A DNA stretch of 64,000 nt, taken from Polytrichum commune. Taxonomy: Eukaryota; Streptophyta; Polytrichopsida; Polytrichales; Polytrichaceae. The stretch covers positions 55,080,758 through 55,144,757 of the forward strand of contig OX485805.1 in the NCBI GenBank assembly GCA_950295325.1, given 5' to 3'. A program made the position numbers and the translations under genes. The notes under the pieces were generated by a model. That model had not been told where the DNA came from. It made no database searches and saw only the letters and a program-made list of their open reading frames with translations. Below, in pieces: positions 1-64,000 of this stretch (within the stretch, counting starts at the first letter, position 1; each line of letters opens with the position of its first letter).

Positions 1-77
1 ATTCAGTGTGGTTATGTAGTCACACACTAGCCAATTAAAAGTGTGAATTTTGGCAACACATTTGAACATATTCTATA

Positions 78-983
78 TACTCCTTTGGTAAGATGAATTC
101 ACAAAGTGCAAACTCAATATGATGATTTTACAAACCAGTTTAGTAATAGGTTCTACCAATTTCATTAGAACCGTGAACAACGTTCACTATATAGACAACC
201 AATTTAACTTAAACTTTCAACCAATTTCATTACATGTTATGAAAAAAATATTGTTTTAGTACTCGTAATCACAACTTCACAAAATCAATTTCAGGAACTA
301 TACAACTTTATTTCACAAATGATGATATATCGTGTATAAGATTCTCTTAATCGCTCCCCACGACTAGCTCTACCAAAATTTTGATTGACCTTTTTAATCC
401 AACCTTGGACCATGTCTGCAATAATTGCTTGTACATCATCATTAATGTGACCTAATAATGTTCGATGATTTTGGAGATCATTCCAACGGACATGACTTTT
501 GACATGTCCAAATACCGATTTTGCAACATTGTGAAATGGACTATATATGAAAGCAAACGGAAGTAGACGTGTCCAACATCTTCAAAAGCTTGTTGTATTT
601 CACGAGATTTGTGAGAGTTGAGGCCTCAACATCATTGTTTCCATTGTTGAGGCTTCCAAATAAACACAAACAAAAAGGAACCAATGAATCAACAAAAATA
701 CAAAGAAAGTGAAACGAAGAGGCAAGAACTTGAGAAGTTGATAATACAAAAACCATATGGTGCCGAAAGACTTATGAAATTGGTTTGGAAGGTTCACGAA
801 GTTGCTAAAGGTAAAGGTCCATTATCATGAAATTGAGATGTGTCACATGTCAAGTTGGTATAAAAAAATCCATGAACTACTCCAAAAAGTTCATGAAATT
901 GGTGGAAAGGTTCATGATGAACTAGCTTGGAAACTTCATGAAATTGAGTTTGCACTTTTGTAAGTCATCTTACCGAAGGAGTA
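78..983. mobile_element. Non-autonomous TIR DNA transposon (about 0.9 kb)
   Basis: Two inverted termini of about 41 bp bound this stretch. The left end begins TACTCCTTTGGTAAGATG at 78, and the right end, read on the other strand, begins TACTCCTTCGGTAAGATG at 983. Both continue into GTGCAAACTCAAT with few mismatches. The interior is AT-rich, repeats AATTTCAT/ATGAAATT motifs and has no plausible coding frame, so the element is non-autonomous. I could not identify a clear target-site duplication, so the superfamily is left open. The short open frames at 541-797 on the minus strand lie inside it and are not credible genes. Confidence 0.72.
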
Positions 984-3900
984 AAATATGAAAGAATTCA
1001 CATAAACTTCATGGTGACTTCATAAAGCATTGGGTTTGTATTATATTAAATTTTCAACAATAATTTGCAATTGAGCAGACAAAATAGCATAATTTGAGTC
1101 AATATAAATTTACAAAATAAGTTACTATTTGAAACAACAAATTAATATTGCGACAAATGTTGATACTTCCAATTTAGGCTCTTGATTATCCATGCTCCTT
1201 ATAACTAAGCAGTGGATTTTGGATCCTCAATTGACACAATAGTGATATTAGCCTGAGCCACATACATTGGGCACTAGAGGCAAGCTCAGTCCCAACTCTT
1301 TGTGACATTAATAACAACACTGGAACCTACAAGTGACTTTAAACACTATGGAGTTGAGTTATCTAAACGATTCACAATTGCAAACCATATGAGACAATTC
1401 CCAATGTGATCCTACATTGAAATTGTATGTGGAGTCCAGTAAATTAAATAACATATAATTGCTAGTCAGATGAGACAACTTTTTTCTTTCTTTTTGACAT
1501 AAATTGAAAGATCAATTGTAAGAAAGGAACCAAAACACAACCACCTCGGGAGAACCTATATGGGGTTTAACCTTCCAAGTGACAACTAAGTTGCTTTGGG
1601 TCTCAATAAGACCTTTGACCCCCCATGTCGAAAGATGAGACAACTCTCAGCTGAAAATTGTATGTGGAGTTGGAAGTGCCCACATGCCTTGGTTTACATA
1701 TGTGGTGAACAAGTACATACTACCTATGGTGTGTACCTCCACAACTTTTAACTTATACTATCATGTGATCAATAAGCTTAGACAATGTATATCTAACTTA
1801 GGGATCTCTATCCGATGAATATTTGCTCATATTGTTCAATCTTTTGTTCACATGATAGTCTATCACTTTACAAACGACTGTAGCAAAATATACATGCATA
1901 GTCTATCGAATGTGTATGACGTTGAACTAAGCTGCAAATTGTATTAAGTTCCTTCTAGTCTAAGTGTCCCTTTGAGTTACCTTTTGCAATTGAATTTCTC
2001 AATTTGTGCTCCCCAAAATATTAAGTGTTCCTTTTAAGTTCAAGATTCGGAACAAAGATCTTCACGTGGCAGTGTGACACGTTTAAGAGCCTCCTACCTC
2101 TCTTGCAAGTGGTTGTGTTGTTCTTAAATTCATTGGTGTTGGCCAAGTTGTCTTAATAGGTAGATAAATTTACAAGTGTAGATACTCACATGGAAGTCAT
2201 AAATTTATTTGCGCCTCTTGTTTTAATAGGTATCTTTCATTTTTGAGAGGGAAGTTCTATCACCACGCATGTTTTGTCCCAATATGCTCTTCTTAGTTTG
2301 GATTATCTAGTCCATGTAATTAATTTTTGCAAGTTGATTTGCGAAACTTTGATGGACACCTTTCTACTTCTAATACACAATTTGTGCTATTTGTAGAGTA
2401 TTGGCATGTTTTCAACATAATGTGCTCAAAACACACTTCAAGGCAAGGTTGTAACAAAACCAAAGTGTCATAAAACACGATTGATGTTAAAGTTGACAAC
2501 GAGCTCTAGCAGAAAAGATACTTGACTCAGTTACATTTTTATGGAATTGTATTGTGAATACACATACAATATTAAAAAAATGATGATGTTTAGAATATTA
2601 ATTTAAGACTTGAGAAGTTAAGAGTATATAGTGTGTAATTAATAAAGAAATTAGACAAAAATGGGAGGGTCATGGTGCAAATAATGTTTTTATCTTGCCA
2701 CGGTAGAGGTAGGTGAAAGATTGGCTTATTTTTCATGTTTGTTCACTATTAGTATCAAATCCCGTGATTTGACAATCAAGATGAAACTTGCATTGTTCTT
2801 AAACTCGCCACTCCATTTATTTCCCAATTTGCTAAATTATTCTATTAGGTGTGGATTGGTTTTATTTCTTTTTGAAATTTCCATTAAGATAATTTTTTTT
2901 ATCTCTAAGGTAAAACATAAAATTAAACATGTACAAGGTTTGCATTAATTTTTTACGACGATTAAATCTAAGTGACGATAGATTGAACTAAGCTAAAAGT
3001 GTTGACATGGAAATTAGAAATCATCCCCGAACAATCAATGTAGGCACGTGAAGGAAACTCCTTGTGTGGGTTATAGACAAGAGAAAATCGGCCTAGTTGT
3101 TAGCATAAGCTAAACATTGTTGGGGAAGTTGGGGGAGGAGAATTCATTTGGGCTGAGGAGTCTGGAAACTTTGTTGAGGAAGAAAAAATAGTAATGGACT
3201 AATTTTGATTGTTAGAAGGTATAGCAATGAAGTATATTTTGTTTGTATAAATTTTGTGTTGGATAGTGAAATTGATATGTTGAAATAATACCAATTAGTG
3301 TTGGAATAATAACAAAATATGCTTGAATAATATCAAATAAATTTTAGAATTGCCAAAATAGTTATTGATTTGTTCAATAGTGCTGATTTTTTTTTTACAT
3401 GTGTGTTGAAATAGTGAATATTGATTAAATTTGCACTTGATGGGTTCAAATCATCACTTAATGGTTGAAAATAGCATTGGGGTTGAAAGTTCATTAATTG
3501 ATATGTACAAATGGGGGTTAAGCATGCAAAATTAATTTAATGAAGAAAAGCAAGATGAAGTTGATAGGTGATCTAAAGAGTGTTGAATGATGTAGTTTAT
3601 TGTTTTAGGACCTAAAACATCTACAAGAAGCTAGACAATTTGCAGCCAAGTACCACGTGTTTCCATACAACATATTCTCTCTATCCAACAACATCAATGT
3701 TTGCAACATGTTACCTTCGTATTTCACATACATAGTGATTTTTTTATAAGGTGGAAATTTGATAGGAATATCTTCATAATAATCGTTAGAGATAAACATG
3801 CAATATCGCTTTAAAAATAATGAAGTGCTATGTCGGGTTTCCAATTAATGTCTTTGAAATTGACAACTAAATCAATTAAAATTTTATAATACGCAACATC

Positions 3901-6900
3901 GGATATTAACATTCATTGAGATTATTATAGAACTTGCCAATGTCAGCAATACAAAATGTTCGATAATATTTTGCAACATAAAGGGGACAATCTTCTTGAC
4001 CAATTGTTTTGTGTAGGAAACATGACCTTCGAATCGTGTTGGAGCAGCCAAAAAACCACAACTGAGGATTCTTCACTGTATACAATGCAATGTATCATTT
4101 TGCAATATTAAACATAAGACCCCTCATATTCCTTTGTTGCACTACATCATTTTCCCTTAAGGTCCCTTTGTTACCATAATATTCAATTGTAGCACTAGGA
4201 TCCACCTTCTTCAATTTCTTTCACTCTTGGTTTTTTTTGTTTTTTCTTGTGCATTAGTGGTTGGTACAACCTCCTTAGGCCGCAAGTTAAGGGTACAATA
4301 AACATCACTTCCCACACTTCATGGAATTATACAAAATGGAAGGAAATTAGTCCCAAATCTACGCATGCACATTTCTTTGCTATCGAAAACATTGCAAGTT
4401 GCAACGCCGTCATTTGGCATCTACACTAGGCTTCATCCAAGTTGCATGGAGATTGCATAGTACGTTACGTGGAGAAGACACTTCTCATAGTATCAAGAAA
4501 CCAAGTATTGGGCGAGGAGTTTTAGAAAATTTACGATTTAAATATTGCCAACTTCTATGTCAAATCCAATGACCTAGCATACTGAAAGTACGAGAGAAGT
4601 TGACAATCCCAAAGCAGTTGCCCCAAGCATGAAGAATTGGTGGTTGCCACAACCTCTCTATACCTCTCCATAATGGCAGTGTGGTCATTCGTGACATGTT
4701 TCATCATAGAGGTAGATCCACGCGCAAGGTTGTACTTAAGGATACCTTTCCTAGAACGAGTAGTACGTTGCGAGATAGTGGAGCTCTACCCTCCAGACAC
4801 ATCTAGAGCGGATGATGTTGGATGGCACAAAATACACCTCATTGTTTGTGGTACCTTTACATCAACCTTAAATACAATAGGAAAAATGCCGTCACTATAG
4901 AGGTTCCAAGATAAGGTCTATCTACAATAAATTTTTAGGCTATAGTTTGGAGAAACCTCGTATTTTTGAAACAAAGAGATAAAACATTGGCAATGGGCAA
5001 ATGTAAGCCAATTCTAGGTGGTTCTAGTGGGTTATAGGCATGATTAATTAGTTAAGAGGTTGTTACAACTAAATGATAGAAGGAGAAGGAGATCAAAGAC
5101 AATGGCCCAAGGTTGGAAGGGGACCACTAACAAACAATTATTGTTGGCAATAGTTCAAGTAACATAGTAAGAGCGGCTAGATTTTGAACAAACAAGTGTG
5201 AATTTTGGATAACAAATGAGTTAAGTAGAGTGCGGCAATCTACTGAGGTTGATGTAGGAATGGGTACCACCTAGAGTATGGGAACAACAACTTATGACAT
5301 TAATCATCGGCACAATTTTGATAAATAATCATTTCAATACAATAGTGCAAGTAGAGGCATAAGTTGCGCATTATGTAATGTAGAGCAACTCATGACATTG
5401 CACAAACAATGAAAGATGGAGGCATTTGAATAGGAACATATACCCAATGCTGCAAGAGATAATGAGACAAAAAGGTGAATGTGTAAGTTAGAGAAATAGA
5501 GCACATGCCAAAGGAGATTGAGATGTGGATTAAGATATGGTGTGAAAGGGATAAAAAGGAAGAGCAGAAGAGTTGAGATTAGGAAATTGTCAAAAACAAT
5601 GCTAGAGAGCTTAGCATTATATCTATATATATATATATATACAATAGAGATGAAAATGGAGGTAGAGAGCTTTGAAATTATACTTGTGTACATTGTAGTG
5701 GCTACATGAGACCATTGCCCAGTCAAATTGCAACACATACAATAGCCTGAGAGGCCATAGCCAATAAATCATTGAGAGCCTATGAAGGGTGATGTTGGAA
5801 GAAGAGATAAATTGATAGTTAGAACCAAAACTAAAAGAGATTTACACGAAAGAAAGACGACTATGATGTTGGCCCCAGCGCAAATTATGGTGTTGCTTCA
5901 TTTTTGGGTTGCTCTAAGTCTATATGTAATCCCAAAATGGGCATTACGAGAATTATAGGCCCCCCCCTATCGACTACTACCTTCTTTCAAAGGTGAACAC
6001 TTGAATGGCCACATATAAGCCGGCCGGCACCTATCCCTCCCAAGGGCAAACTCCTAGGTTCCCACATAGTTGGTTATAAATATCCGGTTCACCGGATACC
6101 CCCACTGTGATTGGGTGGATCATAGGTGGTGGGGTACACAAAAAATTAAGTGCTAAGAAGGCCACCCATCCAACCCATTCCGACCTTATGCAACTTAATT
6201 TCAAAGTTTCACATGAGATCCGGGTTAAGCCTTGGGTTTAAGCCACCTATTATCATGAAAGAAGGAAGAGTTGAACCCATGATGAATTGTCAGTCTTGTT
6301 GAGAGGAAATAAGTATAGGAGGCTAGGGTTGGTGATAGACTCATATGTGTTTAAGATATAGCCCTAGAGCCAAAAAAAATTTAGGTTATATTCTTTTATA
6401 TTTTGTTTTATTGATATGATGTACAATAGGGACAAGCTTTATGCTTATATGAATTGTATATACATGTTTTACTTTGGGTGTTTGTAGGATTGCAACCTAG
6501 CATGTTGTGTTTGCATGTTGATTCATGAATGAGAACTTATTTTCAAGAACATATATGGAATCAAAAAGCAAGTTAATCTTTAGCAAGGCAATTTGATATA
6601 TTATTGGAAACATTGAAGACATCTTGATTAAGGAGAAGACAATAACCCCAATTGGATGAAAATCATTTAGACGACTATGGCTACATGTGACAAGATTATT
6701 GTCCAAGCCAAAAACTAGCTTCATGACATATGTAGAAGTATATCAGTAGAGTAACATGAATATTCATATGGCATATTAAATTACATACGACTAAAGACAC
6801 ATGAATGAACCTTAAGAGGGGTAGTAATGGATAATTAATATGTTCAAATAGAACTTGATATATAAGAACCTTAGGTTGTTATAGAAATCCCTTAAACATG

Positions 6901-9900
6901 TGTGACATCAATCCTTATAAACACTAGACTATTCTTCTTTGAGATTCAATGACATTGGGTTTTTTTAAATTTTAAATTTTTTTTTTAAATTTTTTTAAAT
7001 CCATAGCAAAACCTTGCCACGTTATCCAAAACTTGTGGTTGTAGATGAGTGAATCGCACACATCAAGCCGCCAACTCTTCTACAACATGCACTTCTTCTA
7101 CTTTTATTCCATTATTTGCAATGGTGTTAAGCGTCTTCCATTCTAGTTGGCTTTATGTTGGAAGAGTCTCCTCTTGGTAGACCCTTTCCTCCTCATCAAG
7201 ATTGAACCCATGAATTTTCTTTAAATTTTTCTCAAATCTAACTATGAAACCTCAAGCCATATCCTTTGGGAGATGAACTTGGCAATTAGATCACGAGTTA
7301 TTCATGCGACCTTCCAAGCCATGAACACATGGATCGTATTAACATGTCATGGTCACAAATGAAAAAACATAAAATACACCTATCAAGCAAGGTATAACGT
7401 AATGAAATCTTGAACCAAACCCAAGTGATGGAGGGTCATGCTGAACCTCAACAACCACCACGAAGGTAATGATGGCTTTAATCTTGAACAACTTATGTAA
7501 CAAATCACCTCCCATTTTGCATCAAAACTAAGGTAGGGCACCATTATTTTGAAACCCTATATGCCCAACTACAACCTTTGAATACAACCCTAAAAAAATG
7601 AGGGACAATACTACAAAGAAATGATGCAACCATGTATACAACAATGGTCCCAATATTGCATTTTAAACCCCTCCTTGTTATTGATATGTTCATCAAGTAT
7701 CTCTTACTCATGTTGCAGTAATGTGATTGTTAGCGCAATTTCCCTTCTGATATCACTTGGATATGGTTGACTATGCTCTACTTGATACTAGTGCCTATAC
7801 CAATGATTCACATATGGATTGGTCCACATCGGTATTTTTCTATAGTTGGCCTCATGAGCAACACCATGGCAATGAGTGTATGAGAAAGGAGAAGGTTGCA
7901 AGGTAGACCGAATGGACCCAACCCATGTTTGCATCCTCATGGATGGCCACCTAACAATTGGAGCGTAGGTCACTTGGCTCCATCACACCTTTGCCGCCAA
8001 GCTATGTGTGGCCATGTCCCCCGACCTGCCCCTCGATCGTGCGACCAACAAAACCCATGGCAACTTGCAATTTGTTTAAGTTTTGCACCAAAAACCTAAA
8101 TTTGAAAGGGGGGAGGGTGTTGCATGTTCCAATTCCACATCGAAACTTCACAATTAATAGGCATAATAAAGTTCATGCATGAGACGACAAGCTTGCAACT
8201 TAATCGCATAAGTATCTTCATGCATCCAAATGGAGTTGTCATTCAAGCATATTATCACTATATTAACTTAATATGCTTTATTAAGACTTTTGTAGAGATG
8301 GCCTTATCAACTAAAGTGAGGAAATTGGGCCATCATGAGCCATTATGTACCTTGGGAACTTGCATTGGAATGCTTTTGTAGTTCGATTTCCATGCATTGT
8401 TAGTGATAATGTCCATTTTCTATGCAAAATTGATTGTTTCACAAGTAGAAATTTGTGGCAAGAACTTGACAAACATGAGAATAACAAAAAGACCAACAAG
8501 ATACGTGCATGACCACACATGTGCTCCAAACGTGTTCGTGGATTCAATAAAGCCACAAGGGCACAAACCATCACACAAACTAGAAGGATATATCTTACCA
8601 CAAGTGTCATATTAATGAGAAGACGGCACCTCGATAATACGATTTTTTGTGTTTCCCAAACATGTCATACTAAAGTGGGAGAACACTCTATGGATAATGT
8701 ACTTATGCTTGAGGAGAACATCACTGATTATGCCTATTGGGGCCAGCTAGTTCTTGACCTATTGAGACCTTCGGTCATGGTGTACATATTAAGGTCGGCC
8801 ATTGCATCTTACTACAACATGGTGAGGAATGCCCTAATCTAGTGCGGATAGAATGAGTGATTTCCAAGCCTAATTTGACATGTCTCGGTCCTCGTGCTCG
8901 TTCCATTGAGATTGTGTATTATGCAATGGTCCTTAATTCAAGGAACATAAGAGTTGGGATGATCGTTATGAGGAATGGGACACGGCAAAATATTTTAGAT
9001 GAACAAGGCTCAAAGAATACGCCCTAGCTCACCAATCCCTAAATTGTGTTGTGGCATCTTGGGTGAGTCATAAGAACGTGGCCAATGATAATGTAGTCAT
9101 CCCAACGCTTTATTCATTCATTCATTCATTCATTTTAATTTGGCAAAGGATAATTTAGAGAGATGCACAAGATGCGAGAAGATGACGGGTGGGGGTGAAT
9201 GTGAGGATGGAGGGGTACAAACTGAAGGCCTCTAGATTGAAGATGCATTGCTCAATCCTTTGTATCCATGGTTGAACTCTTGTGGGTAGTCATCCAAGGT
9301 TGACATCAATAATCATTTTCTTTATTAAGGATTGTCGGAGGTCAAGGTGTTTGACGCTTGACTTATTTGATATTGGGAGGTTCACTATGAAGATTTTTCT
9401 CTCTCATTGTTTTATAGTAACCTATCAAAGGTTCTTTGATGTTGGTAGTATGTGTGTACCCTTGGTGTCACCATTTATCCATGGGTGGACACTTGCAATA
9501 GGTGAGATTTGGAGACATTGTCAAATACTTCCTAATTATACTTCATTGTTTTATTTTTTTGAATATAATTTGGGGAGCCCCACACCTTGACACTTGTTTA
9601 GGGATTTTAAATTATCATTTCAGTGGCACCATCAATGTGAACTTTCATGTGCCATGTTATATTTTGCTCACATGTTCTTTTTGTAAGGTTGTCATCCAAT
9701 GTGTATGATGGGAATAAATTATCCATAGGCCTTACACATGCTTATACTAACATACGCAAAAAAGAAATGTTGCACTCACACTCACCATATTTGTAATAGA
9801 TCAAACATTATTTGTTTCAATCTCTGATTGTTCACAAAATGGCTCCTTCGTTGCACACTCGCCAAAGCCCAAAGTCACTCAACGATTTTATGTGTTTTGT

Positions 9901-9964
9901 GCATTTTTATGTTTTCCTATAAATAGTGAGTATTGGCTGCTAAGTACGGCTTTAAAGTTTTGTG
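984..9964. other. Gene-free AT-rich stretch
   Basis: I find no gene here. Open frames are short, overlap on both strands and match no family I recognise. Visible features are a (TA)n run at about 5627-5641, a C-rich patch at 5960-5970, a T/A-rich tract at 6958-7002 and an ATTC tetranucleotide run at 9113-9134. The block 5930-6260 is more GC-rich than its surroundings and may be an old repeat. The rest is best read as decayed transposon sequence. Confidence 0.6.
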
Positions 9965-10449
9965 CACTACACCATTTATGTTATTTAGTGTCACATGCAT
10001 AATAGTGTCACTTACCCTATTTTGAGGCGTATGCTAGGTTACACTAATGATCAACAAACGTCACTAGTAGTGTCACCTCATGACACTTGGCATTCAAGTG
10101 CGTTCATTAATATTGGCATGGGTATGTTCTATACTGTTATGGGGTGTATGCCTATGTTACACGATGGGCTACAAGTTGACCAAAGTGTACACAAATGACG
10201 CTTGGCATTAATATGCTAAATAAAATCTTCCCCTTGCATATCAAAAAGCAAAACTATCATGTCAAGTATCCCAATGTGGTATGCTAAATGTCATAATGTA
10301 AATAATTCTTTGCTTTAAGAAGTTACTTATACTGACTAATAATATCATACTGGCAATTAGTGGATGTGACACTTTGAGACCTCTAGGCATCTAGTTTAGG
10401 TCCTTCATAAATAGTGTACATGACACTAAGTACCATAAATGATGTAGTA
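9965..10449 (+). mobile_element. CACTA-like non-autonomous element, copy A
   Basis: The left end starts CACTACACCATTTATG and runs into ATTTAGTGTCAC. The right end carries GACACTAAGTACCATAAATG followed by ATGTAGTAT, so the two ends are inverted copies of about 28 bp. The CACTA terminus is typical of the En/Spm (CACTA) superfamily, although the right terminus is mutated. There is no transposase frame. Related copies lie at 10565-11108 (inverted), 31290-31780 and 61246 onward, so this is a dispersed family of about 490-bp deletion derivatives. Confidence 0.78.
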
Positions 10450-10564
10450 TGACAATGACTCATACGTAAACTCATGCCACATGCCACAACCTCCTTCTTA
10501 CCCCATTTAGTTACCATTAGGTCAATTGGAAACAATCGTGCGAAGAGTTTGCATTCGTGGCCTT

Positions 10565-11108
10565 GACTAAATTGTTTATGGTATTTAATGTCAAGTACAT
10601 TGTTTAAGAAGGGCCTAAACTAGATGCATGTACATCTCAAAGTGTCACATCCTCTAATTGCCAATATGATATTATTTGTCAACATAAGTTACTTTCAAAA
10701 GCGATGTTTTATTTACATTATGACATTAAATATAGCACATTGGGAAACTTGAGATGATAGTTTTGCTTTTTGGTATGCAAGGGGAAGAAATTATTTAGCA
10801 TACTAATGGAAAGTATCATGTGCTTACATTTTAGTATGTAAGAGGAAGATATACTTGAGCATACTAATGTCAAGTGTCACTTGTGTAAACTTCGGTTTAC
10901 TTTTAGGCCATCGTGTAACATAGGCATACACCTCATAACACTATTAAACATACATGTGCCAAGATAATCATAAGCGCACTTGAACGCCAAGTGTCACGAA
11001 GTGGCACTAATGATGAAGTTGTTGATCGTTAGTGTAACCTAGCATACGCCTCGAAATAGGGTAAGTGACACTATCAATCATGTGACAAATACCAAAAACG
11101 GTGTAGTG
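10565..11108 (-). mobile_element. CACTA-like non-autonomous element, copy B, inverted relative to copy A
   Basis: This is the same family as copy A read on the opposite strand. The block around 10610-10680 is the reverse complement of 10340-10410 (AGACCTCTAGGCATCTAGTT in copy A), and 10995-11108 mirrors 9965-10090. The right terminus at 11100-11108 is GGTGTAGTG, an intact CACTA end. The left terminus is degraded to GACTAAATTGTTTATGG. With copy A it forms an inverted pair of about 1.1 kb with a spacer of about 115 bp. Confidence 0.77.
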
Positions 11109-11375
11109 GAAGAGGGTGAGCAATGACTTTTAAAGGGACACTCTCAAATCTTGCACAAGGAATATATATATATTGGTATCCATAGGTATATATAACTTTG
11201 AGTTGGACTGTCTTTGGTATTTGATGTCCAAATAAGCGCACTCTTTGATATATTGAAATTATGTTTAACTTGCTACAAAAATAAGTAAGAAAGAATAATC
11301 CCAAACATTGTTATTATGCTCAGATTGCTCAAAGTGGTCTCAATAGTTTCACTTACCCACTTTCCATGTCACTAA

Positions 11376-11923
11376 GGGGCACTTTATATTAGGGCCCATT
11401 TCCAAACCCTAGGCATCAACCAATGAGAGTGCTTAGATTGCCCAAATGGGCCCTAATATGGGCCCAAAGGCTTTATATTGAGAGTCGGCCCACTTCTCCT
11501 AAAGCTTACATGGCGGTTGACATGGCGGCGTTTTGGAGGGAAAGAAATGGGCCGATGCCAAAAAATTGGGTTGAGGGTTTATGAAGACCCACTTCGCACC
11601 TTCAGCCCACTTCACCCAACTTCCATCATATAGTCATTTATGACTTTATGACTTTAGTTCAAGCAAGGGCATAATTCATTTAAGCCCAAGTGGGCCGTGG
11701 ATTGGGCCTTACAATATAAAGTCCCTAGGCCCATTTGGAAGGCCCACAGTCAAGTAGAATTTCCAATTTGGGCCCTACAAGAGGGCCTATGGACTTTATA
11801 TTGGAAGGCCCACTCAACGGCCCACACTGTAAAGTAGGGCTAAAGTGAAGGCCCACTTCAAGTCCAAGTGGGCTCAACTCCAAGTGGGCCGGCCTCCAAA
11901 TGGCCCCTAATATAAAGTGCCCC
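11376..11923. mobile_element. Tourist-like (PIF/Harbinger) MITE with TAA target duplication
   Basis: The terminal inverted repeats begin GGGGCACTTTATATTAGGGC at 11376 and, on the other strand, GGGGCACTTTATATTAGGGG from 11923. Each is flanked outside by TAA (11373-11375 and 11924-11926). A 3-bp TAA/TTA target duplication with G-rich termini is diagnostic of PIF/Harbinger elements. At about 548 bp with no coding capacity it is a MITE. The interior is unusually rich in GGCCCA/TGGGCC hexamers in both orientations (about fifteen) and also has an AAACCCTA telo-box-like motif near 11414. Confidence 0.88.
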
Positions 11924-11926
11924 TAA

Positions 11927-14900
11927 AACAAAGTACTATGTGTAGGAACGTCAATCACTTGGAATGCAACAAAACTCGGGAACTCTCGTGTCCCTTTTGC
12001 ATGGGAGAAGAACTACGATTTTGTGCATGTGGTGCATTAAATGTGAAAGAATACGTTCTTCAAGTCTGGAGTTTGAAGCCACACGAAATTTCTGTGGTGA
12101 AATGTTTGAAATAGGCACTCTATGATTTACCTTGGCATTTCCCCAAAAATGGGTGGCCAAGGGAGTTCACTAGAGAGACACTACGATGTTGAATGATTGT
12201 CGACCACAAAGAGACTTGACCCAAGATTTGGATCAACAATGTAGTGGCTAGAACTTGATTGAACAACTAGAATACATAAACACACATCGATTTAGTGAAG
12301 GCGTTTTAGAACTATTTTCATGGTGATGTAAGAGAATTCCAATATTATTGTGCATTTTAGTCCGTTCTTTTAAGTTTTGAATACATACTTTGTGGAGTTA
12401 TCAACATCCAAAGACCCGATAAAGACGATGTTATAGCCCCCCGTACACAACCAACATCCAAGAATCATAGTGTGGTTTTCAAACTAGAATGATGTACAAC
12501 TTTAGAGGCAAGAGTCCGTAGTGGATATGGATTGGCCTCTACATAGCCATAACACGTGAATGAAAGCACGAATCTATCTCGAGTAAAAATGCTTTTGTTC
12601 CTATCGCATGTCCACTTGTGGACACGGGCGAGTTCCTCACATCTCGGGCTTGCTTCCTTGGAAAGCTCACGCCGCCCTCCTAGGCCTACTAGAATCTTCG
12701 ATATTTTCATGCCTTTCCCAAAGCTTGGGTAGTATCAAATAGAGTAAAATGGCCTACATTTAATCCGTGTTCCTGCCACATGACCAACTGGCAAGAGTTC
12801 AAAGATATAGACGACCAACCTTTTGGATATTTTATAAGGCTTCGGCGATTGTAGTAGGGGCCAAACATACATTAAAAATAATGGTTATAGGGAAACGCAT
12901 TCCAAAATAGATAAGGTTGAAAGCATGTTCTTAATAGTTGATTTATCAAAGCCATCAATTTATGTTATACAAGAAGGCTTGAAATCATTGTTCTCCTAAG
13001 TTACCATCTTATACTTTTGTTCTGAAAGTAAGAATTGAACTCCATTCACGCTCCTTATAATAATTGAACCCTAATACATGATAGTATTGATGCAATCACT
13101 GTTTAAAAGTTCCAAATAATTGGCCATTGGTGAGGGACATGTTCAATGAACGGTGTGGGGATTGTCTTGAGAATTAATTCATATGCATGGGTGCAACATG
13201 CTGGGATGATATATGCCCACACTAGTTTCACCTTAAGTTCTTATAACTCAATACTCAATATTATCATTAAGTTTATCGTCCAATATAATGCTTTGTATTT
13301 CATTATGACATAACAATTAATTAATGAGAAGAGCATCGTCTTCTTGGAGAGGAAGAATAGTGCACTTAGTCACTTGTTGAGGTTCATGAAGAGATCATCC
13401 AAGTCAAAACCAACACACTTGTCACTTTTGGCTTTTGTGGGGAGGCTTGGATTGTCTGGCTTTAACCTTCTCTATCTCTACGATCATTAAAAAGAGGAGT
13501 ACTTTGAAACTATTGATTGATGTTATGCACTACTAGAGAGAGAGAGAGAGACTTGATCAAAACCTCGAGCTCGTATGTAAACTCGAAAAGGGTTTATGGA
13601 GCAAAGCTATGGGATAAAGTGCACATTGATCTTAAATGACATTACTAGGGCATGTGGAATAAATAGTCTCCATTGGGTTGTGGAATTATGGATCCGTATG
13701 AAGGGGATTTGAACTAGTGGTTGTATTTAATTAGATGTGTGCATAGTTAACATCCTCCCAGTTTACAAAACAAAGCCTATACCACAAATCTAAATGGGCA
13801 TAGGTACTCAGATTACCCATAAAACACACACACACAGGGAATAGAAATTCCAATGTCGGAAACAACAGTCCTCACCAAAATAAAACCCAACAAGATGACT
13901 AGCCCTAACACATATTTGGTGGGTGTGTCACTACCAAATCCTCGCTTCATTACATTATCACCTGAACCCACAACATGTTCCACAAAACGCAGAATAATGG
14001 ATGCCACCTCAAGTTCTGAGGTTGTCTTGAAAAAATATCTTGCAGAAAATTTCTCAAAGATAGTTGTGAGATGGTGTGATTTCCAACTCTAACAAGATCA
14101 TTGGAGCTGTGTTTTTGAACACGACTCCTGGACTCTAGGAACACAGACCCTCCGTGTTTGGAATAAGTGTCATTGGGACCAACTTTTATCACTCAACTTT
14201 ATTGGTTGTGTTTCAGAAAGAAGCAATGAACAGGGAGAACCGACTGCTAGTTGCAGATGAACTGGTTGAGTTTGAGGAATCACCGGTTGAAGTTCAAGAC
14301 TTCAGGAAAACCACCAGCATTTCATCAGAGGAACTTAGAGAAAGTACCTCAGATTCATGAAGAAGATCACAACATGTAACTGCAAGTTGAACTCGGAATC
14401 ACTGGGCATTTTTACCGATTGTGCCCCAAATTCTTCCTGGACACTGGAAAGAAGCTCTCGAGTCTTTGTCGAAATAGGACTAGGTCTTACCTTAACGAAT
14501 CTTACCACATAAAACCAAAGACCCAAACGCGGAGAAACTGTTTGATTCTAAGGGTGACGATCTGCTGGGGGTAGCACGTGGGTTAGTGCAGTCTCACATT
14601 CTCAAAGCAGTGTTGGTCTGGCATACATGGTATCAATAGTCAACATCAAGAAATGGTATGAAGGAACTTATCCGAGGGTATCAAATTTGTAATACCAGTC
14701 AACTATTGATATGTGGTGGTTATGTCAAAGTGAGAGACTCTTTGTATATCCAAGTTATTATTTGGGTCAATACCATTCAAAATCATGTTGATATTAGGAT
14801 AATTCTACTTAGATATCCAAGTTTTTTTTATGACATATAGAACCAAATGGTATTGAAACAAAATATCTTCAAATATCCATACCCTACTAGTACTAAAAAA

Positions 14901-17100
14901 CGTGATATCCTCACTATAGATATCCAAATGGTATTAAAAAGAATAAGAAGATGATACTAGTTCAACAATGGTTTGAATTTGCTTGTGAGATGCTAAAAAT
15001 TTGGCATGTCCTATTCCTTAGGGCTTGTTTTGGAGGCCGACACCAAAGTCTCGTTGAGTTGAGGTCTCGTCTACCAAACGAAAAAAAAGAAAAAAGGAAA
15101 AAGAATCCCCAAAACCTTGGCACCATAAAAATTTGTGATGTGATCAACAATTGATGCATATGAACTGATTATGTTTCCAAGCTTCTTCTTTGATTTTTTG
15201 GTTTAATGCTTCACCGGTTTTTTTAAGATAGATTATAAATTGAGCGTGAATGAAGGAAATACATGTTGGCAATGGTTGATGGGAGACATGAAATCGACCA
15301 AAATGAACACATATAGGAGTTAAGCTTGGAGAGTTTTTAAGATATTGTTGCATGGTCTACTTGGCAAATTGTGCGATCCCCAAACAAATAGCAAACAATA
15401 TCCACTTGGTACGTGAGATTAAAACTATATTTTAACACATTTTGTTACGAAGTGGGTTCAAAATGAGGCTACGATTATTTGCAACACTGATGATCAAATA
15501 TATGTGGTATGGATTCAAATCTGGGTCATTAGTATGAGCTCAAATATTTTTACATATCATTTTTCATACATGTATCAAATTAATTGGAAAAAATTGTAAT
15601 TGATAAACTGTAGATGAAGTCACTCTTGACATCTTCACCTTATAACAACTGTAAGTACCATTAAACACCTTCGTATGCCATCAAGTTGAGGACTTAAAAT
15701 GGGCCTCTAGAACCTTTACGGGCTCAATGTAATTTCCACATAAGAGGGAAATTGCGGGTTGGGATTAATTCTAGCTAAATGTGTTATGTAAGCTCGTACA
15801 AGATAATCAAAGTTAATGTGGCATCCATCATAATGTTAAGAACATAGAATTGCTATTGAATGTGTCACTCCCTACATAATTTTGTGTAGAGAGGAAACAA
15901 ATTTGTTCATTACATGTTCAAGGAAGCTTTTATTTGGGAAAAAAGATCCAACACATAATATGCTAAGCAAGTGGTCGATGCAAGACTTGTACCCTTGTTC
16001 ATATGCATCTCAATATTTAATTTCCTTTGCCATGCTCGTCACGTTACTAGCTCTAATCTAACCAAATATGTTGGGATTTTTCCAAGTAACATAGACACTT
16101 GTTTAGTCATGTGGGGACATGAAAACGTTGTTTTCGAGGGAATTTTAAAAACATGCCTTAAACTGACGGTGCTCAACTCTATGACATGAGCCAATGCTCA
16201 ATCAACAAATTCTAAGAAACCTAGAAACCTAATTAATCACGTGGGGACCTACACAACTATTGTCAAGAGAAGATTAAAAAAAAAACCACGTTCTAAACTA
16301 ACGGTGCTCACCGACCTCTAATAAAAGCCTGTAAGGTTGAGGCATCCATTTTACATGTTCATTTAACCGCTCATTAGGGTCATATAATGCCGACATGGAT
16401 GAGATCTATATTGTTGTTAAGCAAACCGAGTTAAGGTTTATGTGATGGCGGCTTGTGATTGATTACCCTCATAAGAGTTTTGACAACTGTTGTCACATAA
16501 GCCAAGCATTAGAATTCAAATGAACGGATATAGATTAACTGTAGATCGACTATGCATTACCCTGGTTTTAAGGCTTCAAAATTTGTAACAATTTTCATAT
16601 TCATGATTTTTTAGTAGTTTATTTGCATTCTCCTGAGAGTTTGTTTCTCTTCACAAGGAAAAAATGAATTACCCACTATTACTCCTCCTGAATAGATGCA
16701 AACTCTCTTATTTTTTTTACCGGTTGTAGATGCCTCAACCTTACTCAGTTAACAATGCTACCCAATGAACAAACACCGACAATTCACGAAATCCCTCAAA
16801 AAACTCAAAACTACATACCAATTTGAACTCTTCGTTGAACGCATAAGCCCCCCAAATCAAGATGGAAGACGACGTTGCGTGTAAATATTGCCTTGAGGCT
16901 CCCACAAATTTGGCACCTCTTGGAAGTCCGCTCTAATAATGTGGGGGAATCGGGTCCCATGGGATGCCACCTCGAAGTCCCACATAAGTTAGAGTAAGTG
17001 AAGGTAAGCTTAAGTAAGTTCGATCCGGATTCCGGAAGTTTCCGCTTGGCATCACACGAGAGAAACCGAAGCCAATAAGTACAAAACAACGAGTAACTTA
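11927..17100. other. Mostly gene-free stretch
   Basis: Apart from one possible orphan exon (14217-14360) I see no gene. Simple repeats include (GA)n at about 13533-13551 and a short CA run near 13826-13836. The sequence GGGCTTGTTTTGGAGGC at 15019 resembles a PIF/Harbinger-type terminus, but I could not find its partner. The remaining sequence is AT-rich with short chance frames. Confidence 0.55.
14217..14360 (+). pseudogene. Possible orphan 3'-terminal exon (gene fragment)
   Basis: A polypyrimidine-containing acceptor (TTGGTTGTGTTTCAG, ending at 14216) is followed by 47 open codons and a TGA at 14358-14360. The peptide starts KEAMNRENRLL and ends in a Ser/Glu-rich acidic tail. The heptad-like start is vaguely like the end of a coiled-coil or MADS K-box, but that is not enough to name a family. 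No matching upstream exon is visible, so a captured or decayed gene fragment is the likeliest reading. Chance is not excluded. Confidence 0.25.
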
Positions 17101-17647
17101 TTATTTAAGTTATATTGTTGTTGTTTTTGAAGTTACAAGGAAATAAGGAAAGATCTTTTACTGCACACGTGGCAAGCCTTGGCAGCCATGGCCGAAGGCG
17201 CTACCTTAGTCGGCCCGGCACCTGTCGGCGACTCATCGACCGAGCTCCCCAATGCCTCACGCTCGGATTTGAATGCCACTTCGCGTACCCATCTCATCTC
17301 CCATTCTCGTCTTCCATCTCCAACAACCGTGTTTGGTCACATCCACATCACTCTCATCTTGCTTAGTTTTTTTTGGGGCCACAGTTTGGAGCTTGGGGTA
17401 ACAAGGTGTGCCATTCGAGTCACGTCTCATCGCCGGGTTAAGTTACTGTTTCCGTGGAGCTCGTAGTAGTAGCATTCCTTTTTATTTTTGGGAGGTGTTG
17501 TTTTTTCTGCTCAAGGAGGGTTTGGTGTTTTCGTATTCTGAGGTGGGTGGATCGGCTCGACAAGGGTTGTGGACGGCACAGAGTTGGAAGACTTCAAAAG
17601 GATCTGCAGAGGAAGGTGTGTTTTGATTTTGGTTATGGTGTTCTTGT

Positions 17648-17650
<3 letters not shown>

Positions 17651-17691
<41 letters not shown>
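17651..17691. repeat. (GA)n microsatellite
   Basis: About 20 uninterrupted GA dinucleotides lie in the probable promoter or 5'-UTR region of the downstream HMA gene. GA/CT tracts are common in plant 5' leaders. The frames that read through it on either strand (RERERE or SLSLSL) are artefacts of the repeat. Confidence 0.95.
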
Positions 17692-17693
<2 letters not shown>

Positions 17694-17860
17694 GAGTGAT
17701 GGATTTGGAGGTTGGAAATTGTCGGTAAAGACAGGCTGGTAGGGTTTTGGGGGAAGAATGTTGTCAGGGTCGGGAAAGTGACCGTTGGTAGGGTTAAGAG
17801 GATGATCAGGTACAACACAGCGACGTGGAAATCTTTTGCCGTCATAGCTGCATCTTTCTG

Positions 17861-18790
17861 CTTCTTCTTAGAAATTCTTCGGTGGGTTAGAGGTTCAGAG
17901 CTTAGGTTTAAACATATATAAGTTCTTAAATTTCGCTTGCAGCCAGGAATTTGGTGCAAAATCGACCAGAGAGGAATTTTGTGCACACTTCGAGATATGT
18001 GGTGCAATATAGTAGCTCTTGTAGGGCCGAGAAGATGATTAAAATATATCTGGGGGGGAAAGAAACGCAGATGCATCTGTTGCCACAGTTTCTGCCTCGC
18101 GAATCTCTACTTCTGGAGAGGTTAGAAGTACTGTTGCAGTGTTTTTAAATATGCTTTCTAGAAGCTAGAGGTTGTGGATCAGTTGCAAGATGGTTAAGAG
18201 GTTCAGGCCTTAAATAAATTGAACGTAAGACTCTTAAATTTTCCTGAAGCGAGATGCTTATACAAAATCGACAAAAGAGAAATCATCTGTAACTTTGGAG
18301 CTCTGTGGCGTATGTAGGGGTGAGAGGACGAGTAGAATATGTTTAGAAAATAAATAGATGCATCTGCTGCCACAGCTTCTTCCTCGTGAATCTTTACATC
18401 TGGAGAGGTTAGGAATACTGTTCCACTGTTTCTATAGATTTCTAGAAGCCAGAGGTTGTGGATCAGGTGCAAGGTTTAGTATCTTAAGTCTGCTTCTGTG
18501 TGAAATCTCATTCGGTGGGTTAGAGGCCCAGACCTCAGATAAATTGAACAGAAACTTCTCAAGTTTTTCTGAATCGAGAAATTTATACAAAATTGACCAG
18601 AGAGAGCTACACACAAGTTTCGAGCTCTGTGGGATGCAAATTTAGCTTATGTCGGGGTGAGGATGATTACAACATATTCTGCTGCCATAGCTTCTTCCTC
18701 GTGATTCAATCTCTACATCAGGAGAGGGTAACTCGACTGTTGCAGTGCTCTTGAATTTTCTCTTCGAAGCTAGAGGTCACCGTGGAGTGC
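17861..18790 (+). repeat. Tandem repeat of about 290-320 bp upstream of the HMA gene
   Basis: A unit containing ATGCATCTGYTGCCACAG, then CCTCGYGAATCT, CTGGAGAGGTTAG and GAGGTTGTGGATCAG begins near 18070 and again near 18357. A third, shorter copy begins near 18676. An upstream partial copy from about 17861 shares TTCGGTGGGTTAGAGG with 18510 and the GACCAGAGAG block with 18593. There are therefore two full and two partial diverged copies. They lie directly before the start codon of the HMA gene, within its probable 5' leader or leader intron. A plausible leader-intron acceptor is CTCCCGTGCAG, ending near 18903. Confidence 0.8.
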
Positions 18791-18946
18791 TAAAACTTAA
18801 AACAACCCTGCACCAGAGATTTCAATAATTTTACGTTGAGAGCTTCCGATCGGAGCCAAGATGGGTCATGATTCTTATGCTGTTTTGGTTTGCTCCCGTG
18901 CAGGTGGAATAGAACTGCAGTGTTGTAAGGTTTGATTCTGAGCAGC

Positions 18947-21924
18947 ATGGAGAGCCCAGCGAGATCAAGCAGGTCGGCTGCGTCCACCGATAGGGAGTCG
19001 AGTCAAGACGCCGACCTCAAGACGATGCGCGAGGTGGAATCCGCCGAGCAATCGAGTAGTCAGGATTCACAGGCTTCACAACAGGAAGCAGCCGAGTCTC
19101 ATGCAGCGCCCGCCGTGGAAACCTCCTCCCTTCCGGTGCCTGCTGCAGTAGAGAAGAATTACAGTGCCAAAGATGTTGCTGCGGTGGCTGGCATTCTTGA
19201 GAAGATGTACCATGGAGGTGGCTTTCTGTCTGACTTTCGAGTGCCCGACTCTCGGATGTCTGGCTGCAGCGAGTGCGAGGACACCGACAGCGAGGAGGAA
19301 GAGGATGATGACATTTGCAGTACTTCCAGTGAGGAAAGTGCCGACCTTGAGCTGCCTTCCGGAGTTCAGCTCCCAGTTTTGCCGGTAAGAATCCCTCATA
19401 TTGAAATTCCTTTGAAATTTGTTCTTGGTGTCTCTTAACAGTGAGAAGCTTGTAAAGTGCATGGGCGACACTCGTGGAATCTTTTACACTGTCTCTATAA
19501 TAATGAGGTGTCACTTCCTGAATCCATGGTAAAGTCAACCCCTTAGTTTGGAAGCAACACATTTCTACTGCTTAGTGGGAAAACAAGATATCAATGATTA
19601 ACTTTTGGAATAGAGCCACTCTTGATCACTCTGAGAGTGCCGACCTTGAGCTCCCTTGGGGAATCCAGCTCCCAGTGCTGCTGGTAAGACATTTCTCATA
19701 TCGAATTTCTTTTGAAGTTCGTTCTTGGTCTCCCTCAATATTGAGAAACTTGAAAGTGCATGGATGGCACTTGTGGAATCTTTTGCGCTGTCTTTTAAAT
19801 AATTAGGTGTCACTTGCTGAATCCATGGTAATATCACCCTTTAAGTTTTGGAAGCGACATTTTTCTACTGCTTAGAGAGAAAACAAGTTATCAATGATCA
19901 ACTTTTAGAGAGAAACGATTTACACGATTACTGTGGCTCTTGAATCCTCCAAAAACTCGATATTGAATTTTAAGCCAAGAATAGAACCACCCTTGATCTC
20001 TTTTGAGAGTGCCTGTGAGCTGCCTTCGGGTATTCAGCTTCCAGTGCAGCTGGTGGGACATTTCGTTAGAACCTCCTTTAAATTCTTCATAATGAAATTC
20101 CTTAAAACAAATCTTCTTGGTGAAGGGTGGTTTACACCCAAGGGCTTATCCCGGATTTTATGGGAACTATGTGATTTATGGCTCAATCACCACCCAACAT
20201 CAGAGTCATCTCTTCTATTCTTCTTGGTGTCGCTCAATATTGGAAAGCTTGCAAAGCGCATGGATGACTCTTGTGGAATCTTTTTCACTGTGTCAAATAA
20301 CTAGGTGTGACTTGCATATCGCTTGGTAATGTCATCCCTAAGTTTGGAAGCAACACATTTCTACCCCTAGGGATTACAAAGTTTGAGTGAGTAACTTTTA
20401 GAGCGGGATGACTATTATGGCATATCAATCTCTTCCATGATGAGGTTCAGGAATGAAGCTTTGAAGTTAGTTAGTTGTCTGCTCCTCTGAGTGAAGTGAT
20501 CCGGGAGTTCATCTCCATTATTTATCTTGAAATAATAATCAAAATCTAAAGGTTTGTGATCAGTAGATGAATGGTGAACCTGTTTGTAACCTCCATCATT
20601 GAGCCTGTTCAATCCCCAACGTTTGACATGTAACAAGAACCTTCAGCGTTCTCCTGTCAAAATGTAGAACTGGGTTTGTTAGGGCATTGGAGTTATTCGA
20701 TAGCACCCTAATGTAGGTTGGTCATTGTTCAAGAACATCCATTTATTCTTAATGAGAACATAAGGGTCACTTGTATTACAACCAACAAAGGACTAGAAAA
20801 TTGTAATATGGACATCCAAAGGTAGAAGTCTGCTATTTTGGTCTTCCATTTCATCAAGTGGGGATCTTAATAGCACATCTTATGCATTCAATTCTTCCTT
20901 GTTCAGAGCTTTCAATCTGAGTTATTAAGCATTTAGTTGGTGACAAGGTGGTTTGGTGGCTCTTGGGTGTATTCCATGTCCTGTGATTTCAGAAACTCAG
21001 TCTTGCGAATTTTTTTCACAATTCCGAGTTCCCCTCCTGTGGGCCCAAGCAATGAGCATTAGATGAGCATTTTGTGCTTTACATCTTCCATATTATTACA
21101 AATGGAGCCTTTCAATTCTGGAGCTCCGCATCATTTGTTTTCTTGGGATGAAAGCTTGTCAAGTCTAAGGTTTTTAACTGCCAAAGAGCCTGTTTGCTCA
21201 ACTCAAGCTCCCCTGCTAAGTTTCAAGAATGTGATCAGCTGACCTACCTAGTATTGTGATTGTACAGGATGTGCAACTGAGGGTGCCAATGGAGGATGAA
21301 GAAGATGTGCGCAGAGTGAGAGCCGCACTGCAAATTAAAGGTACACTTCATAATCCTCATTTCTGTGTTTCCAAAGTACAATCATCAAAGTTTCAGTACA
21401 AAACCTGCAATTGTATGAAACATCTTGTGTATGGTGTCAATTTTGACCTTGCAAATTCGTTGTGTGCAGGGGTTTTGGAAGTTGTATGTGAATTTGAGAG
21501 GCAAGTTGTGACTGTGACTGGGATTGTGCCCCCGAGTCGGCTGCTGAAGAAAGTTCGGAGAGTGAATCGCCAGGCGCGCATTCTATCCACCAACAGTTCG
21601 TTTTCTGCATTCTTGAATCCAGATTTTGTTCCTTCGGGATTTGGTGCACATCAAGAGACGGGTCACAGTGCATCTGTTGACATTCCATCTCCACAACCAA
21701 CTTCTCACCAACAATCTCGACCCACCTTCCAGGCATATACATTTCACAATAGTCCAAGTAGCCCTTACTTGCGAACTTACAGCCCTCCCGATATCAGCCC
21801 CTCCAGCAGTCCACCCAACAGTAGTGATCGGTCTGCCATCGCTCGAAGAGAGTTTAGGCCTTCCTACTTCGATGAAGATTTTTACGACACCTGCGAAATG
21901 ATGTCGCTGGTGTTCACCTACTAA
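18947..21924 (+). CDS. HMA-domain (HIPP/ATX1-like) protein lacking the metal-binding cysteines
   Basis: The model has three exons: 18947-19384, 21268-21340 and 21470-21924, with GT-AG introns in phases 0 and 1, giving 321 residues. The start is the first ATG; an open frame runs 15 bases further upstream without one. Residues 1-146 are Ser/Glu-rich with an acidic run at 109-122 and are probably disordered. Residues 148-211 or so form one HMA fold: VQLRVPM, a helix RRVRAAL, then GVLEVVCEF and VTVTGIVPPSRLLKKVRR. The second intron falls inside the domain at the IK-G-VL junction, as in many plant HMA genes. The usual M-x-C-x-x-C is MEDEED here, so both metal-ligand cysteines are Asp (156 and 159). 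The tail is Ser/Pro-rich and ends VFTY, with no CaaX prenylation box. It may be a HIPP-derived protein-interaction module rather than a metal chaperone; the function is inferred only. Confidence 0.85.
19337..20395 (+). repeat. Intronic triplication of the exon 1 end with its splice donor
   Basis: The last 48 coding bases of exon 1 and about 250 bases of intron 1 recur twice inside intron 1. The units begin near 19337 (the real exon), 19636 and 20008. They encode ESADLELPSGVQLPVLP, ESADLELPWGIQLPVLL and ESACELPSGIQLPVQL. Unit 2 keeps a good donor (CTG|GTAAGA), while unit 3 has the weaker CTG|GTGGGA. Following intronic landmarks, such as AGTGCATGG, GTGGAATCTTTT, GAATCCATGGTAA and ACATTTCTACTGCTTAG, recur in order. 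The reading frame is preserved in each copy, so they could act as alternative exons or decoys, or simply be decaying duplicates. Confidence 0.85.
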
Positions 21925-22850
21925 GGCTTCAGGCAGTGCAGATATAGAGAATATCGACCCAAAATTTTCTGTGAATATCAAATTTTGATGCTGGTGATTA
22001 TTTTCCACAGGATGTGAATTTTGTCATTTTACAATATTTTACGGCTGGGACTCATTTGTATAGCTAAAGATATTATTATTTGCAACAAGATGCAACTGAT
22101 TCTGACAGTGCACAACACAGTTGTTTTTTTTACTTGGAGGGTTGCTGGTGGTGTGCCTACTGTATTTCTGATGTAAAATGCATCTGTGCACAGTTATTCC
22201 ATAGCTGCATGGAAAGGTGCAGGTTGGTTTGAGATTGTCCATATTCTAGTCAATTATGGTGTTGTGTGTAGACACTTTTGAGGATTATGTGAAGCAATAT
22301 CAGGGGACAAACCTCAACCTCACAATTTGCGGCCCATTTCATATGTTTCTTGGAGCTATAGAGGTTACTATATGCATGACAATATTCTAATAGCAAGTCT
22401 TTCTTCAACTACAGATCTAATATTACTAAATATGACTATGTGTGTACATGGTATTTGATGTCACTCTGGTAACTTTTCGGATGATACTTCTTATGAATAC
22501 TGTCATGGATGATGGATGAGTTCATCCATCGGCAAAAACCCTACCTTCTCTTGTTAGCAACTTGTGATGAAATATTGTCATAGATGATTGAAATTTGGAT
22601 GAAAATCACTTGGTAAGTGACAATAATTGCAGCACTGTAAATCTATAATCCGCCAAAAATTGACAAGGAATGAGAAATAATGTTGGGTTAACATTTAGTG
22701 TTGGTGAAAGTATACTGTGGTTTACAGTTAGTATTGAGCAAGACAATTAGAAGTGGCGACACTAAATACCATCTTGATGACAATGGCATCAACCTCCTAG
22801 AGGTTCCTAGACCCCACTGGTTGAGTATGATGACATTGGTCATTACAATG
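21925..22850. other. 3' flank of the HMA gene and an old repeat
   Basis: 21925-22260 is probably 3' UTR and flank. 22560-22790 is related to 61660-62060: both carry ATTGTCATRGATGATTRAAATTTGGATGAAAA, then CATTTAGTGTTGGTG, GGTTTACARTTAGTATTGAG and a CACTAAATACC-type block. This is probably a diverged relative of the CACTA-like family. No gene is seen. Confidence 0.55.
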
Positions 22851-24600
22851 CATTTGGTCAATTTCTATTAGAAAATTTGTCCTTCTCCGGTTATGTGGTT
22901 CTTAATGGAGTAGATAAGCGATGTTAGAACTTCACTTGTTTCTCTATCATGGATGGGGCTAGTGTAGTTGACTACCGGATCGGCGATCCCAACTCCCTTC
23001 ATAATTCTATCTATGACTTTTTCATAGGTAATAAACAACTTGACTCAAACCACTGCCCTCTCTTCTTGAAAATAGGTAATAGTGTAGGTTCAAGGTCTCC
23101 AACCCTGTCTAGTCAAGGTTAAGTTCTCCATCCCAATCCTAAGAAGGCAAATCAATATTTTCTCAATATCAAACATGAACTCACTTATGTACGAGGCGAG
23201 ACCTACACCTCATTAGACGACCATGCTCAAGCCTAGTTATACTTGATAATACGTGTAGCTCAACCCATCTTCTCTAAAAACTGGGCAACAAACAACATAG
23301 TAGACTGTCCAACACATGGTTTGATAGCAACTCTAGTCACTTAGACAATATGTATAGAATGACTTTCAAAAAAGTATTGCATGATGATTCGGCATAAGAA
23401 AGACTCCCTTTTGGAGTGCAAACAAAAGGATCTACATCTCCTACTCAATAATGACCCAAAATTATTTTGGAAGAGTTGACCTATGTGAACCAATCATAAA
23501 GCTATGTAATTTGATGGCTAAAGAGGGTTTCTTGGCTTCATGGATTATCATTCAAATGATCTTCAAATCTGGTGAAAGACGCTCTTAAGGAACTGCAGGA
23601 CCATAATGCTAAGAACAATCCTTAGCAAGCTTCATGGCTATGATTTAGAAAAATAAATAAATTGATGGGCATAATTGAAAGGACAAGCAGGATTCAGGGA
23701 AGGTAGATCTACTTTGGATCACATCCTTACATTAGGTATTTTAATCGAACAAGAGATATTTGCATGTCAATGCCTCTATTCTTGTTTTGTTGATTTCAAA
23801 ATAACTTTTGACACAATTCCGTGTGACAAGCTTTGGGAACGCCTCCAACGATTAGGGGTACCACTTCATTTATATTAGGCTGTAAAAGCTATGTAAAAGC
23901 CACTGTAGTCTACGCAAAGTTTGAATAAATGGTGACACACATGGTGAAATAATGTCGAACATTGGTTTTAAACAAGGATGTCCCCTCTCCCCCACACTAT
24001 ACGGTTGGTACATTTATGAACTTGAAACATATTTGGACGAGATCGATGGAAATTATCCAGATTTAGTTAACATTGTGGTTGCCATTCTTCATTATGCTGA
24101 TGATGCTTTTCGACTCTCTAGATCAGGATTAGGCCTACAAAGACTTTTGAACAAGCTAAATGAGTTTTGCACTTCTTCTAGCCTTGAAGTCAATTTATCT
24201 AAGACTAAACTCATGATATTTGGCCGCAACAAAAGGAAATGAAACCAAGAGGCATTTTACCTAGACAAGGACCAGATTGAGATCACCCATGAATACAAAT
24301 GCCTTGGGATTGATTTTTGTTTGCATGGTTACTTTGAGCAATTTAGTAAAAGACGAGGAATCGCAGCTATGGAAGCCTTGATGCGAACTTTAAGGAAAGA
24401 AGTGGTAGTTGGAGTCACATGTTGGGAACTCAAATCCCATTTATTCAAGGCTTTGGTGCTTCCCATAAAAGAAAAGAAAAGTAAAGTAAAGCATGTATCC
24501 ACGTACCAACATGAATGTGAGCCAGTCAACCTTATGTTGATTGTGGCGGTGCTTCCCACTTTCATGTATGCACCAAAATTTGGGGAGGTGACTTGAAAAA
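22850..24600 (+). pseudogene. Decayed LINE (non-LTR retrotransposon) ORF2: endonuclease end and reverse transcriptase
   Basis: Coding fragments in several frames follow the order of a plant LINE ORF2. Near 22940-23080 is the end of an AP-endonuclease-like domain (DGASVVDYRIGDP, then LDSNHCPLF, the SDHxPL-type motif). 23675-23877 reads QAGFREGRSTLDHILTL and FVDFKITFD, matching reverse-transcriptase blocks. 23952-24242 holds GFKQGCPLSPTLY, the catalytic HYADDA (the F/YxDD box) and a SLEVNLSKTKLM thumb block. 24321-24596 continues as thumb sequence. Stops and frameshifts separate the pieces, and the 5' half of the element is missing, so it is inactive. Confidence 0.88.
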
Positions 24601-26029
24601 TTGTGTTTTGATCATCAATGTCAAGTATGGAGAAGTTTTTATCTTCTCCTTGACATAAGTCAATGTATATGACAAGGTTTCAAGCCCATATATATATATA
24701 ACACGATTTATGAAATTGATGAGGCCTGTATAAATTGTGTATTTGGTGGTATATTGAGACCCTACATTCTTTAAGGGTTAACCCACATCTTGATTTTGGG
24801 AAGCCATTTGTTCTCAACCTAGGCCCAAAATTTGGTGAACTCTATGACCATCCTAGTGTTGATTTTATCCACCACCTCATGGGCTTGGACGTCCATTACC
24901 AGGCCACCAAACATGATGTTTCCAAAAGCCTTCTGAGGAGCAACCTGGATGATAATGTTGTATTTAAGTAAATTGGACATATTTTCAAAATATGGACTTT
25001 ATGGCTGCTTAAATTCTATCATAAGATCTTACGATATACATTTGATAGACCTAAATTTTATAGGAGATGTGTGAATCCTTAGTGATTACTTGAATTCTAT
25101 GTTACCAAAATAAGATGAAAAGTATCACATATCTATATTTTGATGTTAAATACGGGAAAGTTTGCACCACCTTAGATTTCTCCACATCTGGTGCATAATC
25201 GCTTAAGTGGTTGATTATGGGCGTTTGTGCTCTACATGGAAAGCTACTCCTCTCCCACTTCGCAACACACAACACCGTGCTAATGAACGCATGCACCCAT
25301 CTTAAGAGCCCCCAAAGAATGCAATTCCTACGTGGCTATACCTTGCATTTGCACAATAAGACCATGTCAATGCCTTGCCAAATTCAAGCATAACATCCTC
25401 ATCATCACCACCACCTCCCCATAGAAAACCACACACTATACCACCCAAAACTCCAACCTACAATTCACCGACTTTGTTTTCTACCGGGATTGTGCCCCAC
25501 CACCGCAACACCAAACATTAGTAGACACTCTAGAAGATGCGGGATGGTATCACGTCACACTAAATATCCTCATAACAAGCTTCCAAGAAGCATCCACACA
25601 AACAATATCACCAGTCTATTTGAATAATGCTACATCCCCCTAATTGATGTAACAAATATGTTTAATAGCCATCAAATATTTGTAAACCTTACTCATGCTC
25701 AACATACAAAAATTGGGAAACCACCAACAACCAATAGTTCCACTTAAGCAACCACCCAAAATCCCTACTCAGACACCAAAATCCCAAGAATGGATCCTAC
25801 AACATGATGCCTAATTATTTAGCTGAAATAAAGGGATAAACACCTCATGAGGTCAGTCGAGGGAATCACACCAACACATCTTGCAACAAATACAAACACC
25901 CTACCCTCATAATACCCATTCTTGACATACACATAGTGAAACAAAAACTCATATACCAATAAACATGCCAATAAACATGCCAATAAACCAACAAATAGGC
26001 CCAAAATGGTCCCCTATCTTTGGTTACCC
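24601..26029. other. Gene-free stretch
   Basis: I see no gene. There is a short TA run near 24692-24700. A small tandem repeat at 25957-25990 (CCAATAAACATG three times, with variation) produces the CLLACLLV-like minus-strand frame, which is not a gene. A Cys-, His- and Pro-rich plus-strand stretch at 25210-25620 has no continuous frame. Confidence 0.5.
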
Positions 26030-26395
26030 ATAGGGATCCAAAGGGTGGACTTTTCATTGGAAACCTAAATGATGTGTGTGGGTGACTTTGAAATTAACCC
26101 CCCTACATACAAGAAGTTTATAGAAAAAAAACAAATGTATACATATTACATACCAACGGCATGTTGGAAAAAAATCCCATGTATTATATTAATCTTTTCA
26201 ATTTAATGTGATAAATGCTTTCACTACATATAAAAAAGGTAAAGCATGAACTAAAAAGGCATTTATTACGTATAAAATCCACTTTCACTATCCAAAGAAA
26301 AAGCCATTGAACACTTTTTCATGCATAGCATATAGCTCAACAATTGCATCAAACAAAAAAAGGCAAGAGCATAATAACTTGGCCACTATCTAGAG
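26030..26395. repeat. Dispersed repeat R2, copy 1
   Basis: This stretch aligns by eye with 28500-28835. The shared landmarks include TTCATTGGAAACC, AATGATGTGTG, AGAAGTTTATAGA, AACGGCATG, TTTCAATT-AATGTGATAAAT, ATCCACTTTCACT and GCAAGAGCATAATAACTTGG. Partial relatives are at 37530-37800 and 37210-37400. It is noncoding and its element type is unknown. Confidence 0.75.
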
Positions 26396-26829
26396 AGAAA
26401 CAACTCAAGGAAGACAATGAGCACTCCAAAAACCTCCAATTATTTGAATGTGCACACTAAAGAAAAAGAGAAAGAAAAAGAAACACCTCTCCCATATGTA
26501 TACTATGTACGCTAACTCTGTCATTCACGCCAACACTAAAAGTTGGCATCATGTATGTCTCTCTTCTCTAAATTGAATGTTGTGTTCCCATGACATGACA
26601 TGACACACTCTTCTTTGGCCTCGATACATGTTGCTTCATGCCATTTGAAAGAAACTCTCCTTGTGGTGACAAACCTTTAATGGAATATTTATTACACTTA
26701 CTCACCCTCACTCTCCCATTAGCGTGAACACACAATGATTTTTTATTTTATTTTTAAAATTATTATGCAGACGGACCACATACACTTTGGAATTTGCTCC
26801 AACTAAGAGAATACAAGCGTATGTTTGAC

Positions 26830-27085
26830 ATGGCAAGTTGGGCAGGCTGCCCGGGAGGTTTTTGGGCATATATAGTTGGTCAAGATCCTAGTGATTCTAA
26901 ATCCAACCGGTTACATGTTGGCATCTTCTAGTTTTGCTTTTATTCATTTGAGGAGGTATATGCTTCTATAGATTCCTCTAAAATGATCGGTTATTCTCCT
27001 GAAGTCTTGAACTTCAACCGGTTATTTTTCAAACTCAATCGGTTCATTTGTAACTAACCGCTTGTTCTCCCCAAGAAGTGTTCCA
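26830..27085. repeat. Dispersed repeat R5 with AACCGGTT palindromes, copy 1
   Basis: This stretch shares an ordered set of blocks with 56815-57020: TTTGGGCAT, GGTCRAGATCCTAGTG, AACCRGTT, TCATGTYRATATCTT, GATCGGTTAT, GAACCGGTTATT and CAANCGGTT. Several copies of the 8-base palindrome AACCGGTT or one-mismatch variants are spaced along it. The second copy lies a few hundred bases upstream of the phospholipase gene. It is noncoding. Confidence 0.72.
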
Positions 27086-27506
27086 GACCCACGAGGCAAT
27101 TTCAACACCTGAAACCAAATTGAGCTTCCCTCCTTATTGTCACATTTCCCTCCCATATATCATGGGCTTTGACATTAAAGTAATCCACCAAAGAATTTAA
27201 ACCACACGCTCACGTGCATCACGTTGTCATCATCGTTATTATTGCAATGTTGACTTTGTGTTATTACATAATGTCACATGGTACACTAATTCTCTATTAT
27301 CATGCATTTATATTAACACTACATACCTCCTTAATAACATGTCCACTTTGGTTGCCACAAGTGTGATATTGGGGAGGTTAGAGTAGATCAACTTACATCG
27401 AGTGAAGAATCAAGACAATTAAGTCACATAACAACCTACGCTATGTTGATTGGACTTTCTCTCTTTAATAATGATTTTTATTTCAAGTTTTGAAGAGAGG
27501 AGCATT

Positions 27507-28131
27507 GGGGTGCAAGCATGGGAAAGTGGACTAAAATAGTTCTCCGATATACTAAAGCCATCAATTTTTTTGGTCAAACGCCTAAAAGTAGTAGCAAAGT
27601 GTTGTTTAAATTGGATATTTTCTCATGATGACCTCTATTGTTGTGTTAAATACTCAATTGTAAGATATCAAGTTGAGGTCTTTAGAACTTATTATTAAAA
27701 GTGATGCTCGAAAGCAAATGGTTGAATCCGGTTTTGGATGTAGATTTCATGACCTTAAATATTTTGAAGTTGGAGTTATTTCATATTTCTTGATTTCACT
27801 ATCCAATTGAGGGCATCATCAAAAAAATTTAATATTTTTTTTGTAGGAAACCATCAATTTAATGTAATTTTATCATATTTTAAACAAATTTTAGACAATC
27901 ACTTGTTCAATATCATCTACTTGCACACCACTTGCATCGTCTTCTAAAATATGTAGACTTTTCTTGGAATTTTTTTGTCATCATAAATTGCTTGGCTTTG
28001 TAGATCAACATTTTTTTTAATGTCTATGAAATTTATCTTCACAAAATTCAGAGTTAGTGTATAGTTTTGAATCAATTTCACTAAACACTAGGCAAGGATC
28101 ATGAGTTGTCCATTGTACCGTGCTTGCACCC
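27507..28131. mobile_element. TIR element R1, copy 1 (hAT- or Mutator-like, no coding)
   Basis: The left end is GGGGTGCAAGCATGGGAAAG at 27507, and the right end is its complement, ACCGTGCTTGCACCC, ending at 28131. Terminal inverted repeats are about 22 bp. The interior aligns along its length with a second copy at 45549-46312, with shared blocks such as AAAGTGTTGTTTAAATTGGA, TTTCATGACCTTAAATATTT and TCAATATCAYCTACTTGCAC. No clear target duplication was found. The interior is noncoding. Confidence 0.78.
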
Positions 28132-28499
28132 ATTGGAGTGATGAAGCCACATATAGATGATTATACATAATTCCATCCAAATTTAGAGTTGGCAATTTTA
28201 TCCCATTTGTATGGTTTTCGGGCAATTCTAGCTATTTCATTCACAAAAACTGTAGAATATTATATTTTGTATTTGTAGAATCACAAATCACCGGTGTATA
28301 GTTGTATTAAAAATTGCTACTTACTTACTAAGCAATTCATGACTTTCAACTTATTCAACCTAGCAATCCAAGTCCAATATGATGTTTCTCTACCACCGAT
28401 ATATCTATCCAATGCGGATAATCCAAAAGTACACTGATAACTCTCAAGAAATGACCTAGAATGTGCCTTCTAGAACATATCTACTTTAGAACAACTTGG

Positions 28500-28840
28500 A
28501 ATGCCCAAGGGTGAACTCCTCATTGGAAACCAAAATGATGTGTGGGGGTCACTATGAGATTAAACCCCCTATATATGAGAAGTTTATAGAGAAAAATAAT
28601 TATTAACATATTAACGGCATGCTAGCAATGGACTCATGTATTTATACTAGGTTTTTCAATTCAATGTGATAAATACCTCGACTACATATACAAAATATAC
28701 ATCATGAATTAAATAGACCCTTATTACACATGGAATCCACTTTCACTTTCTTATGAAAAAGTCATTTTCGTCCATAGCGTGTAACTCAATGATTGTATCA
28801 AACAAAGACAAGAGCATTATAACTTAGCCACAAATTGGAG
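28500..28840. repeat. Dispersed repeat R2, copy 2
   Basis: This is homologous to 26030-26395 over most of its length (see that entry for the landmarks). It is slightly shorter and diverged by substitutions and small deletions. It is noncoding. Confidence 0.75.
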
Positions 28841-29379
28841 AGCATAACTCAAGGATGCCCATGAGCGCTCCAAATACCACTTTGTATCATACACTCTAAA
28901 TTTTGGCCTATCCATGAATGTGGATGGAGAAGTCATAGAGAAATTTGGAAGCCCACCTTGAATTGGTATGAATGTCCAAAGGTGATGGCCACAATGCCAT
29001 ATACAATCACATAGTAAGGCTCCTCTAATTATGTTGAATATTGACTCTATAATAGTTAACAATTTTTGAGCATGTGGTCCAAACGTTTTTACATATGTCT
29101 TTTCACAAATGTATTTACGGTGTTTGTTTGTAGATCCACACCAAATCATGCACCGGTTAAACTTAGGTATCCATTTGAAATAGCTAACCGAATTAGACCC
29201 GCTTAATCTACATGCTCTAAGATTCACATTCTTGTGAACGGGTGCTATGAGTCGGGATGACACGGTTCCAAGGTGGTCTATATAGAATGAAAAAAAGACA
29301 TGTAGCAACCATAAAGTTGGAAAGGTTGTTGAACCATGGGTGATGATGCTTAAATTATTGATAAACCATTGTGGCTTAC

Positions 29380-30275
29380 AATAAGATTGAGAAGTGCCAC
29401 ACGTGCATCATTGAGGAGGTGATTAAGGAGCACCTCAAGCTTGCGACATACACCAAGAAGAATAGCTTGACGACACATGTGAACATGCCTAACAAGATGG
29501 TTCCCAAGATTGACATTGAGGTGGTGGACGCCACCGTGCAAGAGATGGGGGCACATGTTGTCCGACATTACCCAAATGATGTTTGTGACCACTACAATGA
29601 TCTCCATTCCCATGGTAGACCTCGAGATTGTGTAAACACTGGGCCTCAACGCCCAATGTGTGTGGTTGGTGAAGGTTGGGATTAACTTTACATGGAAGAA
29701 GATTTTTGTGTTGGAGGACGTTGGTTTTCAACTTTAGCAATGGGAAGCCCTCTTCTCACGTCATCGTTTGGGTACAAAATTACCAATCTTCTCATCCTTC
29801 GATCGCATTTTGATGTTCCAGCAAATCCACATGCTCACCCCATCACACGGTTTTCCAAGGCAGTTTGTCGTACTATGGCAGCGCCCTTTTGGAACACAAA
29901 ATTAAAGGAGAGAGTGCACTACATATGGATGGTTATTATGTGGTGGGAGTGACTACCATCTCATACCTTGGAATTGGTTGCATCGTAAACATAGTCTCCA
30001 AGGAGGAGAGGAATTACCTCGTGCTCATTGCAAATAACCCACAATGCATTTACCTTGACTTTGCAAGAATGTCATCAATGAGAGTGGGCAAGAGGGTTCA
30101 GTGGGTTTGTTGCAAACATTTGTACTATGTATTTAGGTATTTGTGCAAGGTTGACTAAGCCACGGACAAGTTTATTCACGCACCCGCATTTAGCTACAAC
30201 AAGGCAATGCGTCTTCTTGAGCTCGCAAGTGTTGTGGAGCAAGCTTAATGCAGTGAGAGTGAAGGCCATGAAGAC
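29380..30275 (+). pseudogene. Degenerate coding remnant with SWIM-like zinc-finger end
   Basis: Codon-like sequence continues through a stop at 29683, a shift of frame near 29870-29950 and another stop at 30156. The first part reads EKCHTCIIEEVIKEHLKLA and HVNMPNKMVPKIDIEVVDA. The later part reads HMDGYYVVGVTTISYLG, NPQCIYLDF, QWVCCKHLYYVFRYLCK and, past the stop, KFIHAPAFSYNKAMRLLELA. The spaced Cys followed by Cys-x-His resembles the end of a SWIM zinc finger, which is found in MULE/FAR1-type transposases and some plant proteins, but one cysteine position is not clear. The parent family is not identified. The breaks mean it is not a working gene. Confidence 0.5.
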
Positions 30276-31289
30276 ATATTTTAAGATTTTGAAACGTATA
30301 TGTTTGCCCCAAGGAAATGTAGTGCATAGTGATGTTGGAATTGTTTAATTGTTCACCACAATAAGGCACTTAACATTCCCTATCCATGTTTGTCATTTCA
30401 ATAAAGTACCCATAACCATGGAACCATCATTCACCCTATAATCCATGATAATAAAGTCCAATTCAACAATTATTATCTTTCAAACATATTATATCCAACA
30501 TTTATAGTTCACAATCGAATGTTTATACATAATATGATTGAAGTATTTTGTTTAGAGATGTTGATATTTGTTTTGATGTGATTGATTTCAACGTAATTGT
30601 ATTGGTTTGAACTGATATTGAATAATGCATTTGTCTTTTGATAGTGCAAAATTGATTACCACGGTGTGATAGTTTATCATAGCTTTATTCACATTGTGAC
30701 ATTCAAGTTGCTTTAAGAAAATTTGAAAATCACCGATGGCATTATAGTAGAGTTCTATATTCACAACGTCTTATACCCTATAGCTATGTGCTATTTGTAT
30801 CTCCTATTCTTAAATTAGACCCCTTTTGTGCATCTACATGGGTATGTATGGCCAATATTAGCTTGTATTTAAGTAAATTTGGACATGTTCTCAAAACTTA
30901 GATTTTGTGGTTGCTTCAATTCTATTGGCAGATTTGTCGATACAATTCTAATTTATCTAATTTTCATGGGAGATATGTGAATCCACAATGATTTCCTGAA
31001 TATTACGCTATCAACATATGATGAAAAAAAAAACACAATTTTTGATGTGAAATATTCAAATGTTGAATATTAGAACTACAATAAAATTGCTATAATATTG
31101 TCATAATCAACTCTCATGTTCTATTAGACAATCCTACATACAATCTTATTGGAGGATCTTACAAGAGGATTCATCATGTTGTACTTTGACTTTGACTTAG
31201 TTCAAATTTAGTGTTATATATATATATAATTATTAAGTGCATCCCCTGGATACATACATATGGGTGGATAACAATCTATTGAGTAGATG
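30276..31289. other. Gene-free stretch
   Basis: AT-rich sequence with a TA run near 31216-31228 and no credible frame. I see nothing else in it. Confidence 0.5.
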
Positions 31290-31780
31290 AACTACTCCAT
31301 TTAAGGTATTTAGTGGCACATGCGTAATAATGCCACTTACCCTAATTTGAGGCGTACACTAGGTTATATTAATGATCAACAACTTCACCATTAGCATCAC
31401 CTCATGACACTTGGCGTTCAAATGCATGTATTAATATCTTGGCAAGAGTATGTTCAATAATATATTGAGGTGTATCCCTATGTTACACAATAGTCTACAA
31501 GTTGACTAAAGAGCACACAAATGACATTTGATATTGGTATGCTTGATAATTTCTTCCCCTTGGATACTAAATTACAAAACTATCGTCTAAATGTATCCCA
31601 AGGTGCTATCCTAAATCACTTAAAAAAAATTTATGTAAAAAAAAATCACTTAGAAAAAGTTACTAATGTTGACAAATAGTATCATATTGACAATTAGCGG
31701 GCAAGACACTTCAAGACCTCTAGGCATCTAGTTTAGGCCCTTTGCAAGTAGTTCACATGACACTAAATACTAGATAGTGT
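31290..31780 (+). mobile_element. CACTA-like non-autonomous element, copy C
   Basis: This is the same family and orientation as copy A. The left end is ACTACTCCATTTAAGGTATT followed by TAGTGGCACATGCGTAATA. Near the right end are AGACCTCTAGGCATCTAGTT and GACACTAAATAC. The termini are mutated and small A-rich insertions occur near 31620-31650, so this copy is older than A. Confidence 0.72.
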
Positions 31781-32332
31781 GGTCTTTCACAAGTAATTGT
31801 ATCATCAGAATGTTTTTTCATTTTATGTTCTATTTGAAAACCTATATGGGAGTTTACTAAGCAATTACTATGTGAAAGGTGAAGGTTTTTGGCCCCACCT
31901 AGAGGTACTACCCTTTGTGTATGTAGTGATTGCTTTGTAAGCTAGGAGCCTTAGTTTATCTTCAAAACTTATGGTTAATGGGCATTCCCAAAATGGTTTT
32001 GAAGATCAGAAAATTTCAATGGAAAATTCACAAATGTTAGTGGACCCTAATGGCAACAATTCTAGTAACTCATTCTTGTGCTCCATATATAATAAAAATT
32101 ATTTGGTAATAAAAATTAACTTTGCGAGCTTCTGCCTCTTTCTTGGTAGATCAAACCACATTACATTCAAATATTTATACATATAAGACCACATTGAATT
32201 AGGTTGTCTTTTGGTGTCAAATTTATTATACAAATTGGAAAGGAATGTTCTTGTCAGTTTTTGTTGTCATATTCCTCCCAACATATTTTGGAAAGTGCAC
32301 GTTTCTTTGTGAAAGCAACACTACATAAATCA

Positions 32333-32369
32333 AAGAAGAAGAAGAAGAAGAAGAAGAAGAAGAAGAAGC
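32333..32369. repeat. (AAG)n microsatellite
   Basis: About twelve AAG/GAA triplets in a row. The polylysine frame reading through it is an artefact of the repeat. Confidence 0.95.
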
Positions 32370-33360
32370 TATTAAGCTCAATCCAATGCTTCAAAAACTT
32401 TAACAAGTGTTAGGTTGACCTATGAGCAACTCCAAAGGTACATAAGTTACACCCAACACCAACATTGAACCTAAAACTTACACTGCGTACACAACACAAC
32501 TAACGACTATTATTGAAGACAAAGAGCTTGATCTCACCATCATGGGACCCTCCATACAATTGGGAGATTCAAATGTGCAGTTGCGACACATGATGTTGGT
32601 TTTAGGTTATGTGTTATTTTTAGGTATACCTATCTGGCACCTTGTGGATAGTCGAGGTGAATTTGATGTTGCGTGATGCTCCTCGTCCATGGCCGGCCTG
32701 TTTAGCTTAATTGCCGCGCCGTCGACCTTGTCAAGTCCGTTTCAAGTTCAACCCAAATCTTGCACATATTCCCAGGGAATACCACCAGATCTGCTTACCT
32801 TCAAAAGTATGAAACCAGACACACTTGAGCACATTCACGCACCTTTTATGAGTCGAGGGACATGTGTAAGTTACAGATTGGCTCTCAGGGTGTTGTTGAC
32901 TGACTCCAATTTCTGAGCCAGTTGAGTACTCTCTTCAATACCCACTTCTGAGAGTCTGTAACCTAATATGTCTGTGACCATGTCTGTAACTAGCTTGGCT
33001 ACCAGTCACAGCCTTGAGTTGCAAGTAAACTTGATTTCGAGATGTAGACAGCAAATCTGATCTCGACCAGTATTTTATTTCGGATCTGACAGATGTTTTT
33101 GAGCGAGGTTTCATACAATATAGCGGCTGAGACATTAGAGACACTTCCGGGGGTATGTTAGAAAGGAGACGCTTTTGGGACACGTTCAAGGTTTGCTAGT
33201 CTAATTGCCGCAATATAGTCCACAGTAATGCGGAAGTAGCCCGTGGGCGAAGAGGCTCATTGAAAACCCGACGTTCACATCTATGTATTGATCTCTCTCC
33301 ATCTGCACACTGTTGGTGTGAATTTCACTTCCTTCTGTAACCCCCCTGGTTGCGAAAGAT

Positions 33361-34239
33361 ATGTCATCAGATTCTGACAACGAGCAAGAGCCAGTCGGCA
33401 AAAGCCATTCCGATCTGTACAGCGAAATGTTTCGGAACATCCTACAACGTGGCATCAATGCGGAGCTCCCTCCTAGCGAGTTGGCTTCCCAAATCCTCGC
33501 TCTAATTACGGAGAGGGTAGCATCAGCCGACCCGAAGGAGAAGATAAGCACCGATGGCGACACGCCGGGGTTGGAGGAAATGGGCTGGACTCTATGGGGG
33601 ACGGTCGATGTGCTGGCCCGGGAAGACGTGAGCCACCACGACTTGCTCATAGAATTCATCAATGCATTCTACGCATGTTTGCGAGTGCAGGAGGACTGGT
33701 CGCTATGGGGCTACGACATGGTGGACACTAATTTCTTACTCGGCCCGGCATTCCGGGAGTCGTTGCAAGGGGCTGGGCCGGATGCGCAGCTACCGCCCGG
33801 CATCCCCGGGGCGACCGAGGAGGAGCAGAGGATCACGAGTTGGTGCAACTACTGCCGGTTCGTCGCGCGAATGACACGGGACACGGAGCAGGACTTCTCG
33901 TTGTACTTGCTGTGGTTTGCGAGGGAGGCACTCGAGGATTGCACTTGGTGCGTCTGCGAGAACCCCAACGCGGCCATCCTTGCGTTGGAGGGGGTCATCG
34001 AGATTGCTGGTCCGAAGATGTTTGAATCCGACACCGACTTTGGCAAGAGTGGTGATGGTGGGGATGGCGCCCGCCAGTGGACGGGGAAGTCGGGTTTTTG
34101 CAGGGAGAGGTGGATGTTCTGGGAGACAGAGCTACTCAAAATCGCGGGAGACACGTCGCAGTATCCTGCTAGAGTGAAGGATTCGGCACGTCGCACAGCC
34201 GCCAACATGAAATCTATTCGTGAAGGAATGGAGGCATAA
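33361..34239 (+). CDS. DUF3632-like protein, fungal-type, intronless
   Basis: A single uninterrupted frame of 292 residues runs from ATG at 33361 to TAA. The pattern fits the DUF3632 family (PF12311), which I know mainly from ascomycete and basidiomycete fungi and whose function is unknown. Visible features are an acidic N-terminus, a W-T-L-W block at 76-79, a central WCNYCRFVARMTRDT block at 161-175, LYLLWFAREALED at 181-193, an AAILALEGVIEIAG helix, and a late RWMFWETELLKIA block with R250, W251 and W254. There is no signal peptide or membrane segment, so it is probably soluble and intracellular. The coding sequence is clearly GC-rich, while the flanks are AT-rich, and no intron is present. 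No neighbouring gene hints at a role. It is intact, with no stops or frameshifts. The family assignment is by eye. Confidence 0.8.
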   Translation: MSSDSDNEQEPVGKSHSDLYSEMFRNILQRGINAELPPSELASQILALITERVASADPKEKISTDGDTPGLEEMGWTLWGTVDVLAREDVSHHDLLIEFINAFYACLRVQEDWSLWGYDMVDTNFLLGPAFRESLQGAGPDAQLPPGIPGATEEEQRITSWCNYCRFVARMTRDTEQDFSLYLLWFAREALEDCTWCVCENPNAAILALEGVIEIAGPKMFESDTDFGKSGDGGDGARQWTGKSGFCRERWMFWETELLKIAGDTSQYPARVKDSARRTAANMKSIREGMEA

Positions 34240-37200
34240 GAATCCTCCTGCGACCTCCTTCCTCATTGTCACACAGCTGCAGAGAGATGCTCGACCTCGC
34301 ACAGACACACCATGGTTGTCTGAATTTGCCAATACACTTAATTAATGTATTCAGGGACATCATGCTAGGATAATTATCAGGAACATCATAACCTCATTGA
34401 CTTCGTCATCAACATGTAGTAAAGTGAGAAATTTACACGCATTAATAGTTTGCTCAGTGAAGGCAATTCCAAGTGCAAGGGAGGTCTGACATGAAGATCA
34501 ATATTAGAGTCTTCCTCTTTTAGGGTTTTGAGATTGCCCTCAGGATGTCATTCGCTGCTACTGGTCATGCAACCTTTCACTAGCTTGTACTAAGCTCCCT
34601 GGGATCAGATCTGAAGAGCGCCCATGTTCGAAGATAAACTCAACAGTCAAGCACTGAATCGAGCAGTCCAAACACAGGATTCTCCAAACAGTTACCATAC
34701 AAAAGCCAGACTCAATGAGGAAAGGCACAATTGTACATATATCGAGATGGTATACCACAGAGAGCATACAGATAGTTCTTCTTGAGGATGAATTTTGGCT
34801 TTCAATAAAGAGTATTAACACTGGCTATGGACACTTTAGATTCAGTCGGCTCAGTTCAAGTGCTCTTGTCTGAGTGTGTGGTATGTTGTCACAGGGGAGC
34901 AAATCACCAACTAATTTGGCATTCTGCACGATAGAACTTCTGACTGATTTTTCTGAAGCTTCACCCTAACAGGTCGGTAAGTTTCTTGGTGCCAAGTAAG
35001 TATGTCAGAAGTTTTAATATACGCATGAGTCGACATGGAATCCGCCTTTGCATGATCTTGAAATCTCTCAAAGCTTAGGAAACACACATGTATTGATATT
35101 CAACACCTGGCAGTACGCATAATTCTCCACTGACATAAAATTCATATTAAACCTGTGCCAAATGCTTGAAGTTGTATTCACTTGGAAACAGCCATCAGAG
35201 CAATGAAAGCTAATGGCTTCCCAATTCAAGCCCAATCTACATACTCCCTGACAAAACTGAAACTAACTCAACAAACAGAATTGCCCAAACTGAACAAACA
35301 GAAATTTTGGAACTACACAGGAAGGTGATAAAATTGACTTATAGATATGAGCTGTTAGAAACTGCACTAAGTAGTTCTATAACTGTGGGCCACATTGGTT
35401 CTCAACCCACGCTAAACTTTTAATACAAAATTAGCGTGGGCCACATTAATTTCTTTCTTTCTTCTTCTAGAAAATCCATGTGGGTGATTGTTTAATTTTG
35501 TGTTATTTTATTCATATAACTAATAATCAAATCGTTGGTCGGAAATCTTCCTGCAGACTTAGGGGAAGATATGGGGTCTTTTGGACCCACGTTATTTCCA
35601 CTCTGACTAGAAAATTAGTGTACTCTATGTTAATTATTTTAACTCTAATTTTCCACCCACACTAATAGGACTATTTAGTGAGGTTGCTAAGTGCCCATGA
35701 TCTGTGACACACTCTCATTAAGGGATGGCCTAAATTGAGGTTTCGTGTTGTTGCAATTATGGCTCTAACTTATGTGTCGCAATGTAGTTAGGAAGAGCAG
35801 ACATCATCGATGATAAAATTGGAATTTCTTGTAACCTAATTGGGTCTACCAGGTTTTCTTGTCCTTGACAAGTCTTGCCATATTATACATAATTATAGTA
35901 TGCCCACACTAGGGCTAATTGCCACTTCTTGGATGTTGGAGTCCCTCTTATAGGGAAAGTTCATCCCTTTCTAATATTTACTACTTTTAATAAGGATTTT
36001 TTGCCCATAACATTATTCAGCTGCATGGTTGTGTTTCAATCTATATTTAGCATATGACATGAGCCTCCACTATTTTACCTTCATGGGAAGAAACTTAGAA
36101 AACATGAAGAAACTAATGTTGGTACGAATAATGAATAGTGCCAATTTCAATAGTAAGAACTATTGTGCATAGTGTCGGTATTTTCAATGATGATGCTACT
36201 ATAAATAATATTTTTAGGGATGAACAATGTTTCCTACAAATATGCATAGTGCCGGGAGGACAACTCCATCAAAAATTCCATATTCAGCTTGAATGTATGA
36301 ATAGTATACACATATTCTTACTTTGTTCGGGGGGGGGCATAGATTATAATTGACATATTCCAAGGTCATGGAACCGACCCACATGGTCAGAATATGTTAT
36401 CATGCCCTACTCATACTTGTTCACTTCACTCCATACCAAACAAAAACTCTTATGAAGATGAAAACTCTCCCACTCTTGTGGACCACTCGCTAGTCCTTGT
36501 GCGGGGCCACATGCTATTAGTTGATGGCTCAATGTGCCAAATTCACTCTCCAATGATCATTGTCATGCTCATCACCTTTAGATGGAACATTTTATAATCT
36601 AGAATTGACTGAATTCATGTTACCATCGATGGGTTCCAACACTCCCAGTGATGTGTTACTACATTCTCATTGAAAACATACACATACTTTCTTCTTATCT
36701 GAGACTCCCAAAAGTCCAGAAATGTGTTTTAGGTGTTTAAGATTGCTTATTATAATTAATGTAAGCTGAAATTGCAAAAAGCGACCCCACCTAAATTTAA
36801 TCCAAATATCACTAAATCATAGCATAAGTACAATCTGTATGAAGAAATCAAAAGATTAAGTTACATTAAAAGCTAGGATTTAAGTGTATTTTGGATTTAT
36901 GCATGAATTTTGGACAATTTTCAGCCGTCAATATGACATTACCCTAAATTGCAAAACTAAACAAGTATGGTGGTTGGCAAATATGGAAATTGAACATTCG
37001 AAGTTGTGGTTGTTGGGTTGTTGTTTTTGTGTTGTTATTTGATGGTGTGGGGCCCATAAGTGCACATCCCTTGTTGTTTTAGGATATAAGTGGTTTGTCC
37101 ACATATACTTTGATATTAGTTTAAATTTGTATAAATGACCTAGGCTCAAATATATACCATGTATATCTTATCACCATTTAAAATTATGATTGTTTCATCC

Positions 37201-39794
37201 ATTGGGGAGGGGGGCATGCACTCTTCTTTGAGTGGGAGCCATGTGCATGCATGACCTTTTATTAAAACCCCTTATATACAAAGTTTTCTTGACAAATTAT
37301 AGACTACATAATAGTCTCATGTATTTTTTAAGGGAATTGTGAAATCCTAGAGTATATTGCCTCAATTATGTATACAAAATATAAGTGTTTGGAAGAAAGT
37401 TAGCCATTACTTGTATACGTGTATTCCTTGTATAAATTAGCCATATATATATATGTATCTTCCTATTGACAAATTTATGGAGTTGTGACATGGACAAATG
37501 TTGCTTCATGATTGGAAACACATGAACTATTAGGGGGTCTTGGGGGGTGCACTTTGCATTGGAATTCTACATGACATATGTGAGTGACTATGAAATAAAG
37601 TCTTATATATACATTAAATTTATAGAGGAAAGCAAAGTATAAGTACTAATGTTATAATGTTAAATTATCGATTACGTATTTATAATGATGATTCCAATAT
37701 AATGTAAGAAGCACCTCATATACATACACAAAATATAAATCATGGAAAAAACATTGTTTTTGTTTTGTTTTATTTTCTTAAGTATATATAATCTACCTTC
37801 ACTTTTGAGTGAGAAAGGATTGGAGACAAGTTTTTCATCAATTTGATGTAAGTCATAATTATTTGACTCGCAACATACTTCATTGAAGTTGGGGCAAGAA
37901 CCATACTAAATTAGTGTCAATTATTTCTTATATTTTCATAAAATCTTAAAGTTATTATTTAAATTGAAAATTGAAAAAGATAAAATGTCTAGAATTAAAA
38001 ACAAACATCCAAAATTTGGAAGGCTAACAAACAAAAAATGCTTCCCAAACCCTGGGACTAAATACCCCAATCTATCCAAAAGGATTTATAGTTAATTCCT
38101 TAACTTTCCACTCCATTTGCAAGATAAGATTTTGGAAAAATGGTGAGAACTTTAAGGAAATTGTGATTCATAAAAAGATACTCAAGATTGAGGGTTGATC
38201 TTAGATTTTTTTTATTTGTTTTTAAAGTTATCATAGAACTGAAACTTTCCAATCGAAAAATTTGGATATGATCATTGGAATGATGGTCAATTTACTAGTA
38301 TTGAGGGTCATTTTAATTATGGACCATTTTATCCTTGTGCAAGTGTAAACATTCCAGGTTTAATGGACTCTTCTCCTCAACGAGTAAACTTTGTGTATTT
38401 CACAAAATTAAGTTGAAACAGGAGGAAAGTGTCTACAAGGAAGAGTAGATAAATGAAATCCGCTATGCGTCAACATATGGGGGCATTCACGGTTGGGGTA
38501 CTACTTTTGAGTGTCTAACGGTTAAAGGACTAAATTAGATAACTTTACATAGCTGGTGTGCTTAGATTTGTATTATGAAGCATATTTTGGATCATACCTA
38601 CATTTAATATTCCATATTGAGTACACCGACAAAGTTAATTTACAAGGAATAGGATTATCTAAGATGTCATTTTGATTCCTTAACGGACATCCATGGGTGA
38701 TGTCAAAATTGTTGACCTTAGGATCAAGGAATGAAAAGGACAACAAAATCAATTGGAATGATCCCAATTTTTTTCCTCACAATTATCGTTCGATTGTGTA
38801 CCAATAGAACTAAAAATGTATTGCATACCAATTGTATAGCTTTACATATGACACCGAACATGGCCAACAATATACAATAACATGGCTACATGAAAAATGA
38901 ATGTTTAGTATTAGAATTGGACATTAATAATATATATGAATGGACACATGACACTTACACCAAGGTACTAGGATGGAAACCAGGAAATAATTCACCTCCG
39001 ATGTACACTCCAATGATGAAATTGCTATTGATGTGGCCCAAACAAGTCATATGACCTCTTTACAAGTTCTATGACTTATCTACTCATTTCATAAAGGATT
39101 TATCTATTATTGATGATTATTTAATAATAAATAATATCTTTCTTGATAAGTCCTATGACCTATCTACTTATTTATTTAAAATTTATTGATCAAATAATAG
39201 TAAATCATAATAAACACCGAGATCCAATGCGACATAGTCCTTAATTCCTTTGTCCCAAAAGTAGTACCCTAATTGTGAATGGCCCCATATGCAATCTCCA
39301 TTATGGAACCCGCACATGCAAAATTGCATATACAAACAACCTCGGTAAAAAAAACCCGCCAATGATAAGGCAAGGGAGAACCGTGTAATTGCTAAGGAAG
39401 ATCAAAGAAAGAAAGTTGAGAGAAGAAAGAGTTGGTTAAGATCCATCCTTAATTTACAAGATTGAAAATTATGATACTAGATTACATTTGGGTAGAAAGG
39501 AAGGTCAAGAGAGGAAGTCACCTCTTAAACCTCAACATCGAGAATTTGACAAGCACAAAAGGTTCACAATCCTCTGAACCCTTTACCTCATGTATCACCA
39601 CCAATATTACCTTCTCCACCTTCATCGATCCCCATCGTTGTCTTCAAACCCCCCCCCCCCCCTCCCTCATCATCAATCATCTTCTAGTCACATGGCCAAT
39701 CTTGCTCCTAGAATAATTAATATAGTCATATCCCATACTTCCTTAGAAAATTGGGATTAGATCTAAATACACATGTGGCAAAGTTCATAATTAC
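34240..39794. other. Gene-free stretch with dispersed repeat fragments
   Basis: No gene is seen. 36290-36410 is related to 61440-61545; both carry GAATGTATGAATAG, ATCTTACTTT or ATTCTTACTTT, a G-run and ATGGAACCGAYCCACATGGT. Parts of repeat R2 recur at 37210-37400 and 37530-37870. Homopolymers include a G-run at about 36330-36338 and a C-run at about 39650-39662. 35390-35470 repeats GTGGGCCACATT twice in a hairpin-like setting around CCCACGCTAA/TTAGCGTGGG. Confidence 0.55.
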
Positions 39795-42700
39795 TTGTGC
39801 GACAAATTATGTCCATGTTGCCAATTTTCTAGAAGTCTTTGTTGCATCTTACAAGAAGATGCATGTGCATGGTATCAAAGGCAACCACCGTTTGTTGATT
39901 GGAATGCATTGAGAAATGTATTCCTAGCTCATTTTAGACCATTAAGCTTTGCGAGTAGTTTAAAAGAAAAAGTATGTACTATAAGAATGGGTATCAATGA
40001 GAGAGTTGATAATTATTATGTCAAAATGCAAGATATTTTTGGCAATATATGGAAAATCACCAAATCCCAGATGATTCTTTATGATTGTATTTATTGGTGG
40101 AAATTTGAGAAGATATGTTTAGGAATGAGCCACCTCTACATGTGCACAAGCTTATGCACGAGCCAAAACATGGGAAGAATGTCGATTGGAAAATCACTTG
40201 GGTATATACATTGATAACACATATTCAAACAACCCTATTCCTTCCCATTCTAGTTTCTTTCCTAACATTAATCATAATCAACATTATATTATGAATGCAC
40301 CAACAATACAAAATTCTAATGCACCATTGTATACTCAACCTACGGTGAGTGTACCAACACAACAAGATCATGTATTTATTAAGCATGGCAATGCTATATG
40401 GAATTTGTCTGAGCAATTGTCAAAAGAGAATTAATCAAAATAGCAAACAATAAACCTAAAAGACCACAACCCACAAAAGAGAGATGGAACATTTCGTGTC
40501 ATAATTGCAAAGGTCAAGGCCACCTTGCTAATAAATATCTTACTCCAAAAGGATTTGAAATCAAATGCATCTTATGTGGAGAAAGTCACATTGTACATGA
40601 TTGTTGGAATTTCAAACAACAAAAGTTTGTGAATTAGATTGATACCAATTGAATTTTTCTTTGGTAACAAGAACAAGATGGACCCGGTCCTAATGTAAAC
40701 TATATTACCAAACGGGATTTTAATTGTTGACCTGTACCATTAATTTTCAAGGACATTCTAATTGGAATCAACAAAAAACTATTCCAATTGAAATACACCT
40801 TCATCTTATGATCAAATATTTAAGAGGTCTAATTCAAACCAAGATGACCCATGTAAGATTCATGTATGTTACAAATGTAAAGAACTTGGGCATCACGCAA
40901 ATAGTTGCCCAAATCCTAGGAAACCACAAGATTATGTACCTTTGTGCAGTAATTGTGAAACACCCGGACATCCTACACTGAATGTCATCATCCTAAAAAG
41001 GAATATCCTCCAAATGAGAGTGATTGGAATAAAGATAAATGAATAAGGATTCAAGGTCATGATGATGAAGAGAGAGGAACAAGGAATGTAAATCATGTTC
41101 AATACTTCTTTACTTCATCATCTAAGCAACCTTAGATCAAAGGTGGTAACTACAAGACCCTAACCTCCAACGGAACCATATCCAATAGTTAATGACAATA
41201 ATAATAATAATGCAAGTAATAGTGAATTAATGGATATGTTAAATGAAATGATCCTTAAATTTTTTTTTTATCAAGGATCCTTATGTGGTGATCAAAACCA
41301 CCTCTACACTTGTGGTTTTACCAGTGGTGAAAGTGGTGCAACTAGTGTCTATACCTTTGACCATCCTACATATTTTTGTTAATCATCAATTAGTGTATGC
41401 TAGCAAAATTATATTGTTACAGAGCAAGTAACTTGGGTGGGATTTTCTTAGTATAAAAGTTTCGTTATTGCCTCTTGGGAAACAATTTTGTTTTCATTTG
41501 GATCACGATGCATTGAAATATATGATCAGTAAACCTCAACTAAGTGGAAGAATTGCAAGATGGGTATTACATTTGTAAGAATTGAAGTTAGACCAAGCAA
41601 AAGTCATGTTAACGTTGATCACCTCTTGAGATTGAATAAAAAATCGGAATCTAAAGCCATTGATGATTCTTTTCTACATGCCCAATTATTTTACATAGAT
41701 ATAAACCTTAAAGAATATGCCAAAATAAATGAATATATTCAAAACAACAAATTCCCTTCAAACTTTATGGAAAAAAACAACACCTATTCATTTTTTAAGC
41801 AATGTCTTATACCATCATTGCTGACACTTTGTATACAAAAGGTAAAGATGGTATCCTACATCAATGTGTCACCAGTTATGAGATACCTCTAGTTTTAATA
41901 AAAAAAATAAAAATCACGATAATATGGTTGGAGGTCATTTTGTAGGAGATGTCATTGCAAGGTTTTTTTCACAAAGTGGTTATTTGTGGCCTACCCTTTT
42001 CTTTGACTACACAACTTAAACAAGATAATGTGATGCGTGTCAGAGAATAGGCAAACCAACTAACTATTTTGCAATGCCACTCACAATCATATTAGCTCTT
42101 GCACCTTTTGAAAAATGGAAAATTGATTTTGTGGGTCCCATAAATCCCCCAAGCCATCATGGTAGATATCAATATATTTTAATGGCTATAGACTATATCA
42201 CCAAATGAGTGGAAGCTGAAGCCACTAGAAAAGATGGTAAACATGTAGTTATTGAATTCTTGAAAGAAATTTAGATTCTAACATGTTATGGTTGTCCAAA
42301 AGAGTTCTTAAGTGATCGTGGGACTCACTTTTTAAATGATGTTATTCAGCAACTGAAAGAATAATACAACATCAAACATCATTTTATTGCACTATGCCAT
42401 CCATGAGCTAGTGGTCAAACAAAAAATAAAACTAATAGAATCTTGTATAAAATCATTACCAAAATAGTTCAAAATTCTAAGATTGATTGGGATAGCAAAT
42501 TGTTAGATGTATTATGGACTTATCACATTGCTTACAAAGTGACTACTAAATTTACACCTTTCCAGTTAGTTCATGGTCAAGAAGCTAACCTACCTATTGA
42601 ATCAAAAATGCTTTCATTACAAATTGCTATTGATGAACATTTGAATGATGATAAATCTCTTCAAGAAAGAGTTGCAATGTTAGAACGTTTGGATGAAGTA

Positions 42701-42980
42701 CAAAATCAAACATATTTGAACTTGGCAGCAACTCAAAAGTGGCGTAAGACCTATTATGACAACAAAATGAAATTTAAAACACTTGTTGGTGATGATTAAG
42801 CTTTACTCTATGATAGTCATTTGAAAAAATTCTCATGTAAGTCTAAACTGTATTGGATGGGCCTTTACAAACTTAACATTGCTCATGACAATGGATCATT
42901 TGATTTAGTGGGATTTGAAGAAACACCTCTTCCCACTCACATTAATGGTTATTGTCTGAAAAATAAATATCATATGTAAT
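39795..42980 (+). pseudogene. Decayed Ty3/gypsy LTR-retrotransposon (gag, RNase H, integrase)
   Basis: Fragments follow the gypsy order. 39795-40215 resembles the retrotransposon gag domain (DACAWYQRQPP, VFLAHFRP, ERVDNYY). Zinc knuckles follow: CHNCKGQGH near 40496, with the last Cys lost, and an intact C-x2-C-x4-H-x4-C near 40867 (CYKCKELGHHANSC). Protease and most of the reverse transcriptase are missing or unrecognisable. Near 41490-41640 is the RNase H end (DHDALKYMISKPQLSGRI and VNVDHLLRL). 41930-42450 is the integrase core, with WKIDFVGPI, YILMAIDYITK, LSDRGTHF and ASGQT. 42443-42799 is the integrase end (PFQLVHGQEANLPIE). At least five in-frame stops break the integrase region alone, so the element is inactive. 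RNase H lies before integrase, which excludes Ty1/copia. Confidence 0.9.
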
Positions 42981-43012
42981 TGGGGTCAATCACTCTGTAA
43001 TGTGAGGGGAGG

Positions 43013-43428
43013 GTTAGTTACTTATGATACTTTATTTTAAAATATAATAATCGGATTTTAAAAGTATAAAAATTTATTTTATTTTTTGGAATTTTTGAAA
43101 GTGTAATAGTTCAAAATAATTATCAGGGGAATGATTATTATTACAATGGCATGAAAAACTAGGAATTCCCTTTATATATGTATCAATAAAACATTCCCAT
43201 TTCTTAGGCTGAAATTACCTAAAGCAGAGAAGCATGTTAGAAACATAATTTAAAATAATATAATATAGGTGTAGGCAATAGTCTTGAGTAAGCAATTTTA
43301 AGAGTCAGTTAAACGAACAACAGGCCTTGCACTCAATTACCTTCTAATACGGTTATTTACATTTAATTACGTTTAATTAGTGTGAATGTGTGTGAATACT
43401 TTGTGAAAAGTAGAAGGTATTAACTAAC
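43013..43428 (+). repeat. Putative 3' LTR of the gypsy element
   Basis: A purine-rich stretch (GTGAGGGGAGG, 43002-43012) lies directly before this segment, as a polypurine tract would. The segment begins GTTAGTTA and ends TAACTAAC, which are inverted copies. Inside, TATATATG near 43174 is followed by AATAAAAC near 43184, resembling a TATA box and poly(A) signal in an R region. I found no second copy upstream of gag, so the 5' LTR is lost or too diverged. The boundaries do not start with the usual TG...CA, so they may be off by a few bases. Confidence 0.45.
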
Positions 43429-43488
43429 TATTATCAAATAAACATACTAGAATTTAAAATACTATTTTTAGTTCCATTTCAAAATGAC

Positions 43489-43712
43489 AAAGATCCTTTC
43501 GATGGTAAGTCACAAAAATTAGAACGTCGATGCTAATGAGGGTTTTGTAATGTTTTTGGCTTCCAAGTTAATTACATGCTTTATTGATGGTTTCAATTCA
43601 AAAAGAAAATCCCAATCAATTGCTTATTTACTCTATGGAAGTGAACATTTATATTGGATTTTGGACCTTGAAAATGAAGTGCACTCAATATGGGTTATAT
43701 AAACAAGCAGCT
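43489..43712 (+). repeat. Coding-like repeat R4, copy 1
   Basis: A continuous frame of about 55 codons at 43543-43710 reads NEGFVMFLASKLITCFIDG, then SIAYLLYGSEHLYWILDLEN and EVHSIWVI before a stop. The same sequence recurs inverted at 63784-64000. Homology extends upstream of the frame (CAAAGATCCTTT against CAAAGACCCTTT). The protein family is not recognised. Two copies of one coding fragment suggest an unnamed transposable element. Confidence 0.5.
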
Positions 43713-45548
43713 TTCAAGAATGCAAGACCAATTTTATTTTTTGAAGCCGGACGGAGCAGGCAACTGTTTTCGGTCAAAATCTGAAAATTTTAATTTTTTT
43801 TCGTGGGGTTGTCTGGAGGTATCGACCCCTATCCACCTCCCCCTAAAAGATCGTGGGGGGGGGGGGGGGATGTTTATTGTCCGCCCACTGGAAGCACTCA
43901 TGCCTCTATCACACCAAACTTTTCGTCTGGTTATGGCCGTGAAATTCCTAGGGGATTGTGTTGAGAAATAGATGTTGGCCCATCACTTTTCACATTATTA
44001 CAACCAGAGATGTTGATGGATGGTGGTAGAAATGGTTGGTGTAATCAACCCCTCATGCCTTGATCACACCAAAGTTTCCGTCCAGTTTAAACTATGAAAT
44101 TGTTGGGGATTATGTTTAGAAATAGATGTTGGCCCACCACTTTTCACACTATTACAACCGGAGATGCTGACGGATGGTGTCAAAAGTGGTTGGTGTGACC
44201 AACCCCTCATACTATGGACATAGGGCGTACATGGCAAGGAGTAAACAAAAGTAGAAACCAAAAGAAGATCAGAGGAAAAGGAAAGTTTAGTATGCCAAGT
44301 GAAAAAGTAGGGTTTTGTGGTAAAAGGAAAAAGATGACTCGGACTATGGCCACAAAGAGTTTAGTTTGCTGAAAAAATTAAAAATAAAAATAAAAAATCA
44401 TGGTGATAGAAAACACCTTAACAGAAGGATGCTTGAAGGAAAGAATTATAATAGTTTTAGTGAATCAAAGTGAGGAAATTCGGACGTGCGGAATGGAAGG
44501 AGAAGAAGTGTTCTCACAAATCTTAGACTCTTGAGAAGGATATGATGAAATCTTGAGAGGGAATAGGAGATTGAGCTGTTGAAACAAGTCCGTAGTCTGT
44601 GTAGTGTGAGAAGGAGCCTCTTTTAAGAATAGGATGCAGTGCTATTGTACCACCAAAGAAGCTCTCTTAAATCTTTATTATTTTCTCCTTAGTTGAAGAC
44701 GATATGTAAAGTGGGAAGTCCATGGTCTGAGAAGAGAAAACAGAAGACGTGGCCGAGTGAGATATCTTTCTATTTAGTCACTCAGGGCTAGAATCAGAAT
44801 AAAAAGGGCTTGGAAGAAGTAAACAGTGAGAAGTTACTCAAGGAAAGAAGGAGAGCAAGGTCCTTGAATTTGCAAGAATGGTAGTGGAAAGGAGCTATTT
44901 TTTGGCTCAAATCTTCACCTTTGTCTTCCTTTGAGGAGTTCACGGTATAGACTGAACTTTGGAAGACTACGGTCTAAAACAAAGATACAAGGTGAAACCA
45001 GAAGGAAGGCTGAAAGAAAGAGATGAACTCTTCCCAGTTCCACAGTAACGAGGAATGATTCACCTTTAGAAGGATAGTGCTGAGATCTGGAGAGCGATAT
45101 TTCTTGTTGAGATGAGGGAAACTAAGGCCAAAGCTAGCAAGGCAATAGTCTGAATAAGATTAGCACATAAGGATCATTGTGATGCATAGGTTCTTCATGT
45201 TTCTACTAAGAACACTACCTTGAGCTAGTGTGAGTTGGCGAAGGTTGAACTTCAGTCAAAATAGCAAACCATAAATCTAAAAGACCACAATCTAAAGATG
45301 ACCTAAAGATCACCTTTTAAGTCTTCCTTGAGTATTTTCCTGGGTTTTGTTCTATCCAAAATCTATATTACAATAACCTAGGATACACCTCAAAGTATTA
45401 GGGTAAGTGACACTAATTATCATAAATGGTGTAACTTATTATTTCAATTAGACTTCCATATCTTGGCTTTTGAGAAAAAATCCACCACATAACCATTGCT
45501 TTGATAACTATAATCATACAAGTGTTTATTTTCATTGACCAATTGTCA
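43713..45548. other. Gene-free stretch
   Basis: No gene is seen. 43980-44060 and 44110-44220 are diverged direct copies of a sequence with GATGTTGGCCCAYCACTTTTCAC and GGATGGTG. A G homopolymer runs from about 43856 to 43869. A short CACTA-family end (GTAAGTGACACTAATTATCATAAATGGTGTA) lies at 45403-45433. Confidence 0.5.
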
Positions 45549-46312
45549 TGGGGTGCAAGCATGGTAAAGTGGACGAAAATATAGCTTTCGTATACTAAAA
45601 CCATGTTTTCTTTTTGTCAAAGGCCTAAATGTAGTAACAAAGTGTTGTTTAAATTGGATTTTTTTCTCGTGATGACCTGAGTCAATGGTTGTGTTAAATA
45701 CTCAAATGTAGACTACCAAGTTGAGATCTTCAAAACTTATCATCAAAAGTGATGCTCAAAAGCACATGATTGAATCTAATTTTGAACGTGAATTTCATGA
45801 CCTTAAATATTTTGAAGTTAAATATTTTTTCATATTCCTTGAATGCATTGTATACTTGAGGTCATCATCACATAACTTCGTAAAAAAACCATCAATTTTA
45901 TTTAATTTTATCATATATTAAAAAAATTTACTTTTTCAATATCACCTACTTGCACACCACTTGCACCGTCTTCTAGAATATGAAGATTTTCCGTGGAATT
46001 TTTTTTGTCATCATAAATTGCTTGGATTTGTATATCAATATGTTTTTTTTTAATGTCTACAAATGTTTTCTTTACAAAATTCAAAGTTAGTGCATAACGT
46101 TATTCATATCCATAACAATGTTTTGTGGGATTGACAATATTCCACTGAATATTCCCACATTCAATCTGAATGTGGGAATACTTTATGGAATATTGTTAGT
46201 CCCACAAAACATTGTTATGGATTTGAATAATGTTATGTATATAATTTTGAATCACTTTCGCTTGAACCTAGGCATGGATCAAGAGCTATCCACTTTACCG
46301 TGCTTGCACCCC
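45549..46312. mobile_element. TIR element R1, copy 2, with nested hairpin
   Basis: The ends are GGGGTGCAAGCATGGTAAAG at the left and CTTTACCGTGCTTGCACCCC at the right, inverted repeats of about 23 bp with one mismatch. The interior matches copy 1 (27507-28131) in order, except for an insertion of about 145 bp at 46094-46237. No coding capacity. A similar single end (CCACTTTACCAGGCTTGCAC) is at 47506-47525. Confidence 0.82.
46094..46237. mobile_element. Foldback hairpin element nested in R1 copy 2
   Basis: Two arms of about 70 bp are nearly perfect reverse complements. The left arm runs from ATAACGTTATTCATATCCAT through CAATGTTTTGTGGGATTG and ends CCCACATTCA. The right arm begins TGAATGTGGGAATA and ends AATAATGTTAT, with only about three unpaired bases at the centre. 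R1 copy 1 lacks it and reads GTTAGTGTATAGTTTTG at the same place, while here the flanks are GTTAGTGCATA and TGTATATAATTTTG. This indicates insertion with a short duplication of a GYATA-type site. It is a MITE-like or foldback insertion that could be transcribed into a long hairpin. Confidence 0.85.
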
Positions 46313-46985
46313 AATGCATGTGTTTTGTACTCATTGGATATTCACATAGTCATAATATTAATGTTGTAACTTACTAGAGATTCAATGAACATAAAAGTAC
46401 AGTATGAGGGCTAGAGAATACCTATCTATATACAACAAACAACGTGGTGGTGGTGGTGGTGAGGCCATTTGCCTCGCCTTTCCTCACTGTTCTTGCGTAA
46501 TAATTAAGAGGTTATCAAGAAAAAGAGTCATATGTAAACAACTTCTACTCCAAACCAAACATGTGATACAGAAGAAGAAAAAATGCAAAAAAGTGGAAAG
46601 ATGGTGGTAGGATGTGGAAGGTGGCGGACTTGGCATGGGTGGGGGGCATGTGTGGGGGGGTCATGGGCATGGACGTACATGCATATGATGGGTACACATG
46701 GGCATGGGGGTATAAGGTTGCATGGGCTTAGGGGAGGGGGTGGCCTTGATATTGATTCAAATTCACGAGTGCAACACACAAGGATAACATAGATCCAAGC
46801 TAGAATAATACATGAAGGAAAGAAAGGAAAGAAGAAAGAACTAGAAAGGAATTAAAGTTAGAAGGGGGGGGGGGTAGGCAACATCTACTTGGTTTTGTTT
46901 AAGTGTGTATATACATATATACATTCACCTTTCAAATGATATGACTCTATGGAAATTTATGTCCCTATTTATTATGGGCTATAAC

Positions 46986-46987
<2 letters not shown>

Positions 46988-47037
<50 letters not shown>
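46988..47037. repeat. Compound (CA)n(TA)n microsatellite
   Basis: About 17 CA repeats run directly into about 7 TA repeats. Confidence 0.95.
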
Positions 47038-48248
47038 ACATAAATAAGTAATTACGTGATACATATTATCCTCTTGTGACTCATTAAGCATGATACAATA
47101 AAGCAACACAACTCTTGATCCTGCAAAGATTTAAGTGAAAGTGATTCAAAAATATATATTAGCTTTGAGTTTTGTGAAAAGTAATCATAAACATCTAAAA
47201 ACATATTGATTTGCAAAGCCATCCAATGTATGTTGAAAAAATAAATACAAAATAAAACATACCTATTTTTGAAAAGTTACAAGCTCAAAAGATTCGAGGC
47301 CATGAAATTTACGTCCAAAACTAGATATAGCCATATGCTTTTGAGCAACACTGTTGATGATAAGCTTTGAAGATCTCATCTTCATAATCTTCACTTGAGT
47401 ACTTAACACAACAATAGAGGACATCGTCAAAAAATAAATTCAATCAACAATTTGTTCCTCCTTTTAGACATTTGACCAAGAAAGTATTCTAGAATACTTA
47501 TTTGGTCCACTTTACCAGGCTTGCACACCGAAGGACTATTGTGAGGATGCCTCCATGACATATGAACCTTGGAGGCATAGCATAGCATGTGCCAATCTAA
47601 CCTTTCAAGACCTATAAAGCCAATGATAGAGGTCCAATTGCAACTCCATGATGAGCGGAGATGCCTTGAGTTGCAATGTTTCATTAAATTGATAAGAGCC
47701 AGATACACTTGTACACAACAATGTTCCACAGTCCCTATGATAAAGCTTATATGCTACAAAATGAATCAACTTTCACCAATGTCAAACCCTAAGTCCATGT
47801 CATCTCTCAAAGCTCACATTGATGTCCACACAAGCTGAAATTTGGGTCGCGCTTACTTAGGCCCAAACCACACGGGAGGAACAGCAATGAGTTGGATGAA
47901 TAGCATTGGTTCAAATGAGCAAGTGGTTGCCACATGAGAGGAAGTATGGGGAGTGGCAACAATGACTTTTTAGCTTCGGATTTTGCTTTGGATATTGCTT
48001 CGGGATCTACTTGGCAATAAAGTAGAGTGACATGGCACAATAAATGTAGGAAGCAACTACCGGGCACTAGTGCCCAGAAGTCCCACAATATAAGGAGAAA
48101 AATGAGGAAAAGGAGATTTTTCTTGGGCAAGGTGCCACGTTGGAGGAAGTTGTGAAACTTCCGGTGCCTCTCGTGTGGGAAGGGCCTTACTTAACACCAG
48201 ATTCTGTCATTTCATGGACTTCAAGCTGGCGGTCCTCCCATAATGGAA

Positions 48249-48886
48249 AGAACCCACTGCTTCTTTGTCATTTGTGGGTAGCTGATTTCTCACCAACATT
48301 GAAGGTGCAATACTAGTGCGGGTCACCAGTGAACGGTTCCTACCAGTAGGGTCTACTTTTAGAGTTGGTTTAGCCAATGAGAGCTTTTGGATGTAACCAG
48401 TGTTGGTAGGAACCATTCGTTGGTGGCCCACACCAGTTTGTGTGGATGGCCTATTAGCGAATTGTCCATTGTTGCCTGTAGAGCATATTTTTGGGCTATA
48501 GTCTGAACTGAGATTTTTTGGAACTGAGTTTTTGAAGGATAAATGAAAACAGTAGACTATAGTAAGATGAACCCACTGCTTCTTTGTCATTTGTGGGTAG
48601 TTGATTTCTCACCAACATTGAAGGTGCAATACTAGTGCGGGTCACCAGTGAACGGTTCCTACCAGTAGGGTCTACTTTTAGAGTTGGTTTAGCCAATGAG
48701 AGCTTCTGGATGTAACCAGTGTTGGTAGGAACCATTCGTTGGTGGCCCACACCAATTTGTGTGGATGGCCTATTAGCGAATTGTCCATTGTTGCCTGTAG
48801 AGCATATTTTTGGGCTATAGTCTGAACTGAGATTTTTTGGAACTGAGTTTTTGAAGGATAAATGAAAACAGTAGACTATAGTCAGA
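48249..48886. repeat. 319-bp direct tandem duplication, nearly identical copies
   Basis: The unit beginning GAACCCACTGCTTCTTTGTC at about 48249 recurs at about 48568 with only about four substitutions seen over 319 bp. Examples are TAGCTGATT against TAGTTGATT, and CACCAGTTTG against CACCAATTTG. The high identity marks a recent event. The period is not a multiple of three, so the long minus-strand frames that read through both copies are not a repeat protein. Each unit contains an imperfect hairpin: 48316-48346 pairs with 48412-48434. Confidence 0.92.
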
Positions 48887-49784
48887 TGAAAGTACCTCTG
48901 CAGCGGTTTGAGCAGCCGAATGCCGCAGAATGGAGTTATAACCGCCTGGGAGGAAGGGAGATAAAGGACTATAGCCTGGAGGAGAAAGTAGGCCATAATC
49001 AACGAGTGTTTCCAGGCAATAGGCTAGAGTAATCGCAATTAGCGAAGAATGTAGGTTCGGCCAAGTGCCGCAGATAGGAGGATATTTCTTCAGCTCTGTG
49101 ATAGAGTGAAGCAATGTAACCAGGCTATAGCCATATTGGAATGAAGTTATTTTGATATACCAGATATGTGAGCGTGTGGAAGTAATAATTCATTTGCACG
49201 AAGTGTTGCATTGAACATATTGAAGTAAGGGGGTGGAGCCACATTGTGAGCAATAATACAATAAATTGAGTGTCTGAGAAGAAGCCATACCGTAGAGGAG
49301 GTAGAATTTAATATCTTTCGGAAAGGATTAAGATGGATTTGTGAGGGAGGAATCAGAGAGCGACAACGAGTGATTGAAACCGAGTGAAATGGAACAAAGA
49401 GATGTTGAAGCAACCAGAGTATAGCCAGATAAGATTCAAACACAGAAAGAGACGAGGCTTGAATGCACTACAAGGAAATGGGTGTATAATTGACAAAAAT
49501 GTGACACTAAAATGTCCGAAGTGACAAAATCAGCTCAAAGCTATGAGTTTTTGTCAATTCGGACATTATTCAAAATTTGTGTCAATTTTCTGTCATCAGA
49601 TTTATATATTTCACGTTTAACTTATTCCCTTCACCTGAGCATGTGTCTCATATTTATTAACAACAAAAGGTGTTACAAAAGGTGTTACAAAAGGTTTTTA
49701 ATTATTGTAATTACTAGTATAAGTAATTAATATTATTTATTTATTTACTATAATTAATGTAATAACTAATTTAATTAATTAATG

Positions 49785-50035
49785 TAAATACTGAAATTAC
49801 CCTTTTGAGTAAATACTGAAATTACCAATTTAACTAAATACTGAAATTTGCTAATTTAAGTAAATATTGAAATTTTCTAATTTAGGTAAATACTGAAATT
49901 TGCTAATTTAAGTAAATATTAAAATTTGCTAATTTAGGTAAATACTGAAATTTGCTAATTTAAGTAAATATTGAAATTTGCTAATTTAGGTAAATACTGA
50001 AATTTGCTATTTTCAGTAAAATACTGAAATTATTG
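49785..50035. repeat. 26-bp AT-rich minisatellite with 52-bp higher-order period
   Basis: Units of the form TAAATACTGAAATTTGCTAA plus TTTAAG repeat about eight times. From 49835 the units alternate between one type (TACTG ... TTTAAG) and another (TATTG ... TTTAGG), giving three 52-bp dimers in a row. The flanking units are more diverged. The array lies inside the CACTA element. Confidence 0.88.
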
Positions 50036-50260
50036 TAATTAATGTAGTTAAAATAATTACAATAATTACTGTAATAATGTTTAGGAGTATTTTTATAAAT
50101 TGTTTTTAATACAAATACAATACGTACTAATTAAAAACAGTAAATACATTAATTCTATGTTTGTTTTTACTTTCACTAATTAAAAAATATATATACATAA
50201 GTTTATAAGTCTTATGGCTTCTTCATACAAAACTCTTACATACTTGGCCTATATCATGTA

Positions 50261-50470
50261 ATGAGCGATGGCTTAGTGGCAAAGGCCTTCACACTATAGC
50301 CAAGAGGTTCAAGGTTCGATCCCCTTGACCCCTCACCCTTGGCTTCGCCTAGGGTAGGTAGGTTGCTTTATCCATTAGCTTAGGTTAGGTGAGGTGGCCC
50401 TTCGCCCTTAGACCTATGTGAGTAGGCCCCGAATGCGAGGGTGGATTACTAATTTAGGATTTTTTACTTG
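50261..50470 (+). mobile_element. tRNA-derived SINE
   Basis: The sequence has a pol III A box (TGGCTTAGTGG, 50269-50279) and a B box (GGTTCGATCCC, 50313-50323) at tRNA-like spacing, followed by about 150 bp of unrelated body containing CACCCTTGGCTTCGCC and CCCCGAATGCGAGGGTGG. It ends in a T-rich stretch near 50458-50466. The cloverleaf stems do not pair well, so it is a SINE head rather than a working tRNA gene. It is inserted in the CACTA element above. Confidence 0.75.
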
Positions 50471-51983
50471 TATAACTTGGACATTAAACCACATCACCAT
50501 GGGTAAATGACGAGGTAAAGAGAATCCAACATGGCAAGGGGGCCGGAGTAAATGGAATCCTACATGTATAATTGTCCCAAATGACAAAGAAATTGACAGA
50601 ACTCTGTTAATTGTATGACCGAATCAAGGTGCCCTATATGACACCCAAATTAACAGAATTTCGTCACATTTTTGTCAAATAGGTCATATAAACTCTTGTA
50701 GTGATGTTATATCAGAAGTTAACCTAATTTATATCGCCGAGAGCTAGTAAAGGGAGCAAGCTTACGGTCATGAGTAAAATGAAATGAGAGAATGTCACTA
50801 AGCTTTGACACAATCTTGATACCGTGAGATGAAATGAAGACTATAGTCATTCTAAGAAATTAGCACCAGAGAGAGAGAGAGAGAGATTATACCAGAGAGT
50901 CGAACTATAACCGGGACAGCTGAAAGCAAGAAAGACCATCGCCAGCGTGAGAGAGACGAGAGTCCCTAGAGTAGTTAGGTTTAGTATGAGGAAGTGACTG
51001 AGAAAGAAAGTAGTAGCGAAGTGGAGATAGCTACAGTCTTATGATGAGATTAGGGACAAGTTAGCCTTTGATATGGGAAGAGTATGCACTAAGCGTGCAT
51101 AATTCATCATTACTTAGCATATGAGATGACTGCCTGGCATTGAAATGTCCCACTGGGAATGGATTGTTAAAGCTGATTATAGTATCGGGCGTGATTGATA
51201 CTTGGCTAACTAAAGCTTCAAGCTAATATAGAATATAGCCATATATGTTTATCTTATCTTGAATTGTGCAGAGATTGCAGTCCGGAATGGAATGGAGGAT
51301 GGTTCATGAATGAGATAAGTTATTAAATGAAGATTAATGCAAATAAGACAATTAATGAATCCATTGCATTGAATAAGATTATTTGAATTTGAATTGAAGA
51401 TTTTGTATTGTTGTTTCATGGAAACCAAAGGATACTAACCCCAATAGGATGAAAATCCATTGGATGACTATTGACCGGATACTCAAAGACAATAGTCCAA
51501 ATTTATGAGATTCACGACTGAAATAGGTCAAAGCCGTAGAGTGATAGACAATTTCCCTGAAAGTAGGACGGAATCACTCACGACTAAAGAGGCACAAAAG
51601 AACCATAAGAGTGGAGAGTAAGTGGAACAATGAAGGAATGAAGGGAGAAAGTTCTTAAGTTGTTATTATTATTCTTAATCCAATGTGACATTAACCCTTA
51701 TAGACACTATCTCAGTCTTCCTGGAGACTTAGTTCCCTAGGTTTGTTGTTTTAAGTCAGAGCAAAAACTTAACTACATTGCCTCAAATTAAAAGTCATGT
51801 CCAGATCTTGTGCACCGAATTCTTCCACGTGCGTGAGAGCTAAAGTCAACCATGTTGACAAGTGCACTTTTGAATGTTTGCGGCATGTGAGAGCACTTTT
51901 GATTTTTGTTTCAATGTAGGTTTTCATGTTACGTACTTAGCCATCATGTTGTGTAGAGGTTGGGTTGGGGGTATTGCTAGGCA

Positions 51984-52480
51984 TTACGGAGTTTGGTGGT
52001 TGATATGGTGACAAGGGGTGGTCATGATACGTGATTCAAGTGCTCCTTGTTTACCTAGCTTGTTGGCTTCATCATTTCCAACTATATTTTGGGTGTGCTC
52101 TAACTTTTTGATGATGATGTTATGAGTGGAGGTCCCAATGACATCTATGATGAGGGGATTGAGAAGTTTGTCTGGGTGGTTATATTGAGAAGAAGGGTGT
52201 CTTATGTGATTTAGTAAGAGGTATATACTATTAAGGTTGTCGGTGAAGTGGAAGGTGGCCATAGTGAGTTTTTTTTGGTATGATCTATTGCTAATAGTAA
52301 GGCATATGATGCGGCCATTAGGATATTCAGGTAGCTAGTGAGTTTGGTAGCTATGTCAATAGCTAATGTTGGGATGAATACGCCCAACCTATTATGTTTC
52401 CATTTCCTTGACAATCAAATAGTGTGAATGAGTCATTTGTAAATTTTGATTGTGTGGGTGGATATCTTAGTGGGAGGACA
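51984..52480 (-). pseudogene. Retroelement RNase H domain remnant
   Basis: Read on the minus strand, successive frames give NDSFTLFDCQGNGNIIGWAY (near 52395-52455), then AASYALLLAIDHTKK (near 52268-52312), MATFHFTDNLNSIYLLLNHI, and finally LEHTQNIVGNDEANKLGKQG. This is the order of an RNase H fold: the first strand with a mutated T-D-G-S, the helix, the catalytic D of FTDNLNS, and the H-x-x-x-x-GN-x-x-A-N/D end. At least two frame changes are needed. Domains of this kind occur at the end of some plant LINE ORF2s. I see no adjacent reverse transcriptase. Confidence 0.68.
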
Positions 52481-54354
52481 TTGGTTATTTTTGGAGGTAG
52501 TGGGGTGGTACGTGTTGGGGGTGGCGGAGGTGGTGAAGGGGTGGTGTGCCACATTTTGGGGATATCGGTGATATAAATAGGTGTGTGTGGAGTAGATATG
52601 GTGGTGTATGTGTAATTTGTGGCAGTTAATTCATTGGGGTAGTGAGTGTAGAAATGTGATGAACCGGGCTTTGTTGTGAAGTGTGAGATATGAGGAGTAT
52701 GGAGGTGAGAAGTGGTTCTTTCCTGTGCTAGTCGGGAAGGGTGGGTGTTATTGTGTTGTTCATTGTGAGAGGAGATATTGTGATAATTGGGATTATTCCT
52801 ACTTAGTGGAGGGGGTTAGTGCTGGTATGGGTCCAATCATCATGTGCGATGATGAGATTATTAGAGAATATAGTGATCTAGGAGAAACCATGGTAAACCC
52901 ATATTTTTAATCATATACTACAAATTGTATGCCCCCAAACCTAGTACCACGGAGGGAGGTATTATTCCCTAATACCACCTTAATACTAACATTACTCTAA
53001 ATTAGGATTTAAGTAAATATAAACAAAAGACTTGTCCAAAATTGAAACTTGCACATTACAAAACAATGTTTTGGGGGAAGAAACTAGAAGAATATAATGA
53101 AAACCCCAAATATAGATACTTTGAGAAAAATGGTCAAATGATCCCTTTGGATGTAGGTTTCTTTTTTCACAAATAACACAGTGTGCATCCAACTAACACA
53201 TGCTACAACAAGAGATATAATATGTTCCTAGAATTAGTTGTTGTCATTTCTATCATAGGATTTGTTGAACAAGTGCACATATAAAAATTCACTATTAGAC
53301 CATATTTCATGCATAAATGTAGGTACTTAAAATACAATTCGTCATACTATCACCATGATACCCTACTATCAAACATCGCCCTAATACTACATTAGTGAGG
53401 TAGAATCTTCCATATATATATATATATAAATTTTCATATGACCAAAAACTTATAGTCAATTATGATTGGAATGTTGGAATTCCCAATGAGTTTTAGTGCA
53501 TGAATGAGAGGCAACCTTGTGGCCTAGTCCCAATGAATTTTATTTTAGATTTTCAAGACCTTGGAGCATTGGCTACAACCATTTGAGTGATGAAGCCAAT
53601 ATGACTGATTATACAAATTATCATCCAAATCTATACACAATCATCCAAAAGTCAACAATGTCATCTAATTTTGTATGATTTATAGGGATAATTTTGGCTA
53701 TTTCATCCACAAAATCATTGAAAATTCTATTTCTATTTAAAATCGTGAATCGTTGGCTCATAGCCAAATTAAAAATGGATGCTACAATTTTTTTTTTAAA
53801 TAATGATTGTATAGGCCTTCTTATGTTGCAAGGTAGAAGGATGTGAATATTGCAAGGCCCATATATAGTTTCTTACATGTGGAGATAAATTTCTCCAAAA
53901 TCAATTTGGGTGATGAATAACCCTCTGGTTGAACATTTATGGACATGCTTTACAAATCTACTAGATATTAGACACACATCAGTCTCATGGTAGGAAACGT
54001 GTGGTGAAACAAACGTCAAATACCCATATCAAGATTAATTAATGGGATTGTGGCCCATGAGAATTTGTGGCATGTATGCAAGGAAGTTTAAAAACATGCA
54101 TGTTATAGGATTCTGGTTGCCATGATTTTCCATGATCCATATACACAATGTATACATAGGCTAATTAAGACACTCAAGAAAATCTTGGTGTATTGACGAG
54201 ATGGCCTTTTTATTGGAAACCCCCCCTTTTGCAAGGTAAGACATTATGAATCTCTCTCATGCCTAAAATTAGCAAAGGGAGGGTCTTTGTGTTGGGCTTT
54301 CAAAAAATGTTGGACTCTCACCCTTGAGTAAGGGTAGCCCGGCTCTTCATTTTT

Positions 54355-54450
54355 TGGAAGCCCTCCTTCAAAGTCTTTCCCTATATGTAAAACTCCCACA
54401 ACCAAAAAGTCAATGGATTCAAGGTGGAGGTGATGAATATAACGATCATA
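54355..54450. repeat. Copy of a short repeat also triplicated at 56070-56310
   Basis: The block GGAAGCCCTCCTTCAAAGTC, then TATATGTAAAACTCCCA, CCAAAAAGTCAATGGATTC and GATGAATAT matches the units at 56150-56215 and 56225-56325. It is noncoding. Confidence 0.65.
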
Positions 54451-54963
54451 TAAGGTCAAGTTCCATGGACTCGATGAACCGGGCACCATGGGTGAGTACG
54501 CCATCATGTAAGTCCTTAAAAGGTTTAAAGCCTTAGACCCCCCTCGGATACAAATTTGTTCCCAAATTGTGAACTTAATTAATTACACCATCGCGTGGTT
54601 AACATTACCCATGAAATGAAGAGGTTTGATTGGAAGATAACTTAAAGATAACATGAAAAGACAATGGACCCTACCGTATGAATGGGAGAAAATGAGAAGA
54701 ATTTGCACGTAACACGCATTCTCACCCCTCTCATGGAAACATGCAAAAGACTTATGAGGGCATGAATGGGGGGGGGGGATATTGTACATATGTCTTCATG
54801 GCGGGATTTGACACTTTTGAAAAGTCCTCCCAATGTGTGGGGAGATTAGTCAAGATCCAACTGTTTCTTAACTTGAACTAGTTAATATTTCTCAAACGCA
54901 GGACCAATTTACACTATGGACCATGAAGTTGGACCAAGGCTCTGCAAGGTAGCTGATTGGCTG

Positions 54964-54989
54964 CTGAAGTTGTCCCGGGACAACTTCAG
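54964..54989. repeat. Perfect 26-bp palindrome
   Basis: CTGAAGTTGTCCC is followed directly by its exact reverse complement. The arm sequence TGAAGTTG also occurs in the terminal repeat of the surrounding element, so it may be an internally rearranged copy of the terminus. Confidence 0.9.
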
Positions 54990-55361
54990 TTTACACTAAG
55001 GAAAAAATGTCAGAGGGACCATGAAGGTCAAGGTCCCCAAAATACAAATTTTAAGGTCTAATAAATGCACTGACATGGTCCAACGGGTTCTGCGGTGAGA
55101 GAGACAAGAGAGGTGGTCAGGTAGGAAAAGGCAAGGGCCCATGTCAAAGAAATGTTGTTTTAACAAATTTTTAATGAATATGCCCTCTATATGCCTTAAT
55201 CATATCATAGCCCGTGAGACATACCACTATTACCTTGCCCTACCCCTTAACTCGGCTCTCACGTGTTTCACCAAACAACGTGGGACATCTAAAACTCAAG
55301 AATTTGAGTGCAAATTTGTTTTTTTGCTCTACCAACCGAAATGTTTGGAATTTGGGGGCTT

Positions 55362-55412
55362 GTAATATACCGTTGGAAAGGTCTTTTCAAGAGCTTTCCA
55401 ATGGTATATTAC
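55362..55412. repeat. Short hairpin (19-bp arms, 13-base loop)
   Basis: GTAATATACCGTTGGAAAG and CTTTCCAATGGTATATTAC are reverse complements with one mismatch. It is located inside the TIR element. Confidence 0.85.
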
Positions 55413-56062
55413 ACGTCCCGAGTGTTTTTGAATTACAGTTGCAAAACAAAAAAGAATAATTTGTAATCGTTTAGTGACTGTAGATCAGGGTGGTCAAAAG
55501 AACCACAATGGGAAATATTCTAACACTATTTATCAAAGAATTGAACTTTAGTGTTGAGCAAGGTAGGGTGGTAACAACATTATATATAATCAAACACTAA
55601 ATATCCTATTTAGTGTAGTGACAACACAAGGTACATGTCACATGCAAATTACATGTCACATGTACAAATTAAATCACTCATTTTTTTGTAAAAATTGTTG
55701 TGAGAAGATTTGCAAGCCACATCTTCGACACATTTAACAAGAAGTGAAGACAAGTGAAGCCCAAGAGAAGACAAGAGAATGGTCAAACTTGAATTTTTTC
55801 CAAAATTGCCCTTTTTGGGCATGTATTAAAAAAATGAGCACCTTCACTTTTTGGTGCATGGTCATTCTTCTTGGCCCACATTCGGTTTACAACTAGTGAG
55901 GGGCCCAAGGCTCTCCAAACTATTTTTTTATGAAATCGGACCATGAACTCGAACCATTTACAAAGACCACCTTCCATCGTCCAACTTCAGGGTCCATAGT
56001 GTAAACTGGCCCTCAACCGACCCATCTGTAACTATGATAGCACGGTCAGATCTCCGCATTCA

Positions 56063-56325
56063 GTGAGCTCTCCTTCAAGGTCTTACCCTTGCTGTAAAAC
56101 TCCCACGGAAACAAAAAAAAACCAGTGGTTCATCCCGGCATTTTTAGAAAGCCCTCCTTCAAGGTCTTTGGTATATGTAAATATCAAACTCTCAAGACCA
56201 AAAAGTCAGAGAACGAGTCGAACATTTTTGGAGAGCCCTCCTTCAAGATCTTCTTCCTGTATATGTAAAGCTCCCAAGACCATAAAGTCAGTGGATTCCA
56301 CTGTCGGGGATGAGATGAATATCGT
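56063..56325. repeat. Threefold tandem repeat of about 80 bp
   Basis: The blocks CTCTCCTTCAAGGTCTT (56070), CCCTCCTTCAAGGTCTT (56154) and CCCTCCTTCAAGATCTT (56237) are each followed by a GTAAA and a CTCCCA or CTCTCAAGACC-type block. The later two also carry AAAGTCAG. A dispersed copy is at 54355-54450. It is noncoding, despite a short frame reading through it. Confidence 0.72.
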
Positions 56326-56814
56326 GATATTATAAGTGCTGATGAGAAATTGACATGACCATTTTAGGATATTTGAAGTGGGCACTGGGCTTTACAGACA
56401 ACTTACCTACTACGTCCTACGCACCTACTACCAACTTGACCAGGGCTAGATGCCCATCTCTTGAGCTGTGGGGCCACCACTAAGCTTATTACCAAGGTTT
56501 ATGTAGAGTTCGTTGCCTGAGTTTTCACCTTGAGCAAAATGGTAGGGACCCAGCTCAAAGAGGTGGGCGTCTACACTCTTTTGTTTATTTACTGTGAGTT
56601 ATCATTTGGAGTTTCACAGTGTTATAGCTTTTGACTGGCACTATCGTTTTTGCCAACTAAGTTATATCATATTCTTCGGTGAGCACACTAATTACTTATG
56701 TTATTCGGGGAAAAAGTGACACTTTCAGTAAAATGTTACAGCAATGTGCAACTCCAGATAGTAGCCCACACTAATTAGACAAAAAGGTGTAGCCCTGGCC
56801 CTACCAACTCGTGT

Positions 56815-57020
56815 ACGGGGGGATATTTGGGCATGATCGGTCGAGATCCTAGTGGTTCCAAGACCAACCAGTTTCATGTCAATATCTTTCGGTTTTTCTT
56901 TATTAAAATGAGGAATATCCTATAAATTTTTCCAAATGGATCGGTTATCATTTCCTAAAGCTTTGAATGTGAACCGGTTATTGCTCAAAGTCAACCGGTT
57001 GACTGGTCTTCACCCATTTT
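56815..57020. repeat. Dispersed repeat R5 with AACCGGTT palindromes, copy 2
   Basis: This is homologous in order to 26830-27085. It contains GAACCGGTTATT and TCAACCGGTTGACTGG, plus one-mismatch variants. The repeat ends about 480 bp before the probable TATA box of the phospholipase gene, so it is part of that gene's distal promoter region. Confidence 0.72.
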
Positions 57021-57499
57021 GTAAACTGTGACCAACAAATTACTGTCACAGAGTACCGATGCTTCCTGCGCACGACAGGAACACTTTTTTCTTAGAAAGC
57101 ATGTGCACTGTCGCTGGTCTGCGGCCCGAGTCAGTTCACACGCTTTGATTCAGAGTTGTCAGAGTCGGCACCCGTTCTATCCCATCGCGTCCATCATTGG
57201 CTTGGTCGGAGTGCCTCGCAATGTTACCTCTGACTTTGAATCACAAACGTGATGATGAGCATTGAGAAGTCTATGTAGATCTGCATGCAAGCAGGTGCCT
57301 CGGTAACCCCCCAGGATATATACTCTTCCGATGGCTCAGACTTGGCACCAAATTTAATTCTCTAGATGTCACTCTTACAATATCTGTGTTACAATTCTTC
57401 TGTCTACACATACATGATTTGCATCAGGTTATAGACATCATCTGCTTTGAGTGTGCGTCTGCTTTTGAAGTCTGAGTCGAGTTTTGAAGAGGTTTGAAA

Positions 57500-57508
57500 T
57501 TATATATA
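57500..57508 (+). promoter_or_regulatory. Probable TATA box of the phospholipase A1 gene
   Basis: TTATATATAG lies about 90 bp before the start codon, with a plausible leader of roughly 55-60 bases after it. It is the only strong TATA-like motif in the 150 bases upstream. Confidence 0.5.
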
Positions 57509-57591
57509 GAGCACTCCTGGTGGTAGAGGGAGAATTTAGAATCGAGTGACCTTGCAAAGCTGGAGTAAAGGGCAGATTTTGGGCGGGCACC

Positions 57592-59460
57592 ATGGCTGTG
57601 TGTTTGAGAAGCCGGTCGTTGATGCACAGTGGGATTGTGAATCTTCGCGACGGTGAATTGGAGAATGGACCGGTCGTTGTTGCGTCCATCAGTGGCAGGG
57701 ATAGTGCAGGGTCCTTCAAGGAGAATTCGTGCTGTGATTCTACTAGTTTGGGGCTAAGGCAGAGGAGCCAGCCCGGGAAGAGGTTCACCTTGCAAGTTAT
57801 AAGCAAAGCTGGAAGTGATCAATCGTCGAGCACATCCAAAGGAAAAAACTCAAACCTGCCACAAATACAAATATTGCAGCGATCTCCATCTGCCTTTGAG
57901 TGGTCGGAGATGATTGAAAGAAGCAAGTCTACCTCCAGCTTCAATGTGAAAGAATCTGGCATTCAGCCACTGCACACTCAAGACGAGGATGATAATGCAG
58001 GTGAAGGAAACAACAAGATGTTCAAAGAGGATCATTCTTGTTTGGGAAAAATATCAACAACATTTAGGAGGCCGCTGGCAGAGAGGTGGAGAGAAATTCA
58101 GGGAGAGAGAAAGTGGAAAGGGTTGCTAACTCCCCAGTTGGACTCCGTCCTCCGCACCGAAATCCTAAAGTGCGGGGAATTTGCGCAGGCCAACTACGAT
58201 GCATTCGACTACGACCCAACCTCCAAGTACTGCGGCAGCAGCAGGTTCAACAAGAAGAAGTTGCTGGAAAATGTGGGATTGGAGAACAGCGGTTACGAAG
58301 TCACCAAGTTCCTGTACGCAATGGCCAATGTGAACGTCCCCAAGTTTTTTCGTCACTCGAGTATTGTAACTGAAGACTCGACGGGTGTGGACGAGATCTG
58401 GAGCAGGCACTCCAACTGGATGGGATTCATCGCCGTCGCCACAGACGAGAAGGAGATTCGGAGGCTAGGTCGAAGAGACATCATGGTGTCGTGGCGAGGC
58501 ACGGTGATGGCGTTGGAATGGATGGAGAATCTGCGTGACTTCCTAGCTCCCACCAGCCCCGGGCATCATGAAAGCAGGGTGGTGGATGGGTGCAATCGGA
58601 AGGTGAAGGTGGAGAGAGGCTTCCTCTCACTTTACACCTCCAAAGATGCCACCACAAAGTACAACAAGAACAGCGCAGCCGAACAGGTGAAGATGGAGAT
58701 TCAGAGACTCGTGGAATTGTATTCAGATGAGGAACTCAGTATCACCATCACTGGTCACAGCCTGGGTGGAGCTCTTGCAACTCTCTCAGCTTACGACATA
58801 GCCAACAGTAACTGCACCCAGAGGCCGCAAGTAAAACTCCAACAACAAAGTAACAACAAAGAAGCTGGACATGATGAATCTGATGCATCAAGGCTTGACA
58901 ATATGAGCATTCCCATCACAGCATTCACGTTTGCATCTCCGAGAGTGGGTAACGATGCATTCCGGGACCGGTTGCTTGAGCTTGGCGTGCACGTGTTGCG
59001 CATTGAGAATAAGTTTGACATTGTGCCTAAAGTCCCTGGCCTTTTTGTGAACGAAAGAGCCTTCACCATGTTCGGCGGCTTGGAGCAGCTTGTTAGTCCG
59101 TGGCTGGACAGAATCCCATGGACGTATACTCATGTTGGCGAGGAGCTGAAGCTCGACCAGACCAGATCCGCCTTCCTGAAGACCAAGAAAGACTATGGGA
59201 ATAGCCACAATTTGGAGCTTTATCTGCATCTGCTGAGTATATACCAAGGGCCCCAACTGCCATACAAGGGCGTGACGGTGGACAGGGACATTGCTCTTGT
59301 CAACAAATCCTGCAATCAACTCAAAGACGAACTTCGTGTGCCTGCATGCTGGTATCAATTAGAAAACAAGGGCATGGAGCAACAGAAGGGCCGGTGGGTA
59401 TTGCCTGATCGGGCCGACGATGACGTTCCCTCCAGCGATGCTCACGACGACTGGGTTTGA
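57592..59460 (+). CDS. Phospholipase A1, class I (PLA1-I gamma / DAD1-like), probably plastid-targeted
   Basis: One exon of 622 residues encodes a lipase_3-type acylhydrolase. This family removes the sn-1 acyl chain from membrane phospho- and galactolipids, and some members feed jasmonate synthesis. The start ATG has a strong context (CACCATGG). Residues 1 to about 150 are Ser/Arg-rich and low in acidic residues at first, consistent with a transit peptide and linker. The family core begins near 160 (RWREIQG) and includes FAQANYDAFDYDP and YGAxx-like CGSSRF. VSWRGTV (299-305) is the oxyanion-loop region. GHSLGG has nucleophile Ser390. NKFDIVPKVPG has Asp476. SHNLELYLHLL has His539. A Gln/Asn-rich insert follows the nucleophile helix, near 410-430. 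The length fits the class, and nothing is broken. The exact substrate and localisation are inferred. Confidence 0.95.
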   Translation: MAVCLRSRSLMHSGIVNLRDGELENGPVVVASISGRDSAGSFKENSCCDSTSLGLRQRSQPGKRFTLQVISKAGSDQSSSTSKGKNSNLPQIQILQRSPSAFEWSEMIERSKSTSSFNVKESGIQPLHTQDEDDNAGEGNNKMFKEDHSCLGKISTTFRRPLAERWREIQGERKWKGLLTPQLDSVLRTEILKCGEFAQANYDAFDYDPTSKYCGSSRFNKKKLLENVGLENSGYEVTKFLYAMANVNVPKFFRHSSIVTEDSTGVDEIWSRHSNWMGFIAVATDEKEIRRLGRRDIMVSWRGTVMALEWMENLRDFLAPTSPGHHESRVVDGCNRKVKVERGFLSLYTSKDATTKYNKNSAAEQVKMEIQRLVELYSDEELSITITGHSLGGALATLSAYDIANSNCTQRPQVKLQQQSNNKEAGHDESDASRLDNMSIPITAFTFASPRVGNDAFRDRLLELGVHVLRIENKFDIVPKVPGLFVNERAFTMFGGLEQLVSPWLDRIPWTYTHVGEELKLDQTRSAFLKTKKDYGNSHNLELYLHLLSIYQGPQLPYKGVTVDRDIALVNKSCNQLKDELRVPACWYQLENKGMEQQKGRWVLPDRADDDVPSSDAHDDWV

Positions 59461-60640
59461 TAAGTCTGATCGATGCATTTCGGCACATATTAATAACTAG
59501 ATTCAGTTAATTGTAAACACAATTCAATGCAAGGTACTTATATACAGTGGCCCTATTCTGGGCACTTCCAACTCCAGACAGTTTTGGCTGTTGGATCGGA
59601 TCGGGAATTGCCTCATCCGGTTAGGAATTGCTACTGACGAATATTGTCATTTCGAGTTTCAGAATATCAGGAACTGATTTGATGCAAAGGTTAGAGTCTA
59701 GGTGTAGAATTTATTTCTCTTCACATAGGCCCTCCAAATTGTATAAACTATTGATTTTAGAGTGGTATACATAAATTTTTGAGCATATAAAATTCTCCAA
59801 TCTCCTCGTAACACACGTTCTATCTTTTTGGGTGTCTGTTCATAACTACAAGCATTGCCATATACTACATTGAACACGCACGGATTAAATCTTGCTGGGT
59901 AATTTGTAACAGGTTAACTTCAATTTTTAAGACCTCCAATTTAGGCGGAGGGTCATAAGAAACTGCAATAGACTATTCATTGGAGCTAATTTTCTCACCC
60001 AGCAACAAATTTTCAAGGAAAATTGTCATTGCTCGTTCCATCCGAAGACCATTCGAGCTGCTTCCTAAGTTACAAATATTATTACGCTGTCACCATACAG
60101 AATTTGGAACATACCGCAGTTGAGGGTTAAAGTGCTTCATCTATGTTCATGGACATCAGGGGATAACTTTGGGAAAATAAATATGGACATGTAAGCTTCG
60201 GAAATTTTCAATAATGATCTTCCGCTCAACTAGTTCCATGTGTTAGGATGCAACAAGGGCAACAGAAACTACCCACACTGTGTGATTCATAGAGAGATGA
60301 AGACAGAAATTCAGCACGCTGCCATCTGCTGGTGCATAAGTATTAGTAGTGGACAGGAACTTTCGTATGGAGTATGGCACCGGTGGGTGATACAATGGCA
60401 TGGTTTATTGGTGACTTGCAGAAAACACAAGAAAGATTCTCAGCTTTAAGTCCCTTGTCAAATATTTATACTCCACAATCCCACTTTCTACGAAAGTTCC
60501 CGAAATTCCCTTCATGAATTCTTGTCACGGCATTTCACTGTCAATGTTGTCAGTCCATACACAAATTCGTTACCCTTTCGACTTGATATGAGTGATAGCA
60601 TAGTAACCGTCATACCCTCTTGGATGCAAAAGAGAACGAA
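59461..60640. other. 3' flank, no gene seen
   Basis: The first 100-200 bases are probably 3' UTR of the phospholipase gene, although I see no clear AATAAA. The rest has only short chance frames. Confidence 0.5.
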
Positions 60641-60645
60641 AAGAA

Positions 60646-60741
60646 TGGACCATTTCTCGATTTGTGCGTGTCATTCTTGCGCAAAGGTCATGCTAATCTT
60701 CTATGTATCATTCCAATTTAATCAGATGTCTCCAAAGAGAC
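60646..60741 (-). pseudogene. U6 spliceosomal snRNA pseudogene
   Basis: Read on the minus strand, the sequence follows plant U6 snRNA end to end. It starts GTCTCTTTGGAGACATCTGA (5' stem-loop), then has the TTGGAA block, GAAGATTAGCATG (with the AGC catalytic triad), GCGCAAGAATGACACGCACA and AATCGAGAAATGGTCCA. About ten substitutions are visible, mostly C-to-T or G-to-A. One lies in the ACAGAGA box that pairs with the 5' splice site, which reads ACATAGA. Upstream on that strand I see no USE (RTCCCACATCG), so a transposed or decayed copy is more likely than a working gene. Confidence 0.88.
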
Positions 60742-61245
60742 AAAACGAGCATATTATTTATTGATTACATTCTAACGTTTTTGATATGGCCCTTTCACTT
60801 ATGGGTATGATAGAACCAGGTTATTAATCCCACCATTACAAAATCACATCCTTCTTGTCTCTGTCTTTTTTCACACTCTCCTTGTAGTCATTCAACCCTC
60901 AACCTTGATTGTAATCCTCATAGGGGCTTTCCACAAGACGTTGATCTCATTCGAGAAGTGCACACATGTGACGCAATGCGAGAAACATGGTGCAATGCGA
61001 GACACTAGGCATAATGCGAGAGTGTGGGTTGACTTCTTTGGTGGTTTGCATTAATGGGAAAACCCCCATGATATAAGGGAGATAAATGTGACAATACAAA
61101 GTGAGATTTGAACTAGGAACATTTGTTATGGGTATTTAAAGAGAGTGAGTGACATTACGGGGTTGATATTATGGAGTTTAGGGTGTAATAGGCATCATCC
61201 CCACACCTTCAACTGTACATTATATATTTTTATTAGCAACAATAA
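60742..61245. other. Gene-free stretch
   Basis: I see nothing coding. A short direct repeat (GCAATGCGAGA) occurs at about 60973 and 60993, with a similar ATAATGCGAGA at 61011. Confidence 0.5.
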
Positions 61246-61430
61246 CACTACACCGTTTATGGTAATTAGCGTCACATGCATAATAGTGTCACTTACCCTT
61301 TTTTAAGGCCTATGCTAGGTACATTGATGATTACAACTTCATCATAAATGTCACCTCATGACACTTGGCATTCAAGTGCGCTTATTAATATATCTTGGCA
61401 TGAGCATGTTCAATAGTGTTATGAGGTGCC
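61246..61430 (+). mobile_element. CACTA-like element, copy D, left part
   Basis: It begins CACTACACCGTTTATGGTAA and follows copy A through GTGTCACTTACCC, CATGACACTTGGCATTCAAG and GTGTTATGAGGTG. It then breaks off into unrelated repeat sequence (R3, also at 36290-36410). A matching right part of the family is at 62930-63034, so either one element was split by insertions or two fragments lie close together. Confidence 0.72.
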
Positions 61431-61711
61431 ACGGTCAGCGTGAATGTATGAATAGCAAACAAATAATCTTACTTTTTTGGGGGGCCCATGGAATCTATCT
61501 GGTATATTTTAGGATCATGGAACCGATCCACATGGTTGAATATTGTTATTGTGAACAAGTTTACAAGCATTGTCATCCCATCTTACTTTAAATTTATTCA
61601 ACTTGAAATGTCAATTATCGAAACAAAGTTTTGCGTCCTAACATCCACATAGTGAGATATTGTCATGGATGATTAAAATTTGGATGAAAAATCACTTAGT
61701 AAGTGACATAA

Positions 61712-62043
61712 ATCATTGCAACGTTGTAATATATTCTACACTTTTATTTTTAACAAAGAATGGCAATACAATGCTAGGTTTACATTTAGTGTTGGGGACA
61801 CTACACCGGCGGTTTACAATTAGTATTGAGCCAGACAAATATGATTGGTGACACCAAATACAATATTTAGTGTAGGCATCATTGCAACGTTGTAATATAT
61901 TCTACACTTTTATTTTTAACAAAGAATGGCAATAGAATGCTAGGTTTACATTTAGTGTTGGTGACACTACCCCAGCGGTTTACAATTAGTATTGAGCTAG
62001 ACAAATATGATTGGTGACACCAAATACAATATTTAGTATAGAC
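61712..62043. repeat. 166-bp direct tandem duplication
   Basis: ATCATTGCAACGTTGTAATA begins at 61712 and again at 61878. Both copies continue through AATGCTAGGTTTACATTTAG and AAATACAATATTTAGT with only a handful of differences. A diverged single relative is at 22560-22790. Confidence 0.9.
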
Positions 62044-62929
62044 ACCAACCTCTTTTAGTGGGCCCACCATTATTACCCAAGTAAAGGAGGTCTAGTAAAA
62101 ACTTCCGCTTCAAAGACTAGATGATTGAGGTTCACGGGCCATCGTCCTCCTTAATAAACAACTCAAGAATAGGTACTGTGCCCGCCGGATTCTATATGTG
62201 GCTTGGGTGGGTCAAAAATTAACTATGGATATGTATATTAAAAAGGAAAAGGCTTTGTGCAATTAAGGGTGTTGTGACTTTTCGGCATTTCTATGTACCG
62301 CCAACTTTATGCTAGATGCTAAAGCACCCTTATTATTGAGCGTTATTTACCGACGAATCTGCCACTCTTGGCCCACGCGTCAGTGCCCATACTAGAATTT
62401 AATGGTCTTGTCCATGTTGTTGTCCATAACTTGTTGGACTGGACGGAATTACCGACGGAGTCAGTTCCAACGACATTTTTCATCCTTTGAGCCACGGACC
62501 CTCCTCGGACATTGGGATCATTCCCTGCTCCAAGCTCGGTTACGCACCATATATGCTAGTGTGTTGTGCAAACGTGACATGCTATTATGTTATGTAAGTG
62601 AGATTTGCTAATGTTTTATGCATCGAAACATGTGGAATGTGTTATGCACCAAGTCCACAAATGTGTTATGCAACGAAATTAACGGATCCAAACTTGTTAG
62701 TACGCACAACTATTTCATACAAATAATGCTTGTAATCAAGTAGTCTTCCTTACTAAACCCGTGATGCCGAGATTCTATATGTCAATGCAAACACCCTCTT
62801 GTTCTCTGCCTACACTCATATGATTTGCAAGTTGTACATGAGTAATTTTGATCGCATTCGATTGGATGATGTGTTGGTAGTTGATGCGGTGTTGTGGGGT
62901 AAACCCTAAAACCACTAACAAAGCGAATC

Positions 62930-63034
62930 ATATTGACAATTAGCGGGGCATGACACTTTGAGACCTCTAGGCATCTAGTTTAGGCCCTTCACAAATAACA
63001 CACGTGACACTAAATACCGTAAATGGTGTACACC
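62930..63034 (+). mobile_element. CACTA-like family, right-end fragment
   Basis: The blocks ATATTGACAATTAGCGGGGC, AGACCTCTAGGCATCTAGTT and GTGACACTAAATACCGTAAA followed by TGGTGT match the right ends of copies A and C. Confidence 0.72.
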
Positions 63035-63053
63035 ATTTATGGTACTTAGTGTC
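63006..63053. repeat. Near-perfect 48-bp palindrome made of two CACTA-family ends
   Basis: ACTAAATACCGTAAATGGTG on the left and its inverted counterpart CACCATTTATGGTACTTAGT on the right meet at a GTAC centre with two mismatches per 24-bp arm. A right end and a left end of the same repeat family are therefore joined directly. Confidence 0.85.
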
Positions 63054-63160
63054 AGTTATTATTATTCGGAGTCACTCAATGCTATACTAACTTCTTACTA
63101 AGTATGGCATTTCATACTTCCCGAAAGTAAGTGACGCTAAATACCACAAATGGTGTACCT
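63025..63160. mobile_element. Very short TIR element (about 135 bp)
   Basis: GGTGTACACCATTTATGGTA at the left and the inverted ATACCACAAATGGTGTACC at the right bound a short AT-rich interior. It uses the same terminal sequence as the CACTA-like family and is probably a minimal deletion derivative. Confidence 0.6.
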
Positions 63161-63783
63161 AATACGACAAAGGGGTCTTTTGGTCACTAGACCATCACTT
63201 GATCACTCCAACTTTCTCATGGCAAGCACAGTGAATAGTGTTTGGTGTCCTTTCTTTCGTATAGGGAAGTTATATGTAGATGATCCTGGTGAACTGTTAG
63301 GAATATCCTGTGACAAATCCTATGTATAAGCACCCTTGACCTTCGAGCCAATCACCAAAGAGATGATAATTTCACAATGTTCATTCATTTGCTAGAGAAG
63401 AGAGAAGAGAGGAAGAGGAAAGCAATTTAATCTTCAGATAAGCTTACATGCATATCATCAACTCGAATTGACTCCACATGTCTTATAACTAATTTCTTCC
63501 GGGCTCCCCTTCAAGCACTTCAAACTATTTCAAAGAAAACTGTGTGCTAAATAGGATTTCATAGCTTAAGTATCTTCAAATATAGTATATACAGTAGATG
63601 CACCCAGTAAGAGGCCCCCCTCCGTTTCAAATAACACCTCCAAGTACAAGGTTGCCAACATGGCTTTCTAAATACCCCGATGAGCGTTGTGCTCGTCAAG
63701 GCAACGGGCAGAAACAACACCAAAAAAGCCAGAGCTTTGCTTGCCCCGACCCTGGCCTGACCCTTGCATTCTTGAAGGTCACT
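63161..63783. other. Gene-free stretch
   Basis: I see no gene. The short frames on both strands at 63559-63810 overlap each other and have no recognisable family, apart from the R4 end. Confidence 0.5.
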
Positions 63784-64000
63784 TGTCCATATAACCCATA
63801 TTGAGTGCACTTCATCTTCAAGGTCTAAAATCCAATGTATATGTTCACTTTCATTGAATAAATAAGCAATTAATTGGGATTCATTTCCGAAGTGAAATCA
63901 TCAATAAAGCATGTAATTAACTTGGAAGTCAAAAATATTACAAAACCCTCATTAGCACCAAGGTAATGATTTGTTTGAATTACCATTAAAAGGGTCTTTG
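63784..64000 (-). repeat. Coding-like repeat R4, copy 2 (inverted, runs off the window)
   Basis: This is the reverse complement of 43489-43710 with moderate divergence. On the minus strand it reads NEGFVIFLTSKLITCFIDDF and, after a break, WILDLEDEVHSIWVIW. Unlike copy 1, the frame is broken in the middle. Confidence 0.55.

Follow-up and report, generated by a model that had tools for sequence, protein, structure and literature searches.

The window, a 64-kb stretch of DNA from the moss Polytrichum commune, carries on its forward strand an intronless DUF3632 gene of 292 codons plus stop (33361-34239), the sole PF12311 match of the genome. The initial annotation had described it as a single unbroken frame without intron and had assigned it to DUF3632. 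When the frame was re-read, it ran from the ATG at 33361 to the stop at 34239 with no internal stop, inside a stop-to-stop open stretch of 33322-34236, and PF12311.13 matched residues 81-257 of its product (33601-34131, +) with an E value of 2.7e-19. The score of 70.7 bits was far above the curated gathering cut-off of 23 bits, and profile positions 3-174 of 175 were covered; hence the lack of a significant PF12311 match, named in advance as evidence against the assignment, did not occur. This result confirmed the DUF3632 gene. The length of the frame alone is weak evidence (at 57% GC, 305 codons would stay open by chance with a probability of 1.3e-5 for each start), and its status as a gene was settled by homology.

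The assembly comprises 407.8 Mb, and seven large contigs of 77.9, 70.3, 59.2, 59.1, 52.9, 44.7, and 42.1 Mb hold 406 of its 408 Mb. The gene lies on one of these (contig C3, 59.16 Mb) at C3:55114118-55114996, as calculated from the window offset, and PF12311 matched the 407.8-Mb genome once, with two candidates scored; it is thus integrated in the host chromosome, at about 55.1 Mb, as a single genome match. That the genome is a plant's, as the initial annotation held, agrees with a plastid-type contig in the assembly bearing rbcL, psaA, and psaB, along with a frame that we take to be rpoA-like. PsaA scored highest with the structure entries 8htu (1724 bits) and 6l35, 7ksq, 7kux, and 7xqp (1704 bits each), ahead of 9lut (1698) and 7wfd (1651); for PsaB the order was 8htu (1705), 6l35 and 7xqp (1702), and 7ksq and 7kux (1701), ahead of 9lut (1667) and 7wfd (1630). 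The five leading entries presumably stem from the moss Physcomitrium patens, in keeping with a moss host, and the seven large contigs and the rpoA-like plastid frame would suit Polytrichales. The caveat of contamination raised there has been answered as well: the position is chromosomal (55.1 Mb of a 59.2-Mb contig), the copy is single, and relatives occur in other plants, and on these grounds contamination was rejected. When a 3.1-kb segment around the gene (32200-35300) was compared with the genome, it found itself once and seven short fragments, and no second copy of the gene or of its close flanks; all seven dispersed matches fell in one upstream stretch, to which no strand was assigned (32438-32635). 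Among repeats of at least 120 nt, the pairs bracketing the gene measured 138-157 nt, with 18-20 kb between the two members, so that no element was seen around it. Transposon capture was rejected on this and on the single copy of gene and close flanks.

The GC content of the gene is 57.1% (GC3, 69.6%), and the mean GC of the window is 38.0%. Four host coding frames had 46.2, 50.5, 54.9, and 55.2% GC and two host MIF4G matches 42.8 and 60.8%, which places the gene at the upper end of these six coding stretches (42.8-60.8%), with a GC3 higher than the 49-60% of the four frames. The earlier claim that the gene is richer in GC than its surroundings therefore stands, but because of the six host stretches, the whole basis of the GC comparison (four frames for GC3), the contrast is mostly one of coding versus noncoding DNA; the mild excess left is no proof of foreign origin and not decisive as a mark of it. 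The accompanying statement that most other coding sequence here is broken was only partly right, as the window also has an intact, intronless class-3 lipase frame of 622 aa (57592-59460, +), an ordinary gene whose closest solved relatives are Phospholipase A1 chains.

A first protein search returned five matches from 817 candidates, and a profile search (database, 5.8 billion) returned 11, six of them new, from 7996 scored candidates. Organism names are attached to two of the 11: Ceratodon purpureus M758_5G186800, 56% identical to the moss protein and 61% over residues 99-292, and Diphasiastrum complanatum O6H91_05G013600, located on a 78-Mb contig, with 57% and 58%, respectively. P0001, representing 17 sequences, is 96% identical to the window protein, and P0002, P0004, and P0006-P0010 align and group with the named plant sequences. 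P0011, from a metagenome source, has 28% identity to the moss protein and was read as fungal-like because it scored 130 bits against PF12311, whereas the plant rows scored 35-71 bits. It has the W-x-N, REALED, and GKxGFCxERW blocks in common with the moss protein but lacks the GxGGDGxR that precedes the GKSGFC block in most plant rows. None of the 11 matches of this word-based search carried the name of a fungus, nor that of a seed plant, fern, liverwort, hornwort, or alga, only two of the 11 bearing names. Relatives were sought through shared five-residue words, and the ryegrass and Epichloe members in print did not appear under their names; misses are therefore likely, and a lineage that is not among the listed relatives need not lack the gene. 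A search for fungal relatives seeded with P0011 brought back P0011 alone. Two pattern-limited scans for a prokaryotic or viral source returned 79 and 34 stretches, no relative being among them, and such a source was rejected on these scans. Two plant rows are irregular in themselves: the Diphasiastrum gene model (P0005) begins inside the domain and is one residue short in the conserved SLYLLWFA block, which points to an error in the model or to decay of the copy, and P0010, which is without the GKSGFC block and scores just 35 bits, is perhaps a decaying paralogue.

In the 12-row alignment, the block WxNxCRFVARMTRDT (residues 161-175; 33841-33885, +) at the end of predicted helix 6 contains six residues identical in all 12 rows (W161, N163, F167, A169, R170, and T172). 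A second conserved region, delimited from the alignment and the structure model, is a glycine-rich loop with the start of helix 9 (residues 225-256; 34033-34128, +), which holds GGDGxRxWxGKSGFCxERWxFW. Across residues 225-247, with gaps disregarded, the eight plant rows used all agreed at 11 of 23 positions, and identity to P0011 held at 11 of 21. The conservation table drew on eight of the 11 plant rows (P0001, P0006, and P0007 were left out), and row set A3 on 11 of the 12 rows (without P0006, a near-copy of P0004). Compared with P0001, the window protein carries 8 of 11 replacements in residues 1-100 (p 0.011); the 11 fell at less conserved sites than by chance (0.66 versus 0.78, p 0.033), two of them affecting sites at which the other plant rows do not vary. 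These data suggest purifying selection on the DUF3632 domain. The initial description of the gene as intact and retained is thus borne out, both by the 96% relative P0001 and by more distant relatives in Ceratodon and others. Since the gene has been kept intact, plants probably use it, and since it occurs in Ceratodon and a clubmoss as well, it is an old, retained plant gene.

With P0011 as outgroup, the Ceratodon group was separated from the window group, and Diphasiastrum joined the latter (support 90/90, 92/91, and 89/89). Two of the nine inner branches were well supported, and the tree offers one fungal-like outgroup only, on a branch of length 6.2, against which to judge nesting in a fungal clade. 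Holding the ten other plant rows as one clade, with Diphasiastrum apart, cost 2.25 log units and was not rejected (p-AU 0.161), a constraint that takes the non-lycophyte rows without organism name as mosses. A vertically inherited plant clade, which had been put forward earlier as the outcome that would speak against transfer, is therefore partly realised: the host moss, Ceratodon, and a lycophyte all have the gene. The sequences allow moss descent with a deeper lycophyte line as well as a separate acquisition.

In the available passages of the literature, DUF3632 (PF12311) is described from ascomycete fungi and ryegrass, and no mention of a DUF3632 gene in a moss was found in those naming DUF3632 or PF12311. 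A gene of ryegrass and other Loliinae, LpDUF3632, provides the nearest precedent for transfer; it is reported, in the part of the paper available, to derive from the fungus Epichloe, to be expressed, and to have a Ka/Ks of 0.31 (PMC7670438). Like the moss gene, it is a DUF3632 gene in a plant nucleus; unlike the moss gene, which is intronless, common to Ceratodon and a lycophyte, and without a close fungal match found, it is 96% identical to Epichloe, has a putative intron, and is confined to one grass subtribe in that account. The transfer of LpDUF3632 was recent and therefore does not explain the moss gene. Other moss genes of fungal origin are also in print, as far as the accessible text goes (PMC11228847, PMC12454661).

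A fungal origin of the moss gene is probable, though not provable. The transfer first proposed is partly supported: the DUF3632 family, the plant genome, the integration, and the retention have held, whereas the fungal donor remains a probable one, no named fungal protein having been retrieved. We consider it rather probable that the ancestral gene was acquired from a fungus well ahead of the origin of the window species; it may have entered an early land plant once and been lost from other lines, or have entered mosses and lycophytes separately. A recent transfer into the window species is unlikely. Its extreme form, acquisition or contamination limited to this genome, could appeal to the fungal-type family and to GC and GC3 values that rank high among the host stretches measured, but a chromosomal single copy with relatives in Ceratodon and Diphasiastrum, and no close fungal match among the 7996 candidates of the word-based search, make it highly improbable, and recent transfer was rejected on the relatives, the chromosomal position, and the one copy.

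Two older histories compete with a single ancient entry. As the initial annotation had offered for its alternative, DUF3632 could be an old eukaryotic family that most plants and algae lost, whereas fungi, clubmosses, and some mosses retained it, with no transfer at all, a pattern described in a published critique of transfer claims, in the portion available, that applies to the moss gene (PMC13047068). The similar identities of two deeply separated plant groups (Ceratodon 61% and Diphasiastrum 58% over residues 99-292) and the unrejected single clade of non-lycophyte rows are consistent with it; many losses would be required, however, and none of the two named records among the 11 matches is from a seed plant, fern, liverwort, hornwort, or alga, so we regard this history as rather unlikely. 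Alternatively, mosses and clubmosses could have acquired the gene separately, or one from the other, as suggested by the placement of Diphasiastrum with the window group and by nicotianamine synthase, which several plant lineages acquired independently according to the excerpted account (PMC12454661). Yet an unrooted tree that includes only one lycophyte always permits a root on the lycophyte branch, the only outgroup is very distant, and the other plants held together were not rejected; two or more events thus appear unlikely. A family of unknown function, known in the accessible literature from fungi, proves to be ancient in mosses and to occur in a clubmoss too. Ancient transfer and last-one-out loss are rival accounts under dispute, and the moss gene offers a clear case on which to test them.

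The structure model predicted an all-helical protein of ten helices (residues 16-291; 33406-34233, +), read as five HEAT-like pairs in a MIF4G-like arrangement, with low confidence in residues 228-244. By structural re-alignment, its closest PDB neighbours were MIF4G and Gle1 domains, so that the predicted fold resembles the eIF4G core. Identity to the listed neighbours of this kind, MIF4G (eIF4G middle domain, DAP5, Paip1, CWC22, UPF2, NOT1, and CBP80) and Gle1, was 6-13%, and the moss protein differs from them in its own conserved glycine-rich loop. None of the 12 rows matched PF02854 (MIF4G) at an E value of 10, and hhalign against MIF4G gave 0.2% and 0.1%; a sequence link to MIF4G was rejected. 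The terms MIF4G and eIF4G were absent from the two DUF3632 papers searched for them, one being PMC7670438.

Tentatively, the protein might act as a free-standing MIF4G-like adaptor, in the cytosol or nucleus because its N terminus is hydrophilic and no signal peptide was seen by eye. By analogy with eIF4G, CWC22, Gle1, and NOT1, such an adaptor would hold a DEAD-box RNA helicase or another RNA-protein partner, and the conserved glycine-rich GKSGFC loop that connects helix 8 to helix 9 would be its own putative contact site. That the resemblance is mere HEAT-array likeness, and the role a different one (self-recognition, signalling, or an enzyme-like activity, for example), falls only slightly short of an even chance: no sequence link to MIF4G was found, other ARM/HEAT proteins occupy Foldseek ranks 3-7, structural matches of helical models call for general caution, and the accessible literature reports a DUF3632 family expansion in Clonostachys and one fungal member filed as peroxidase-like. 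Taken together, an old moss DUF3632 gene under selection, with an inferred fungal ancestor and, more weakly, a MIF4G-like adaptor role, seems to us about evenly balanced between right and wrong. It is doubtful that DUF3632 represents a MIF4G-like family so far overlooked, a free-standing relative of the eIF4G core or a mimic of it, expanded in fungi, gained by land plants on more than one occasion (mosses and clubmosses anciently, ryegrass recently), and serving as a portable regulator of a DEAD-box RNA helicase. The predicted MIF4G-like fold is of more use as a result than the transfer reading, and through the idea of an RNA-helicase partner it would make DUF3632 function testable in fungi and plants.

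Host frames with MIF4G matches showed local duplications: two near-identical 615-codon MIF4G frames, presumably CWC22-like, lie about 120 kb apart on contig C6 (L012 and L013), and two eIF4G-like frames lie 29 kb apart on contig C1 (L007 and L009). Elsewhere in the window, a U6 snRNA match (60639-60741, -; 89.4 bits, Rfam model 1-105) has a sequence that we take to be divergent from canonical U6, perhaps a pseudogene, and a weak Retrotrans_gag match (39747-40211, +; E 0.00099, below the cut-off) is a possible retrotransposon remnant. An imperfect inverted repeat with 270-nt arms, 83% complementary, spans 10179-10835, and the neighbouring segment 10830-11087 is 78% complementary to 31314-31571.
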